From: Candidatus Colimorpha pelethequi
GTDB lineage: Bacteria > Bacteroidota > Bacteroidia > Bacteroidales > P3
Direction of reading: 5' to 3'
Assembly (NCBI GenBank): GCA_018064245.1
Contig: JAGHVO010000030.1
Coordinates: forward strand, 1-64,000
DNA length: 64,000 nt
Part shown: positions 1 through 64,000 of the stretch, one piece after another
How the letters are laid out: each line of letters starts with the position of its first letter
Numbering within the stretch: position 1 is the stretch's first letter
Notes under the pieces: generated by a model
Told to the model about the DNA's origin: nothing
Databases searched by the model: none
Seen by the model: the letters and a program-made list of their open reading frames with translations, nothing else
Program-made: the position numbers and the translations under genes

Positions 1-140
1 TTTTTAAAATTACAGGGAAAATAAAAAAATATTAATCAAAAAAAAATAATAAAAAATACAAATTCCCCCCCCCCAAAAATTAAAAAACGCGGGGGGGTGC
101 TCCAAATTCCGCGCCGCCCCCGTATTCAAGCTATTATTCA

Positions 141-704
141 TTATTTTGCATCGCGACCGGCGCGGATGGCAGCGATATTGGTGTTGACCACCTCTTCGCC
201 CTTGCGGCCGAAAATGCTCTGGATAGCCTTCTCGAGTTCGGCGAACTCAATCTCCAGATAAGGAGCGGCGGCACCGAGGAGCACCATGTTTCCACGTGCA
301 TGGAGTTGCTTGGCAATCTCGTTTGCGTTGAAGCTGACACAATGTTTGAGTTTCTTCAACTCAGCGTTGATCTTCTCAATTTCAGGATAGTTCTTGATAT
401 TGATGAAAGGATCGCTGTTGGTGATTACCCATCCTTCAGGAGCGAGGAACGGCAGGTAGCGCAAAGCTTCCATAGGTTCGGAGCTGAGGATGATGTCGGC
501 CTTACCTTCGGGGATGACATCGGCGAAGATAGGATCGCTGCTGATGCGGAGGTGCGAGAACACGCTACCACCACGCTGCGACATACCGTGGATTTCACTC
601 TGTTTTACGTACATACCCAAGTTGAGGGCTGCATCGCTGATGATTTTGGCTACGGAAACGATACCGTCACCGCCTACGCCACAAAGTATGATGTCTTTTT
701 TCAT
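141..704 (-). CDS. iorB: Indolepyruvate:ferredoxin oxidoreductase, beta subunit
   Basis: ORF translation MKKDIILCGVGGDGIVSVAKIISDAAL...EIHGMSQRGGSVFSHLRIS is typical of the gamma/beta-type 2-oxoacid oxidoreductase subunit; adjacent to iorA. Confidence 0.9.
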   Translation of the reverse strand: MKKDIILCGVGGDGIVSVAKIISDAALNLGMYVKQSEIHGMSQRGGSVFSHLRISSDPIFADVIPEGKADIILSSEPMEALRYLPFLAPEGWVITNSDPFINIKNYPEIEKINAELKKLKHCVSFNANEIAKQLHARGNMVLLGAAAPYLEIEFAELEKAIQSIFGRKGEEVVNTNIAAIRAGRDAK

Positions 705-719
705 GATGATTCTATTTAT

Positions 720-775
720 CAGATTTACAGATTTGCAGATTATCAGATTTGCAGATTATCAGATTATCAGAGTCT
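720..775. repeat. Imperfect octanucleotide tandem repeat (CAGATTTA/CAGATTTG/CAGATTAT, 7 units)
   Basis: Read directly: CAGATTTA CAGATTTG CAGATTAT CAGATTTG CAGATTAT CAGATTAT CAGAGTCT in the iorA-iorB intergenic gap. Confidence 0.9.
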
Positions 776-811
776 GAACATCTAAATATCTGAACATCTG
801 AATTGTTGAAA

Positions 812-2392
812 TTATTTCTTCAGATGTTTCTTGAGTTCAACAAGGCAGGTACGCTGCGGAATGATGACACTGACACCGTTGTAAGCGATTTCCTCTTCGA
901 GAATCTTGACAAATTCGTCGTGGTTCTTCTTCAAAGGCTCGATAGTACGGATGTGAGCGGGATCAACGCCAAGACCAATGCAGATATTATGGAGTTTCTT
1001 GTTGGCGCTAGAGGGCTGACCACCAGTCATTGCGGTGATGTCGTTGTCGAGAATCATGACAATGACATTAGCCTTCTCGTTTACGCAGTCCAAAAGACCA
1101 GTCATACCGCTGTGGCCGAAAGTACCATCACCGATAACAGCGATAGAGGGGAAGATGCCCATCTCGCTGGCACCCTTTGCCATAGTAATGGAAGCGCCCA
1201 TGCAGACGGTGGTGTTGATGGCACCCATATTGAAACCGAGGGTGTAGCATCCAATATCGCCGAACACGCGACCGTGCTCGTATTTCTTCATAACCTCAAC
1301 AACTGCTTCGTAGCTGTCAACGTGGGGACAACCCTGGCAGAGTGCGGGAGGACGGTTGGTGACAACTTCGGGAACGGCAGGACCATTCTCAACCTTAAGG
1401 CCGAGAGCCTTGGCAACCTTTTCAGCGTTCAACTCGCCATCGCGACGGATGGTCTCGTCCAAACGGCCCATGACTTTCTTGCCCTTGCCGAGGAAACCCT
1501 TAATCTGCTCTTCAACGAAAGGCTGACCATCTTCGAGTACGAGGATTTCGTCGCATTCGTCATAAAGCTTGTTGAGCATGTTGAAAGGCAGAGGATATTG
1601 GGTAATCTTGACGACAGGATAAGGGCACTTGCCACCTGCGAAGTTTTCGAGCAGGTAGTTGTAAGCGATACCCGTGGTGATGATACCGAGTTTCTTGTCG
1701 GTACCGTCGATATACTTGTTGTAGCCACTTTCCTCGCTGGCCTTGGTGAAAGCGGGCTGCTTGTCGATAAGGTCGCGATAGAGACGCTTAGCGTTGACGG
1801 GGAGCAATACGAAGCTCTTGGGGTCGGTAGGATAAGTGATAGGATTCTGAGGCAGAGCGGGTTTGCGCTCAACACCAGCACGGCTGTGAGCCAAACGGGT
1901 AGGAATACGATACAATACGGGGGTACCGAGTTTTTCGCTCAATTCGTAGCCGAAGAACACCATATCGTAAGCTTCCTGCTGGTTTGAAGGCTCAAGCATT
2001 GGGATCATAGCCCAGTGGCCGTAGAAGCGGCTGTCCTGCTCGTCCTGAGAGGAGAACATGGAAGGATCGTCAGCAACAACAATCAAAACGCCCTTGGTGC
2101 CGATAATGGCAGCATTCATGAAGGGGTCACCGCAGACATTGAGGCCGACATGCTTCATACAAGTCATGGCGCGTTTGCCGGTATAGGCAACGCCGATAGA
2201 AGCTTCAAGAGCGGTCTTCTCGTTGGCGCACCAGTTGGCGACAACACCTTTTTCCTTGGCTTCTTTGGATTTAATCACGTATTCAGTAATCTGAGTGGAA
2301 GGGGTTCCGGGATAGCTGTTGATAGCGCTACCACCTGCATCGATAAAAGCTTGTGCAATAGCTTCATCGCCCAGCAAAAGTAACTTTGACAT
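812..2392 (-). CDS. iorA: Indolepyruvate:ferredoxin oxidoreductase, alpha subunit
   Basis: 526 aa; N-terminal GDEAIAQAFIDAGGSAINSYPGTPSTQITEY and TPP-binding CQGCPH...GDIGCYTLG...IGDGTFGHSG motifs. Confidence 0.92.
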   Translation of the reverse strand: MSKLLLLGDEAIAQAFIDAGGSAINSYPGTPSTQITEYVIKSKEAKEKGVVANWCANEKTALEASIGVAYTGKRAMTCMKHVGLNVCGDPFMNAAIIGTKGVLIVVADDPSMFSSQDEQDSRFYGHWAMIPMLEPSNQQEAYDMVFFGYELSEKLGTPVLYRIPTRLAHSRAGVERKPALPQNPITYPTDPKSFVLLPVNAKRLYRDLIDKQPAFTKASEESGYNKYIDGTDKKLGIITTGIAYNYLLENFAGGKCPYPVVKITQYPLPFNMLNKLYDECDEILVLEDGQPFVEEQIKGFLGKGKKVMGRLDETIRRDGELNAEKVAKALGLKVENGPAVPEVVTNRPPALCQGCPHVDSYEAVVEVMKKYEHGRVFGDIGCYTLGFNMGAINTTVCMGASITMAKGASEMGIFPSIAVIGDGTFGHSGMTGLLDCVNEKANVIVMILDNDITAMTGGQPSSANKKLHNICIGLGVDPAHIRTIEPLKKNHDEFVKILEEEIAYNGVSVIIPQRTCLVELKKHLKK

Positions 2393-2572
2393 AACTCTTT
2401 ATTTTGTTTATTTATTGATTTATAAATACATAAGAATGAGGTTCCTGACTCAAACAAGAGCACAAAAACCACACCTATCTTAGGAAATGCAAAGATACGA
2501 AAAAAAAGTGATTTAGACGGGAGCAATTTACGATTTGACAAACGAAAATAACGAATTGTCAATTTCCAATCA

Positions 2573-3652
2573 TCAAATTCCCAAAATCCATTTTGTCATC
2601 AGTTCCAGCACATCGGGAGCGATATCTTCCGACAAAGTGGAATATTCCTCCACTGCGCCTGTGGTGCAAGTCTGGAAGAGGTGGTTTTTGTCGGGGAAGA
2701 GATGCGTGGTCAGCTTGGATTTCTTTGCAAGCCGCTTGATGGCATCGAGGTTGGGTTCGGCAATCACCTGACAGTCTTTATCTCCATTCAACGCGAGAAT
2801 GGGACATTTCACCTTAGGAAGATAATCGGCAGGATCCATCAAAATAAACGCGCGCCACCAAGGAGTTGTCCGAAACTGCTGCGCAAAAAGATAGGCATCG
2901 CCACCCAACACTCCGACAGTGCGACGTTGCTTTTTCGTGAGGTGTCCAGCATACGTATTGGCGATGGACTTGAACACGGAATCATATTGCTCCGGCGCAA
3001 TGCGCTTCATGGCATCAAAATAGGCTTCCATACAACGAATGCGCACATCTATCAAACTGTCCGCAATGCCTTTGAGCTGGAAAATGGCACGGTTTTGTTG
3101 CAACAACACTTCGGCACCTGTACAACCTTGTCCCGCCAGCATCACCACAAAAGAGACCTTCTTGTTGCGCGCCGCAATCATTGGCGCGATTGCGCCACCT
3201 TCGCTATGGCCTACAATTCCCACACGCTTGGGATCTATCTTGGGATGCTTGCGCAGCTCCATGAACATCGCCTCGGCATCATCGGCAAAGTCGTAGGTAG
3301 TAGCTGTCTCCAAATCCCCCTTTGAGCCGCCCACGCCACGATCGTCGTAGCGCAACGTAGCGATGCCCTGTTGGGCGAAATACTCGGCAATGGCGCGAAA
3401 AGGTTTGTGGCCCATCAGCGTCTCGTCGCGGTCCTGCTGACCACTGCCCGACACCAACACCACTGCGGGGAAACGCTTTTGCTTGGCAACAGTATTGTTC
3501 GGAATCGTCAACGTACCCGTCAGCGTAACATCATGACCTTCCTGACTATAATTTACCACAATTTCCTCCTCATCATAGGCGGCATTTTGCGCCACAGTCC
3601 AAAGAGGCATCAGCAAAAAAGATAAAAGCAGAACTTTAAAAACTCTATCCAT
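2573..3652 (-). CDS. Secreted alpha/beta hydrolase (S9/dienelactone hydrolase-like)
   Basis: Signal peptide MDRVFKVLLLSFLLMPLWTVAQ; VLVSGSGQQDRDE, GxSxG-type GHSEGG, C-terminal D/H (NGDKDCQV, FPDKNHLF). Confidence 0.8.
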   Translation of the reverse strand: MDRVFKVLLLSFLLMPLWTVAQNAAYDEEEIVVNYSQEGHDVTLTGTLTIPNNTVAKQKRFPAVVLVSGSGQQDRDETLMGHKPFRAIAEYFAQQGIATLRYDDRGVGGSKGDLETATTYDFADDAEAMFMELRKHPKIDPKRVGIVGHSEGGAIAPMIAARNKKVSFVVMLAGQGCTGAEVLLQQNRAIFQLKGIADSLIDVRIRCMEAYFDAMKRIAPEQYDSVFKSIANTYAGHLTKKQRRTVGVLGGDAYLFAQQFRTTPWWRAFILMDPADYLPKVKCPILALNGDKDCQVIAEPNLDAIKRLAKKSKLTTHLFPDKNHLFQTCTTGAVEEYSTLSEDIAPDVLELMTKWILGI

Positions 3653-3696
3653 ATTAGTGCTTAGTGACTGGGGGATGAGGATTGGGGGTTTCCACA

Positions 3697-4308
3697 TTAT
3701 TTCCATTCAAGTGTTTCAAGCAAATGGTTCACATCCTGCTGGAGATAGTCAATCAGTGGTGCAAGAGAGTCGTTGTTGGGCTTGCAGTTCAGATAGAGCG
3801 AGCCACGCAAGAAATGCGAAACGCTGTCGGTGGCCCAAAACTGATAGGTAGAAGCGACATTCTGTCCTTTGATGCTGTAAGTCGTCGCCGACACATGGCG
3901 ACCAGGAGCGAAGAACTGATTCTCGTCCATGCCCGACGCATAGTCGAAATGCAGTTTCAGCAATTGGTAAGAGGTGTCAACCTGACCCTTCAAATCATCC
4001 AAACCTTTTATTTTTTTGTAGCTAAGGAAGATGACGCCATTAAGCGAAGGATAGTTGATGTCAATCCATTTGTCACGGGCGGTGTTTTTCTTCCACACAA
4101 TATGCGCATCCTTGGCATATTCAAAAGAAAAGGGCAGTCCAGTAGTGTCGTATTGAACATAGTTTTTTTCAGGCAAAGCAATGCGAAGATAAGCGGCAGG
4201 CTTGGGCGTATAGTCGTTGCCGCCGCCACAAGCAACGAGCATCAAAACCATCATACAGCCTCCCAACAACCAGGAAACCAAAGCGCGACGAGAACAAGAA
4301 TTGACCAT
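3697..4308 (-). CDS. gldD: Gliding motility lipoprotein GldD
   Basis: Lipobox LMLVACGGG, then YTPKPAAYLRIALPEKNY...LPFSFEYA typical of GldD. Confidence 0.8.
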   Translation of the reverse strand: MVNSCSRRALVSWLLGGCMMVLMLVACGGGNDYTPKPAAYLRIALPEKNYVQYDTTGLPFSFEYAKDAHIVWKKNTARDKWIDINYPSLNGVIFLSYKKIKGLDDLKGQVDTSYQLLKLHFDYASGMDENQFFAPGRHVSATTYSIKGQNVASTYQFWATDSVSHFLRGSLYLNCKPNNDSLAPLIDYLQQDVNHLLETLEWK

Positions 4309-4459
4309 GATAGTGAATTATGAAAAGTGAATAAAGTATATTTGCCTTGATAAAATAATGGTGCAAAAGTACGATTTTTCCTCCAAAATTAAAAAACAAA
4401 GAATAAAAAATAAAAAGTGCAATACAATATTTTATGTAACTTTGCAAGTTGAATACCAC

Positions 4460-4885
4460 ATGTCATCCATGAACAGGATTACCTATCTGCTGAAAGCCAA
4501 GACTCAATACAACATCCACTCACCCTTTGTGTTTGAGATGTACAACAACGTGCTTGCCGCCAAGCTCAACAAAAAAGCAAAGGCACAAATCCCCCCCACC
4601 CCATACCCCAAAAGCAGTAGCCTGGTCTATAAATTGGCACACTACTACCACCTGCAATCCAAAACACTAAGTCCCACACAGACACTTCTTTTGCACGACT
4701 CAATGCGTATGATGGTGGTGGCAAAGCCACACCACAACAAAAGTTCCGAAAAAGAATGGGCAACACTGCAACAGCAATGGCCCGTCAGCATCGATCTTTT
4801 CGACTCAGGATTGCTTATTGACAATCCCCAACTGCACCCACAACAATTCTTGTTGCGGGTAAAACTTTCAGGAATAGGAATGTGA
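4460..4885 (+). CDS. Shortened Bacteroidota class I methyltransferase-like protein (apparent internal deletion of the catalytic core)
   Basis: N-term RITYLLKAKTQYNIHSPFVFEMYNNVL and C-term WATLQQQWPVSIDLFDSGLLI...QFLLRV resemble the ends of a family normally about 230-260 aa; here 141 aa with no visible GxGxG region. Confidence 0.5.
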   Translation: MSSMNRITYLLKAKTQYNIHSPFVFEMYNNVLAAKLNKKAKAQIPPTPYPKSSSLVYKLAHYYHLQSKTLSPTQTLLLHDSMRMMVVAKPHHNKSSEKEWATLQQQWPVSIDLFDSGLLIDNPQLHPQQFLLRVKLSGIGM

Positions 4886-4945
4886 CGCAATACATTGCAG
4901 ACACACTAAATAATACACGTTCTGAGCATTGCACCTTCAATGCAC

Positions 4946-5599
4946 TTAAAACTGTTTGCCGCTGAGCATAGGGACGAAACGGCAACCGCCAAAGCGCTCA
5001 ATCTTCCAGTCTCCACGGTTTTCACCCAATTTTTCTATTCGCAGCATTTCCTGCTGTTGCTCACCCACGGGAATGACCATAACACCACCCACCTTGAGCT
5101 GTTTCATCAATTCCTCGGGAATCATCGGTGCACCGCATGTGATGATGATACGGTCGAACGGAGCGTAATCCTTGCCAGTCGTTCCCACATAGCCGTCTCC
5201 TAAAAAACAATTGGCGCGGTAGTGCAGCTGATCCAACAATTTGCGAGTCTTGTCGAAAAGTCCTTTCTGACGTTCGATGGTAAACACTTTCACTCCCATA
5301 GAGCAAAGCACTGCGGTCTGGTAACCGCTGCCCGTACCCACCTCCAACACTTTCATTCCAGGCTGCAAGTTTAGCAACTGCGACTGCATGGCGACGGTGG
5401 AAGGTTGCGAGATGGTCTGGTCGCAGAGAATCGGCAACGCCCTGTCCTCATAGGCCATCGCATCCAAAGCGGCATCCAAAAAGAAATGACGCGGCACGGC
5501 TTCCATTGCCTGCAACACCCGTTCGTCGGTAATGCCTTTTTCGCGCAATGCCTTGCACATACGCATACGCCACCCTTTATGTTTGAAAGTATCTTCCAT
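4946..5599 (-). CDS. pcm: Protein-L-isoaspartate O-methyltransferase
   Basis: VPRHFFLDAALDAMAYEDRALPI...QTISQPSTVAMQ...VLEVGTGSGYQTAVL; start chosen at MEDTFKHKGWR. Confidence 0.92.
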   Translation of the reverse strand: MEDTFKHKGWRMRMCKALREKGITDERVLQAMEAVPRHFFLDAALDAMAYEDRALPILCDQTISQPSTVAMQSQLLNLQPGMKVLEVGTGSGYQTAVLCSMGVKVFTIERQKGLFDKTRKLLDQLHYRANCFLGDGYVGTTGKDYAPFDRIIITCGAPMIPEELMKQLKVGGVMVIPVGEQQQEMLRIEKLGENRGDWKIERFGGCRFVPMLSGKQF

Positions 5600-5633
5600 T
5601 GTGTGATGTGTGAACAATGAACTGACAAAAATA

Positions 5634-6683
5634 TTACTCTTGCTTCCAGCCTTGGGCACGCAACTCGATGGTAGAATTCTGCGGAGTAACCATCACGGCG
5701 GGAGAACCCTTTTCGGTAATATGTCCTATGATATGCACCTCCTCCGAGTCCTTGATTTTCTCATAATCAGACTGCGAGATGGTAAAAAGCAACTCATAAT
5801 CAGAACCACCGTTGAGGGCGTTGCTCACGGGCAACATATTCTGGCTCATTTCGGAGCACACACGCGAAGTCTGGTAGTCAATAGGCAGACGTTCCTCATA
5901 GACCTCGCAACCACATTGCGACTCCTTGCAGATATGCAGCAACTCGCTTGCCAAGCCGTCGCTGACGTCAATCATCGAGGTCGGAACAATATTCTTCTCT
6001 TTCAGCAATTTCACTATATCCATGCGGGGTTCGGGTTTCAAGAAACGCTCCAGCACATAGTCGTAGCCACCCAAATCGGGTTGGAAATTAGGGTTGGCCT
6101 GATAGGTCACCTTCTCACGTTCCAGCACCAACAAACCACTGTAAGCGCTACCCAAATCGCCGCTCACACAAATCAAGTCGTGCAACTTGGCGCCACTGCG
6201 ATAGGTTATCTTGTCCTCATCAACTTCACCCACAGCCGTAACCGTGATAGTCAAGCCGGCACGCGTGGTAGAGGTATCGCCGCCAACCAAATCCACATCG
6301 TAGCGTTCGCAGCAGAGGCGAATGCCAGCATAAAATTCCTCCATGGCCTCAACAGAATAGCGATTGCTCATGGCAACACTTACCAGCACCTGTCGCGGAA
6401 TACCGTTCATTGCGGCGATGTTCGAGAGACTGACAGCCACAGCCTTGTAACCCAGATGCTTGAGGGGGGTGTACATCATGTCGAAATTGACACCTTCCAC
6501 CAACGTATTGGTAGTCACCAACATTTTATTCTTTCCCGTACCCAGCACTGCACAATCGTCGCCCACACCTTTCACTGTTGACTTGTTATGGGTAGTGAAA
6601 CCTTCGGTCAGACGGTCAATCAAGGCAAACTCGCCAAATGACGACAATTCGGTTCTTCCTTCTTGATATTCCAATTTTTCCAT
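5634..6683 (-). CDS. thiL: Thiamine-monophosphate kinase
   Basis: GVGDDCAVLG...TTNTLVEGVNFD...LGYKAVAVSLSNIAAM...GGDTS. Confidence 0.92.
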   Translation of the reverse strand: MEKLEYQEGRTELSSFGEFALIDRLTEGFTTHNKSTVKGVGDDCAVLGTGKNKMLVTTNTLVEGVNFDMMYTPLKHLGYKAVAVSLSNIAAMNGIPRQVLVSVAMSNRYSVEAMEEFYAGIRLCCERYDVDLVGGDTSTTRAGLTITVTAVGEVDEDKITYRSGAKLHDLICVSGDLGSAYSGLLVLEREKVTYQANPNFQPDLGGYDYVLERFLKPEPRMDIVKLLKEKNIVPTSMIDVSDGLASELLHICKESQCGCEVYEERLPIDYQTSRVCSEMSQNMLPVSNALNGGSDYELLFTISQSDYEKIKDSEEVHIIGHITEKGSPAVMVTPQNSTIELRAQGWKQE

Positions 6684-6738
6684 GATGAATAAATTTTATT
6701 CAATAAAACGACAGTTCAACTCATAGAATTGTCGCTTT

Positions 6739-7485
6739 TCAATTATCAATTCTACAAAATTCGGCGCACAAGATTCCCGTAGCCACGGCGGCGTTAAGCG
6801 ATTCGCAGGTGCCTCCGTAGTTGGGAATCAGAATACGGTTTGTAAGGCACGAAGCCACAGTTTCGGAGATTCCTTTCGACTCGTTGCCAATTACCAAGGC
6901 GGCAGGTGTTTCCAACTTGGTTTCATAGACATTCTTGCCGTCGAGCATGGCGCCATAGACAGGCATTCCACATGATTTCAACCATGCCACAATATCGGTG
7001 TATTCCACACAAGTACGGAAAATTCCACCCATGGTAGCCTGCACCACTTTGGGATTGTAGCAACTAACCGTATCGTGCGAGCACACCAAATGTCGGATAC
7101 CAAACCAGTCAGCAATGCGGATAATAGTACCCATATTGCCTGGATCCTGAATTCGATCCAGCACCAAGGTCAATGGAGCGGAATCGGGATAGTGGCAGGA
7201 GATTCTACGAGTCAGCATCCACACCTGATTGGGCGCACGCATTCCGCTAAGACGCTCTAAATCAGACTCAGAAAGTTCAAACAATTCCAACAACTGCCGA
7301 CCTTGCAAGGTATCGCAATGAGAAGCATACCAATCGTGGGTGGCGCAAATGGCAAGAGCCTCCACACCCTCTTTCAACGCCTCTTCAACCAGTTTCACGC
7401 CTTCCACAACAAATACGTCTTCTTCGTCGCAACGTTTTTGCTGCTTATAAGCAACAAGTTCCCTAAGTTTGGTCTTCGAAATCAT
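6739..7485 (-). CDS. TrmH/SpoU family RNA methyltransferase
   Basis: LVLDRIQDPGNMGTIIRIADWFGI...LVIGNESKGIS...ILIPNYGGTCESLNAAVATGI; start set to MISKTKLREL because the longer ORF reads through the tRNA. Confidence 0.9.
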   Translation of the reverse strand: MISKTKLRELVAYKQQKRCDEEDVFVVEGVKLVEEALKEGVEALAICATHDWYASHCDTLQGRQLLELFELSESDLERLSGMRAPNQVWMLTRRISCHYPDSAPLTLVLDRIQDPGNMGTIIRIADWFGIRHLVCSHDTVSCYNPKVVQATMGGIFRTCVEYTDIVAWLKSCGMPVYGAMLDGKNVYETKLETPAALVIGNESKGISETVASCLTNRILIPNYGGTCESLNAAVATGILCAEFCRIDN

Positions 7486-7571
7486 GCTACAAAGATACGA
7501 TTTATTAGTGAATTGTGAATTGTGAATAATGAAAAAACAAAAAGAAGCAGAGAAATTCTGCTTCCTTTTGG

Positions 7572-7646
7572 GGTGGGAGGTGGGGTTCGAACCCACGACC
7601 TTCGGATCCACAATCCGGCACTCTAACCAGCTGAGCTACGCCCACC
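7572..7646 (-). tRNA. tRNA-His (anticodon GTG)
   Basis: Minus-strand GGTGGGCGTAGCTCAGCTGGTTAGAGTGCCGGATTGTGGATCCGAAGGTCGTGGGTTCGAACCCCACCTCCCAC; cloverleaf with loop TTGTGGA and extra 5' G(-1). Confidence 0.93.
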
Positions 7647-7782
7647 ATCTGTTTTTCCCCTCACGGGAAATGATTTGCAAAAGTACTACTTTTTTACGAA
7701 ATAGCAAAATTTATTTTTATCTTGCTGATAATAAACTTTTACAATTCTATTATTGCCGTGCGGAGACCCACAAAGACTTTTT

Positions 7783-9549
7783 TTACCTGACAATAACACC
7801 ACTCACGCTCCAATGGCTGAAACTGCCCTCTTGCGGCTCGCCCTGCGGAATGGCAATAGTCATTGTATGCTTTCCAGGTTCGAGTCCCGATAGGTCGAAA
7901 TAGACCGGTTGCGTGGCTGTTCCTGGACACCACCCGCTACGCGAGTAGTCGCTGCTTGAGGTCCCGTTCCAAAAGTTGCCGCTCACTGGATTCCATTCGC
8001 GGTAACGGCCGCAATCACAGCGCCAAGGGGTATAAACGAAGGCAGGCTTTCCGTCAATCAAGATGCTGTTGGACTTTGGGTTGAACTCGTCTCCACCGCC
8101 CCATCCTCCATGGCCCGTAGAGATGTAGCGTAAACGCTGATGCGCTCCCTCTTCAATCCAAAAATCTACATGTAGGCTGTCTGTGCCAAATAGTTTTCCG
8201 TAGTTCTGTCCTGCCATTTCCAGCACATTGCAAGTGTTGAAGAGCGGCTGGCACAGTTTGTCGTCACCCTCGGACGTAGGACCGTCAAAAATTTCTTCGC
8301 CTGGATACGACTTCAAGTCCAGCGTTACCCGATGGCCGCCTCCGTCGTAGTTGCCAATCCAGACACCTATCCACACCTCTCCCTGCAGGTACCCACTAAG
8401 GTCGGTAACCTCCTGCTTGTAGTAGTTCTCGTCTTCCCACTCCAGCCCTTCCAACTGTACACGGTCGTTGAAGTGTCCGATGCCGAAGGAGGTGAAAAAC
8501 CGCATCAGTTCTACAGGAGGCTGATAACGCCACACCTGCTCACCAACATCGCGTCGGACACCAACCATACCCTGATAGCGTTGTCCGTCACGTCCTGTGA
8601 AAGTGGGCAGCGAGTCGGGATGCGAAACGATGCCTTTGAGGAAATAGTCGCCTTGATAGCCTGTAGGGACGACAAATACCGACCCTGTGCGGTCGTAAGC
8701 ATCGCCGTTGCTGCGCTGATGCAGTTCAATGAAAGTTTGGTAATGCTTGGGCAATACAGGCAATCGCATACGTTTCAGCGCCAAGGTACCGCCGGCAAAG
8801 TGCAACACACTGTCGAACGGGGTGGTCTCAAATACATCGCCTTCAATATGGCTGTTTTCCTTTCCCCAGCTTAGCTGTACATTATCAAAGATGCGAGAGG
8901 AGATGACCATACGTTGCTGTTTCAAGGCGCTCAGTTGCCGCGGGGTGACCCGACGAATGGGTTTTTCTTCAATCCCGCTAATTTCCGATTGGCGCACTTC
9001 GGCTTTCCACAATTCCATCTGCAGCTGACCGTTGCGCCAGAATTCCACCAAAACGCCCTTGAGAAAACCATAACGCGTTAAAGGCGAAAAGTTTCTACCG
9101 CTTGTCTCATCCATCACAAACTCCAACTTGTTAGAGTTTACGCTACAAGTGTAGCGCACCCTGTTGCGTTCCAAATTTTCCACCTTCCACTCAATGTCGT
9201 TCCTGCTCAGCTTCATTCCGCAACAATAAACCGAGTCGGAATAGGCGAGATATTCCACCACCGTGTCGTTTTCGAAATCCACAAAAGTTGATTCCTTGCC
9301 GTAGCCAGGCACCAAGGTTCCTTGCGGCACTTGCGACTCAATCCAGTATGCACACGCTCCTGTTCCACCTTTCGTTTTCACTTTTTCATTTCTCACTTGA
9401 TACAGATACACTTTTGAGGTGTCTTTCGTATCGCCATATTCATACACATTATAAGTGAATGCGTTATGCTTTTGAGAAATTTTCACCGATTGTGCCGAAA
9501 GCGAGCCGCACAGCACCATGAGAGCACAAATAATCAAAGTCTTTTTCAT
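7783..9549 (-). CDS. Secreted PNGase F-like peptide-N-glycosidase
   Basis: Signal peptide MKKTLIICALMVLCGSLSAQ; C-terminal GHGGWGGGDEFNPKSNSILIDGK..FVYTPWRCDCGRYREWNPVSGNFWNGTSSSDYSRSGWCPGTATQPVYFDLSGLEPGKHTMTIAIPQGEPQ closely resembles flavobacterial PNGase F. Confidence 0.87.
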   Translation of the reverse strand: MKKTLIICALMVLCGSLSAQSVKISQKHNAFTYNVYEYGDTKDTSKVYLYQVRNEKVKTKGGTGACAYWIESQVPQGTLVPGYGKESTFVDFENDTVVEYLAYSDSVYCCGMKLSRNDIEWKVENLERNRVRYTCSVNSNKLEFVMDETSGRNFSPLTRYGFLKGVLVEFWRNGQLQMELWKAEVRQSEISGIEEKPIRRVTPRQLSALKQQRMVISSRIFDNVQLSWGKENSHIEGDVFETTPFDSVLHFAGGTLALKRMRLPVLPKHYQTFIELHQRSNGDAYDRTGSVFVVPTGYQGDYFLKGIVSHPDSLPTFTGRDGQRYQGMVGVRRDVGEQVWRYQPPVELMRFFTSFGIGHFNDRVQLEGLEWEDENYYKQEVTDLSGYLQGEVWIGVWIGNYDGGGHRVTLDLKSYPGEEIFDGPTSEGDDKLCQPLFNTCNVLEMAGQNYGKLFGTDSLHVDFWIEEGAHQRLRYISTGHGGWGGGDEFNPKSNSILIDGKPAFVYTPWRCDCGRYREWNPVSGNFWNGTSSSDYSRSGWCPGTATQPVYFDLSGLEPGKHTMTIAIPQGEPQEGSFSHWSVSGVIVR

Positions 9550-9572
9550 AGTGCAAAGATACGAAAAAATAA

Positions 9573-9600
9573 GAGACCGCCTTTGACAGACGGTCTCTTC
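9573..9600 (-). terminator. Rho-independent terminator downstream of the T9SS-sorted protein
   Basis: Inverted repeat AGAGACCG...CGGTCTCT followed on the minus strand by a T-rich tract. Confidence 0.7.
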
Positions 9601-9642
9601 GCAAACTTTATTAAAAACCAATTAGTGATTTTCCTTGTTCCA

Positions 9643-11037
9643 TCATCTCACCACCTCCAAGTGACGAGCCACGATGCCTTTGGCTGTGCGGATGCGCACG
9701 ATGTAGGAGCCGGCTGGATAACGCTGGAGGTTGATGGTTGCCACAGTGGAGCCGTCACGGGTGGAGTGTTCCATCAGTTCGCCCTTGAGGGAATAGACCT
9801 CAATGCCCTTGATGCCGAAGGAGGAGGTGACGGTGGCCTGGTCGCTGGCGGGGTTGGGGACGAGCGTTACAGAGTTTTCCGCAAGGGTGCTCACTCCGGC
9901 GTAGGGGCTGTCGGTGGGCTCGGTGTCGCCCAAGAAGAAGTACAGCGGTTGCGACCAGTCGCTGTAATAGACCGTGTCGTGGATGTCGCATTCGTGGTGG
10001 CAGCGCGTGCGCACGTAGCCAGCATAGTAGATGCCCTGCTGCAAGCCGTAGCCGATAAACGACTGATTGTTTGCCGTGGTGGTGCGGATAACGCCCGTAG
10101 AGGGGTCGTCGCGCCAAGGAACCACTACGGCATCATACGCCTCGGCGTAGGGAACAGACTGCCAATCCAGTGCCATATCGTAGTCTGTTCGGCTCCGCAT
10201 CGCCAAATAACTTGGTGTCCTACACCTCTCAATGGTATCGACATATTCCACTGTGTCAGTCGCAACGATGAGAAAGACTGTAGAAAAACAAGTTTGAACA
10301 GCATTATTGGGAACTACTGAGTGAGACCAAGAATTAGAATCATTACGGTCATAATAATCATATGGTCCATAAGAAAATAATCCGGCAGGGGACCATATTT
10401 CTCCATATAATATAGGCCAATGTGTTAATGCAGGATTGCCTCCTTCTTCGATTAATTTTGAATTATACCATGTATATCCAATATAGCAAGAGTCGTCAAC
10501 CGTAATGGGATTGTCGAACATTACTTCATAGACCAAGTGATTTTGCATTGCCATTTCATATTCTATACCATACGGTCCATAGCATGGGATAGCGTAAGGA
10601 ATTTGCATTACATGACTAGGCGATTCTGCATGGAACGTGCCTTCTGCCAACAAGTCCAATTGGTTGTTCCCCGTGGGTCTGTACAGCCGTAGGTACTCAA
10701 AGCAATCCGTTAATGAACTGTCCAGAATTCTTGAATTGGAATTGATGGTAATTCCCGTTGTGTCCCAATGCACAACGGCCGCCAATCCCAATACTTGAAT
10801 TCCTTTGTTGACATGGCAATACACGGCCCTCTCATTGGCACTACTGCCTTGCCACCAAAAGCCTGGCAAATCGTTATATTTGGCAAACAGTTGAAATGAA
10901 TTTACTGAGTCCAGCATAATCCATTCAGGATACATATAATAGTTTGGATGACCCCAATAAATGGTGTCGAGCACCTGTGCCCGCATCGGCAGGGCAAGAA
11001 ATATCACGGCAAAGAAAAACAAAAACAATTTCTTCAT
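9643..11037 (-). CDS. Secreted protein with T9SS type A C-terminal sorting domain
   Basis: Signal peptide; C-term SVTLVPNPASDQATVTSSFGIKGIEVYSLKGELM...INLQRYPAGSYIVRIRTAKGIVARHLEVVR. Confidence 0.82.
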   Translation of the reverse strand: MKKLFLFFFAVIFLALPMRAQVLDTIYWGHPNYYMYPEWIMLDSVNSFQLFAKYNDLPGFWWQGSSANERAVYCHVNKGIQVLGLAAVVHWDTTGITINSNSRILDSSLTDCFEYLRLYRPTGNNQLDLLAEGTFHAESPSHVMQIPYAIPCYGPYGIEYEMAMQNHLVYEVMFDNPITVDDSCYIGYTWYNSKLIEEGGNPALTHWPILYGEIWSPAGLFSYGPYDYYDRNDSNSWSHSVVPNNAVQTCFSTVFLIVATDTVEYVDTIERCRTPSYLAMRSRTDYDMALDWQSVPYAEAYDAVVVPWRDDPSTGVIRTTTANNQSFIGYGLQQGIYYAGYVRTRCHHECDIHDTVYYSDWSQPLYFFLGDTEPTDSPYAGVSTLAENSVTLVPNPASDQATVTSSFGIKGIEVYSLKGELMEHSTRDGSTVATINLQRYPAGSYIVRIRTAKGIVARHLEVVR

Positions 11038-11208
11038 AGTATTTGGTATTAATTATTGATGACAAAATATTTTCACGCACAAAATTAACAATAATTTTGT
11101 TTGTTTTACTAGTTAGACAAAAAAAAAATCAAAAAAATCACAAGAGTCAAAAATTTAACTTTATTTAACACTTGTGCACTGTAATATCATACCAAACATC
11201 GGCTATGT

Positions 11209-11676
11209 CTAAAAATCCAAAGAAGGGACAACCTCGCCAGGTTGGTTGGGCTCTGCGATGGAGAAATACTTTTTATGGATCACACGCCACAGCTTCACGA
11301 ATTGATCTTCGGTCTGGACAAAGCAAAGCAACATCTCTTGATAGTCAAGAGCCATAAATACCGTACACGCATTCTCATAACTTCCAGGTTTTTTGATTGT
11401 TGGATCATCACGGTCGGCCTTGTACATAAAAATGCCATGCATACACAAACCACGAGAAATATCATCAAAAAAGAAATCCTCTAACAATTCGACCCACGCA
11501 CTGCTGTCTTTTGCCTTGATAAAGATGACATCCACCTGATTAATGCTATCCAACTGGTAGTCTTTTGCATAGGCCACATCCAAATTGCTGCGTGAGGCAA
11601 AACGGTCATAAACGGCACGCTGCCCTTCGGCAGAAAAGACACAGCACAACAAAAAGAGAAACAATAGCTTTTTCAT
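11209..11676 (-). CDS. Small secreted protein, possibly DUF4252-like
   Basis: Signal peptide MKKLLFLFLLCCVFSAEGQ; position next to an ECF sigma/anti-sigma pair; family assignment uncertain. Confidence 0.5.
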   Translation of the reverse strand: MKKLLFLFLLCCVFSAEGQRAVYDRFASRSNLDVAYAKDYQLDSINQVDVIFIKAKDSSAWVELLEDFFFDDISRGLCMHGIFMYKADRDDPTIKKPGSYENACTVFMALDYQEMLLCFVQTEDQFVKLWRVIHKKYFSIAEPNQPGEVVPSLDF

Positions 11677-11689
11677 ATTCTCGAAATGG

Positions 11690-12253
11690 TTATGACAAAG
11701 TATAAGCGGCTATTCGTTCCAAAACTTCCGACTCGATGCAGTCGTTGTTGCAGATCAACTCGCCACAAGTGCCAATAGGCCGCACCGGCGCAGGAGCGGC
11801 AACTGGCTCCGACGCAGAAGGCACCTCATTACGCGCAGTATCTACGCTGGTTTCTTGTGGCATTTCCTGTTTTTCGGTCATGGCAACAGAATGCAGCGCT
11901 GGTTTCGCCGACGGAGTGGTTTCGGCAAGCGGTTCAGGCACTTCGGCCGCAGGAGGCAACGGCCGGGTGGAAGAAGGCGTCGCCATACTGTAAACATGCT
12001 CTGCCGACTGACGTTTGGGCAAGAAAAACAACAAGCAACCAACCACCAACACAACACTTGCGGCAAACGCCCAGTAACGCATTGCCGAAGGCCGTTTCAG
12101 CTTGTCGGCAGGCGGCATAGGTTCCTTGGAACGGGTAATGCGCAGCAGCTCTTCTTCCGAAAGCGCCGGCAACGTGTCGAGAGCCTCGGAGAGACGTTCC
12201 CACGCCCGACGACATTCTTCCAAATCAAATTTGTTCGGATTCATGGCTTTCAT
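11690..12253 (-). CDS. Putative anti-sigma factor / single-pass membrane protein
   Basis: TM segment MRYWAFAASVVLVVGCLLFFL; overlaps the 3' end of the ECF sigma gene. Confidence 0.6.
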   Translation of the reverse strand: MKAMNPNKFDLEECRRAWERLSEALDTLPALSEEELLRITRSKEPMPPADKLKRPSAMRYWAFAASVVLVVGCLLFFLPKRQSAEHVYSMATPSSTRPLPPAAEVPEPLAETTPSAKPALHSVAMTEKQEMPQETSVDTARNEVPSASEPVAAPAPVRPIGTCGELICNNDCIESEVLERIAAYTLS

Positions 12254-12761
12254 TATTTTGAGGTTTAACCATTCGCTTTATTTTCCTAATCAGCCTAAAC
12301 ATCCTTCCTTGCACCAAAGGCACAGGAATGCCCTCGCAAGAAGCAACCTCCTTGTAAGGGATTTTCTCCATATAATAGACAAGGTAGCGCCGCTCGCGAT
12401 CATCCAACCGTTCCATTACCTCGTCAATCAAAGTAATGTCCTCCAGATTGGTTTCGGCAGGAAACCGATCCAACTGATGGATAGGCTGCAACTCATAGGA
12501 TTGCCGCCTATCGATATCGCGGTGATAGTTGCTCAAGGCATTTATCGACAACCTGAACACCCAAGTGGATTCGGCGCATTCGTGACGGAATCGACTCAAT
12601 CCATACTGCCGATATTCCACCCAAAACCTGAAAAAGACTTCCTGACGCAAATCATCAAAGCGGTCCTTGTCACCCTTGCAAAACAGCCAGCAAGCCTTGT
12701 TGATGACTTGGCTGTTCCGGTCGAGCAGCGACAGGAATTCTATTTCTTGTTGGGTCATCAT
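12225..12761 (-). CDS. ECF-family RNA polymerase sigma factor
   Basis: FDDLRQEVFFRFWVEY...WVFRLSINALSNYHR...LDDRERRYLVYYMEKIPYKEVASCEGIPVPLVQGRMFRLIRKIK (regions 2 and 4). Confidence 0.88.
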   Translation of the reverse strand: MMTQQEIEFLSLLDRNSQVINKACWLFCKGDKDRFDDLRQEVFFRFWVEYRQYGLSRFRHECAESTWVFRLSINALSNYHRDIDRRQSYELQPIHQLDRFPAETNLEDITLIDEVMERLDDRERRYLVYYMEKIPYKEVASCEGIPVPLVQGRMFRLIRKIKRMVKPQNNESHESEQI

Positions 12762-12947
12762 CCTATGATGTCATTCATTAAGTGCAAAGATACAATAAAT
12801 TGCTCATTTTATTATGTTAGTAACATAAAATATGGGGAAAATTTCCATATCCTGGAATTTAACTTCTTTTAACAACAAGAAAAATGTGTTTTCAAACAGA
12901 CTTGACATTTGAAAGTCGAAAACTCAGCAACCCAATATTTTAAAAAC

Positions 12948-12975
12948 AAAGAGCCGCCCAGTCGGGCGGCTCTTT
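12948..12975 (-). terminator. Terminator hairpin downstream of the DUF4419 gene
   Basis: AAAGAGCCGCCC-AGTC-GGGCGGCTCTTT perfect stem. Confidence 0.8.
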
Positions 12976-12990
12976 TATAAATTATAAATA

Positions 12991-14160
12991 CTATCTCTTA
13001 TTAAGGACACCATTGTGACTGACAAACCAACCTATCTCGGGCCGCACGGCAAAGGTCTCGTGGTCTTGGCTCAGACCCATCGCACCGGCCCAAAGTGTGA
13101 GCTTTATGTCATCCCCTCTCAGAGGCTTAAACGACAAGGGAGCCGTGGACATCTCCGACGGAAGGTTCTCAAAATCAGTATCCTCCATAGGGGAAAAGTC
13201 ATTGCGCAAGAAGTCCTCCTTATGGTATGTGAAATAGGGATAGAACTTGACAATCCAACCATCGACATTGTACTTGGCAGGAGTCTCTCCACACATATAT
13301 TCCTTTTTAGGATTGAGGTTGGTACGTTTGTACGCCGACATCCAGAAAGTCTTGTCCACCTCGCCTTTGGCTGCGGCTGCGAACTTTTCAAGCACGGGTT
13401 CCAACTCGTCCATCCACCAGTCGAGGTCGTACTGACGCAATGCGTGAGCCTTGTCCACCAAGTGCTGCCAATCCTCTGGAGTGCCTTCGAGAATGACCTG
13501 TGGAATACCACATATCTCAGTAACTATATATTCGAAATAAGACTGCATGGCAGACATGATGGAAATCTGCGAAGCCGTATAGGCCACCTTGTCGGTGGTG
13601 GAAAAGTCGCAACTGAGCAAATCCGTCAGCTCTTTGCCGGTGTAGGTCGCAATCTGACGGGTAAACTCAGGAAAGAACTTTTCCCACTCAGCCGCCGAGA
13701 TGAGCATGATGTCAGCATTTGACTCCACTTCCAACCTCTTCTTGCCATCAAAGTCGACAAACTTGTCGCGCAACGCTTCGGCATTTGCCTGGACATGGCA
13801 CGAGAAGCCCTGACAGATAACCAACCACACCGCATCGGGCGTAAGCACCAGCGGACGGTGTTCGGAATAGGCCAGCCGAACAGCGTCGAACAGCGGATGA
13901 GCCGACGGCACAATCTCGTTTTTTCCTTTGGAAGTCACGACTACAGACTCACCACTGTAATAGCCGACATACTCTTCGGCAGCTTTTGCAAACGACACCT
14001 CAGCGAGCAGCTCTTTCGGCGGCGTAAGCTCTTGGATGTCGATAACAGTCTGTTGGACATTCTTTTCCGCGGTTTTCTGTTCGGCTTTTGGAGTCTGCCC
14101 ATTACAAGACACCACCCCTACGGCCAAACCGAGAATCGTGATAAGGAACAATTTCTTCAT
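12991..14160 (-). CDS. Secreted DUF4419 domain protein
   Basis: Signal peptide MKKLFLITILGLAVGVVSC; HPLFDAVRLAYSEHRPLVLTPDAVWLVICQGFSCHV... typical of DUF4419. Confidence 0.8.
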   Translation of the reverse strand: MKKLFLITILGLAVGVVSCNGQTPKAEQKTAEKNVQQTVIDIQELTPPKELLAEVSFAKAAEEYVGYYSGESVVVTSKGKNEIVPSAHPLFDAVRLAYSEHRPLVLTPDAVWLVICQGFSCHVQANAEALRDKFVDFDGKKRLEVESNADIMLISAAEWEKFFPEFTRQIATYTGKELTDLLSCDFSTTDKVAYTASQISIMSAMQSYFEYIVTEICGIPQVILEGTPEDWQHLVDKAHALRQYDLDWWMDELEPVLEKFAAAAKGEVDKTFWMSAYKRTNLNPKKEYMCGETPAKYNVDGWIVKFYPYFTYHKEDFLRNDFSPMEDTDFENLPSEMSTAPLSFKPLRGDDIKLTLWAGAMGLSQDHETFAVRPEIGWFVSHNGVLNKR

Positions 14161-14250
14161 ATCGGTAATATTGATGTTAGGTATTATTTTCGCACTTGAA
14201 TGCAACTGCAAAGATACATTTTTTTTTGAACCAATCATCATTCTGATAAA

Positions 14251-14277
14251 AAAAGCCCCCGCAATGCGGAGGCTTTT
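14251..14277 (-). terminator. Terminator downstream of the EF-G paralogue
   Basis: AAAAGCC..CCGCAATGCGG..GGCTTTT with minus-strand T run. Confidence 0.75.
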
Positions 14278-14303
14278 GTAGGAAGTATAATATAAATACA
14301 ATA

Positions 14304-16436
14304 TTAATCTTCTTCGGTCTGTTCTTCTTCGTAAGCCTTGAGCAAAGCCTGCTGAACATCGGTAGGTACCTGCTGGTACTCGGCGTAGGTCATGGTGAAA
14401 GTACCACGGCCGCTGGTGAGAGAGCTCAAAGCGGTGCAGTAACGGTTCATCTCGGCGAGAGGAGCCTTGGCGCGGAGAGTGGTATATTTACCCTCAGCAT
14501 CCATACCCATCACGATAGCACGACGACCCTGGAGGTCAGTCATAACACCACCCATAGCCTCGGTAGGAACGGTAACGGCTACATCATAAACAGGTTCCAT
14601 GATCTTGGGGTTAGCATTCTTGAAGGCCTCGCGGAAAGCGGTACGACCAGCGATTTTGAATGCGGTTTCATTGGAGTCAACTGGGTGCATTTTACCATCG
14701 TAGATGTTAACCACGATGTCGCGTGCGTAGGAACCGGTAAGAGGACCTTGCTCCATCTTTTCCATGATACCCTTGAGGATGGCAGGCATAAAGCGAGCGT
14801 CGATGCTACCACCAACGATACAGTTGTTGAATACCAACTGACCACCCCAATCCAAAGGATAAACCTGAGTGTCGCGGATGGGATACTTGGTCTGGTTTGG
14901 CATACCCTCGAAATAAGGCTCAACGAGCATGTGGACTTCACCGAACTGACCGCTACCACCGGACTGTTTCTTGTGACGATACATAGCTTCGGCGCTCTTG
15001 GTGATGGTTTCGCGATAAGGAACGCGAGGAGCGGTAAAGTTGACTTCGAGTTTGTAGATATTTTCGAGATACCATTTTACGGTGTTGAGGTGAAGTTCGC
15101 CCTGGCATCCGAGAATGGTCTGACGGAGTTCGCGGCTGTTCTCGAGGGTCAAGGAACGATCCTGGTTGACAATTTCGTTCATTGCGGCACCTACCTTCTC
15201 GTCGTCGTTGCTGTTGGCAGCCTTAACGGCCAAAGTATGGATAGGAACGGGGAACTCGATAGCGGGAACCACGTCGTCGGTGTTCTTGGCACCAGTGATG
15301 GTGTGGTTGGTCTTCACGTCCTTGAGCTTGATTGTGCAGATGATATCACCAGCACAAGCCTTCTCAACGCGCTGACGGTTCTTGCCGGAGCATACGAGAA
15401 TCTGGGAAAGACGTTCCTTGCTCTGGTTGCAGCTGTTGATGACATCGAGCGATTCGGAAACTTCGCCGTCGTAGATACGCAAGTAAGCAATTTCACCGAG
15501 ATTCTTGTCCTTGGCGTTCTTGAAGCAGAACACAACGGGAGCGGCGGCGGAGTCGTTTTTCAACTCGCGACCGGCAACGGTCTTCTTGCATTCGCCAACC
15601 TCGTTGGGAGCGGGAACGTTGTCGTTGATGAACTCGAGCAAACGAGCCACACCAATGTTCTCCTTTGCGGAGGTGCACATAATGGGGTAAAGGTCACGCT
15701 TGTCGATAGCGAGTTTCAAAGCCTTGGTGAGGTCTTCGTGGTTGAGGTCGCCCTCTTCGAAGTATTTCTCCATCAAAGCGTCGTCAGCGGCGGCAGCCTC
15801 CTCAACGAGAGCCATACGCATCTCTTCAGCCTTGCCTGCGAGGTCGGCGGGAATGTCGCTCATTTCGCACTTGCCATCCTTGAAGGTAAGTTGCTTGTTG
15901 AGGACGATATCGATAACGCTGTTGAAACCCAGACCCTGGTTTACGGGGAACTGAAGCACGGTGCACTTTGCGCCGAAATATTCCTTCAACTGGTTGACAG
16001 CATCGTCAAAGTTGGCCTTCTCGGCATCGGTATGGTTGATGGCGAAAATCATGGGAGTGCCCAGCTTGTTGCTGTAGCGGTAAGCGATTTCGGTTCCGAC
16101 TTCGATACCGGCCTGAGCGTTGACTACAACGACGGCAGCCTCTACAACGTTGAAAGCGGCAACGACTTCACCTTGGAAATCGGCAAAACCGGGAACATCG
16201 AGAATATTGATCTTCTTGCCACCAAACTCGGTGTAAAGCAAAGAGGTATTCACGGAATTGCGACGGTCGATTTCGATTTCGCGATAGTCAGAAATGGTGT
16301 TTTTGTCTTCTACGGTGCCACGACGGTTGATAACGCCGCCATTGAAAGCCATAGCCTCGGCCATGGTGGTCTTACCCGATTTAGCTCCGCCAACAAGCGC
16401 GATGTTGCGGATCTCAGAGGTCTGGTAAATTTTCAT
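14304..16436 (-). CDS. Elongation factor G paralogue (EF-G2 type)
   Basis: 710 aa EF-G architecture with diverged G motifs: GGAKSGKTT (P-loop), DVPGFADF (G3), NHTD (G4). Confidence 0.88.
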   Translation of the reverse strand: MKIYQTSEIRNIALVGGAKSGKTTMAEAMAFNGGVINRRGTVEDKNTISDYREIEIDRRNSVNTSLLYTEFGGKKINILDVPGFADFQGEVVAAFNVVEAAVVVVNAQAGIEVGTEIAYRYSNKLGTPMIFAINHTDAEKANFDDAVNQLKEYFGAKCTVLQFPVNQGLGFNSVIDIVLNKQLTFKDGKCEMSDIPADLAGKAEEMRMALVEEAAAADDALMEKYFEEGDLNHEDLTKALKLAIDKRDLYPIMCTSAKENIGVARLLEFINDNVPAPNEVGECKKTVAGRELKNDSAAAPVVFCFKNAKDKNLGEIAYLRIYDGEVSESLDVINSCNQSKERLSQILVCSGKNRQRVEKACAGDIICTIKLKDVKTNHTITGAKNTDDVVPAIEFPVPIHTLAVKAANSNDDEKVGAAMNEIVNQDRSLTLENSRELRQTILGCQGELHLNTVKWYLENIYKLEVNFTAPRVPYRETITKSAEAMYRHKKQSGGSGQFGEVHMLVEPYFEGMPNQTKYPIRDTQVYPLDWGGQLVFNNCIVGGSIDARFMPAILKGIMEKMEQGPLTGSYARDIVVNIYDGKMHPVDSNETAFKIAGRTAFREAFKNANPKIMEPVYDVAVTVPTEAMGGVMTDLQGRRAIVMGMDAEGKYTTLRAKAPLAEMNRYCTALSSLTSGRGTFTMTYAEYQQVPTDVQQALLKAYEEEQTEED

Positions 16437-16735
16437 CGGTTTATATTATTAATATTAGAATTCTCATAAAAAAGCAGCGAAACAGAAATGGGCAAATATC
16501 ATATAAAACATTCGCCTGCAATAAATTGCATTCAAATCTGGTTTCTTCCCACCTTAATTTATAGAAAAGCAAAGATACAAAAAATTTGTAAACTGTGAAC
16601 GGTAAATTGTGAATAGTGACAGAAAAGGCACCAGCAAGCCCTTTCAAAAGGCAAAGACGACAGCAAAACGCAAGTAGGCAACAAATATTTTTATAGTTGG
16701 AAAAAAAAACGTACTTTTGCAACGCAATCGGAAAA

Positions 16736-17374
16736 ATGAACAAAGAGATTTTCAACGACATATTGAAACGCCCCTGCGCCATTTCCAACACAGAATGGCC
16801 CATTTTGCATAGGGATTTGAAAAGCTATCCCTACTGCGCATTGCTCCAAGTGCTCGACTTGCTGGGCGGCAAGGCTTGCGGCGCCATCTCCAACATCGGT
16901 GACGAAACAGATCGTGTGGCGCTCTACGCCATCGGTACCCATTCCCTGAACAAACTACTCAGCCAAACCACCTACAGAGAACCATCGCCCGCACCTGCGC
17001 CCATAGAGACCAAACCGCAAACCGCCGAAGCAAAACCCGCTTTCGACATCCTGCAAGAAATCAACTCCTTCCAAGAAGTATCCTTCAAGACTGCACCCAA
17101 AAACATCATCTTATCGAATTTTTTGAAATCTAACGATTACTTGTCATCCGAAATAGCCGAAGACGAAGTGGTGGAAGCTGTGGAAACCGACAAAAAAAGC
17201 ATCCGCGAAGACACTACAATATACACTGAAACTCTTGCAGTTATACTTGAGAAACAAGGTAAATTTGAAAAAGCCATTGAAGTATATAATCATTTAATTA
17301 CTAAATATCCCGAAAAAAATAGTACTTTTGCAAACCAAATTGAACTTCTCAAAGCGAAATTGGAACAGAAGTAA
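16736..17374 (+). CDS. Conserved protein with C-terminal TPR-like repeat, upstream of secG
   Basis: TLAVILEKQGKFEKAIEVYNHLITKYPEKNSTFANQIE; start at MNKEIFNDIL. Confidence 0.6.
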   Translation: MNKEIFNDILKRPCAISNTEWPILHRDLKSYPYCALLQVLDLLGGKACGAISNIGDETDRVALYAIGTHSLNKLLSQTTYREPSPAPAPIETKPQTAEAKPAFDILQEINSFQEVSFKTAPKNIILSNFLKSNDYLSSEIAEDEVVEAVETDKKSIREDTTIYTETLAVILEKQGKFEKAIEVYNHLITKYPEKNSTFANQIELLKAKLEQK

Positions 17375-17419
17375 ATTGCGTGAAAATAAATTGATTAAAA
17401 AAATCTAAATCATTTTAAT

Positions 17420-17755
17420 ATGTATCAGTTACTTGTTATACTTATTTTGGTAGTATGCGTTGCACTCGCCTTTATCGTATTGATTCAGAACTCCAAAGGA
17501 GGCGGATTGGCAGCAAATTTCTCAGCTCCAAATCAGATTATGGGCGTTCGCAAAACCACCGACTTCCTTGAAAAAGCCACTTGGTGGCTTGCCGCAATTT
17601 TGATTGTGCTGAGTTTGGCCGCTACAGTTGCCATTCCTCGTAATACAGACAATGGCGTCGCTGAATCGGAAGTGTCGGTTTTGGACAACCACAACAACGT
17701 TCCTGCAGCTCCTGTTGCAACACCCGCTGAGGCCGAAGCACCCGTGGCTGAATAA
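17420..17755 (+). CDS. secG: Preprotein translocase subunit SecG
   Basis: MYQLLVILILVVCVALAFIVLIQNSKGGGLAANFSAPNQIMGVRKTTDFLEKATW. Confidence 0.9.
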   Translation: MYQLLVILILVVCVALAFIVLIQNSKGGGLAANFSAPNQIMGVRKTTDFLEKATWWLAAILIVLSLAATVAIPRNTDNGVAESEVSVLDNHNNVPAAPVATPAEAEAPVAE

Positions 17756-17775
17756 TAAATTCAGTAGCAAACTAT

Positions 17776-17809
17776 CAAAAGAGATTTGTCGTTGGACAAA
17801 TCTCTTTTG
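17776..17809 (+). terminator. Terminator downstream of secG
   Basis: CAAAAGAGATTTGTC-GTTG-GACAAATCTCTTTTG. Confidence 0.85.
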
Positions 17810-17959
17810 TCGTAAAAGGAGAAATCTGAGAATAGCGACTGGTGATGAGCGACTTATTAATCCCCAAAGGGATGCGAGAACCACTTTGTCAAATTCGATG
17901 ATGACGAGCAACACCGCAGAATATTATCATCAAGTGATCAACTCTTAACTTTTAACTTC

Positions 17960-19405
17960 GTGTCGCTCCAGCAACAAGTACAACAGCTCATCCTTTCAAA
18001 CTTTCCCCACGATCCTACGCAAGGACAGCTGGAGGCTTGCGAAGCATTGGTGGATTTTCTGTACGATCCCGACCCCAACGCAGCCTTCCTGCTCAAAGGC
18101 TATGCAGGAACAGGCAAAACCTCCTTGATAGGCGCCCTCATCAAAACGGCGCCACTCATCCGCATCAAGACCGTACTGCTCGCCCCAACAGGCAGGGCCG
18201 CCAAAGTATTGGCAAACTACTCTGGCAAAAAGACTTACACCATCCACAAAAAAATCTACACCACCCTCACCGACAGCTCCGGGATGATGCATGTGGTTCG
18301 CGCCCAGAATAAGCACCGATACACGCTTTTCATCGTTGACGAGGCTTCCATGATTGGAACCGGAAGCACCGAAGAAGGCGACTTTGGACGACGCAACCTG
18401 CTGGAAGACTTGATAGAATATGTGGGCGAAGGCTATCACTGCCGACTGCTCTTTATGGGCGACACCGCGCAGCTGCCACCCGTCAACGCAACAGAGAGTC
18501 CCGCCTTGGACAGCAATTACTTGGAATCCATTTCTTCGCTTCACCTTCACGAATACGAGCTAACCGAAGTGGTTCGTCAGCAATTGGAATCGGGAATACT
18601 CCGCAATGCCACATCCTTGCGCGAAAAAATAGCGCAGTTGTCTGACTACGACGATATTGAACTACCAATTTTCAACCTTGAGCATTGCCCAGACCTAAAA
18701 AGACTGCCTGGCGAAGATCTGGAAGAAGTCCTAAACCAAGAATACGGTCAAAACGACTTGGAATCCATCGCCATTGTGTGCCGTTCCAACAAACGCGCCA
18801 ACCTTTTCAACCAATCCATTCGCAACCGAATCCTCTTCAAAGAAGAGTCCATCAATGCCGGCGACTATCTTATGGTTGTGAAAAACAATTACTTCTGGTT
18901 GGACAACGAGTCGGAGATTGGTTTCATCGCCAATGGCGACATCATAGAAATACTCTCCGCCCGCAACTTTCAGGAACTCTATGGGTTTCATTTTGCCGAC
19001 GCCACGATACGCTTCGTTGACTACCCCGACGCCCCTACCTTGGACTGTAAATTATTGTTGGAAACGCTGTACTCCGAATCACCGTCGCTGACCCGTGAAG
19101 AATCGCGCAAACTGTTCAACACCGTGATGGAAGACTACGCCGACCTGCCCACCAAGGCGGAGCGGATGATGGAACTGCAAAAAAATCCCTATTTCAACGC
19201 ACTGCAAATCAAGTTTTCCTACGCACTTACCTGCCACAAGACACAAGGTGGACAATGGAAAACCATTGTCATCGACCAAGGATACCTTACCGACGAGATG
19301 CTAAACAAAGAATACCTGCGTTGGCTCTACACAGCCCTCACACGAGCCACCGAGAAGGTCTATCTGCTCGGGTTTGAGGAAAAATTCTTTGAAGAGCAAC
19401 AGTGA
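17960..19405 (+). CDS. RecD-like ATP-dependent helicase (AAA family, UvrD-like C-terminal domain)
   Basis: Walker A GYAGTGKTSLIGAL, IVDEASMI, GDTAQLPPV, C-terminal LTCHKTQGGQW..LRWLYTALTRATEKVYLLG. Confidence 0.88.
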   Translation: MSLQQQVQQLILSNFPHDPTQGQLEACEALVDFLYDPDPNAAFLLKGYAGTGKTSLIGALIKTAPLIRIKTVLLAPTGRAAKVLANYSGKKTYTIHKKIYTTLTDSSGMMHVVRAQNKHRYTLFIVDEASMIGTGSTEEGDFGRRNLLEDLIEYVGEGYHCRLLFMGDTAQLPPVNATESPALDSNYLESISSLHLHEYELTEVVRQQLESGILRNATSLREKIAQLSDYDDIELPIFNLEHCPDLKRLPGEDLEEVLNQEYGQNDLESIAIVCRSNKRANLFNQSIRNRILFKEESINAGDYLMVVKNNYFWLDNESEIGFIANGDIIEILSARNFQELYGFHFADATIRFVDYPDAPTLDCKLLLETLYSESPSLTREESRKLFNTVMEDYADLPTKAERMMELQKNPYFNALQIKFSYALTCHKTQGGQWKTIVIDQGYLTDEMLNKEYLRWLYTALTRATEKVYLLGFEEKFFEEQQ

Positions 19406-19414
19406 CAATAAAAC

Positions 19415-19444
19415 AAAAAGGAGGATGCTAGCATCCTCCTTTTT
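19415..19444. terminator. Bidirectional terminator between convergent helicase and HU genes
   Basis: Perfect 30-nt palindrome AAAAAGGAGGATGCTAGCATCCTCCTTTTT. Confidence 0.85.
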
Positions 19445-19465
19445 AATTCGAAACACAAAGAACGA

Positions 19466-19726
19466 TTAGAGAAGGTTCTTTGAAGCTTTGAACTTAGCTG
19501 ACTTCTTAGCAGCGATCTTGATGGGCTTTCTGGTTTTGGGGTTGATACCGGTTCTTGCTTTTCTTTCAGTAACACCGAAAGTACCGAAACCGATCAGAAC
19601 GACCTTCTTACCAGCTTTGAGTTCGCCTTTGGTAACTTCTGCGAAAGCGTCAACAGCTTTGCGAGCGTCAGTCTTGGTCAAACCAGCCTTTTCTGCTACA
19701 GCAGCAATAAATTCAGTCTTGTTCAT
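19466..19726 (-). CDS. HU family DNA-binding protein
   Basis: MNKTEFIAAVAEKAGLTKTDARKAVDAF...VVLIGFGTFGVTERKARTGINPKTRKPIKI. Confidence 0.95.
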   Translation of the reverse strand: MNKTEFIAAVAEKAGLTKTDARKAVDAFAEVTKGELKAGKKVVLIGFGTFGVTERKARTGINPKTRKPIKIAAKKSAKFKASKNLL

Positions 19727-19846
19727 TTGTAATCAGTTTTAATGGTTAAACAATTATTATATTTCACGTTGCAAATATATATATTTTTTATTGAAATATG
19801 CAAGAATTATTGTTTTTTTTTATCAAAAAAAAATCTATAATTCATT

Positions 19847-20797
19847 TTACACTAATTTCCAATTACTTACAAAATAACCTCTAAGAAATTCTTCGGTCGT
19901 AACTTTTCGTTTTCCGCTCATCTGCAAGCATTTTATTCGTACAAATCCGTCAATTACACTCACTTTCAACTCATTTTTTTGATTTGCCAGCAGCATTCCC
20001 GATGGCGTTTTTGCACCAGCGAAAGGTTCGTATTCAACATCGAATATTTTGAAAGAGTGGATTTCGTTCTGTGTATCTTCCAATTGCATGGTCGCAGCGG
20101 GATAGGGCGACAAACCACGCACAAAATTACAGATTTCCCTACCCGATTTCGTCCAATCAATGGCGCAGTCGGCCTTGAAGATTTTAGGCGCCGGCTTGAT
20201 TTGGGCAGGATCGACTGTCGGCTGAGGCATTGGGCGCAACGTTCCTTGCTCAAGACCCTCAATTGTTCTAAGCACCAAATTGCTACCCATTGAGGCAAGT
20301 CGGTCGTGCAACGACTCCACATTGTCATTATCCGCAATAGGAGTAGATTCTTGCATGAGGATGGCACCCTCGTCGATGTGCTCGTTCAGCAAGAAAGTTG
20401 TAACGCCAGTTTCCTGTTCACCGTTTATCAACGCCCAATTGATAGGTGCGGCGCCACGGTACTGTGGCAACAACGAAGCATGAAGGTTGAAGGTGCCCAT
20501 AGGCGGCATTGCCCACACCGATTGGGGCAGCATGCGGAACGCAACAACGACAAAAAGTTGGGCACCAAAAGCGCGCAAACGTTCTTGAAACGTTTCGTCA
20601 CGCAGCCGTTCGGGTTGAAGGACAGTCAGACCTTTCTCCAAAGCATATTGTTTTACAGCCGATTCAGTTATTTTCAATCCCCTACCCGTCTGTCGGTCAG
20701 GCACGGTAACGACTGCCGCCACTTCGTGGCCGGCCTCGCAGATGGCCCGCAACGACGCTACAGCGAAATCGGGGGTTCCCATGAATACTATTTTCAT
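19847..20797 (-). CDS. fmt: Methionyl-tRNA formyltransferase
   Basis: MKIVFMGTPDFAVASLRAI...NLHASLLPQYRGAAPINWALINGE. Confidence 0.95.
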   Translation of the reverse strand: MKIVFMGTPDFAVASLRAICEAGHEVAAVVTVPDRQTGRGLKITESAVKQYALEKGLTVLQPERLRDETFQERLRAFGAQLFVVVAFRMLPQSVWAMPPMGTFNLHASLLPQYRGAAPINWALINGEQETGVTTFLLNEHIDEGAILMQESTPIADNDNVESLHDRLASMGSNLVLRTIEGLEQGTLRPMPQPTVDPAQIKPAPKIFKADCAIDWTKSGREICNFVRGLSPYPAATMQLEDTQNEIHSFKIFDVEYEPFAGAKTPSGMLLANQKNELKVSVIDGFVRIKCLQMSGKRKVTTEEFLRGYFVSNWKLV

Positions 20798-20827
20798 AAT
20801 GTGTGAATGGTAACTCGAATTCTTAAC

Positions 20828-21307
20828 TTAACCATTGTTGCGGATCATCTTCAGCGCGGCAACAGCTCCCTCGATGCCTTTGTTGCCGTGTACGCCACCG
20901 CTACGGGCCTTGGCTTGTTCGAAAGTGTTGGTGGTAAGCACACTAAAAATGACAGGTTTTCCAGTCTGTAGCGAGAGGTTGGTGATACCGTGCGCCACAG
21001 CGCTACAGATAAAGTCAAAATGACGTGTCTCTCCCTGAATCACGCAGCCGATGCAGATGACAGCATCCATACGCTCACGCTTGGAAAGCAAGATATGGGC
21101 GCCAGTAGTCAGTTCGAAACTACCTGGAACATGCATCACTTCAATATTTTCGGCCTTTACGCCATGCTTCAGCAACGTAGTGTAGGCACCATCCAACAAT
21201 GCGTCGGTGATTTCGGGATTCCATTCCGCCACAACGATACCAATATGATAATTGCTTCCATCGGGAACGACAGAAGCATCGTAATCAGACAAATTTGTTT
21301 TTTTCAT
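20828..21307 (-). CDS. ribH: 6,7-dimethyl-8-ribityllumazine synthase
   Basis: VPGSFELTTGAHIL...DAVICIGCVIQGETRHFDFIC...PVIFSVLTTNTFEQA. Confidence 0.94.
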   Translation of the reverse strand: MKKTNLSDYDASVVPDGSNYHIGIVVAEWNPEITDALLDGAYTTLLKHGVKAENIEVMHVPGSFELTTGAHILLSKRERMDAVICIGCVIQGETRHFDFICSAVAHGITNLSLQTGKPVIFSVLTTNTFEQAKARSGGVHGNKGIEGAVAALKMIRNNG

Positions 21308-21337
21308 AAATATATATAATGAAGGATTAAAAAATAT

Positions 21338-23749
21338 CTATCGTACTCTAATTTTCATTCCGGGCTTGTACTTCTTCACATCGGGATTGAGCGCCTTGAT
21401 ACTTTCCACAGTGGTCTTATAACGATCCGCAACAATGGCCAATTTGTCGCCATGCTTGATCGTATAGTAAACCTCGCGAGGCTTCTTGGGTTCCGCAACA
21501 GTCTCTTTCACATAACTCTTGTCGGCCTTATATGCACTCTTTTTCAAAGAAGAGGGCTGGGTGATGCCGAAATAGGACTTGTCGAGGTGCAATTTATGCG
21601 TACGCAACTTATAAGTCTGGAAATCCAAAATCCATTCCGGATCGAAACACTCATATTGGAAACGGACCTCGAAATGGAGATGCGGACCCGTGGAACGACC
21701 CGTACTTCCGCCATAACCCAGCACATGACCAGCCGATACGGTCTGGTGCGGACGGACATTGATCTTGGAAAGATGCCCATAGACTGTTTCCAATCCGTTG
21801 AAATGACGTACTACCACCAAATTTCCATAAGCGCCCATAGGACAGGCAATGCGGACCACGCCGGCAAAAGCGCACCTCACAGGATCGCCCATGTTCAGCA
21901 AAATGTCAACCCCACGGTGCGGCCGATTCCAACGCCATCCATAAGGAGAAGTAATACAATTTTTTACAGGAAAGCAAAATTCATCGTCGGACTTAACCAA
22001 ATTGATATTGATGGCATCGGGCAAGGAATCCAGCGAGACCTTTGCAGGACGCACTCTTCGTTGAGAAAAATTATTGCCATACCACATATAGGAAGGCAGG
22101 TCGCTGCCCGAAGAATAATATTGATCAATCATCTCGTCGGCTTTCAGCAACGAACTGTCGATAGTTTTGCCGTTCGGATTGGCGACTGGAGCGGCAGCCT
22201 TATTGACAGGCTTTGAGCCATGCTGTTTCTTATATACAATAGAGTCGTAGTAACTCATGGGAGCCTGCGCGCAAACTTGAGAAGCAGTCAAAAACAGCAT
22301 AACGCATGCAAAAGCCAAAAACAATATGGTTTTCAAACTTCTGCGCAAACGCGCCACAGGTATGTGCAATGCTTCTCGATATTTCGCCACAGTACGCCGT
22401 GCCAACGGGAAACCTTTTTCTTTGAGTGCTTTGCACAAAGCCTCATCGGTGATGGGATTTTGCTTGTCTTCCGCCTCAATGAGCTGTCGCAGGATATTTT
22501 TCACGCTCTCGGTAGCCACCGACTCACCCTCGCCGTTGGTGACGGATTTGGAGAAACATTCCTTCAAGGAAATGATGCCAAAATCAGTCTGGACATATTT
22601 GCTGTTCACCACACGCGAGACCGTCGATACGTCGAAACCCGTTGTATCGGAAATGTCCTTCTGCCGCAACGGACGCAAGTCGGCCACATCGCCCGACATA
22701 AAGTAAGCTCGCTGAACTTTGACAATGGCGCCAAAGATACGATTGATTGTATCGTGGCGTTGCCTCAATGTGCTGATGAGCTGTTGCGCGCTCTCCACTT
22801 TCTCGTTCAGGAAAGCAAGCGTCTCCGCCTGCTGTGAATCCATTTTCCGACTGTTGGAGAGTTCTTTGTGAAGATCCTGATAGAACACACTCAGCTGAAG
22901 TTCAGGCAGATTCTTGTCGTTGACGGCATATACCAAATTGCCCGAATGATGCGTAACGGTAATGTCGGGAATAATGCTATGATTACCCATCATTGAATTG
23001 CCCTCTGTGGTGCCTGGTTTGGGGTCAAGCGAGCGAATGACGGCAAGAGCCTTCTCAAAATCCGCTTTGGAAAGCGAAAGTCTCTCGCAGATAGACTCAA
23101 AACGATGCCTGGAGAAAAGGTCGAAATAATCATCAACGATGGCTGTTGCATTCAGCAAAGCGTGAGAACGGTCGCCTTTGCGGTGAAGCTGCAAAGAAAG
23201 GCACTCACGCAAATTTCTCGCACCCACTCCGGCAGGGTCGAGCGACTGAACCACCTGCAAGGCCTCCTGAACCTCCTCCTCACTGACTTCGATCCCTTGA
23301 TCGAAAGCCATATCGTTGGCAACCAATCGAATATCGCGACTCAAATAGCCCGAATCATCTAGGCAACCTATCAACTCGTAAGCGATAGTAAACTGACGTT
23401 CAGAAAGATCCTTCAAGTTCAGCTGTTCCACGAGATAGTCGATGAACGAAGCCTCCTCGGCAAGCACCTGCTCTCGCGAAGTATGGTTTTTATCAGACTC
23501 CATCCGTTCGCGGTAGCGGTAATCCTCGTCGTCCGAAAAAGGATTTGTCTCGTCATCTTCCACCACAGAGTCGATAGACTCCGTCAAAGGTTGGCTGCAA
23601 TTGTCAATCTCCAACAACGGATTCCTTTCAACCTCCTCCTTGATGAACTGCTCCAACTTGGTGACAGGTTGCTCAAGCATCCGCATCAACAAAAGTTGTT
23701 GGGGCGAAAGCCGCTGCTGTTGCTTTAGCTGTTGGGTCTGACGATTCAT
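21338..23749 (-). CDS. rpoN: Sigma-54 factor (RpoN) in continuous frame with a signal peptide + M23 peptidase + LysM protein
   Basis: Residues 1-471: RpoN incl. RpoN box ARRTVAKYRE; then SLKTILFLAFACVMLFLTASQVCAQA (signal peptide), M23 HRGVDIL...GPHLHFEV, C-terminal LysM (YYTIKHGDKLAIVADRYKTTVESIKALNPDVKKYKPGMKIRV). Confidence 0.85.
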   Translation of the reverse strand: MNRQTQQLKQQQRLSPQQLLLMRMLEQPVTKLEQFIKEEVERNPLLEIDNCSQPLTESIDSVVEDDETNPFSDDEDYRYRERMESDKNHTSREQVLAEEASFIDYLVEQLNLKDLSERQFTIAYELIGCLDDSGYLSRDIRLVANDMAFDQGIEVSEEEVQEALQVVQSLDPAGVGARNLRECLSLQLHRKGDRSHALLNATAIVDDYFDLFSRHRFESICERLSLSKADFEKALAVIRSLDPKPGTTEGNSMMGNHSIIPDITVTHHSGNLVYAVNDKNLPELQLSVFYQDLHKELSNSRKMDSQQAETLAFLNEKVESAQQLISTLRQRHDTINRIFGAIVKVQRAYFMSGDVADLRPLRQKDISDTTGFDVSTVSRVVNSKYVQTDFGIISLKECFSKSVTNGEGESVATESVKNILRQLIEAEDKQNPITDEALCKALKEKGFPLARRTVAKYREALHIPVARLRRSLKTILFLAFACVMLFLTASQVCAQAPMSYYDSIVYKKQHGSKPVNKAAAPVANPNGKTIDSSLLKADEMIDQYYSSGSDLPSYMWYGNNFSQRRVRPAKVSLDSLPDAININLVKSDDEFCFPVKNCITSPYGWRWNRPHRGVDILLNMGDPVRCAFAGVVRIACPMGAYGNLVVVRHFNGLETVYGHLSKINVRPHQTVSAGHVLGYGGSTGRSTGPHLHFEVRFQYECFDPEWILDFQTYKLRTHKLHLDKSYFGITQPSSLKKSAYKADKSYVKETVAEPKKPREVYYTIKHGDKLAIVADRYKTTVESIKALNPDVKKYKPGMKIRVR

Positions 23750-23841
23750 GATTTAGTGAACGGTAAGCTGTGGGAAGGATAGGAAATGTTGATTTGAGAA
23801 AACGCCCATTGAACGACAGGCGACGCGACATTCATCTAATA

Positions 23842-24912
23842 TCAACCGACGCTGGCTTTCAGTTTCTCGGCGTTCTCAGCCAACTGCAAAGCGTCGATCA
23901 AGTCCTCAATGTCGCCATCCATGAAAGCGGCAAGGTTGTACATTGTATAGCCGATTCGATGGTCGGTGACGCGACTTTGAGGATAATTGTAGGTACGCAC
24001 CTTTTCGCTGCGGTCGCCCGTAGCAACCATGGTCTTGCGTTTCGACGACATCTCTTCCATATATTTGTTGTACTCACGCTCGTAAAGTCGGGTACGCAGC
24101 ACAACCAAAGCCTTTTCAAGGTTCTTGATTTGAGACTTCTGGTCTTGACAAGAGACGACGATACCTGTAGGAATATGAGTCAGACGCACTGCCGAATAGG
24201 TGGTATTCACACACTGACCACCAGGGCCGCTGGCGCAGAAGGTATCCTTGCGCACATCTGACATGTTCAGTTCCACATCAAATTCTTCTGCTTCGGGCAA
24301 CACAACAACACCCGCCGCGGAAGTATGCACACGGCCCTGCGTCTCGGTAGCGGGAACACGCTGCACGCGATGCACGCCACTCTCGTATTTGAGCATGCCG
24401 TACACTTTCTCGCCAGTTACGTTAAAGGTGATGTCCTTGTAGCCGCCTGCTGTGCCTTCGTTGAAATCAACAATATCAATCTTCCAATGCTTTTTCTCGC
24501 AGTAGCGACTGTACATACGGAAAAGGTCGCCGGCAAAGATGCAGGCTTCGTCGCCACCCGTACCGCCACGTATTTCCACAACGGCATTCTTGCTGTCGGT
24601 AGGATCGGCGGGGATCAGCATCAAACGGATATCCTCTTCCATCTTGTCCTTGCGCTGCACGCTATCGTTCAATTCCTCCTTTGCCATCTCGCGCAATTCC
24701 TCGTCTTTCTCCGAAGTGAGCAATTCCTTGCACTCCGCAATAGTGTCCAACAAAGCCTTATAGTCGTGGTAAGCCTTGACCACGGGCTGAAGGTCCTTAT
24801 AGTCTTTGCTGAGCTTCACAAAACGTTTCATGTCCGCAGTAATCTGCGGGTCGTTCATCTGCTGCTCAATTTCCTCATAGCGTTTGTAAATGGCTTCAAG
24901 CTTGTCTAACAT
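23842..24912 (-). CDS. prfA: Peptide chain release factor 1
   Basis: GGTGGDEACIFAGDLFRMYSRY...CASGPGGQCVNTTYSAVRLTHIPTGIVV (GGQ motif). Confidence 0.93.
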   Translation of the reverse strand: MLDKLEAIYKRYEEIEQQMNDPQITADMKRFVKLSKDYKDLQPVVKAYHDYKALLDTIAECKELLTSEKDEELREMAKEELNDSVQRKDKMEEDIRLMLIPADPTDSKNAVVEIRGGTGGDEACIFAGDLFRMYSRYCEKKHWKIDIVDFNEGTAGGYKDITFNVTGEKVYGMLKYESGVHRVQRVPATETQGRVHTSAAGVVVLPEAEEFDVELNMSDVRKDTFCASGPGGQCVNTTYSAVRLTHIPTGIVVSCQDQKSQIKNLEKALVVLRTRLYEREYNKYMEEMSSKRKTMVATGDRSEKVRTYNYPQSRVTDHRIGYTMYNLAAFMDGDIEDLIDALQLAENAEKLKASVG

Positions 24913-24934
24913 AATAGTAGTAGTAAATAATAAT

Positions 24935-26023
24935 TTATTGATTAGAGATAGGGGCGGCGTAGATTTCCAGGAAATACCGACGCAGCACCTCTTGGTCGCA
25001 GTCCTCGTAATGTTTCAGCAACGCAATGCGTTCCTCGAACTGTTTTACAAATTCATCCTCTGGGATTTCACATCCTTCCAAGAGAGACTTCGCCAAACGG
25101 TTGGTATTCCAACATTTGTAGCCGCCGTTGATACGTTCATCCAACAATGTCGCTATACACTTGGGGTCACCATCCACCTGCGCTATGTCCTCACGACTGA
25201 GTGGTTCGTTGATGGCAAGATGGACTCCGCCTTTGGGAGAGAGCAGACCCGTAATGATACTGTTCAGATCCTCGCCCTCTGCCTTTTGATAGGCTCCCGA
25301 ACGCGAACGGTAACGTTCAACGGATTTCAAGATGTCGCAAGGTTCCCATTCATAAGAGATGGATACGGGAACGATATGCAGCGAGTCCAAAGCCTCCACC
25401 TTGTCGTGTTTGCCACTGATGGAGAACATCTTAATGACAGCAGGATCGGTATGGTCGCTGCCGTCCTTGGTTCTGCCATTGCGCTGGGCAATCCACACCG
25501 ACTCGCCTCGCTGGGTGATTTCGTAGCGGATATACTCCGACAGCTGGCTCAACTCGTTGTAGAACTCCCTACAACCTCCGCCACGCTTGATGCTCAAGGT
25601 CTTGTTGATAAGACCCAAGTCCTCAATCACAGGCATGCACAGCAGGTTGGCACCGATAACGATGCGAGTGCTAGGATACCCATGCTGCAACAATACATAT
25701 TGCAGCAGCATGGCATCCAAAGTGATGTCCCTATGGTTAGAGACAAAAAGGTAGTTTTGCTTAGGATCCAGCCTTTCCAAGCCAGACCATGTGAATTGTG
25801 TTACCGAACGACGCAGCACCTGCTCTACGGCAGCAAACATGGCGCCGCGCTGCACATCAGCAATTGAACGAAATCCATTGCAAAATCGTGCAGCCTCATC
25901 AACGCTCATGTCTGGGAATACGTACCGCGCAATGTTCCCGAAATGGGAATCACCCGTGATACGCTTCATCGCATCAGGTATTTCCTCGTCAGAAAGGTAT
26001 CTATATTTATCGTAAATGTCCAA
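24935..26023 (-). CDS. Acyltransferase of the PlsC/1-acyl-glycerol-3-phosphate acyltransferase superfamily
   Basis: YLFVSNHRDITLDAMLLQ...VWIAQRNGRTKDGSD. Confidence 0.75.
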   Translation of the reverse strand: MDIYDKYRYLSDEEIPDAMKRITGDSHFGNIARYVFPDMSVDEAARFCNGFRSIADVQRGAMFAAVEQVLRRSVTQFTWSGLERLDPKQNYLFVSNHRDITLDAMLLQYVLLQHGYPSTRIVIGANLLCMPVIEDLGLINKTLSIKRGGGCREFYNELSQLSEYIRYEITQRGESVWIAQRNGRTKDGSDHTDPAVIKMFSISGKHDKVEALDSLHIVPVSISYEWEPCDILKSVERYRSRSGAYQKAEGEDLNSIITGLLSPKGGVHLAINEPLSREDIAQVDGDPKCIATLLDERINGGYKCWNTNRLAKSLLEGCEIPEDEFVKQFEERIALLKHYEDCDQEVLRRYFLEIYAAPISNQ

Positions 26024-26095
26024 GGTAGTGTTCTCGACTTAATGAAAAAGTAAAAAGAAATAGCGGATGGACAAGGCTATTCCGTTGAAGAATAA

Positions 26096-26542
26096 TTATT
26101 TGGTTTTATTTGCAGTGATTGTAAGATCGGCTTCGCGGGTTTCGGAACCCTGAACCAGCTTGCAACGGGCCGTGCCACTCAGGATTTTCCCGTTGAGCTT
26201 CATTGTGCTGTTCTTTTCGGAAATGGTCATTCCCAAATAGTTGAAATCATTCAAATGGAATACGCCATCCTTATCGACCGTACCCTGGATAGAGGTGGGG
26301 AAGTTTTCCATCACGATAGTCAGCTTGTTGTCCGAAGGATTCGTAATCTGAATCATTCCATTGATTTCTTCTCCGTCGATGCGGGCGCCACTGGCATCAT
26401 AAAGCACTGTGGTTGCGACCATCGAATACTCTCCAACCATTTCGGCGGCATAATTTTTTGCATTTTCTTCGTCGTTGTCTTTTTTGCAGGCACCGAACAT
26501 CAGGCATACAGCCAGCAATCCAAATAAAAGTTTTGTTTTCAT
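26096..26542 (-). CDS. Hypothetical lipoprotein
   Basis: Lipobox VCLMFGACKKDND. Confidence 0.65.
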   Translation of the reverse strand: MKTKLLFGLLAVCLMFGACKKDNDEENAKNYAAEMVGEYSMVATTVLYDASGARIDGEEINGMIQITNPSDNKLTIVMENFPTSIQGTVDKDGVFHLNDFNYLGMTISEKNSTMKLNGKILSGTARCKLVQGSETREADLTITANKTK

Positions 26543-26561
26543 AGTTTTGTTTTTTAAGTGT

Positions 26562-28064
26562 TTAATGTTTTATGATTTTTAAAATAAGATTATCAACCTC
26601 TTGCGACACATGCATTCGAAAGACCAGGAACAAGCCCAAGCCCATCAAACACAACGTCCGCACGCCAGACTCCACAATCAACATCGGCGTTCCATCGCCA
26701 AACAAAGGAGTCAGCCATCTGGTCCACAGCCAGTTCAGCGCCACCAACACTCCCATCAACGCCAGCACCTTGAGCTGACCTTTCGAGAAGAGCGCCACCC
26801 GCATCGAGAACCAGTTGAACAGCATCAATACCACAAAATAGATGATATAGGCGAAAAGCGTAGCGCCCGCAGCGCCATTGATGCCCCACCACGAAATCAA
26901 GATACCATTCAGCACGATGGCGGAAAGCGTAAGAAGAATGTTGAACACCAAAGTCATTGGATAATGCTTCGAATAGTTAAGCACATCGGCACTGATAGAA
27001 AATGAGGAGTTGACGATCTTGGCGAGACCCAACAAGAACACCACGCCTATTCCGCCAAGATATTCCGCGCCATGGGGAATGACTGCGAACAAAGCCTTCA
27101 AGTTGATGCAGATGAAAAAATAGATGAGCGAAGCCACCAACAGCTGGTGCAAGGAGACCTGTCGGCAAAGGTGGTTCACTTCTGACCAGTTCTTGTCTTT
27201 GACAGCCTGAGCCACCAAAGGACGGGAAATAGCGCCCAACGAACGATAGGGAACCTCCACGATATTGGCGATATAAAACGCAATGGTATAGACACCCGTC
27301 AACGCCAAACCCTCCTTGGCTCCCAAAAATAGCGAATTGATAAGCGGAATGTTGCCCGCCATCACGGCGATAGTCATGAAAAGCGTATAGCGCAACATGT
27401 CCTTCAGCATAGGCTTGCTGAGAAACTTCCAGTCGATACGGAAGGAAATCTTTCCCAACGAGAAAAGATAGCCCATGTTTAGCAACATCGCCACGCCGTA
27501 GCTTCCACAAAAAAGTCCCACAAACAAATCCAACGAAATGATGCCATTGCCATAAAGTAGATAGCAAATCAAGTTGAAAACCCTTATCACAACTTCTCTC
27601 ACCACACGCGGCACCGTAATGCGCATCAGCACGCTTGCATTGGTCTCGAAAACAGTCAAGTACAACGCAAAGAAAGTGAGTGGCAAGAGTAAATAACAAT
27701 AATCTACGAGTAACGGCGACTCCCCAGAATAGGCTTCAACTATCTCTTCCTTGAAAAGAAGAAAACCCACCAAAAAAAGCAAAAAGCCAATGAACGGTAT
27801 CAGCACCGACCAGCCGAAAATGCCGTGGTTACGTTCGTCGTTGGCAGACTTGAAATAAGGGAAGAACCTGATGATGGAAGCGTTTGTGCCCAACTGCGCC
27901 AAGCCCGAAAACAGCAGAGCGGCATCTACCATAACCCTTGTCAAGCCGATTTCCTCCTGGGAGAGACAGTCGGTAAGCACAAAGAAAGTGGTGACAAAGC
28001 CAATAGCGATACCCACATAATTGGCTATCGCCCCTCGAATGCTCTGTCGTGCCACTACGCCCAT
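26562..28064 (-). CDS. Polysaccharide flippase / lipopolysaccharide biosynthesis membrane protein (MOP superfamily)
   Basis: 500 aa multi-TM protein starting RQSIRGAIANYVGIAIGFVTTFFVLTDCLSQEEIGLTRV. Confidence 0.82.
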   Translation of the reverse strand: MGVVARQSIRGAIANYVGIAIGFVTTFFVLTDCLSQEEIGLTRVMVDAALLFSGLAQLGTNASIIRFFPYFKSANDERNHGIFGWSVLIPFIGFLLFLVGFLLFKEEIVEAYSGESPLLVDYCYLLLPLTFFALYLTVFETNASVLMRITVPRVVREVVIRVFNLICYLLYGNGIISLDLFVGLFCGSYGVAMLLNMGYLFSLGKISFRIDWKFLSKPMLKDMLRYTLFMTIAVMAGNIPLINSLFLGAKEGLALTGVYTIAFYIANIVEVPYRSLGAISRPLVAQAVKDKNWSEVNHLCRQVSLHQLLVASLIYFFICINLKALFAVIPHGAEYLGGIGVVFLLGLAKIVNSSFSISADVLNYSKHYPMTLVFNILLTLSAIVLNGILISWWGINGAAGATLFAYIIYFVVLMLFNWFSMRVALFSKGQLKVLALMGVLVALNWLWTRWLTPLFGDGTPMLIVESGVRTLCLMGLGLFLVFRMHVSQEVDNLILKIIKH

Positions 28065-28504
28065 AGTAAATCAGTTAATCTATTGTTTTTAAACTTTGTA
28101 CTTTAATTTTGAAGATTCAAAAGAAAGCGTTTCGTACAACAATCCGCCATCTATGGGCTTGAATTCTTGCAACAGACTCGCCTCTACAATTACGCATCTT
28201 CACACAGAAAAGCCTCCTCCCTAACCATCAAAATCTTAAAAACGTAAAATCCTTTTTTCAATATATTATATAAATTGCAAAGATACTAATTTTATTTCAT
28301 TCCCCGACTGCTTTTTTTACAAGGTTTCCACAATGAGACCTTGCTTTGACGAACCCGAAGAGCAACAAGGCATCAAAAACAATCCAAATTACGGGAAGAC
28401 AATCGTCTGAACGAAGAAAAATTTCTCTATATCAAATATTCTTTGTATCTTTGCAACGAAAATTGAAACGAGGGGACGCAGGTCCCCTTCTTTATTGCAG
28501 ATTT

Positions 28505-28945
28505 ATGATTGACAAAATAAAAGTACTCGAGATTATTCAGGACGCCCTCAACGGCACCGACAAATTTCTTGTCAACCTAAAGATTACCAACGACAACCGC
28601 ATTTTTGTGGACATCGACGGTGATGAGGGAATCCTTATTGACGACTGCATCGAGCTCAGCCGCACCATCGAAAACAGCCTCGACAGAGATGTCGAAGACT
28701 TCGAACTCAACGTATCCTCCGCCGGAGCCGACAGCCCGCTCAAGTTGCCCCGTCAATACCGCCGCAACATCGGCCGCCAGCTGCAAGTGGAGACTCTCGA
28801 CGGAGAGAAGGTGACCGGACGCCTCGAAGAAGCCGACGACACGCAATGCTCCGTGAAGGTGCGCGGCACCAAAAACACCAACGGCGAAACCTTCACCTTC
28901 AAGTACGCCGACATCAAGGTCGCTCGCGTACTTATAGAATTCTAA
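28505..28945 (+). CDS. rimP: Ribosome maturation factor RimP
   Basis: IDGDEGILIDDCIELSRTIENSLDRD...LNVSSAGADSPLKLPRQYRRNIGR; upstream of nusA-infB. Confidence 0.92.
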   Translation: MIDKIKVLEIIQDALNGTDKFLVNLKITNDNRIFVDIDGDEGILIDDCIELSRTIENSLDRDVEDFELNVSSAGADSPLKLPRQYRRNIGRQLQVETLDGEKVTGRLEEADDTQCSVKVRGTKNTNGETFTFKYADIKVARVLIEF

Positions 28946-29043
28946 AAGAGTACTTTGCAAATAAAGCGGACAACAATTTACACATTTTGTCTTGCTTTGC
29001 ATTTAACCGTCATTGAGATAAAAAATAATAACAATATAGTCAA

Positions 29044-30282
29044 ATGAAGACGTTAGACCTGATTGATTCCTTTTCGGAATTCAAAGAATTCAAAAACATT
29101 GACCGTGAGACATTGATGCACATTCTCGAAGAGATCTTCCGCTCCGCCCTCGCCAAACGATACGGCACCGAAGACAATTTCGACATCATCGTGAACATCG
29201 ACAAGGGCGACCTTGAAATCTTCCGCAATCGTCTCATTGTCGAAGACGGAAAGCTTACCGACGACAAGCGCGAGATTGAATACTCCGAAGCCATCAAGAT
29301 TGAATCCGACTTTGAAGTTGGCGAAGAGCTCTCAGAGCCCATCTACATGTCGGAATTCGGACGTCGCGAAATCCTCGCCATTCGCCAGAACCTCGTAGGC
29401 AAGATCCAAGACTACGAAAAGTCTCTCATCTTCCAAAAATACAAAGAGCGCGTAGGCGAAATCATCATCGGAGAAGTCTATCAGCCTTGGAACAAGGAGA
29501 TCCTCGTATTGGATGAAGAAAAGATGGAACTCGTGTTGCCCAAGAGCGAACAGATACCCACCGACCATTACCGCAAAGGCGACAACCTCAGAGCCGTGGT
29601 GCTGAAAGTAGAGATGCGCAACAACAACCCCGTCATCATCCTTTCCCGTACCTCCCCCATTTTCCTGGAACGACTCCTTGAATCGGAAGTACCCGAAATC
29701 TACGACGGCCTCATCACCATCAAGAACGTGGTACGCGTGCCCGGCGAACGTGCCAAGGTGACCGTTGAATCGTACGATGACCGCATCGATCCCGTAGGTT
29801 CTTGCGTAGGCGTCAAGGGTGGTCGTATCCACGGCATCGTGCGCGAACTTCGCAACGAGAGCATCGACGTAATCAACTACACCCCTCGCGTTGACGTAAT
29901 GATCCAGCGCGCACTCAGTCCCGCAAAGATTTCCTCCATCCGCATCGACGAGGAAAACAAAAAAGCCGAAGTGTTCATGGCACCCGACCAAGTATCCTTG
30001 GCCATCGGCAAGGGCGGCAGCAACATCAAGCTTGCCAGCAAACTCGTAGGATATGAGATTGAAGTATACCGCGACACCGATGAAGATTTCGACGATGTTG
30101 ACTTGCAAGAATTCAACGACGAAATCGAACAGTGGGTTATCGACGAACTTGTAAAGATTGGATGCGACACCGCGAAGAGCGTCCTCGCCCTCTCAAAGCA
30201 GGAACTCGTCAACCGCACCGACTTGGAAGAAGAAACCATCGACAACGTACTTCAGGTCCTGCAAGCCGAATTTGAAGAATGA
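29044..30282 (+). CDS. nusA: Transcription termination/antitermination protein NusA
   Basis: ALSPAKISSIRIDEENKKAEVFMAPDQVSLAIGKGGSNIKLASKLVGYEIEVY. Confidence 0.95.
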   Translation: MKTLDLIDSFSEFKEFKNIDRETLMHILEEIFRSALAKRYGTEDNFDIIVNIDKGDLEIFRNRLIVEDGKLTDDKREIEYSEAIKIESDFEVGEELSEPIYMSEFGRREILAIRQNLVGKIQDYEKSLIFQKYKERVGEIIIGEVYQPWNKEILVLDEEKMELVLPKSEQIPTDHYRKGDNLRAVVLKVEMRNNNPVIILSRTSPIFLERLLESEVPEIYDGLITIKNVVRVPGERAKVTVESYDDRIDPVGSCVGVKGGRIHGIVRELRNESIDVINYTPRVDVMIQRALSPAKISSIRIDEENKKAEVFMAPDQVSLAIGKGGSNIKLASKLVGYEIEVYRDTDEDFDDVDLQEFNDEIEQWVIDELVKIGCDTAKSVLALSKQELVNRTDLEEETIDNVLQVLQAEFEE

Positions 30283-30346
30283 GATAACGGAAGTTGTCAG
30301 ATCACAGATTACAATTCACAGTTCACCATAAATTAGGAGTGGCAAT

Positions 30347-33238
30347 ATGGCAGAAGAAATCAAAACAATCCGACTCAACAAAGCAGCCAAGGAATTTAAC
30401 GTAGGCATCCAGAACCTCGTTGACTTCCTGGCAAAGAAAGGGCATCAAGTTGACCTGAACCCCAACACCCGCATCAGCCCCGAGCAGTACAGTCTGCTCG
30501 CCGCCGAGTTTCAATCCGAACGCGAAGTGAAAGAAAACGCCGACAAGATTGAGATTAGTACCGCAACCAGCACCGTTGTCATCGAAGCCAACGAACCCAA
30601 CGAAGGGAACGCAAACAAAGAGGAAAACGAAGAAGTCATCATCAAGAACGTCTTCACCGCCCCCAAGGCCGAACCTGAAAAAGTGAAAGAGGAAGAGCCC
30701 GTAGAAGAAGCCATCCCCGAACCCACACCCGTTGAGCCGGAAGTTAAAGCGACCGTGGAAATCGAACCTGTAGTTATTGAGCCCAAGATTTCCGCCGACG
30801 AAAAGAGCGACAATGCAATAGCAGAGCCTCGTGTTATCGGGAAAATAGATTTGGATGCCATCAACTCCAAGACCAGCCCAGGAAAGAAAAGCAAAGCTTC
30901 CAAAGCAGCCAAGAAGACCGAAAAAGCCTCATCGGCAAAAGCAGCCACTCCCAAAGCAAATGCCGCTGAACAAGAAAGTCACAAGGCGAAAAAGGCAGAA
31001 CCTGCCCCAGCACCAGAACCCCAACCCAAAGTAGAGGAAACTGTCGCTCCACAACCGCAGGAAAAGACCGTTGAATTCATTCAAACTGAATATCAAAAAC
31101 TTGAAGGACTTAAGGTTGTCAGCAAGATTGACCTCACCCAGTTCAACAAACCCAAGTCGGAAGGCGAGAAAAAGAAACGCAAACGTATCAAGAAAGAGGG
31201 CGTTCGCGTCAACGAAAACGGAACAGAACCTACAAGCAACAAGAACGGCAAGCAAGGCAAGAACGGCAATCAAAATCAACCAGCCAAGGAGAAGAAAGCC
31301 AAAGTCAAGCAACCTAAGAAAGTCGAGATTGACGACAACGAAATCGAAAAGCAGATTCGCGACACCTTGGCTCGCCTGAGCCCGATGGGCAAGTCAAAAA
31401 CCTCGAAGCACAACCGCGAAAAACGTCAGAAAGTACATCAACGCATCGAAGAGGAGCAACTCAACGAAATGGAAAACTCAAAGACTTTGCAAGTAACGGA
31501 ATTCGTTACCGCAAACGAGTTGGCCACAATGATGAACGTTCCCGTAACGCAGATTATCTCCACCTGCATGTCGGTAGGCATCTTCGTCAGCATCAACCAG
31601 CGTCTTGACGCCGAAACCATCAAGTTGATTGCAGATGAATTTGGCTTTGAGATCAATTTTGCAAGTGCCGACGTTGTAGATACCATCAATAAGATCGAGG
31701 AAGAGGATCGTCCAGAAGACCTCGTACCCCGCAACCCCATCATCACTGTTATGGGCCATGTGGACCACGGTAAGACCTCTTTGCTAGACTACATCCGCAA
31801 AACCAACGTGATTGCCGGCGAAGCCGGTGGCATCACCCAGCACATCGGCGCTTACGAAGTATCCACCGCCGACGGACGCAAGATTACCTTCCTCGACACC
31901 CCTGGTCACGAAGCATTTACCGCAATGCGTGCCCGTGGTGCCAAAGTTACCGATATCGCAATCATCGTGATTGCAGCAGACGACAAGGTGATGCCGCAAA
32001 CCGTCGAAGCCATCAACCACGCACAAGCAGCGGGCGTACCTATCGTATTTGCAATCAACAAGATTGACCGTCCTGGCGCAGATCCCGACAAAATCAAGAC
32101 CGAACTTGCTCAGATGAACCTCCTCGTAGAGGAATGGGGTGGCAAATACCAAAGCCAAGACATTTCTGCCAAGAAAGGACTCAACGTTGAAGAGTTGCTT
32201 GAGAAAGTCATTCTCCAAGCCGATATCATGGAACTGAAAGGCAATCCCAACAAACGCGCCAAAGGTACTGTTTTGGAAAGTTCACTTGACAAAGGCCGTG
32301 GCTACGTGGCAAAACTGCTTGTCGAGGACGGAACCATCCGTAAAGGCGACCCCATCGTGGCAGGAGCCATCAGCGGCCGCGTGCGCGCCATGTACAACGA
32401 ACGAAACCAAGAGGTTATGTCGGCAGGTCCTTCGCAGCCAGTTCTGTTGCTCGGCTTGAACGGTGCTTGCCAGGCAGGCGACACTTTCAACGTAATGGAG
32501 AACGAAAAAGAGGCGAAAGACATTGCCAACAAACGTACCCAGTTGCAGCGTGAGCAAGGTTTGCGTACCCAGACCCACGTCACACTCGACGAAATTGGCC
32601 GTCGTATCGCCTTGGGCAACTTCAAGGAACTCAACATCATTGTAAAAGGTGACGTGGACGGTTCCGTTGAGGCACTCTCCGACTCCCTCATCAAGTTGGG
32701 CAACGAAGAGGTACAGGTCAACGTCATTCACAAGGCAGTAGGACAGATTACCGAAAGCGACGTTTTGCTTGCCGAATCTTCCGACGCTATCATCATCGGA
32801 TTCCAGGTGCGTCCTTCCGTGGGTGCCCGCAAGATGGCCGAAACCCAGCAGATCGACATCCGCCTATACTCAATCATCTACGATGCCATCAACGAGTTGA
32901 AAGACGCTATTGAAGGCATGTTGGCTCCCGAAAAGCAGGAAAAGATTGTCGCAAACCTCGAAATCCGCGAAACATTCAAAATCAGCAAGGTCGGCACTAT
33001 TGCCGGATGTATGTGTCTGGATGGCAAGATTAACCGCAACCACAACGTCCGCCTTATTCGCGACGGTATCGTGGTGTTTACCGGCAAATTGGCATCCCTC
33101 AAACGTTTCAAAGATGACGTCAAGGAAGTTGTGAGCGGACAAGATTGCGGTTTGAACATCGAGAACTTCAACGACATCAAGGTCGGCGACATCGTCGAGG
33201 CCTACGAAGAAATCGAGATCAAACGTACATTAAAATAA
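30347..33238 (+). CDS. infB: Translation initiation factor IF-2
   Basis: [23 protein letters not shown]...[18 protein letters not shown]...NKIDRPGAD. Confidence 0.97.
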
Positions 33239-33275
33239 AAGAAACAGGTGCAAAAACAGCATCAAATTTCTTGAT

Positions 33276-33347
33276 GCTCTGATAGTTCAATGGATAGAAT
33301 AACTCTCTCCTAAAGAGTAGATCCGGGTTCGATTCCCGGTCGGAGTA
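33276..33347 (+). tRNA. tRNA-Arg (anticodon CCT)
   Basis: GCTCTGATAGTTCAATGGATAGAATAACTCTCTCCTAAAGAGTAGATCCGGGTTCGATTCCCGGTCGGAGTA; 7-bp acceptor, ACTCT-CTCCTAA-AGAGT anticodon arm, CCGGG-TTCGATT-CCCGG T arm. Confidence 0.92.
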
Positions 33348-33370
33348 CTAAACCAACAAACTATAACGCA

Positions 33371-33541
33371 ATGAAAAAACTGATTTCAATCCTGTTCATC
33401 ATCGCTCTTGTTGTTGTAAGTTCATGCTCCTCTAGCGACACAATGTACGAGCGGAAAAGCAAAAAGACCAACAAGATCAATACAAACTATAAGGTACGCG
33501 GCAATACCAAAAGCAACGGTTCCACTTATCGCACATACTAA
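33371..33541 (+). CDS. Small (56 aa) lipoprotein, absent from the supplied ORF track
   Basis: MKKLISILFIIALVVVSSCSSSDTMYERKSKKTNKINTNYKVRGNTKSNGSTYRTY*; clear lipobox VSSC. Confidence 0.65.
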   Translation: MKKLISILFIIALVVVSSCSSSDTMYERKSKKTNKINTNYKVRGNTKSNGSTYRTY

Positions 33542-33551
33542 GCGTCTGCTT

Positions 33552-34445
33552 TTGTTGCTGTTGACTTGTGCATGTAACCTTTTCACGCTCCATGCACAAG
33601 GGTTTGTTGTTTATGGCAATTGCGCCTCCCTCAAAGGGAAAGTGGAGCTGATTGTTCACGACAATTCAGACATTCGCTACTCCACCTCCATCAAGAATGG
33701 AACTTTCTCTTTTGAAGGAACCGTAAAAAAGCCTGTGGTTGCGGAAATTAGGCATCGCAGATTGGCGCAGCCACTTTTTTTCTATCTGGAAAACAACAAC
33801 ATAAAGATCAACCTCAACGCAGAAAATCCACCGAGTTCCCCTATCACGGGTTCGCGTACAAATTCTGAATACCGTATTGTAGGCGAAACAATTACGCAAC
33901 TCCTCAAACGAAATGGCGACATCAGCGGTGTTCTTGATGTCTCTTCCGCCCGATTTCTGCCACACATACTCTACGATTACGCACCTCAGCTGGACTTCGA
34001 CAGGCTCGCCTCGCTTTACGCACTCATCGACAGCAGCGCTTTCGATACCTATCACTACAAACTGCTGACGCAACACATAGCAAAGGTTCAAGCTGTAAGC
34101 GAAGGAGCAAAAATGGCGGACTTTGTATTTTACGAGCAACCAAAAAAGACGCAACATTTCGACTCCATACCCTTAACGAAAGACTACCGAGTGGTATGTT
34201 TCGGAGCCAAATGGTGCGACAAATGCAAGGATGTGGAGCAGGCCGGAAGCGCCATAGATGGAACAGAATGGATTAACATAATGATAGACAACGACCCGAA
34301 AGGATGGGACGCCGACTATCTGGAACTATTTGCCATCGACCACATTCCGTTCTTGATACTTCTTGACAAAGAAAACAAAATCATAGCCCGCGATGTAAGA
34401 GTCTGGCAATTACCCAAGCTCATTAAAGAAAACATTGTACGTTAG
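33552..34445 (+). CDS. Thioredoxin-fold protein with N-terminal DUF4369-like domain
   Basis: GTFSFEGTVKKPVVAEIRHR...FFYLENNNIKINLNA and FGAKWCDKCKDVEQ CxxC motif. Confidence 0.75.
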   Translation: MLLLTCACNLFTLHAQGFVVYGNCASLKGKVELIVHDNSDIRYSTSIKNGTFSFEGTVKKPVVAEIRHRRLAQPLFFYLENNNIKINLNAENPPSSPITGSRTNSEYRIVGETITQLLKRNGDISGVLDVSSARFLPHILYDYAPQLDFDRLASLYALIDSSAFDTYHYKLLTQHIAKVQAVSEGAKMADFVFYEQPKKTQHFDSIPLTKDYRVVCFGAKWCDKCKDVEQAGSAIDGTEWINIMIDNDPKGWDADYLELFAIDHIPFLILLDKENKIIARDVRVWQLPKLIKENIVR

Positions 34446-34490
34446 CCGTCTGAAACCCTGAACACGACTTAATCATTAATCATCAATTCA

Positions 34491-35564
34491 ATGGAAACTG
34501 CACTTTACCCCATGAAATTCATGCCCCTCTTCAAAAACAAAGTATGGGGAGGCAACAAAATAAAGACTCTCGGATTTGACTACGATCCACTTCCAAACTG
34601 TGGTGAATTGTGGGCACTTTCCAGCGTGGAAGGCAATGAATCCATTGTCAGCAATGGTTTTTTGGCCGAAAACACCATCAACGAAGTGTTGGAAATCTAT
34701 ATGGGCGACATTGTTGGAGAACGCAACTATGCCCGTTTCGGCAACCAATTCCCGCTGCTTATCAAGCTTATCGACACCTGCGACAAGCTCTCTATCCAAG
34801 TGCATCCCGACGACGCTTTGGCACAACAGCGCGGCATGGACAACGGCAAGACCGAGATGTGGTATATTATCGAGGCTGAAAAAGGAGCCACCATTGTAGA
34901 TGGATTCCAAGCAGATACCACTCCCGAAAAATACCAAGAACAGCTCCAGCAAGGCAAACTCGAATCGCTGCTCCACGAAGAGCAGGCCCAGAACGGCGAC
35001 GTCTTCTTCATTCCCGCAGGACGCGTACACGCTTTGGGCAAAGGACTGCTTTTGGCAGAGATTCAGCAGACTTCAGACTGCACTTACCGCATCTACGACT
35101 ACAACCGCCCCGACACCAACGGCAAGTTGCGCGAGCTGCACACAGAACAAGCTCTTGACGCAATTGATTTCAGCGCTTTGAGGGACGGAAAGACACATTA
35201 CACCTACCAGCCCAACCGCACCATTCTACTGGAAGAATGTCCATATTTCAGTACAAACCTCATCACATTGCAACCCGAAAACGGGGAACGCACCAAAGCC
35301 ATCAGAAAAGACTTCCACACCCTCGACAGTTTTGTGGTCTATCTCTGCGTAGAAGGGTTGGCAGCCGTAAAGACTTTGGAAAACGTATGTCCCATCCATG
35401 CCGGCGAATGCGTGTTGGTTCCCGCCGTGGCGGATGAAGTTGAACTCTTCTCCGAAGGTCCTGCCAAACTTCTGGAAATCTACCTCGACCCTGCAACCTA
35501 CAAAGACATGAAACTTCCCGAAAGGAACGAAATGGACTGGATTGCAGAATTTGTAAAAGAATAG
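34491..35564 (+). CDS. manA: Class I mannose-6-phosphate isomerase
   Basis: FKNKVWGGNKIKTL...LLIKLIDTCDKLSIQVHPDD...KTEMWYIIEAE...PAGRVHALGKG. Confidence 0.92.
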   Translation: METALYPMKFMPLFKNKVWGGNKIKTLGFDYDPLPNCGELWALSSVEGNESIVSNGFLAENTINEVLEIYMGDIVGERNYARFGNQFPLLIKLIDTCDKLSIQVHPDDALAQQRGMDNGKTEMWYIIEAEKGATIVDGFQADTTPEKYQEQLQQGKLESLLHEEQAQNGDVFFIPAGRVHALGKGLLLAEIQQTSDCTYRIYDYNRPDTNGKLRELHTEQALDAIDFSALRDGKTHYTYQPNRTILLEECPYFSTNLITLQPENGERTKAIRKDFHTLDSFVVYLCVEGLAAVKTLENVCPIHAGECVLVPAVADEVELFSEGPAKLLEIYLDPATYKDMKLPERNEMDWIAEFVKE

Positions 35565-35580
35565 TTTCAAACCAACTAAC

Positions 35581-35623
35581 AAATAAAAGGGGAGGGTGCC
35601 GGTGGCGCCCTCCCCTTTTATTT
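35581..35623. terminator. Bidirectional terminator between manA and cysS
   Basis: AAATAAAAGGGGAGGG..GCC..GGC..CCCTCCCCTTTTATTT. Confidence 0.85.
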
Positions 35624-35635
35624 AAGAAAATAGAA

Positions 35636-37102
35636 TTATTTCAATTCCCAAGTGGCACCATCTTTGCCGTCCTTTACGGAAATGCCAACGGCGGCGAGAT
35701 TGTCGCGAATCTTGTCGCTCGTAGCCCAATCCTTGTTGGCCTTGGCTGTAGCTCTCACTTCGAGAATCATCTGCATCAAACCGTCGATAAGAGCGGTGTT
35801 GTCGGTGGTGGATTCATTCTTCAAACCCAAAACCTCAAACAAGAACACGTCGAAAAGACCCTTCAGCTCGTCGATGTCGGCCTGCGTGAGCGTAGCTTTG
35901 TGGTCGTTGACGGTGTTGATGAGCTTGGCGATGTCAAAGAAATGACTGATTACGATAGGCGTGTTGAGGTCGTCGTTCATAGCATCGTAGCACTGCTGCC
36001 TAAACTCCGCAACTGAAACAGAAGAAGTCTTGGAGGCTTGCAACGATCCAAGAGTCTTATAAGCCTGCATCAAACGGGTGTAGCCCTTTTCTGCCGCCTG
36101 GAGCGCCTCGTTACTGAAATCAACGGTGCTGCGATAGTGCGCCTGAAGGATGAAGAAGCGGATAGTCATTGGGCTGTAGGCCTGCTGCAAGAGTTTGTGG
36201 CTGCCCGTGAAGAATTCGTCGAGGGTGATGAAATTACCTAACGACTTGCCCATTTTCTGGCCATTGATGGTAATCATGTTGTTGTGCATCCAGTATTTGC
36301 AAGGACCATGACCGCAAACGGCAGTCTGCTGGGCGATCTCGCTTTCGTGGTGCGGGAAGATAAGGTCCATTCCGCCACCGTGGATGTCGAAAGTCTCGCC
36401 GAGATACTTGGTACCCATAGCGGTACACTCAGTGTGCCAACCAGGAAAACCGACACTCCAAGGAGAGTTCCAACGCATGATATGTTCCGGAGCCGCCTTC
36501 TTCCAAAGGGCAAAATCACCCGTAAAATGCTTTTCCTCCTGACCGTCAAGTGCGCGGGTGGTAGAAAGCATCTCGTCAATCACGCGGCCACTCAAACAGC
36601 CATATTTACCAGTAGCTTCTTGGTATTTTCGAACGTCGAAATAGACACTGCCATTGCTCTCGTAGGCAAAACCGGCATCCAAAATCTTTTGCACCAGTTC
36701 AATCTGCTCAATGATATGGCCACTGGCATGAGGCTCGATGCTAGGACGCAACACATTGAGGGCATCCATAGCGGTATGGTAGCGGTTGGTGTAATACTGC
36801 GCCACCTCCATAGGCTCGAGCTGTTCAAGACGAGCCTTCTTGGCGATTTTGTCCTCGCCTTCGTCGGCATCGTGCTCCAAATGTCCCACATCAGTAATGT
36901 TGCGCACATAACGCACCTTATAGCCAATGTGAGAAAGATAACGGAATACCACGTCGAAAGTGATGGCAGGACGTGCATGTCCGAGATGTCCGTCGCCATA
37001 GACTGTAGGACCGCAAACATACATGCCTACATGGTCGGGCGTGATAGGCGTAAACAATTCCTTTTGGTGAGAAAGCGTATTGTATATCAGTAAAGGTTGC
37101 AT
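35636..37102 (-). CDS. cysS: Cysteinyl-tRNA synthetase
   Basis: [25 protein letters not shown]...WHTECTAMG...GKMSKS-like [11 protein letters not shown]. Confidence 0.96.
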
Positions 37103-37304
37103 AATTTTGAAATTGTGGATTTCGTTGGATTAGAATTGCAAAAATACGAAAAATCTACGAAAGTATAAACTTTTGACCGCTCATCATTCAAAAACTTCGC
37201 GCGGCAATAGCCTTTTTCAAGCGACATCGCCATCTAAAAATCTTTTTGTAATTTTGCGAAGACATTCGTCATAATACAAACGCAAATAGATAGGCTGTAT
37301 TATA

Positions 37305-38222
37305 TTGTTTATGAATATTTTGATTAGCAAAGACCAACTAATAGGCCATCTGGCGAGTTTCGGCGCCTATGCTATTTTTGGATTGAATATCATCTTTTGC
37401 AAGGATATAGCCAACGAAGGAGAGTTGACACCCATTGTGCTTTTCACCCTTCGCGCCATCTGCGCGACCGCGATGTTCTGGATTGCAGGATTTTTCACAC
37501 GCAAAGAGCATGTCCCCCCTATCGACCTGCTGAAAATGTGCGGTGCCGCCACCTTAGGACTGGTAATTCCTCAGTTAACATTCCTGACAGCCATCACCAT
37601 GACAGCTCCCATCGACCTCTCCGTAGTGCAATCCATGACTCCCATCATGACCATGTTTGTGGCCGCCATCTTCCTCAAGGAGCCCATTACCTGGAAAAAA
37701 GCCGGTGGCGTAGCATTGAGCTTTGCAGGAGTGTTATGGCTAATCTATCAGTCCAGCCATGCTGCTGTGGTACAGACTCGCCCATTGGGAATTGCACTTA
37801 CCATCCTCAACGCACTAAGTTTTGCGCTCTATTTAGGTATATGTCGACCCATTATCTCACGCTACAGCGTAATAACTCTCATGAAATGGATGTTCCTCTT
37901 CTCGATTGTTGTCTCTTTACCCTTCTCGTGGAAAGGATTGCTGACGATGAACTATGCCGACGTGCCGGCCGACGTGTGGTGGGAGGTTGGCTATCTTATT
38001 GTTTTTGCCACATTTATCGCATACTTTCTCATTCCAATCGGACAGCAACGCATACGTCCCACTTTGGTGAGCATGTATGGTTACCTCCAACCCATCATAG
38101 CAGCCATTGTAAGCATCTGTCTGGGCATGGACAAACTGACTTGGATGAAAGTCGTGGCGGCATTATGCGTCTTTGCCGGTGTCGCCATCGTGAACAAAAG
38201 TCGCGCCAAGCAGGAAGGATAA
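37305..38222 (+). CDS. DMT/EamA family transporter
   Basis: About 10 TM segments with two EamA-like halves (IVLFTLRAICATAMFWIAG..., SMYGYLQPIIAAIVSICLGMDKLTWMKVVAALCVFAGVAIV). Confidence 0.85.
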   Translation: MFMNILISKDQLIGHLASFGAYAIFGLNIIFCKDIANEGELTPIVLFTLRAICATAMFWIAGFFTRKEHVPPIDLLKMCGAATLGLVIPQLTFLTAITMTAPIDLSVVQSMTPIMTMFVAAIFLKEPITWKKAGGVALSFAGVLWLIYQSSHAAVVQTRPLGIALTILNALSFALYLGICRPIISRYSVITLMKWMFLFSIVVSLPFSWKGLLTMNYADVPADVWWEVGYLIVFATFIAYFLIPIGQQRIRPTLVSMYGYLQPIIAAIVSICLGMDKLTWMKVVAALCVFAGVAIVNKSRAKQEG

Positions 38223-38456
38223 ACCACCAATGGCCACAAATTATTTTGCTTTGTGACATTGTTTTTAATCATCATTATACCTTGAATCTAGGCTAATAAG
38301 ATGTATTACAATATATAAAATTGAAAAATTTTGTCAAATGGAATAATTTTTGTATCTTTGAAAATTGAACAAGAACGGAGTCGCTTGTTAAAAATATTTC
38401 GTTCACAGCATATAACGATTCAAAAGACAAACAAATAATAAAAAAATAAATACAAT

Positions 38457-39665
38457 ATGAAGATTTTAGTCTTAAATTGCGGAAGTTCTTCCATCAAGTA
38501 TCAATTGATTGACATGGACAACAATGCCGAAGTAATGGCAAAAGGTCTGTTGGAACGTATCGGCTTGGAAATGGGAGAATTCACCCACAAATATCATGGC
38601 GAGAAGCACTACGAGCAAATTCCCATTCCCGACCATACGGCAGGTATCAAAATGGTGCTCAAAGCCCTTACCGACGAGAAAATGGGTGTCATCAAAGACC
38701 TCAAGGAAATCGGAGCGGTCGGCAACCGTGTTGCCCATGGTGGTGAAGTCTTCACCGAAAGTTGCCTCGTGAACGACGACGTCATCGAGAAAATCAAGTC
38801 ACTCACCGACCTCGCGCCGCTCCACACTCCAGGAAACCTCGCCGGCATCTATGCAATGCGCGAAGTATTGCCCAACGTGCCTCAAGTGGTAGTATTTGAT
38901 ACTTCCTTCCACGCCACAATGCCCGCCAAGAGTTATCTCACCGGCCTGCCTTACGAATATTATGAGAAATACCGCATCCGCAACTACGGCTTCCACGGCA
39001 CCAGCCACAAATTCGTCGCAGAAAAGGCCGCTAAAATGATTGGCAAAGACTGGAACGATCTCAAAATCGTCAGCTGCCACTTGGGAAGCGGCGCTTCCAT
39101 CTGCGCCATCGACCACGGCAAATCGTTCGACACCACAATGGGCATGACTCCCCTTTCGGGCTTGATTATGGGCAGCCGTCCCGGCGACGTTGACCCCGGC
39201 ATCATCCAGTTCGTCATCGAGAAAGAACTTGCAGCCGGCAAGCAGATGAAAGACATCGTAAAGATGCTCAACAAGCAATGCGGCCTCGTTGGCATCAGCG
39301 GCGGCAAGCAGGATATGCGTGACATCCGCGCAGGACGCGACGCCGGCGACGAACGTTGCACCTACGCTTTCGACATGTTCGCACAACGCGTAAAACGCTA
39401 CATTGGCGGTTTTATCGCTGAAATGGGAGGTTGCGATCTGTTGCTCTTCACGGGCGGCATTGGCGAGAACGCATGGTTTATGCGTCACCCCATCCTCGAA
39501 AACATGGAATGCCTCGGCATCAAGGTTGACATGGAACTCAACGACAAAATCATGGGCGAAGACTGCATCATCAGTACTCCCGACTCCAAGATTGCTACCG
39601 TTGTGGTTACCACCGACGAGGAATTCGTTATCGCAAGCGACACCTACCGACTGGTTACCAAATAA
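38457..39665 (+). CDS. ackA: Acetate kinase
   Basis: MKILVLNCGSSSIKYQLID...VFDTSFHATMPAKSYLTGLPYEYYEKYRIRNYGFHGTSHKFV. Confidence 0.97.
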   Translation: MKILVLNCGSSSIKYQLIDMDNNAEVMAKGLLERIGLEMGEFTHKYHGEKHYEQIPIPDHTAGIKMVLKALTDEKMGVIKDLKEIGAVGNRVAHGGEVFTESCLVNDDVIEKIKSLTDLAPLHTPGNLAGIYAMREVLPNVPQVVVFDTSFHATMPAKSYLTGLPYEYYEKYRIRNYGFHGTSHKFVAEKAAKMIGKDWNDLKIVSCHLGSGASICAIDHGKSFDTTMGMTPLSGLIMGSRPGDVDPGIIQFVIEKELAAGKQMKDIVKMLNKQCGLVGISGGKQDMRDIRAGRDAGDERCTYAFDMFAQRVKRYIGGFIAEMGGCDLLLFTGGIGENAWFMRHPILENMECLGIKVDMELNDKIMGEDCIISTPDSKIATVVVTTDEEFVIASDTYRLVTK

Positions 39666-39679
39666 CCAATATCACCATA

Positions 39680-39715
39680 CAAAAAGAGCGGAAGCCCCAA
39701 GTTTCCGCTCTTTTG
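39680..39715 (+). terminator. Terminator downstream of ackA
   Basis: CAAAAAGAGCGGAA-GCCCCAAG-TTTCCGCTCTTTTG. Confidence 0.82.
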
Positions 39716-39888
39716 TTTTACATAAGTGACTGGTGATTCGAATTCAGTGACTTTTGTTGGATAGTGTATGGAGAATTGGGATTGGTGGATAAAATTCAAA
39801 GCTCAATCAGCATAAAAATCAATGCCTGCAACTTAAATCTTTTCTAATTAGGACAATAGCAACAGCCAATCTTCGTTTATATTAGACT

Positions 39889-41544
39889 ATGAAAAGAATT
39901 CTGATATATTGTTTCATCGTTTTGGTCGCTTCGGCATGTTCCAGCACATCCAAAAGCGCATCGGAAAAACGAGCCAATACCTACATCAACGAAGAGCAAC
40001 TACTTCTTGACGCCGAAATGCTCGAAGCCAAAACCCTTCAGGAAAACGGCAAGAAGTTCGAGGCGATGAAACGCTATGACGCTCTCATAAAAAAAGCCCC
40101 CCAATACGCACCCGCCTACTACGAGATGAGTGGCGTACTGCTCGGCATCGGAATGAACGACAGCGCACAGGCTTGCGCCGAAAAAGCCGCAAAACTGAAC
40201 GAGCACAACGAATGGTATCTGATGCGCCTTGCGCAAGTTTACGAAGCGCAGCGCGACGGGAAATCGCAGGCTCAAGTGTGGGAGAAACTGGTAAAGCAAC
40301 ACCCCGACAAGATTGAATATTACTATCAACTCTCCGATGCCTACATCCTCGCCAACGACATTCCCTCCGCCATTGAGGTCTTGGACCGACTGGAAAAGCG
40401 TATCGGCATTCAAGAAGCCACCTCACTGCAAAAACAACGCTTGTGGGCAGCCTTAGGCAAGGCAGACCAAGCCAAGAAAGAGATAGAACGCCTTGCGGAG
40501 ACCATTCCCCAAGAACAAAAATACAACGCCATCCTCGCCGAAATGTGCATGAAAGAGCACAACTACAAGCAAGCCAAGCAATACTACGACAATATCCTTA
40601 AATATCACCCCAACGACGAATACATCTACTTCTCGCTGGCGGAATACTACAAACAGACTGGCGACAACAAAAACGCTTTCGAATCACTCAAGACAGGATT
40701 GCAGCAGTCCACAATGGAATGTCGCAGCAAACTCCAAATTCTTGCCGCCTCCTACTCCACCGAAGAATTCTACCATAGCAAGTCAAAAGAGGCCTTTGAA
40801 CTGATGGACATCGTCATGCAGACTTGTGATGGAGACCCCGCAGCCGCATTGTTCTACGGCGACGTGCTGATGCGTCAGGAAAAATACAAAGAGGCCGTCG
40901 AACAGTTCCGCATCCACCTTGCCACCGATAGCAGCGAATATGAAGTGTGGGAAGCGTTGCTGGTATGCGAAAATTCAGCCGAAGGCATGGCAAAAGAGAC
41001 CCAACGTGACGCCCAAAGAGCCGCAGAGCTCTTCCCACTGCACCCACTACCACACTATCTGCAAGGATTCTACGCTTACGAAGACAAAAACTTTGCGCAA
41101 GCCATCACTTTTCTGGAGCAATGCGAACAACTCGGATTTACGAACGGCTATCTTGAAGGAGAGACCATGTCGCTTTTGGCAGAATGTCACTACCGTCTGG
41201 CTGAGTACGAGCAAGCCTGGAACTATTTCGAAAAATGTCTCCAACTCGACGGCAAGGACTACTACAATATGAACAACTATGCCTACTACCTCGCACAGCA
41301 ACAAGAGCGACTGGACTATGCCGAGAGTCTTTCTCGCAAAACCATAGAGCACGACCCAAACAACGACACCTTCCTCGACACCTACGCATGGGTGTTGCAC
41401 CAGTTGGGGCGCGACTGCGAAGCCTTGGAATACATCAAAAAAGCCGTCAAAATCGAGCAAAGCACCCCAAAAGATGCCGAAGACTCCAACAATACACTCT
41501 CCGATCATTTGAATATCATACAACAAGGGTGTCAAAACCACTAA
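39889..41544 (+). CDS. Tetratricopeptide repeat lipoprotein
   Basis: Lipobox VLVASACSS and repeated TPR-like helices. Confidence 0.82.
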   Translation: MKRILIYCFIVLVASACSSTSKSASEKRANTYINEEQLLLDAEMLEAKTLQENGKKFEAMKRYDALIKKAPQYAPAYYEMSGVLLGIGMNDSAQACAEKAAKLNEHNEWYLMRLAQVYEAQRDGKSQAQVWEKLVKQHPDKIEYYYQLSDAYILANDIPSAIEVLDRLEKRIGIQEATSLQKQRLWAALGKADQAKKEIERLAETIPQEQKYNAILAEMCMKEHNYKQAKQYYDNILKYHPNDEYIYFSLAEYYKQTGDNKNAFESLKTGLQQSTMECRSKLQILAASYSTEEFYHSKSKEAFELMDIVMQTCDGDPAAALFYGDVLMRQEKYKEAVEQFRIHLATDSSEYEVWEALLVCENSAEGMAKETQRDAQRAAELFPLHPLPHYLQGFYAYEDKNFAQAITFLEQCEQLGFTNGYLEGETMSLLAECHYRLAEYEQAWNYFEKCLQLDGKDYYNMNNYAYYLAQQQERLDYAESLSRKTIEHDPNNDTFLDTYAWVLHQLGRDCEALEYIKKAVKIEQSTPKDAEDSNNTLSDHLNIIQQGCQNH

Positions 41545-41561
41545 CAAACAATCGCAAATCC

Positions 41562-42143
41562 ATGTCAAGACGAATCTTTATCCCACTGATATGCATCGTT
41601 CTGCTGGTAGCAGGATGTAAAAGTCATTCCAAGATAACGAAACCCGCAACGCCACCCGTAACGCAAGAACAGCAGCAAGGGCAACCCCGCCAGCAAGAGC
41701 CACAGAAGCCTGTGGAGGAGCCAAAGCCAAACTGTCCATTTGAATATCTCAGCGGCAACTTCAACTGCGAAGTGGCGGGATTCAACGTTAAGGGACAGTT
41801 GCGTATGCAGTGCGACAGCGTGATATGGGTTACCGGCACCAAAATCATTGAACTGGGGCGCGCCAAATGCACTCCCGACTCAGTGTTTGTATATGTGAAA
41901 CTGCGCAACATCTATTTCAAAGGCACTTATGCCGACATCAAAAAAAAGACAGGCTACGAAACCGATTTCGCCACCTTGCAGCAAATGGTATGCGACGCCT
42001 ACCTATCTGAGAAAAAACAACTTGCGTTAACCATCAAAAGCAGGGTCTATAACGGACGCATATCAGCAGCATTCAACAAACTGGACACCAGCCAAAAGTT
42101 GACCTTTCCCATCGCCATTCCATCCAACGCCAAACCATTATAA
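41562..42143 (+). CDS. DUF4292-like lipoprotein
   Basis: MSRRIFIPLICIVLLVAGCKS; FEYLSGNFNCEVAGFNVKGQLRMQCDSVIWVTGTKIIELGRAKCTPDSVFV. Confidence 0.72.
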   Translation: MSRRIFIPLICIVLLVAGCKSHSKITKPATPPVTQEQQQGQPRQQEPQKPVEEPKPNCPFEYLSGNFNCEVAGFNVKGQLRMQCDSVIWVTGTKIIELGRAKCTPDSVFVYVKLRNIYFKGTYADIKKKTGYETDFATLQQMVCDAYLSEKKQLALTIKSRVYNGRISAAFNKLDTSQKLTFPIAIPSNAKPL

Positions 42144-42149
42144 TACGCC

Positions 42150-42908
42150 ATGAAAACCTTGTACAAATGCCTCTTGGGAGTCATCCTCATTATGGCACAG
42201 CAAAGCTGGGCGCAATCGCCTATAAAAGACAGTGCCGCAATCATTGTGGACAAGTACCTTGACATGATAAATTACAACGGCATTCGCAGCGACAGCATCC
42301 TATATATCGAGACAACCATCGTAATCGACAATCAGTTGGAAGACACACTTGTCATGAAAAGGTGGTTCTTTCCGAAAGGCAACAGCAGAATAGAATTCTG
42401 GCAATCTGGCAAACGACAGACCTGTTTTCACAGCAACGACGACAAAATCTTTCGCAAATACGATACCATCGCACACGCCTGGACGTCGGAAACGAAAGAC
42501 ACCTACCACGCCGAATGCGACCGATACAACTACTACGGTCCCTTGTACAAGTGGGAAATCAGCGGTGTAGAACTGATTTACAGAGGAGTATCCTCTTTCG
42601 AAGGCTCCCCTATTTATGTAATCCACGTTGAATGTCCCGAACACTACGACCGCAACTATTTCTTTGAACAGAACTCTGGAGTGCTATTCTTTGTGCAGGA
42701 ATTTCCCACCATCGAAGGCAAACCCATGACCAAATACGACAGCCAAGTTGATTGGCGCGCCATACACGAATACAAACCCTTCGGAGAATCCCTGCTACCT
42801 TCGGTAGAAAGCTACCAATACCATGGAGTTATTTCCATATTGAGACATACCTATAAATATGTCGCGTACAACAAAGACATCTTCGAAAAAGACTATCCAA
42901 AGTTTTAG
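42150..42908 (+). CDS. Periplasmic protein, possibly LolA-like fold
   Basis: Signal peptide MKTLYKCLLGVILIMAQQSWAQ; alternating beta pattern; family not certain. Confidence 0.55.
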   Translation: MKTLYKCLLGVILIMAQQSWAQSPIKDSAAIIVDKYLDMINYNGIRSDSILYIETTIVIDNQLEDTLVMKRWFFPKGNSRIEFWQSGKRQTCFHSNDDKIFRKYDTIAHAWTSETKDTYHAECDRYNYYGPLYKWEISGVELIYRGVSSFEGSPIYVIHVECPEHYDRNYFFEQNSGVLFFVQEFPTIEGKPMTKYDSQVDWRAIHEYKPFGESLLPSVESYQYHGVISILRHTYKYVAYNKDIFEKDYPKF

Positions 42909-42940
42909 TTTACCTCACACAAAATCTTTCCTATTTTCTT

Positions 42941-43393
42941 TTGCCAATGTCCATCTTCGACAATCCAGACGAATACTATATGCAGCAAGCCCTTCGAGAG
43001 GCGAAGGCGGCCTATGAGGAAGGAGAAATCCCCATTGGTGCCGTAATCGTGAGCAACGACACCATCATCGCCCGCACCCACAACCTCACGGAACGACTCA
43101 ACGACGTGACCGCCCATGCAGAGATGCTTGCCTTCACAGCCGCCGCCGAAATGCTCGGCGCCAAGTATCTCACAGGGTGCACGCTATATGTCACTTTAGA
43201 GCCCTGCGTAATGTGTGCCGGCGCCGCGGGATGGAGTCAGATAAGCCGCATCGTCTATGGCGCTTCCGACCCAAAACGCGGTTTCGAACGTCTCGGACAC
43301 GATATGCTGCACCCCAAAACCATCGTCGAGAAAGGCGTGCTGGAAACAGAATGCGCCGAATTGGTAAAGAAATTCTTCAAAGACAAAAGATAA
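42941..43393 (+). CDS. tadA: tRNA-specific adenosine deaminase
   Basis: HAEMLAF...YVTLEPCVMCAGA zinc-deaminase motifs. Confidence 0.92.
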   Translation: MPMSIFDNPDEYYMQQALREAKAAYEEGEIPIGAVIVSNDTIIARTHNLTERLNDVTAHAEMLAFTAAAEMLGAKYLTGCTLYVTLEPCVMCAGAAGWSQISRIVYGASDPKRGFERLGHDMLHPKTIVEKGVLETECAELVKKFFKDKR

Positions 43394-43450
43394 CATCACA
43401 CTTAAACCACTAATACACACTTCATTTAAAATTCCAAATTCTTAAATAAT

Positions 43451-44341
43451 ATGAAACCTACTTTACTTGTTTTGGCTGCCGGCATGGGCAGTCGCTATGG
43501 TGGACTCAAGCAGATGGACGGCGTAGGTCCCAATGGTGAAATCATCATGGACTACTCCATCACCGACGCCATCCGCGCCGGATTCGGCAAGGTCGTCTTC
43601 GTAATCCGCCACAGTTTTGAGAACGAATTCAAGGCAAAAATCAACGCCGAGCATTTCCACAACCAAATTGAGGTAGAATATGTATTTCAGGAGCTTGACT
43701 ATCTTCCCGTAGGATTTACCGTTCCCGAAGGCCGCGAAAAACCCTGGGGCACCAACCATGCCATTCTCATGGCTAAGGACGTCATCCAAGAACCATTCGC
43801 AATCATCAACGCCGACGACTTCTACGGCCGCGACGCATTCCAAGTAATGGCAGACTACCTCAAGACCCTCGGCGACACCAAAGGTCAATACTGCATGGTA
43901 GGCTACAAACTTGAAAATACACTCTCCGAAAACGGCACCGTATCGCGCGGCGTTTGCGAGACCAACGCCGAAGGTCTGCTCGTAGGAATGACCGAACGCA
44001 CTTCCATCGGACGCACCTCCAACGGAATTGAATACAAGGACGCTGACGGCAGCATGCATCCCCTATCGGCCGACGCCACCGTTTCCATGAACCTCTTCGG
44101 CTTCACGCCCGACTATTTTGGCGAAAGCGAAAAGCTCTTCGTGGACTTTCTAAAAGAGCACGGCACCGAGATGAAATCGGAATACTACATTCCTTTCGCC
44201 GTCAACACATTCATCAACAGCGGCTACGCCACCATGAGAGTTTTGAGGACCTCCGCACAGTGGTTTGGCGTCACCTACAAGGAAGACCGTCCCATGGTAG
44301 TAGAACGTCTCAAGAAACTCCACGACCAAGGTGTTTACTAA
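43451..44341 (+). CDS. Sugar-phosphate nucleotidyltransferase family protein
   Basis: LVLAAGMGSRYGGLKQMDGVGPNGEIIMDYSI; AIINADDFYGRDAF. Confidence 0.85.
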   Translation: MKPTLLVLAAGMGSRYGGLKQMDGVGPNGEIIMDYSITDAIRAGFGKVVFVIRHSFENEFKAKINAEHFHNQIEVEYVFQELDYLPVGFTVPEGREKPWGTNHAILMAKDVIQEPFAIINADDFYGRDAFQVMADYLKTLGDTKGQYCMVGYKLENTLSENGTVSRGVCETNAEGLLVGMTERTSIGRTSNGIEYKDADGSMHPLSADATVSMNLFGFTPDYFGESEKLFVDFLKEHGTEMKSEYYIPFAVNTFINSGYATMRVLRTSAQWFGVTYKEDRPMVVERLKKLHDQGVY

Positions 44342-45533
44342 TCTCGAATCTTTCTGGGATTTCGTCCGTCAACATCAAACCGACGACCCCATAAAACTCT
44401 TGTTGCAACAAAGCAAATATCCCAATGTGGATATGCGTCTTGTCGCGCAACAAATAGAAGGAAAGCGGCAAGCGTTGGCAAAATGGCCAACGCTTGCCTC
44501 GTATGAGCATGTGCTCTACCCACCAAAGCTCAACCGCGAGCAAAGTTCATCCGAATACACCGCTCGCTACAAAGCCGAGACATTCATTTTGCCCAATTGG
44601 CACGTTGCCGACCTGACAGGCGGCATGGGAGTAGACAGTATGGCATTTGCCAATGCGGCAAATTCGGTTGACTATTTTGAAGTCGACGAATCGCTATGCC
44701 AGAATATGCAGCACAACTGCGAAGCCATGAGCCTTGCCAACGTAACCTGTCACAACACCGACAGCATGGAATGGCTGCAACATAGCGACCCGCATTTCGA
44801 CCTCATTTTCATCGATCCCGCCCGACGCAACCCACAAGGCAAAAAAGTCTCCGCTTTTGAGGACTGCACACCCAATCTGCTCGACAACCTTGACTTGATA
44901 TACGCACACACCGACCGACTGCTTGTGAAGGCCTCACCCATGATTGACCTCTCGCTGGGAACGCAGCAACTGAATCACGTCGAAGACGTGCACCTGCTCG
45001 CCATAGACGGGGAGTGCAAAGAAGTGTTGTTTTTCTGCGAATCCACCCCAACAAGCGAAACAACAATTCATTGCATAGACCACCATCCCAAAACAGGCCA
45101 CACCAACACCTTTCATTTCACCCGACAGGAAGAAAGCGAAGCCAAAGTCACCTATTGCCAACAAGCGCACAAATATCTCTACGAACCCAATGCAACCTTG
45201 ATGAAAGGAGCCCCTTTCGCACTCATCAGCCAGCGATACAATTTGGATCAACTGGCCCGCAATACCCATCTGTACACTAGCGACGTACTCGTGGAACATT
45301 TTCCAGGTCGCACATTTATTATATTGGAAGAAATCCAACTCAATAAGAAAAGCGTTGCCAAGGCATTTCCAGACAAGAAAGCCCATGTAATAAGCCGCAA
45401 CTATCCCGTAAACGCCACTGAACTACAAAAACAACTCGGACTGCAAGAAGGCGGAAGCGATTTCTTGATAGCCACAACCATCGGCAACAGAAAAACAGGA
45501 CTTGTGTGCAGCAAAATAACGAACGACAATTAA
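44331..45533 (+). CDS. THUMP-like/class I SAM-dependent methyltransferase
   Basis: VADLTGGMGVDSMAFA...VDYFEVDESLCQNMQHN...FDLIFIDPARRNPQGKKV; GTG start, 11-nt overlap with the previous gene. Confidence 0.8.
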   Translation: MFTNLESFWDFVRQHQTDDPIKLLLQQSKYPNVDMRLVAQQIEGKRQALAKWPTLASYEHVLYPPKLNREQSSSEYTARYKAETFILPNWHVADLTGGMGVDSMAFANAANSVDYFEVDESLCQNMQHNCEAMSLANVTCHNTDSMEWLQHSDPHFDLIFIDPARRNPQGKKVSAFEDCTPNLLDNLDLIYAHTDRLLVKASPMIDLSLGTQQLNHVEDVHLLAIDGECKEVLFFCESTPTSETTIHCIDHHPKTGHTNTFHFTRQEESEAKVTYCQQAHKYLYEPNATLMKGAPFALISQRYNLDQLARNTHLYTSDVLVEHFPGRTFIILEEIQLNKKSVAKAFPDKKAHVISRNYPVNATELQKQLGLQEGGSDFLIATTIGNRKTGLVCSKITNDN

Positions 45534-45594
45534 AATTATCAACAATTTTATCAAGAAATAAACAAATAAATTTTGCCATTACAAAAATATATTG

Positions 45595-45602
45595 TAATTT
45601 TG
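45595..45602 (+). promoter_or_regulatory. Bacteroidota -7 promoter element (TAATTTTG) for rplM operon
   Basis: Matches TAnnTTTG; about 320 nt upstream of the rplM start. Confidence 0.6.
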
Positions 45603-45607
45603 CACCC

Positions 45608-45921
45608 TCATAAAATAGTGGAGAAAGGTCTGATTTACCCGTTCAAAACCTTAACCATTAAGCAACTACGAATAGCGATGGGGTCCGTCACCCAACGATA
45701 GAAGCAGTTGCAAGAGATGTAAATGACACCTTCTGATGTCATTACATATTATAGAATAGAGCGTTAGCCACGCACAATTCATCGCAGCCTTACAGGGCGA
45801 TGGACAAGCAAGGCCGACAATCAAATTGAAATCAAACGTTTTCAACGCCGATAGAAAGTCCAATTAGTTGACTTGAGGCAAGAAAACAACGGAGTTTAAT
45901 CGAACATTAGAGTAACAAAAA
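45608..45921 (+). promoter_or_regulatory. Long structured 5' leader of rplM-rpsI (candidate autoregulatory leader)
   Basis: Contains ATGTAAATGACA-CCTTCTGA-TGTCATTACAT (45717-45747) and CATCGC...GCGATG (45780-45802). Confidence 0.5.
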
Positions 45922-46377
45922 ATGAATACATTAAGCTACAAAACTGTATCAGCAAACAAGAACACCGTTAAGAAAGAATGGGTGCTCGTCGATGCAGAAA
46001 ATCAGACCGTAGGACGTCTCGCAACCAGAGTTGCCAACATCCTCAGAGGCAAGACCAAACCTTGCTACACTCCACATGTTGATTGCGGAGACAACGTCAT
46101 CATCATCAATGCCGAGAAGATCGTCTTCACCGGCAAGAAAATGACCGACAAGATCTACCAGCGCTATACCGGTTACCCCGGTGGTCAGCGCGAAACCACA
46201 CCTCGTCAGGTTCTCGCAAGCCACCCCGAGCGCATTCTCGAACACGCCATCCGCGGCATGCTCCCCAAGAACCGTCTCGGTGATGCTCTCTATCGCAACC
46301 TCTACGTTTACGCAGGTTCCGAGCATCCTCATCAGGGTCAGAACCCCAAAGCCATCAATATTAACGACATTAGATAA
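45922..46377 (+). CDS. rplM: 50S ribosomal protein L13
   Basis: WVLVDAENQTVGRLATRVANILRGKTKPCYTPHVDCGDNVIIINAEKI. Confidence 0.97.
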   Translation: MNTLSYKTVSANKNTVKKEWVLVDAENQTVGRLATRVANILRGKTKPCYTPHVDCGDNVIIINAEKIVFTGKKMTDKIYQRYTGYPGGQRETTPRQVLASHPERILEHAIRGMLPKNRLGDALYRNLYVYAGSEHPHQGQNPKAININDIR

Positions 46378-46385
46378 GACAAGAT

Positions 46386-46772
46386 ATGGAAGTTATCAAT
46401 ACCATCGGTAGAAGAAAAACCGCTGTTGCCCGCGTCTATATGACCCCCGGTACCGGTAAAATCGTTGTCAACAACAGAGACTACAAAGAATATTTCCCCA
46501 CTGGTCCACTACAGTTCATCGTCAACCAGGCTTTCCAGACCGTTGACGCTGAAGGCAAATGGGATGTAAAGGCCAACCTCGACGGCGGTGGATTCACCGG
46601 CCAGGCTCAGGCTCTGCGTATGGCTATCGCTCGCGCACTTTGCGAAAGCAACGCCGAAGACCGCACCGCTCTGAAGAAGGAAGGTTTCCTCATGCGCGAT
46701 CCTCGTATGGTTGAGCGTAAGAAACCCGGTCAGCCCAAAGCACGTAAACGCTTCCAGTTCAGCAAGCGTTAG
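46386..46772 (+). CDS. rpsI: 30S ribosomal protein S9
   Basis: TIGRRKTAVARVYMTPGTGKIVVNNRDYKEYF...PGQPKARKRFQFSKR. Confidence 0.97.
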   Translation: MEVINTIGRRKTAVARVYMTPGTGKIVVNNRDYKEYFPTGPLQFIVNQAFQTVDAEGKWDVKANLDGGGFTGQAQALRMAIARALCESNAEDRTALKKEGFLMRDPRMVERKKPGQPKARKRFQFSKR

Positions 46773-46784
46773 TATTGGACTGCG

Positions 46785-46945
46785 TGGAATGCAGATTGTA
46801 GCGCATCCTTTATGGAAAACACGCTACAATCTACATCCTCCAATCGAAAGTTTAGTATCCAAATTGCAAAGACGCTCCGTCGAGTTGCCAGTTTGGTTTG
46901 CCCAAAACCAAAAAACCCGACACTTATGGACTACTTTGCAATTGG
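46785..46945 (+). promoter_or_regulatory. Structured rpsI-rpsB intergenic leader (candidate rpsB leader)
   Basis: 10-bp perfect stem GATTGTAGCG(46794-46803)/CGCTACAATC(46822-46831) and long closing stem CCAAATTGCAAAG(46859-46871)/CTTTGCAATTGG(46934-46945). Confidence 0.55.
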
Positions 46946-46977
46946 CAATTTAGGAACGTAAACAAATACAAAAAACA

Positions 46978-47790
46978 ATGACAGAATTAAAATTCGAAGA
47001 ATTGCTCGAAGCAGGTTGTCATTTCGGACACCTCAAAAGAAAGTGGAATCCCAAAATGGCTCCTTACATCTTCAAGGAGCACAATGGCATTCATGTAATT
47101 GACTTGCAGAAGACCATCGCTAAGGCTGACGAAGCTGCAACAGCTCTCAAACAGATTGCAAAGTCTGGCAAGAAAGTTCTTTTCGTTGCCACCAAAAAGC
47201 AGGCAAAAGACGTCGTAGCCGAAATGGTAAAGACCGTTGACATGCCTTTCGTTACCGAGCGTTGGCCTGGTGGTATGCTCACCAACTTCACCACCATCCG
47301 CAAGGCTGTGAAAAAGATGAACTCTTTGGATCAGTTGATGCGCGACAAAGACTTCAACAACATCTCCAAACGCGAACGCCTTCAGGTCGCTCGTGAGCGC
47401 GCAAAACTCGACAAGAACCTTGGCAGCATCGCCGACCTTACCCGTCTGCCCAGCGCATTGTTCATCATCGATATCAACAAGGAGCACATTGCCGTTGCTG
47501 AAGCACGCCGCTTGAACATCCCCACTTTCGCATTGGTTGACACCAACTGCAACCCCGACCTCATCGACTTCCCCATCCCCGCAAACGATGACGCATCGAA
47601 ATCCATCGAAGCCATCCTCAAGCACATGGTAGAGGCCATCCAGGAAGGTTTGAACGAGCGTATGCTTGACAAGGACGCACAGAACGAAGAGAACGGCGAA
47701 GAAGCTGCTCCCGTAGAGAAGAAGACCCGTCCCAGAAAGGCAAAGGCAGAAGCAGCTGAAGCTACCGAAGAGCCCAAGTCTGAAGAATAA
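46978..47790 (+). CDS. rpsB: 30S ribosomal protein S2
   Basis: LLEAGCHFGHLKRKWNPKMAPYIFKEHNGIHVIDLQKT. Confidence 0.97.
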   Translation: MTELKFEELLEAGCHFGHLKRKWNPKMAPYIFKEHNGIHVIDLQKTIAKADEAATALKQIAKSGKKVLFVATKKQAKDVVAEMVKTVDMPFVTERWPGGMLTNFTTIRKAVKKMNSLDQLMRDKDFNNISKRERLQVARERAKLDKNLGSIADLTRLPSALFIIDINKEHIAVAEARRLNIPTFALVDTNCNPDLIDFPIPANDDASKSIEAILKHMVEAIQEGLNERMLDKDAQNEENGEEAAPVEKKTRPRKAKAEAAEATEEPKSEE

Positions 47791-47815
47791 TTCTTAACTC
47801 TAAACAAGACACACA

Positions 47816-48805
47816 ATGGCAAATATAACCGCTAAACAAGTAAACGAACTCCGCCAAATCACCGGCGTAGGTATGATGGACTGCAAAAAAGCGCTCGTAG
47901 AATGCGACGGCGATTTAGAAAAAGCTATTGACTTCCTGCGTCAGAAAGGTCAGAAAATGGCCGCTAAGCGCGCTGATCGTGATGCCAACGAAGGTTGTGT
48001 ATTGGCTAAGAGCGACGGCAAGTTTGGTGCCGTTGTAATGCTCAGCTGCGAGACCGACTTCGTAGCCACCAATGCTGATTTTGTAGCTTTCACCAACTCC
48101 ATCATCGATGGTGCCATGGCAAAACACCTTACCACCAAGGATGAGGTTATGGCTATGGATTTGAACGGTCGTTGCGTAAGCGACTGCATCACCGACCAGA
48201 TTGCCAAGATTGGCGAGAAAATCGAATTGGCTCACTACGAAACCATCCAGGCTGAAGCAGTTTATGCTTACATCCACCCGGGCAACCGTATGGCATCCAT
48301 CGCAGGCATGAACAAGGCTGGCTACGACGAAGTAGGTCACAACGTAGCTATGCAGGTTGTAGCTATGCGTCCCGTGGCTCTCGACGAGACAAGCGTTCCT
48401 CAGAACGTTATCGACAGCGAACTGAACGTTTACCGCGAGAAGACCAAGGAAGAACTCGTACAGAAAGCCGTTGAAGGCGCTCTGAAGAAAGTTGGCATCA
48501 ACCCCGCACACGTTGACTCAGACGATCACATCAACTCCAACATTGGCAAGGGTTGGATCACCGAGGAACAGGGCAATATGGCTCGCGAAATCAAGGCAAA
48601 AGTTGCCGAAGAAACCGCAGCTTCCCTCCCCGAGGCTAAGATCGAAGCCATCGCCAAGGGTCGTTTGAACAAGTTCTTCCAGGAAAGCACCTTGATGAAC
48701 CAAGAGTACATCATGGAAGGCAAGGTTAGCGTTAAGGACTTTATCGCTCGCACCGACAAGGACCTCAAATGCACCGGTTTCCAACGTCTCGAACTTGGCG
48801 CTTAA
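47816..48805 (+). CDS. tsf: Elongation factor Ts
   Basis: VNELRQITGVGMMDCKKALVECDGDLEKAIDFLRQKG. Confidence 0.97.
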   Translation: MANITAKQVNELRQITGVGMMDCKKALVECDGDLEKAIDFLRQKGQKMAAKRADRDANEGCVLAKSDGKFGAVVMLSCETDFVATNADFVAFTNSIIDGAMAKHLTTKDEVMAMDLNGRCVSDCITDQIAKIGEKIELAHYETIQAEAVYAYIHPGNRMASIAGMNKAGYDEVGHNVAMQVVAMRPVALDETSVPQNVIDSELNVYREKTKEELVQKAVEGALKKVGINPAHVDSDDHINSNIGKGWITEEQGNMAREIKAKVAEETAASLPEAKIEAIAKGRLNKFFQESTLMNQEYIMEGKVSVKDFIARTDKDLKCTGFQRLELGA

Positions 48806-48832
48806 TCCTTTCACAAGGAAAAGCTCATCAAT

Positions 48833-48867
48833 AAAAAAGTGGTTACAACTTTGTGACCACTTTTTTT
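48833..48867 (+). terminator. Terminator downstream of tsf
   Basis: AAAAAAGTGGT-TACAACTTTGTG-ACCACTTTTTTT. Confidence 0.82.
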
Positions 48868-48939
48868 ATAGCAATATTAGTGATCAGTAAATGGTAACAA
48901 GCGATTAGAAGACCATATTCTTAATTCTCAAATACTAAC

Positions 48940-49593
48940 ATGGGCAAGAAATTCTACGTTGTCTGGCAAGGAGTAAAACCAGGAATCTACACCACTTGGG
49001 CGGAATGTGCAGCACAAGTGAAAGGCGTTGCAGGCGCACAATACAAAGGTTTTGAGAGTCGCGAAGCCGCCGAACAAGCCTTCAAGCAATCCTACAACGA
49101 CGTCAAAGGGCAGAAAGAGGCCAAACACAGCGTGCTATCGGTTGATAACGACGGTATGACCGTGCTGAAAGAAGGCACCATTGACGGTCCCGAACTGAAC
49201 AGTCTTGCCGTTGATGCCGCCTGCAGCGGCAATCCAGGCGTGATGGAATACCAAGGAGTCTATGTGGCAAGTCGCACACAGATATTCCATTACAAGACAC
49301 CCGTAGGCACAAACAACATCGGGGAGTTTTTGGGTATTGTACATGGTCTTTCCTACTTGAAAAAGAACAATCTCAACCAAATCCTATACAGCGACTCCGC
49401 CAACGCTATCAGCTGGGTAAAACAAAAACTCTGCAAAAGCAAACTGCCCCTCACACCACAAACTGCCGAATTGTGGGACTATGTTCATCGTGCCGAAGCA
49501 TGGCTACGCAACAACACCTACACCACCGAAATACGCAAATGGGACACTGCCCGTTGGGGTGAAATTCCAGCCGACTTCAACAGAAAACACTGA
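48940..49593 (+). CDS. rnhA: Ribonuclease H with N-terminal viroplasmin (RNase H1-type) domain
   Basis: KKFYVVWQGVKPGIYTTWAECAAQVKGVAGAQYKGFESREAAEQAF then RNase H-like VDAACSGNPG...YSDSANAISWV. Confidence 0.88.
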   Translation: MGKKFYVVWQGVKPGIYTTWAECAAQVKGVAGAQYKGFESREAAEQAFKQSYNDVKGQKEAKHSVLSVDNDGMTVLKEGTIDGPELNSLAVDAACSGNPGVMEYQGVYVASRTQIFHYKTPVGTNNIGEFLGIVHGLSYLKKNNLNQILYSDSANAISWVKQKLCKSKLPLTPQTAELWDYVHRAEAWLRNNTYTTEIRKWDTARWGEIPADFNRKH

Positions 49594-49700
49594 CATATAC
49601 AGCCGTATCGCTTTTGTGAATTGCGGCATTCAACAATTCGGTTTGCGAGGTTTTGGAAAGCGATGTACTTTTGCATCGTCTTAACCAAAACCAAACAACC

Positions 49701-50483
49701 ATGAAAAACACAAAACAAACCGTAGAAATGGCAAAAGACGACCATGGAAACATCGTCATCACGTTGCCACAAACCAATTGTCAGGAACAGGTTCATAACA
49801 TGCCACGCATCGGCGACCACGCTCCTGAATTCACCGCCAACTCCACCCAAGGGGAGATCCACTTCCCTTCCGCCTTCCGTGGCAAATGGAAAATCCTTTT
49901 CAGCCATCCCGCCGACTTCACGCCTGTCTGCACCTCCGAATTCATCACCTTTGGAAACATGATGAAGGAGTTCGAGGCGCTGAACTGTCAGCTGGTAGGA
50001 CTTTCTATTGATGGCCTCTACAGCCATATCGCATGGTTGCGCACCATAAAAGAGCGCATCGAATACAATGGTATGAAAGATGTCGAGGTTCTCTTCCCTT
50101 TGGTGGATGACGTGAGCATGAAAGTGGCAAACAAATACGGCATGGTACAGCCGGGCGAAAGCGCCACGCAAGCAGTGAGGGCAGTGTTCTTCATCGACCT
50201 TGCCAACGTCATCCGCGCCATTATCTACTACCCTCTTGCCTTGGGGAGGAATTTTGACGAAATCAAGCGCGTACTTGTCGGGCTCCAGACTATCGACCAC
50301 TTTGGAGTAGCGTTGCCCGCCGACTGGCATCCAGGCGACGACGTCATCGTACCCACTGCAGGTTCGTGCGGCGCAGCCAAAGAGCGCATGACGGACAACA
50401 GCGGCAAAATCCATTGCTACGACTGGTTTTTCTGCACCCGTCCCCTCCCCTACGAAGACATCGAAGAGGCACTTGTACGATGA
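49701..50483 (+). CDS. Peroxiredoxin (Prx6/1-Cys-like)
   Basis: ILFSHPADFTPVCTSEFITFG; ALPADWHPGDDVIVP. Confidence 0.9.
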   Translation: MKNTKQTVEMAKDDHGNIVITLPQTNCQEQVHNMPRIGDHAPEFTANSTQGEIHFPSAFRGKWKILFSHPADFTPVCTSEFITFGNMMKEFEALNCQLVGLSIDGLYSHIAWLRTIKERIEYNGMKDVEVLFPLVDDVSMKVANKYGMVQPGESATQAVRAVFFIDLANVIRAIIYYPLALGRNFDEIKRVLVGLQTIDHFGVALPADWHPGDDVIVPTAGSCGAAKERMTDNSGKIHCYDWFFCTRPLPYEDIEEALVR

Positions 50484-50511
50484 AACAATTACAGATTCTT
50501 TTTCATGTGGC

Positions 50512-50541
50512 AGGGTTGTCGGACAGTTGTCCGACAACCCT
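50512..50541 (+). terminator. Terminator downstream of the peroxiredoxin gene
   Basis: AGGGTTGTCGGACA/TGTCCGACAACCCT followed by ATTTTTT. Confidence 0.88.
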
Positions 50542-50710
50542 ATTTTTTCGTAACAAAAACGTAACCGAAATGTAACGGGAATGTAACAGCTTTTTCATTT
50601 ATTCATGGTATTTTTGTAATATGGAAAACTGATAGTTCGGATTGAAATTAAAACTTAAGAATCAGAAATTTAAAACCATTTCGCTTAAAATCAATAACCA
50701 ACTTTCCACT

Positions 50711-52435
50711 ATGAATATACTAATTATTCTTTTGAATTTCGCAGGAGCCTTGGCGCTCTTCCTTTTCGGTATGAAACTGATGAGCGAAGGCCTTCAAAAG
50801 GTTGCCGGCAACAAGATGCGCGACATCTTGGGCAAGATAACGAACAATCCTTTCCGAGGCATCCTCACGGGTACGGGCGTGACCGTAGCCATTCAGTCCT
50901 CCTCAGCCACAACGGTGATGGTTGTGAGTTTCGTAAATGCAGGCCTGCTTACGCTGGCAGGTGCCGTGGCAGTCATCATGGGCGCCAACATCGGAACAAC
51001 CGTTACAGCATGGATTATCACATTGTTTGGATTGGGCGAAAGCAGCGGAGCCTTCAGCCTACCCATGCTATTGGGTGCCATCTCACTCATTTTCATGTTT
51101 TCCAGCAAGAGCAAACTAAAATCGTTGGGCGAGTTCATCATTGGTCTGGCATTGTTGCTGGTAGGCATGGAATTTCTGCAATCCGCCATGCCAAACCTCG
51201 AAGAATATCCCCGATTCTTGGAAGCCTTGGGCAATATGTCGGATTGGGGTTTCTGGTCCATCCTATTATTCGTCTTGATAGGCGCAGGACTCACCTGCCT
51301 GGTGCAGGCATCCGCCGCCATGATGGCGATCACATTAGTGATGTGTTACAAAGGCTGGATAGGTCTTGACGTGGCAGTGGCCTTGGTCATGGGGCAGAAC
51401 ATCGGAACCACCATTACCGCCAATCTCGCCGCCATGGTAGCCAACGCCGCAGGCAAAAAAGCGGCAAGGGCGCACTTGGTATTCAACGTAGTAGGCGTGA
51501 TTATCACACTGATTGTCTTTCGCCCCGTAATGAACCTGATTGCCACAGTAACAACCAGCATGGTCGGTGCCGATCCCTATGTTGCTGTAGGTGCCGAAGG
51601 CTATTCACCCGAAGCCATTCCCATGGCATTGTCGTTCTTCCACACCTTCTTCAACGTAGTGAACACATTGATTTTGGTATGGTTCATACCTGTCATCATC
51701 AAAATCGTGGAATGGATGGTGCCCACCAAGGCAGAAGATCCCGACGACGACTTCCAGCTGACCTACATCAAGGGCAACTTCATGGACACCGCTGAGTTGA
51801 ACATCCAATCGGCGCAAAGGGAAATTATCAATTTCTCGAAACGCGTGCTGCGCATGTATAGTTTCCTGCCATCGCTGCGCACGGCAAAGAGCGAAGAGGA
51901 GTTTGACGAAACCATGGAACGGATCGAGAAATACGAGCGCATCACCGACCACATGGAGCTGGAAATCACACAATTTCTGTCGAAAGTGGGTACTGGCGAA
52001 ATTTCTCCCGAAGGCTCGCAACGCATCAGCGGCATGCTGCGCATAGTCGATAATTTGGAAAGCATCGGCGATGCCATCTACCAGATTGCCATGCTGCGGA
52101 AGAACAAACGTAGCGATGCGGTGCATTTTGCCCAAAACCTGAACGACAACCTCGAACAGATGACCTCCTTGGTACAGAATACCTTGGAAGTGATGGACGA
52201 GAACCTGAAGGGTGACTACAGCAAGGCCGACCTCGACAAGGCCTACGAAGCCGAAAAAGCCGTGAACCAATACCGCGACCTTCTGCGCCACCAGCACTTG
52301 GACGCCTTGAAAAACAGCACCTACGACTACGCCATTGGTTCCGCCTACAGCGGACTCTATGCCCTGTACGAGAAACTTGCCGACTACGTCATCAACGTTT
52401 CCGAAGCCGCTTGCGGCAAGAAACTCGAAGACTAA
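50711..52435 (+). CDS. Na/Pi cotransporter family protein with C-terminal PhoU-like domain
   Basis: ALFLFGMKLMSEGLQKVAGNKMRDILGKITNNPFRGILTGTGVTVAIQSSSATTVMVVSFVNAG. Confidence 0.92.
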   Translation: MNILIILLNFAGALALFLFGMKLMSEGLQKVAGNKMRDILGKITNNPFRGILTGTGVTVAIQSSSATTVMVVSFVNAGLLTLAGAVAVIMGANIGTTVTAWIITLFGLGESSGAFSLPMLLGAISLIFMFSSKSKLKSLGEFIIGLALLLVGMEFLQSAMPNLEEYPRFLEALGNMSDWGFWSILLFVLIGAGLTCLVQASAAMMAITLVMCYKGWIGLDVAVALVMGQNIGTTITANLAAMVANAAGKKAARAHLVFNVVGVIITLIVFRPVMNLIATVTTSMVGADPYVAVGAEGYSPEAIPMALSFFHTFFNVVNTLILVWFIPVIIKIVEWMVPTKAEDPDDDFQLTYIKGNFMDTAELNIQSAQREIINFSKRVLRMYSFLPSLRTAKSEEEFDETMERIEKYERITDHMELEITQFLSKVGTGEISPEGSQRISGMLRIVDNLESIGDAIYQIAMLRKNKRSDAVHFAQNLNDNLEQMTSLVQNTLEVMDENLKGDYSKADLDKAYEAEKAVNQYRDLLRHQHLDALKNSTYDYAIGSAYSGLYALYEKLADYVINVSEAACGKKLED

Positions 52436-52527
52436 TTGTTTTAGAGTGTAACGAATACGACTTGGTGGAGACGCGATCAATTGCGTCTCTACTATTATTA
52501 TCCCATTCCTCAACCGAAAATAATCCG

Positions 52528-52535
52528 TATCTTTG
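52528..52535 (+). promoter_or_regulatory. -7 promoter element TATCTTTG upstream of the alkD remnant
   Basis: TAnnTTTG match about 42 nt upstream of the remnant ATG. Confidence 0.6.
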
Positions 52536-52576
52536 CATCCTAAAGACTTCTTAAATATTAACTCATAACTTAATAG

Positions 52577-52681
52577 ATGCAAGATTCAATCCAAGCAAAG
52601 CTCTTCGCATTGCAAGACTTACAATATCGCGATTTCCAATGCAAACTCATGCCCACCATCAGTCTCTTGTCAACGAGATAG
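52577..52681 (+). pseudogene. 5' remnant of the DNA alkylation repair gene (34 codons, then stop)
   Basis: MQDSIQAKLFALQDLQYRDFQCKLMPTISLLSTR*; first 29 codons match the start of the intact gene at 57338. Confidence 0.88.
52598..52664 (+). repeat. Left copy of 67-bp perfect direct repeat flanking the island
   Basis: AAGCTCTTCGCATTGCAAGACTTACAATATCGCGATTTCCAATGCAAACTCATGCCCACCATCAGTC, identical to 57359-57425. Confidence 0.96.
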
Positions 52682-52765
52682 CCCCAAATACTCCAAGAAA
52701 TGGGGAAAAACCGAAATTTGCACCATATAGCACCCACATAATAAGAAAACAAAACGAAATAAAAA

Positions 52766-53464
52766 ATGACAAAACAACATATAGTTTTCTTGACAGGTGC
52801 TGGCATAAGCGCAGAAAGTGGATTAAGCACTTTTCGTGGCAAGGATGGACTTTGGAATAAAGAGGAATTTAAATACCTATCCAGTGCAGATTGCCTGTAT
52901 AATCATACCCAACAGTGTCTTGATTTCTTCAACACAATAAGAAAGACCCTTGCCGGGGCCGAACCTAATGATGCACATAGACTTATTGCGGAACTTGAGA
53001 ATGAACACGAAGTTACGATAATAACCCAGAATATTGACGACCTCCATGAGCGAGCCGGTTCATCTCGAGTCATTCATCTTCACGGCGAACTGACCAAGGT
53101 TTGTTCTATGGATAATCGTATAACCTGCGTCAAAGAATATCCTTTGACCACCCCGATTATGGTAGGCGACAAAGCCGAAGATGGTGCTCAATTACGTCCC
53201 TATGTTGTTTTATTCGGCGAGTATGTTGATAGTAGGAATGTAGTCAACGATTATGTGAGTAAAGCTGACATCTTTGTTGTGATTGGAACTTCTTTACAGG
53301 TTTATCCCGCTGCTGGATTAATAAACTATGCCCATCATCTTGTACCTAAATTTGTCATCAATCCTTGTGAGATGGAACGGTGCAAGCAACTGGGGTTTAC
53401 TCATTTCAAGACAGATGCAACAAAAGGAATGAAAATGCTAATTGAAGCTTTTAAAGAATTGTAA
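52766..53464 (+). CDS. CobB-like NAD-dependent protein deacylase (Sir2 family)
   Basis: FLTGAGISAESGLSTFRGKDGLWN; TQNIDDLHERAGSSRVIHLHGEL; LRPYVVLFGEYV; VVIGTSLQVYPAAGLI. Confidence 0.92.
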   Translation: MTKQHIVFLTGAGISAESGLSTFRGKDGLWNKEEFKYLSSADCLYNHTQQCLDFFNTIRKTLAGAEPNDAHRLIAELENEHEVTIITQNIDDLHERAGSSRVIHLHGELTKVCSMDNRITCVKEYPLTTPIMVGDKAEDGAQLRPYVVLFGEYVDSRNVVNDYVSKADIFVVIGTSLQVYPAAGLINYAHHLVPKFVINPCEMERCKQLGFTHFKTDATKGMKMLIEAFKEL

Positions 53465-53521
53465 TTATGTTGTAAAACTTGAATTCAGCAATATACCAAC
53501 ATCAATAGCAATATTAAAAAT

Positions 53522-55225
53522 ATGAGTACCATTAATTTAACGACAAAAAAAGTTGGAGAAATCACCGGTGATTTCATCATTCCTTCATATCAGCGTGGAT
53601 ACAGATGGCAAGAAGAGGTGAAAATTCTTCTTGACGACATCAACGAAGTTCCTGAAGGTGCGAATTATTGCCTTCAGCCAATAGTCGTAAAAAAGATAGA
53701 TGATAACAAGTATGAATTGATTGACGGGCAGCAGCGATTGACCACCTTGTTCTTGATCTTAGGCTACATTCGTACTTTTAGGCCAAAACTACAACAGAAA
53801 TACACGATAGATTATGAAATAAGAGAGAAAAGCAAGGAATTTTTATCAAATATTGATTTTGACAACATCAATGACGATGCGGAAAACATTGACGAATATT
53901 TTATAAAAGAAGCTGCAAAAACAATCAAAAACTGGTTTGACAGTAGCACTGATGCTGACAATACGGCCAGTTTGATTGCAAATAAACTGAACAACAAAGT
54001 AAATGTCATTTGGTATGAGATAAACGGCACGGAAGATGCCATATCACTTTTTACACGCCTTAACATAGGAAAGATTCCATTGACGAACGCCGAACTGGTA
54101 AAAGCTATTTTCCTAAGCAGGAACAACGGCATTGACGAGCGTTATCAACTTGAAATTTCAACACAATGGGACGATATTGAGAAAGAACTCCACGATGAGA
54201 AACTTTGGTATTTTATTACAAACAAAAGAGCCGAAGATTTTTCTACACGTATTGAATTATTGTTTGATTTGATGGCCAATAAGACAGACGGAGATAAAGA
54301 ACGCTACAGAACATTCTTTTGGTTTATGGAACGTTCAAAATCAAACGATTACAAAGAAAACAAGATTGAACTTTGGAAAAAGGTTGTTGAAACCTTCCAA
54401 CGGATTAAAGAATGGTATAACGATTCGGAATTGTATCATAAGATTGGTTATCTAATTTCGGTTGACCAATGTTCCCTGCAAACTATGATCGAAGAATCCT
54501 CCCAGAAAGGCAAATCCGATTTTAAGTCGACACTCAACGAATATATTGCCAATAGTATCAACTTCAATAAAGAGTATCATGATTTGTCACACGACAACAA
54601 AAGCGACTACCCAAGCATCGAAAAACTTTTGCTTCTTTTCAATGTGGAAAGCGTTTTCCAAAATGGTGACAAATCCATGAGATTCCCTTTTGACAAACAC
54701 AAAAACAAAAACGGAGGTTGGTCTCTTGAGCACATCCATGCGCAACAGTCGGAAGGTTTGAACACAAAAGCATTGTGGAACGAATGGCTTGACCTGCATG
54801 TGCAATCTTTGAGAAACATTGACCTGACAAAAAATGCAACACTAATTGAGGAAATTGAAAGTCGCGACAAAGAAAATACCACCGAAGAACAATTTAACAC
54901 ATGGTTTGAAAAGGTGATTCAAGCATTGAATTTGGAGCAGAACATTGATTATATTCACATGCTCTCAAACATGGCTTTACTCGGAACATTTGACAATTCG
55001 GCATTGAATAATTCAACGTTTGACGTTAAACGGGATAAAATTATAGAAATGGACAAAAATGGCGACTACATTCCGATTTGCACACGTCGTGTTTTCTTGA
55101 AGTATTATACTCCTTCAGACAAAAACCAGCTTCATTTTTGGGGTAAAGCCGACCGTGATGCCTATGTAGATGCAATGAACGCTACATTAAAGCCATATTT
55201 ATCAATCATCGACAAACAAATCTAA
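53522..55225 (+). CDS. DUF262 + DUF1524 (HNH) protein, GmrSD-like
   Basis: N-term IPSYQRGYRWQEE and ELIDGQQRLTTLFLI; C-term WSLEHIHAQQSEG and NMALLGTFDNSALNNSTFDVKRDKI (DUF1524/HNH pattern). Confidence 0.88.
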   Translation: MSTINLTTKKVGEITGDFIIPSYQRGYRWQEEVKILLDDINEVPEGANYCLQPIVVKKIDDNKYELIDGQQRLTTLFLILGYIRTFRPKLQQKYTIDYEIREKSKEFLSNIDFDNINDDAENIDEYFIKEAAKTIKNWFDSSTDADNTASLIANKLNNKVNVIWYEINGTEDAISLFTRLNIGKIPLTNAELVKAIFLSRNNGIDERYQLEISTQWDDIEKELHDEKLWYFITNKRAEDFSTRIELLFDLMANKTDGDKERYRTFFWFMERSKSNDYKENKIELWKKVVETFQRIKEWYNDSELYHKIGYLISVDQCSLQTMIEESSQKGKSDFKSTLNEYIANSINFNKEYHDLSHDNKSDYPSIEKLLLLFNVESVFQNGDKSMRFPFDKHKNKNGGWSLEHIHAQQSEGLNTKALWNEWLDLHVQSLRNIDLTKNATLIEEIESRDKENTTEEQFNTWFEKVIQALNLEQNIDYIHMLSNMALLGTFDNSALNNSTFDVKRDKIIEMDKNGDYIPICTRRVFLKYYTPSDKNQLHFWGKADRDAYVDAMNATLKPYLSIIDKQI

Positions 55226-55226
55226 G

Positions 55227-57359
55227 ATGGAGACAAACCAATATACATTTCGAAGCTTATTCCAAGAAATAAAGGAAATAGAAATACCAATTATTCAGCG
55301 CGACTATGCGCAAGGGCGAGAAAATGACAAAGTCAAACGTGTCAGGGAGCGTTTTTTGGATGCAATTTTCGATGCTTTAAACAATAAAAGGCCGCTTACA
55401 CTCGACTTCGTTTATGGCGAAGTTGAAAATGGCAAACTCATTCCTCTCGACGGACAACAACGTCTGACCACGTTGTTCTTGTTGCATTGGTTTGTTGCAA
55501 AAAAGGAAAACATTGAAGAAGATGATTATGAATTTTTAAATCATTTTTCCTATTTCACCCGTCCGAGTTCACGAGATTTTTGCAAGAAATTGGTAACTCA
55601 CACACCTACTTTCAGCACAACCATTTCTGAAAAGTTGCAAGACCAATCGTGGTTCCAATACCAGTGGCACAATGATCCGACAATCAATGGAATGTTGGTA
55701 ATGATTGATGCAATCAACCAGAAATATGGCACTTCCTCTAATTTATGGGGACAATTAGACAACATAACCTTCTACTTTTTGCCAATTTCTGATATGGGAC
55801 TTACCGATGAACTGTATATTAAAATGAACTCCCGAGGCAAACCGTTGACTGAATTTGAACATTTCAAGGCTGAATTTGAGGGAATGATAAAGGAATATGA
55901 TGAAGAAATGTCAAAAGAATTCAATCGAAAATTCGATTTAGACTGGACGGACATGCTTTTCCCATATCGCGGTGAAAACAGGATAATAGATGATGAATTT
56001 ATGCGCTATTTCTTCTTTATCAGCGATATAATCTGCTATCAAAAGCAAATACCGTTGGAGAAAGACGCATTTAAACTGTCGAAACTGCTTTATGGAAAAG
56101 ATAATCCCGAATCAAAAGCAAATCTTGATTTCCTGAAATCATCATTTGACTGCTGGTGTGGATTCGATATTGATGTGTTTTTCAATTCGATTTTCGCCAA
56201 CAACACATACGAATCGGGTAAGGTGAAAATCTATCAGGAAAATCTGAATATATTCAAACAATGCTGCGATGATTATGGTGACGACAATGGAAGAAACCGT
56301 AAATTTCCATTGAACCTGACTTTGCTGTTATATGCAGTCGTCGTTTACTTACAAAACAGACAAAATGTTTATGAAAATGATTTCAAGCATCGCATACGAA
56401 TTGTAAGGAACTTGATATGGAATTCTCGTGACGAAATCCGTGCTGATGGACAGAGAAATAACATGCCGCAATTGTTGGCTGAAACAAAGGAAATAATTCT
56501 GAAAGGGACAATTCCAACAGGCACTGGCTATAATAAACGTCAAAAAGAAGAAGAGCAAGCTAAAATAGATTGGTTACTTACTAATTTGGACAAGCAAGAT
56601 GCTTTGTTCCATTTGGAAGATCATTCACTTTTGTATGGCTGCATTGCTGTTGTCGGATTGGATAATTTCGCCAATTTTGATAAGTTTAGAGAACTTTTCA
56701 ATAACTGTAATTGGGATTTGGTTTCACAAGCGTTACTTGCAAAAGGGGATTATTCTCAAGTAGTTGGTTGGCGCTGGCAATTAGGAACAGAGAACAATTC
56801 AACTTGGGAAGATTTATTACATCCGTCTAATCAGCGTACAGGATTTGAAGGACAAACCAAAACAACATTAAATGCCTTGTTATCATCATTGACAAAAGTT
56901 GATAAATCTAATCTTCAACAAATAATTGACAATTTTTTAAACGATGAAAACACGCAAAAAGATTGGCGTTATTATTTTGTAAAGTACAATGACACAATGT
57001 TGTCAAACACATTCGGTTATTATTATACTTATGATGATGGAGATTATCATACTTTGAGAATGCATACTAAAGAACGTCTTAGCGGAAGGAACTGGAATGT
57101 GTTTATTTTGACTTTGTATTACCAAATGAATGAGAAATATGATCTTGGAGATTATGCATATCAAGATGATTGTCTGATGCTATCGGACACTTTGGCTTTA
57201 GATTGTGAAAATGATAAGTATATCTTGTACGAAAAGTATGAGGACAAATGGAAAGTGAAACAAGAGTTTCCTATTCCGCAAAAGGATGGCATTGATACAG
57301 AAGACAGAGTTGAATGGATAAAAAACAAATTGGAAGAATGGAAGATACAATTCAAATGA
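55227..57359 (+). CDS. DUF262 protein (second, larger, no recognised HNH)
   Basis: IPIIQRDYAQGRENDKVKRVRERFLDAIFDAL; LIPLDGQQRLTTLFLLHWF; starts 1 nt after the preceding stop. Confidence 0.85.
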   Translation: METNQYTFRSLFQEIKEIEIPIIQRDYAQGRENDKVKRVRERFLDAIFDALNNKRPLTLDFVYGEVENGKLIPLDGQQRLTTLFLLHWFVAKKENIEEDDYEFLNHFSYFTRPSSRDFCKKLVTHTPTFSTTISEKLQDQSWFQYQWHNDPTINGMLVMIDAINQKYGTSSNLWGQLDNITFYFLPISDMGLTDELYIKMNSRGKPLTEFEHFKAEFEGMIKEYDEEMSKEFNRKFDLDWTDMLFPYRGENRIIDDEFMRYFFFISDIICYQKQIPLEKDAFKLSKLLYGKDNPESKANLDFLKSSFDCWCGFDIDVFFNSIFANNTYESGKVKIYQENLNIFKQCCDDYGDDNGRNRKFPLNLTLLLYAVVVYLQNRQNVYENDFKHRIRIVRNLIWNSRDEIRADGQRNNMPQLLAETKEIILKGTIPTGTGYNKRQKEEEQAKIDWLLTNLDKQDALFHLEDHSLLYGCIAVVGLDNFANFDKFRELFNNCNWDLVSQALLAKGDYSQVVGWRWQLGTENNSTWEDLLHPSNQRTGFEGQTKTTLNALLSSLTKVDKSNLQQIIDNFLNDENTQKDWRYYFVKYNDTMLSNTFGYYYTYDDGDYHTLRMHTKERLSGRNWNVFILTLYYQMNEKYDLGDYAYQDDCLMLSDTLALDCENDKYILYEKYEDKWKVKQEFPIPQKDGIDTEDRVEWIKNKLEEWKIQFK

Positions 57360-58051
57360 AGCTCTTCGCATTGCAAGACTTACAATATCGCGATTTCCAA
57401 TGCAAACTCATGCCCACCATCAGTCCCGACCGAGTGATTGGAGTGCGGACACCGCTGTTGCGTGCGCTGGCGAAGGAACTGAAGGGGACTGCCGAGGCGG
57501 AGCGGTTTATGGCGAAGCTGCCTCACCAATACTACGAAGAAAACAACCTTCACGCTTTCTTGCTGGAACAAATCAAGGACTTTGACCAATGTATTGCCGC
57601 ATTGCAGCGATTCCTACCCTATGTCGATAACTGGGCCACTTGCGATTCCATGTCGCCAAAAGTATTCAAAAAGCATCACGCCGAACTCCTGCAGCAAATT
57701 CCCAAGTGGCTTGCGTCCAAGCAGACATACACCATCCGTTTCGGAATAGGGATGCTGATGGGACATTTCCTGGACGAAGATTTCGACGCATCGTATCTTG
57801 AGATGGTGGCAAACGTGACCGAAGAAGACTATTACGTGCGAATGATGGCGGCATGGTATTTCGCCACAGCTTTGACAAAACAATACGAAACAACAATTCC
57901 CATCCTCGAGCAAAAGCGTTTGGCACCATGGGTACACAACAAAACCATCCAAAAAGCATGCGAAAGCTACCGCATCAGTCCTGAGATAAAGACCTATCTG
58001 AAAGAATTAAAATTATTGATGTCCAATAAAATCAATACTAATAAAATGTGA
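57338..58051 (+). CDS. DNA alkylation repair protein (AlkD-like HEAT repeat)
   Basis: MEDTIQMKLFALQDLQYRDFQCKLMPTISPDRVIGVRTPLLRALAKEL...LPYVDNWATCDSMSPKVF...FGIGMLMGHFLD; overlaps the DUF262 3' end by 22 nt. Confidence 0.85.
   Translation: MEDTIQMKLFALQDLQYRDFQCKLMPTISPDRVIGVRTPLLRALAKELKGTAEAERFMAKLPHQYYEENNLHAFLLEQIKDFDQCIAALQRFLPYVDNWATCDSMSPKVFKKHHAELLQQIPKWLASKQTYTIRFGIGMLMGHFLDEDFDASYLEMVANVTEEDYYVRMMAAWYFATALTKQYETTIPILEQKRLAPWVHNKTIQKACESYRISPEIKTYLKELKLLMSNKINTNKM
57359..57425 (+). repeat. Right copy of 67-bp perfect direct repeat
   Basis: Identical to 52598-52664; lies inside the rebuilt alkD-like ORF. Confidence 0.96.
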
Positions 58052-58090
58052 AGATACAAATTTCAGGACGCTCTATTTGTAAAAAATTCG

Positions 58091-58098
58091 TATCTTTG
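58091..58098 (+). promoter_or_regulatory. -7 promoter element TATCTTTG for thiamine transport operon
   Basis: TAnnTTTG match shortly upstream of the TPP aptamer. Confidence 0.6.
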
Positions 58099-58124
58099 CA
58101 AACGATTTCACGACAGCAGTGAAA

Positions 58125-58199
58125 CCTGCAGGGGGTGCCTAACCTATGGAGGCTGAGAACATACCCCAGAACCTGATCCGGATAATGCCGGCGGAGGAA
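58125..58199 (+). ncRNA. TPP riboswitch (THI element)
   Basis: GGGGGTGCCTAACCTATGGAGGCTGAGAACATACCCCAGAACCTGATCCGGATAATGCCGGCGGAGGAA: conserved GGGGUGCC, GGCUGAGA, ACCUGAUCCGGAUAAUGCCGGCG blocks. Confidence 0.95.
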
Positions 58200-60418
58200 T
58201 GACTATGAAAACAAAAAAAACAATCGCACTCTGTGTGCTCTTTGCAGCACTTTTTCAAGTAAATCTTTGTTGGAGCCAAACAGATTCGTTGCATCTGCTC
58301 GACGAAGTGTTGGTGGTGGATTCGCGAGCGAGCGAGCGCACCCCACTCACGGTCTCAAATTTGAGCAAAGAAGAGATAGATTCTCGCAAAGGTGAAACCT
58401 CCATGTCATATATCGTTGAAATGGAGCCATCCATTGTCTCTTCTGGCGAAAATGGGAAAATCGGCAACACATCTTTTCGATTGCGAGGCATCGATGCCAC
58501 CCGTATCAACGTGAACATCAACGGCATCACGCTCAACGACGCGGAGAGTCAGACAGTATATTGGGTGAACATCCCCAATTTGGCAGGAATGGCACAGAGC
58601 ATGCAACTTCAACGAGGCATAGGCTCGTCCAATGGCGGGACAGCGGCCTTTGGCGGCGCGCTGAACATTCAAACACTCAACGCACCCTCCATTCCTCACG
58701 TTCAAGCCGACATGAGTCTGGGTTCGTGGAATACGAGACAATTTGGATTCTCAGCAAGCACTGGGATTTCATCCAAAGGATGGGCCGCAGACATCGCCTA
58801 CAATAGTCTTGCTTCCGATGGTTACGTCAGGAATGGCTTTTGTGACCATCAGTCGCTTTTCTCCACCGTAAGTCATTATGGCACATGGTCGTTACTGAAA
58901 GCCATCGCCATCATAGGAAAGCAACACACCGGAATAACATGGGACGGCGCCATGGCGGAAGAACTAGACCTCGACCCCAGATACAACGGAGCAGGAGCCT
59001 TTCACGACAGCTTTGGAAACACCTATTACTACGACAACCAAAGCGACAACTATAACCAACGGCACTATCAAATCTACTATTCGCTGGCAATTTCCGACGA
59101 ATGGTCATTGAAATCCGCGATAGATTTTACGCATGGCGACGGGTATTATGAAGAATACCACGAAGAAAACACAATGAAGAAAGGAATTCCCGAAAGCGGA
59201 GATTTCATCACGCAAAAAAAGATGGACAATAACGCATACACGGCCTTTCTTTCAGCACATTACAGTCACAAAAAGATTGAATTCTCGTTGGGAGAAACAT
59301 TCCTTCACTACCATGGAGACCATTTCGGGGAAGTAATATGGAAGCAAGCACCAACAAAACAGTTTTTCGACTCAAACAACACATTGCACGACGAATGGTA
59401 TCGAAATGAAGGCGTAAAAAACGACGCAACCTCGTTTTTGAGAGCCAGCTATGCCTGGAACGACAAACTCAGCACCTACGGAGATTTGCAATACCGCCTT
59501 GTGGATTATTCCATCGTCGGTCCCGATGAGGATTTGACTCCGATGGATTTCCACGAACAATACCATTTCTTCAACCCAAAAGCCGGACTTTCTTTCCTGC
59601 CGCAAGGCAGCGAAGGCAAGCACCACCTCTTTGCCGTAGCAGGAATCTCACACCGCGAACCTGCGCGCGCCGACATCAAAGACGCCATAGGAATGCACGA
59701 TACCGTAAAGGCGGAAGCATTGCTCGACCTAGAGACTGGATATAGTTTCAACAGTTTAAAAAACAAAGGAATCCAACTCAGCGTCAACGGATATGCAATG
59801 CTCTACGAAGACCAGCTTACCGCTTCGGGGCGCCTAAGTCCGAGTGGTTACGCACTGATGGAAAACGTTGACAAAAGCTATCGCATTGGACTGGAATTAT
59901 CAGCCAACTGGAATCCCAAGTTCTTGCGCAACCACCTCTCGCTGAACGGGAACCTGACGGCAAGCAGCAACCGCATTCTGGACTACAATTATCACTATAC
60001 CGATTATTTTGGCAACAGCCAGACACAGTCTCTCGGAAATACAAATCTCTCCTACTCACCATCTTTCGTTGCCGCAGTCACCGCTACGGGCCGCATCCCG
60101 ATAAGAGAAAAAAAACCGATAGAAATCCAACTAATGGGCAAATATGTAGGTGAAATGTACTGCGACAATACCTCACGCGCAGAGACCCTCCAACCCGCAT
60201 ACTTTACGCTAAACGGAAAAATTTCCTATCAATGGAATATTGGAGAAGCTCGAAGTATCAGAGCCGAAATCATCGTAAACAACCTACTCAACAACCATTA
60301 CAGACTTCCAGCCTGGACAAGCGACTACTATGACCTTGACGGATCTTGCACGGTCTATAGGGGCTTCTACCAACAGCCCGGCACTAATTTCATGGTCAGA
60401 ATTGTTCTGGACTGCTAA
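58199..60418 (+). CDS. TonB-dependent receptor, predicted thiamine transporter
   Basis: Plug GNTSFRLRGIDATRINVNINGITLNDAESQTVYWVNIPNLAGMAQSMQLQRGIGSS; TPP riboswitch upstream and thiamine genes downstream. Start may be 58205. Confidence 0.9.
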   Translation: MTMKTKKTIALCVLFAALFQVNLCWSQTDSLHLLDEVLVVDSRASERTPLTVSNLSKEEIDSRKGETSMSYIVEMEPSIVSSGENGKIGNTSFRLRGIDATRINVNINGITLNDAESQTVYWVNIPNLAGMAQSMQLQRGIGSSNGGTAAFGGALNIQTLNAPSIPHVQADMSLGSWNTRQFGFSASTGISSKGWAADIAYNSLASDGYVRNGFCDHQSLFSTVSHYGTWSLLKAIAIIGKQHTGITWDGAMAEELDLDPRYNGAGAFHDSFGNTYYYDNQSDNYNQRHYQIYYSLAISDEWSLKSAIDFTHGDGYYEEYHEENTMKKGIPESGDFITQKKMDNNAYTAFLSAHYSHKKIEFSLGETFLHYHGDHFGEVIWKQAPTKQFFDSNNTLHDEWYRNEGVKNDATSFLRASYAWNDKLSTYGDLQYRLVDYSIVGPDEDLTPMDFHEQYHFFNPKAGLSFLPQGSEGKHHLFAVAGISHREPARADIKDAIGMHDTVKAEALLDLETGYSFNSLKNKGIQLSVNGYAMLYEDQLTASGRLSPSGYALMENVDKSYRIGLELSANWNPKFLRNHLSLNGNLTASSNRILDYNYHYTDYFGNSQTQSLGNTNLSYSPSFVAAVTATGRIPIREKKPIEIQLMGKYVGEMYCDNTSRAETLQPAYFTLNGKISYQWNIGEARSIRAEIIVNNLLNNHYRLPAWTSDYYDLDGSCTVYRGFYQQPGTNFMVRIVLDC

Positions 60419-60454
60419 TAAAAAAAATTATCCAACCGCCAACACCCAGTTACC

Positions 60455-61048
60455 TTGATCGAAATCATCGCCGCCATAATAGGACTCATCTACCTCTACT
60501 TTGAATACCACGCCAACGCCTGGATGTGGGTGTTCGGATTGATAATGCAAGCACTTTACATCTACCTGTTTTACGTCAACGGCGTTTTCGCAAATGCCGC
60601 CATCAACTTACTTTATGGAGTAATGTCCATCTACGGTCTTTTGGAATGGAAAGGATTGCTGCACCAAAGCGCCCACCGCGAAGAAAAACGCATAGAAAGT
60701 ATGCCCAAAAAGCAATGGTGGGTGGTGATAGCCATCGTTGCCCTGCTCACCATTCCCGTCGCACTGTTGCTTGGGAACCTTGAAGAGAGTCAAGTGCCTT
60801 GGCTCGACAGCCTTAGCACCACGTTGAGTATCGCCGCAACATGGATGCTGATACACAAATACTATCAAGAATGGATTCTGTGGATGATTGTTGAACCACT
60901 GATGATTGCCGTGGGAATATTAACCGGAATGTACGCAACGGCCTTGCTATACGCAGTCAATCTCGTCGTTGTGCTTCTGGGATACCGAAAATGGAAAAAA
61001 CTTTTCGAAAATCAGAAAACCACACAATCGCATCTTTCAAACTACTGA
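60455..61048 (+). CDS. pnuT: PnuC-family transporter, predicted thiamine permease PnuT
   Basis: YFEYHANAWMWVFGLIMQALYIYLFYVNGVFANAAINLLYGVMSIYGLLEW; operon context. Confidence 0.85.
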   Translation: MIEIIAAIIGLIYLYFEYHANAWMWVFGLIMQALYIYLFYVNGVFANAAINLLYGVMSIYGLLEWKGLLHQSAHREEKRIESMPKKQWWVVIAIVALLTIPVALLLGNLEESQVPWLDSLSTTLSIAATWMLIHKYYQEWILWMIVEPLMIAVGILTGMYATALLYAVNLVVVLLGYRKWKKLFENQKTTQSHLSNY

Positions 61049-61053
61049 AAATC

Positions 61054-61677
61054 ATGAATACCGTCATACTTTGCAATGGAGAAACGCCCAATCACGACAT
61101 CGCGCTCAAAGCACTTCGTGAGGCCGACCATATAGTCTGCTGCGACGGAGCCATAGACCATCTCGCGCAATATGGAACGCTTAAAGCCGACATCCATCTT
61201 GTAGGAGACGGCGACTCCTATCATGGTGGACTCAATGAGATTCAATTCCATCCCGACCCCGACCAAGAGACCAACGATTTAACCAAAGCAGTGAAATACT
61301 GTTTATTGAATGGATGGAAAACACTTTCCATTTTAGGAGCCACTGGATTGCGGGAAGACCACACCCTCGGAAACATCAGCCTGCTAGGCCAATACGCACA
61401 AATGGGAGTGGAAGCAACCATGATTACCAATTACGGGACCTTCACCACCCTTACGCACAGCGCATCGCTCAAGAGTTTCGCCCGACAGCAAGTATCCATT
61501 TTTTCACTCACACCCGACACCCCCATATCGGTATCCGGACTTCGGTTTCCCATCGAAAACCGCCCATTGCGTCAATGGTGGGAAGGCACCTTGAACGAAG
61601 CCGAAACAGACACCTTCAAGGTCACTTTTACGCAAGGCACGATACTCATATTTCAAACCCACGACCCCAAGGCATAA
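61054..61677 (+). CDS. Thiamine pyrophosphokinase
   Basis: VILCNGETPNHDIALKALREADHIVCCDGAIDHL...DIHLVGDGDS...QETNDLTKAVKYCL...GATGLREDHTLGNISLL. Confidence 0.9.
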   Translation: MNTVILCNGETPNHDIALKALREADHIVCCDGAIDHLAQYGTLKADIHLVGDGDSYHGGLNEIQFHPDPDQETNDLTKAVKYCLLNGWKTLSILGATGLREDHTLGNISLLGQYAQMGVEATMITNYGTFTTLTHSASLKSFARQQVSIFSLTPDTPISVSGLRFPIENRPLRQWWEGTLNEAETDTFKVTFTQGTILIFQTHDPKA

Positions 61678-61808
61678 GAAAAAGAACTGGATGTCGGACG
61701 TTACTTTTTAATTTCCAAACCCATATAAAATCATCATCCAGTATTTCATTTATTTCGTATCTTTGCATTTTAAATCAAACATTATTTTTAACCTTAAGCA
61801 ATAATATT

Positions 61809-62666
61809 ATGGAATGGAAAGGCAGAAGACAAAGCGATAACGTACAAGACAAACGTGGTTCCACCGCAAAGAAAGCCGTAGCAGGTGGTGGTATTGGAGC
61901 CGTTCTCATTGCTGCCGTAATGATGCTCCTCAACGGAGGCAACCTCGACCTCTCCCAACTCATTAATGCAGCCCAGCAAGGTTCCACACAAACCGTCAAC
62001 TACAAAAGTCCTTACACTCCTGAAAAAGAAGCTGAACTTGTCGAATTTGTAGGCGTAATCCTCGCCGAGACCGAAGATGTTTGGAACGATTATTTCAGAC
62101 AGCAAGGCTCCAATTATGTTGAGCCAGCCCTCGAAATCTTCGCAGGACAGACCCAGTCGGGATGCGGCGCCGCCACTTACCAAAGCGGTCCTTTCTATTG
62201 CTCCGCCGACCAGAAAGTCTATCTCGACCTGGAATTCTTCTACGAACTGGATACAAAGTACGCCAAAGGCGAATTTCCAAGAGCATACGTAATCGCGCAT
62301 GAAATCGGCCACCATGTCCAAAACCTCACGGGTACGCTCGAAAAAGTCCACTCTTACTACGGTACAAAACAATACAACCAAATGTCGGTACGCCTTGAAC
62401 TCCATGCCGACTTCCTCGCCGGCGTTTGGGCCAACAAGTCGAAGAGCAACCTCAAACTCACCGATGCCGACATCCGCGACGCCCTCAACGCCGCTAGCGC
62501 CATTGGCGACGACAAGTTGCAAAAACAGGCACAAGGCTATGCCGTTCCCGACTCCTTCACACACGGCACTTCCGAGCAACGTATGCGCTGGTTCAAGAAA
62601 GGCTACGACACTGGCGACGTAAGTGTAGGAAATGCCCTCTTTACAATGGACTATAGCAAGTTATAA
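61809..62666 (+). CDS. Putative neutral zinc metallopeptidase (YpfJ/KPN_02809 family)
   Basis: MEWKGRRQSDNVQDKRG; AYVIAHEIGHHVQNLTG (HExxH); LELHADFLAGVWA. Confidence 0.9.
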   Translation: MEWKGRRQSDNVQDKRGSTAKKAVAGGGIGAVLIAAVMMLLNGGNLDLSQLINAAQQGSTQTVNYKSPYTPEKEAELVEFVGVILAETEDVWNDYFRQQGSNYVEPALEIFAGQTQSGCGAATYQSGPFYCSADQKVYLDLEFFYELDTKYAKGEFPRAYVIAHEIGHHVQNLTGTLEKVHSYYGTKQYNQMSVRLELHADFLAGVWANKSKSNLKLTDADIRDALNAASAIGDDKLQKQAQGYAVPDSFTHGTSEQRMRWFKKGYDTGDVSVGNALFTMDYSKL

Positions 62667-62739
62667 TCCAAATTTTCAAAGAGGAACAACTCACAAATGA
62701 AAATTGCAAGAAGTGTCTCCAACGCTTCTGTACAAACAA

Positions 62740-62772
62740 AAGTCCGGCATTCTCGTTGAGAATGCCGGACTT
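62740..62772. terminator. Bidirectional terminator between metallopeptidase and purD
   Basis: AAGTCCGGCATTCTC-GTT-GAGAATGCCGGACTT. Confidence 0.85.
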
Positions 62773-62799
62773 GTTTATTATATCAGCATTTTTGAAAAG

Positions 62800-64000
62800 T
62801 TACAAAGCCAACAAATCCTGTCCGATATCTTTACGGCAATACTTTCCGTTCCACTGGATTTTTTCAGCCTCTTGATAGCACTGCAACAATGCCTGGGGTA
62901 GTGTTTCAGCGAGAGAAGTGACGCAAAGCACACGACCGCCGTTTGTCACAACATTGAAATTCTGGTTGCGAGCGGTACCAGCGTGAAAAACAAGGCTACC
63001 CTTTACTGCGTCAAGACCGGTAATAATGTCGCCTTTCTTGTATTTTTCGGGATAACCATGCGCCGTAAGCATCACCGTGGCGGCCGTACGACTGTCGATA
63101 GAAAGGTTTGCCTGATCGAGGGTTTTGTTACATGCGTGCTCAAATAGTTCCACCACATCACTCTTAATGCGCGGGAATACACTCTCCGTTTCAGGATCGC
63201 CCATACGAACATTGTATTCAATGACGTAAGGATCGCCCTTGACATTCATCAAACCAATGAATATAAACCCTTTGTAATCAATTTTATCTTTACGAAGGCC
63301 CTTGACGGTAGGAATAACTATGCGTTGTTCCACCTTTTGCATAAAATCTTTGTCGGCAAACGACACCGGACTTACTGAGCCCATTCCACCCGTGTTAAGG
63401 CCTGTATCATGCTCTCCAACACGCTTGTAATCCTTGGCAGAGGGAAGAATCTTGTAGTGATGTCCATCGGTGAGAACGAAAACCGACAACTCAATTCCTG
63501 AGAGAAACTCCTCAATAACAACTTTTGCAGAAGCATCTCCAAACTTCCCGTCGAGCATCAGTTTCAACTCATCCTGAGCCTGCTCCAACGAATCCAAGAT
63601 AAGAACGCCCTTGCCAGCCGCCAATCCATCGGCCTTGAGCACATAAGGCGCAGGCATAGTCTTCAGGAATTCGAGGCCCTCTTGCAACGTCGCCGAAGTA
63701 AAAGTCTGGTGACGAGCGGTGGGGATATTGTGACGCAACATAAAATCCTTTGCAAAGTCCTTGCTGCCTTCAAGCATAGCACCCGCCTTGCTGGGGCCAA
63801 GCAACATCACGTTGCAGAGATTGGAATCATTGGCAAAAAAGTCAGCTATGCCGGCAACCAAAGGAGCTTCAGGACCAACAACGACCATTTCCACATCCTT
63901 TTCAATTACAAACTGACGAATAGCCTCAAAATCATCTACTTTTACATCCACATTGATGCCATTTTGAAGCGTTCCCGCATTACCGGGTGCAATGTAGAGA
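62800..64000 (-). CDS. purD: Phosphoribosylamine-glycine ligase (5' end beyond window)
   Basis: VVVGPEAPLVAGIADFF...YVLKADGLAAGKGVLIL...NTGGMGSVSPV; frame continues to the window edge (LYIAPGNAGTLQNGIN). Confidence 0.95.
   Translation of the reverse strand, partial: LYIAPGNAGTLQNGINVDVKVDDFEAIRQFVIEKDVEMVVVGPEAPLVAGIADFFANDSNLCNVMLLGPSKAGAMLEGSKDFAKDFMLRHNIPTARHQTFTSATLQEGLEFLKTMPAPYVLKADGLAAGKGVLILDSLEQAQDELKLMLDGKFGDASAKVVIEEFLSGIELSVFVLTDGHHYKILPSAKDYKRVGEHDTGLNTGGMGSVSPVSFADKDFMQKVEQRIVIPTVKGLRKDKIDYKGFIFIGLMNVKGDPYVIEYNVRMGDPETESVFPRIKSDVVELFEHACNKTLDQANLSIDSRTAATVMLTAHGYPEKYKKGDIITGLDAVKGSLVFHAGTARNQNFNVVTNGGRVLCVTSLAETLPQALLQCYQEAEKIQWNGKYCRKDIGQDLLAL

Follow-up and report, generated by a model that had tools for sequence, protein, structure and literature searches.

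An in-frame fusion of sigma-54 to a predicted secreted M23 peptidase, conserved in a Bacteroidales genus

In the 64,000-nucleotide stretch of DNA analyzed here (the window), the sigma-54 gene rpoN runs on in a single frame into the coding sequence of an M23-LysM cell wall enzyme. The fusion is real, conserved, and recurrent rather than an artifact, and its anatomy is strongly supported. The chain is probably inserted N-in/C-out by an internal signal peptide, with signal peptidase I then releasing the M23 enzyme and sigma-54 remaining at the inner membrane. A large rumen genus appears to synthesize its only sigma-54 as part of an exported cell wall enzyme. The group of Bacteroidales concerned is presumably of rumen origin, judging by the RUG (rumen genome) names of the nearest MAGs.

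An earlier note, made from the letters of this DNA, had described a complete RpoN followed by a signal peptide, an M23 domain, and LysM. The 803-aa frame, its coordinates, its junction codons, and the effect of removing one T all held when re-checked on the sequence, and domain searches and an end-to-end alignment confirmed the order of the parts (Table 1). On the RpoN half, Pfam placed Sigma54_AID at residues 3 to 48, CBD at 93 to 290, and DBD at 313 to 470, and residues 7 to 472 aligned to positions 8 to 476 of the 477 in a solved sigma-54. With AID, core-binding, and DNA-binding domains and the RpoN box, this half belongs to the RpoN/sigma-54 family; the domain match and the HxxxD and HxH metal-site motifs place the other half in peptidase family M23. 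In the structure model, the RpoN core is confident and the M23 region is of middling confidence, and one continuous helix (residues 466 to 489) is predicted straight after the RpoN box helix. A Foldseek search with the fusion model returned matches to sigma-54 structures and to M23 structures, none of those listed holding both. The phage search gave matches to sigma-54 pieces or M23 pieces only.

Table 1. Features of the fusion frame in the window, with residues numbered along the 803-aa product
Feature	Position	Strand	Observation
Fusion ORF, 803 aa	21338..23749	(-)	Single frame spanning RpoN, a signal-peptide-like segment, and the M23-LysM enzyme; kept open in 85 species of the genus
Complete RpoN (sigma-54), residues 1-470	22340..23749	(-)	Pfam AID/CBD/DBD; full-length TIGR02395; end-to-end match to a solved sigma-54
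RpoN box ARRTVAKYRE, residues 450-459	22373..22402	(-)	Intact; almost every position invariant in alignment A1
RLRR, residues 467-470: RpoN end, doubling as putative positive n-region of the internal signal peptide	22340..22351	(-)	Three R/K in the tetrapeptide at this position in 83/86 fused loci
Putative internal signal peptide, h-region and c-region, residues 471-494	22268..22339	(-)	Signal peptidase I cleavage predicted at VCA↓Q, behind residue 494; median of 17 residues from RLRR to residue -1 in the fused loci
SYYDS motif by the predicted N terminus of the mature enzyme	22241..22255	(-)	Kept in most fused relatives
Peptidase_M23, residues 610-704	21638..21922	(-)	PF01551, E 2.7e-29; H611/D615/H690/H692 (HxxxD, HxH) invariant in alignment A1
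LysM, residues 762-802	21344..21466	(-)	PF01476; missing in many fused relatives

The uninterrupted rpoN-M23 frame was found in 85 of the 116 rpoN-bearing genomes of the window's genus, which bears out the possibility, raised in the earlier note, of a real fusion. Fused relatives within the genus share 48 to 57% (about 50%) identity with the window protein, and all genomes compared are drafts, many of them MAGs. Together with one species of a sister genus (G471), these 85 species make up the 86 fused loci discussed below. Among the 31 unfused rpoN-bearing genomes of the genus, an M23 gene adjoins rpoN in 24, is spaced from it in two, and is not found nearby in one; four were read only for the unfused rpoN end. 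Since these relatives manage without it, the fusion is not obligatory. The rpoN gene is single copy in 115 of the 116 genomes, the exception (G395) being a broken gene that shows up as two pieces; because it is single copy in nearly all fused genomes, all of their sigma-54 comes from the fusion. In G395, rpoN lies in two frames of 541 and 95 aa (L273), owing to a frameshift in the gene or in the assembly. Pairwise substitution counts indicate purifying selection, with pN/pS values of 0.11 in both M23 and the C-terminal 150 codons of RpoN, 0.34 in the linker, and 0.40 in the signal segment, which indicates constraint over the whole chain.

Some fused proteins (L013-L017, L019-L021, and L023-L028) end past M23 without LysM, so this domain was lost or gained inside the fused group; since many fused relatives do without it, LysM is unneeded for whatever maintains the fusion. 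Elsewhere in the order, three long sigma-54 frames among the matches listed (G302, G245, and G057) reflected an upstream extension of the frame with a normal RpoN end. What looked like fusions in G452, G458, and G115 proved to be neighboring genes separated by a stop.

As no stop lies between the halves, a ribosome completing RpoN must continue into M23. Synthesis of one joined polypeptide is thus given by the sequence itself. We infer that its RpoN half would fold in the cytoplasm and that the segment after RLRR would serve as an internal Sec signal, inserting the chain N-in/C-out. A signal peptidase I cut at an xxA↓Q site would then release an ordinary periplasmic M23 cell wall hydrolase. 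Sigma-54 would keep a short hydrophobic tail at its C terminus, embedded in the inner membrane, and might work while tethered or be freed by the site-2 protease (S2P) of the genome, which encodes one M50 site-2 protease frame; S2Ps are known to clear remnant signal peptides (PMC9044953).

The junction carries, by motif, the features of a signal peptidase I-type signal: a positive n-region, an uncharged h-region, a small residue at -1, and a permissive residue at -3. For most fused species, the hydrophobic stretch directly follows RLRR, so that the positive n-region is the sigma factor's own C terminus; in unfused relatives the K/R residues belong to a separate n-region that the M23 gene itself encodes. 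The earlier note found it odd that a signal peptide should follow a cytoplasmic factor; the oddity is real and would be resolved by an internal signal peptide that takes RLRR of RpoN as its n-region. Among the 86 fused loci, position -1 holds A in 77 and position +1 holds Q in all 86, the latter by construction (search pattern [AGSH]Q); in alignment A1, Q495 is invariant and A494 is at least 90% conserved. The fused segment has a peak Kyte-Doolittle value of 3.36, against 3.02 for unfused signal peptides, in species that are not independent of one another. A lipoprotein anchor is ruled out, as there is no lipobox at the window junction (VCA↓Q) and no conserved Cys in the relatives.

The same topology would be adopted by an uncleaved bitopic protein, in which a membrane helix permanently connects sigma-54 with a periplasmic M23 domain, in the manner of ToxR or RodZ, and in which the cell wall domain would position or sense for the sigma factor. 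The continuous predicted helix would suit such a protein, and RLRR agrees with the positive-inside rule. However, the hydrophobic stretch is short, with a median of 16 to 17 residues including the c-region compared to 17 in unfused signal peptides, a length that is of the signal-peptide type and not the anchor type. The A↓Q cleavage motif is also kept in almost all species, as it is in unfused secreted relatives. We therefore consider a permanently uncleaved chain quite improbable.

It is also conceivable, if very improbable, that internal initiation near the junction yields the working M23 enzyme and that the fused chain is either degraded or made as a by-product. The junction codons in the window are CGC AGA AGT TTG AAA ACC ATA, with TTG at positions 22336 to 22334; in-frame TTG codons occur at residues 468, 472, 476, and 478, and many fused loci have some ATG, GTG, or TTG within the stretch. 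However, in the stretch from which a secretable M23 could be initiated, 59 of the 86 fused loci lack an ATG and 22 contain none of ATG, GTG, and TTG (the G471 junction has no possible start codon), and the positions of those present are scattered. These counts led us to reject a conserved internal start as the general mode, and the dedicated TTG start suggested earlier did not prove to be conserved. In addition, the n-region charges are encoded by RpoN codons upstream of most candidate starts, and the fusion would still be made, as the stop is absent.

An assembly or sequencing slip of one base at TTT (22335 to 22337), where one T fewer would give AGT TGA and thus a stop, is refuted for the fusion in general and has virtually no probability, as the gene is likewise fused in 84 further species of the genus, which are about 50% identical and differ in their junction codons. 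When orthologous junctions were compared, no TTGA or T-run was common to the fused genomes of the genus; the junction codons differ so widely that the TTT in the window has no bearing on the fusion as such.

In an RpoN tree of 162 rows, the fused or unfused state required three changes. The fusions of the window's genus group together with one unfused row (L037, genome G013), which has a long branch, inside. A single clade of these fusions was not rejected by topology testing (P = 0.41), nor was a single fused clade without L037. Joining the fused G471 (row L176) to the fusions of the window's genus as one clade was rejected (P = 1e-48), which indicates at least two origins of the fusion; in both, RLR[RK] abuts the h-region. 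Several sister genera have the order rpoN, a gene for a membrane protein of ~200 aa, and M23. This intermediate gene was seen at L204-L206, L210, L215, and L244, and its product had no Pfam match in L205, the one tested. Almost all genomes of the window's genus lack this middle gene, with M23 either adjoining rpoN or fused to it. At four unfused loci (L192, L195, L196, and L203), a separate M23 gene starts with an ATG in a 4-nt overlap (ATGA) with the rpoN stop. Translational coupling, another option in the earlier note, fits these four loci. The ATGA-overlap arrangement is a plausible forerunner of the fusion. At L185 (G349), an in-frame M23 follows directly after the rpoN stop, with no ATG, GTG, or TTG ahead of its signal peptide; this may reflect an error, readthrough of the stop, or an unusual start. 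Unfused adjacent, spaced, and independently fused relatives provide a ready comparative series.

If sigma-54 is indeed left at the membrane after signal peptidase cleavage, its activity might be set by protein export, with the fused chain reporting Sec and signal peptidase flux or the state of the cell wall. The sole sigma-54 would then be freed or rightly placed only after M23 had been exported and cut (and S2P had trimmed the remainder), making it a sigma factor that serves as its own membrane-bound sensor. We regard this extension as tentative and rather unlikely. The genome has one strong PF00158 match to an enhancer-binding AAA+ protein, with GAFTGA intact; it is encoded at L251 751-2046(-) and has a Fis HTH but no N-terminal sensory domain, which, speculatively, would allow the sigma factor itself to be a point of control. 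The ORF beside it (L251 2103-3500) resembles dnaG primase, judged by eye. A scan of the window's own genome for sigma-54 promoters gave 11 exact matches, compared to 2 with the reversed pattern, and one of the 11 was in a convincing promoter position. An exact TGGCAC-N5-TTGC lies at L258 (G000:C17:64448-64462, just beyond the window), 33 nt upstream of the ATG start codon for a protein of unknown function, and is the best candidate sigma-54 target found.

The fusion is relevant to the question of whether sigma-54 can function when membrane bound, and to how one chain can evolve from a secreted and a cytoplasmic protein that still get separated. Annotation pipelines may call such genes plain RpoN and overlook the secreted half. 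We found no report of a sigma-54/M23 fusion protein in the open-licence papers searched, and nothing on such a fusion in those on membrane sigma factors and internal-signal polyproteins.

Several known systems share parts of this arrangement. One-component regulators such as ToxR and CadC, as well as RodZ, have a layout like that of the fusion, with a cytoplasmic DNA-binding domain, a single membrane pass, and a periplasmic domain; unlike the fusion, they are not sigma factors and have neither a retained signal peptidase site nor an enzyme domain. The cytochrome b/c1 precursor FbcH of Bradyrhizobium is a single chain of two proteins separated at an internal signal peptide, but its first half is an integral membrane protein, whereas that of the fusion is a cytoplasmic sigma factor. 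The membrane part of pro-sigma-K is a short N-terminal pro-sequence. Pro-sigma-K belongs to the sigma-70 family, whereas the fusion contains sigma-54 and has its predicted membrane segment, hydrophobic, signal-like, and in frame with RpoN, at the C-terminal side, leading to an exported enzyme. Pro-sigma-K is a membrane-associated sigma precursor handled by an intramembrane protease, SpoIVFB (PMC9042235, PMC11486902), and similar handling is proposed for the fusion. Signal peptidase and then an S2P (RasP) have been found experimentally to act on RsiV, a protein with a cytoplasmic N-terminal domain (PMC9044953). The fusion is like RsiV in having an N-terminal cytoplasmic regulatory domain, a putative signal peptidase site at the membrane exit, an extracytoplasmic domain, and an available S2P (PMC9044953). 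However, RsiV is the anti-sigma factor of an ECF sigma factor, whereas the fusion carries the sigma factor itself and, unlike RsiV, has as its outer part an M23 hydrolase with intact metal-site residues.
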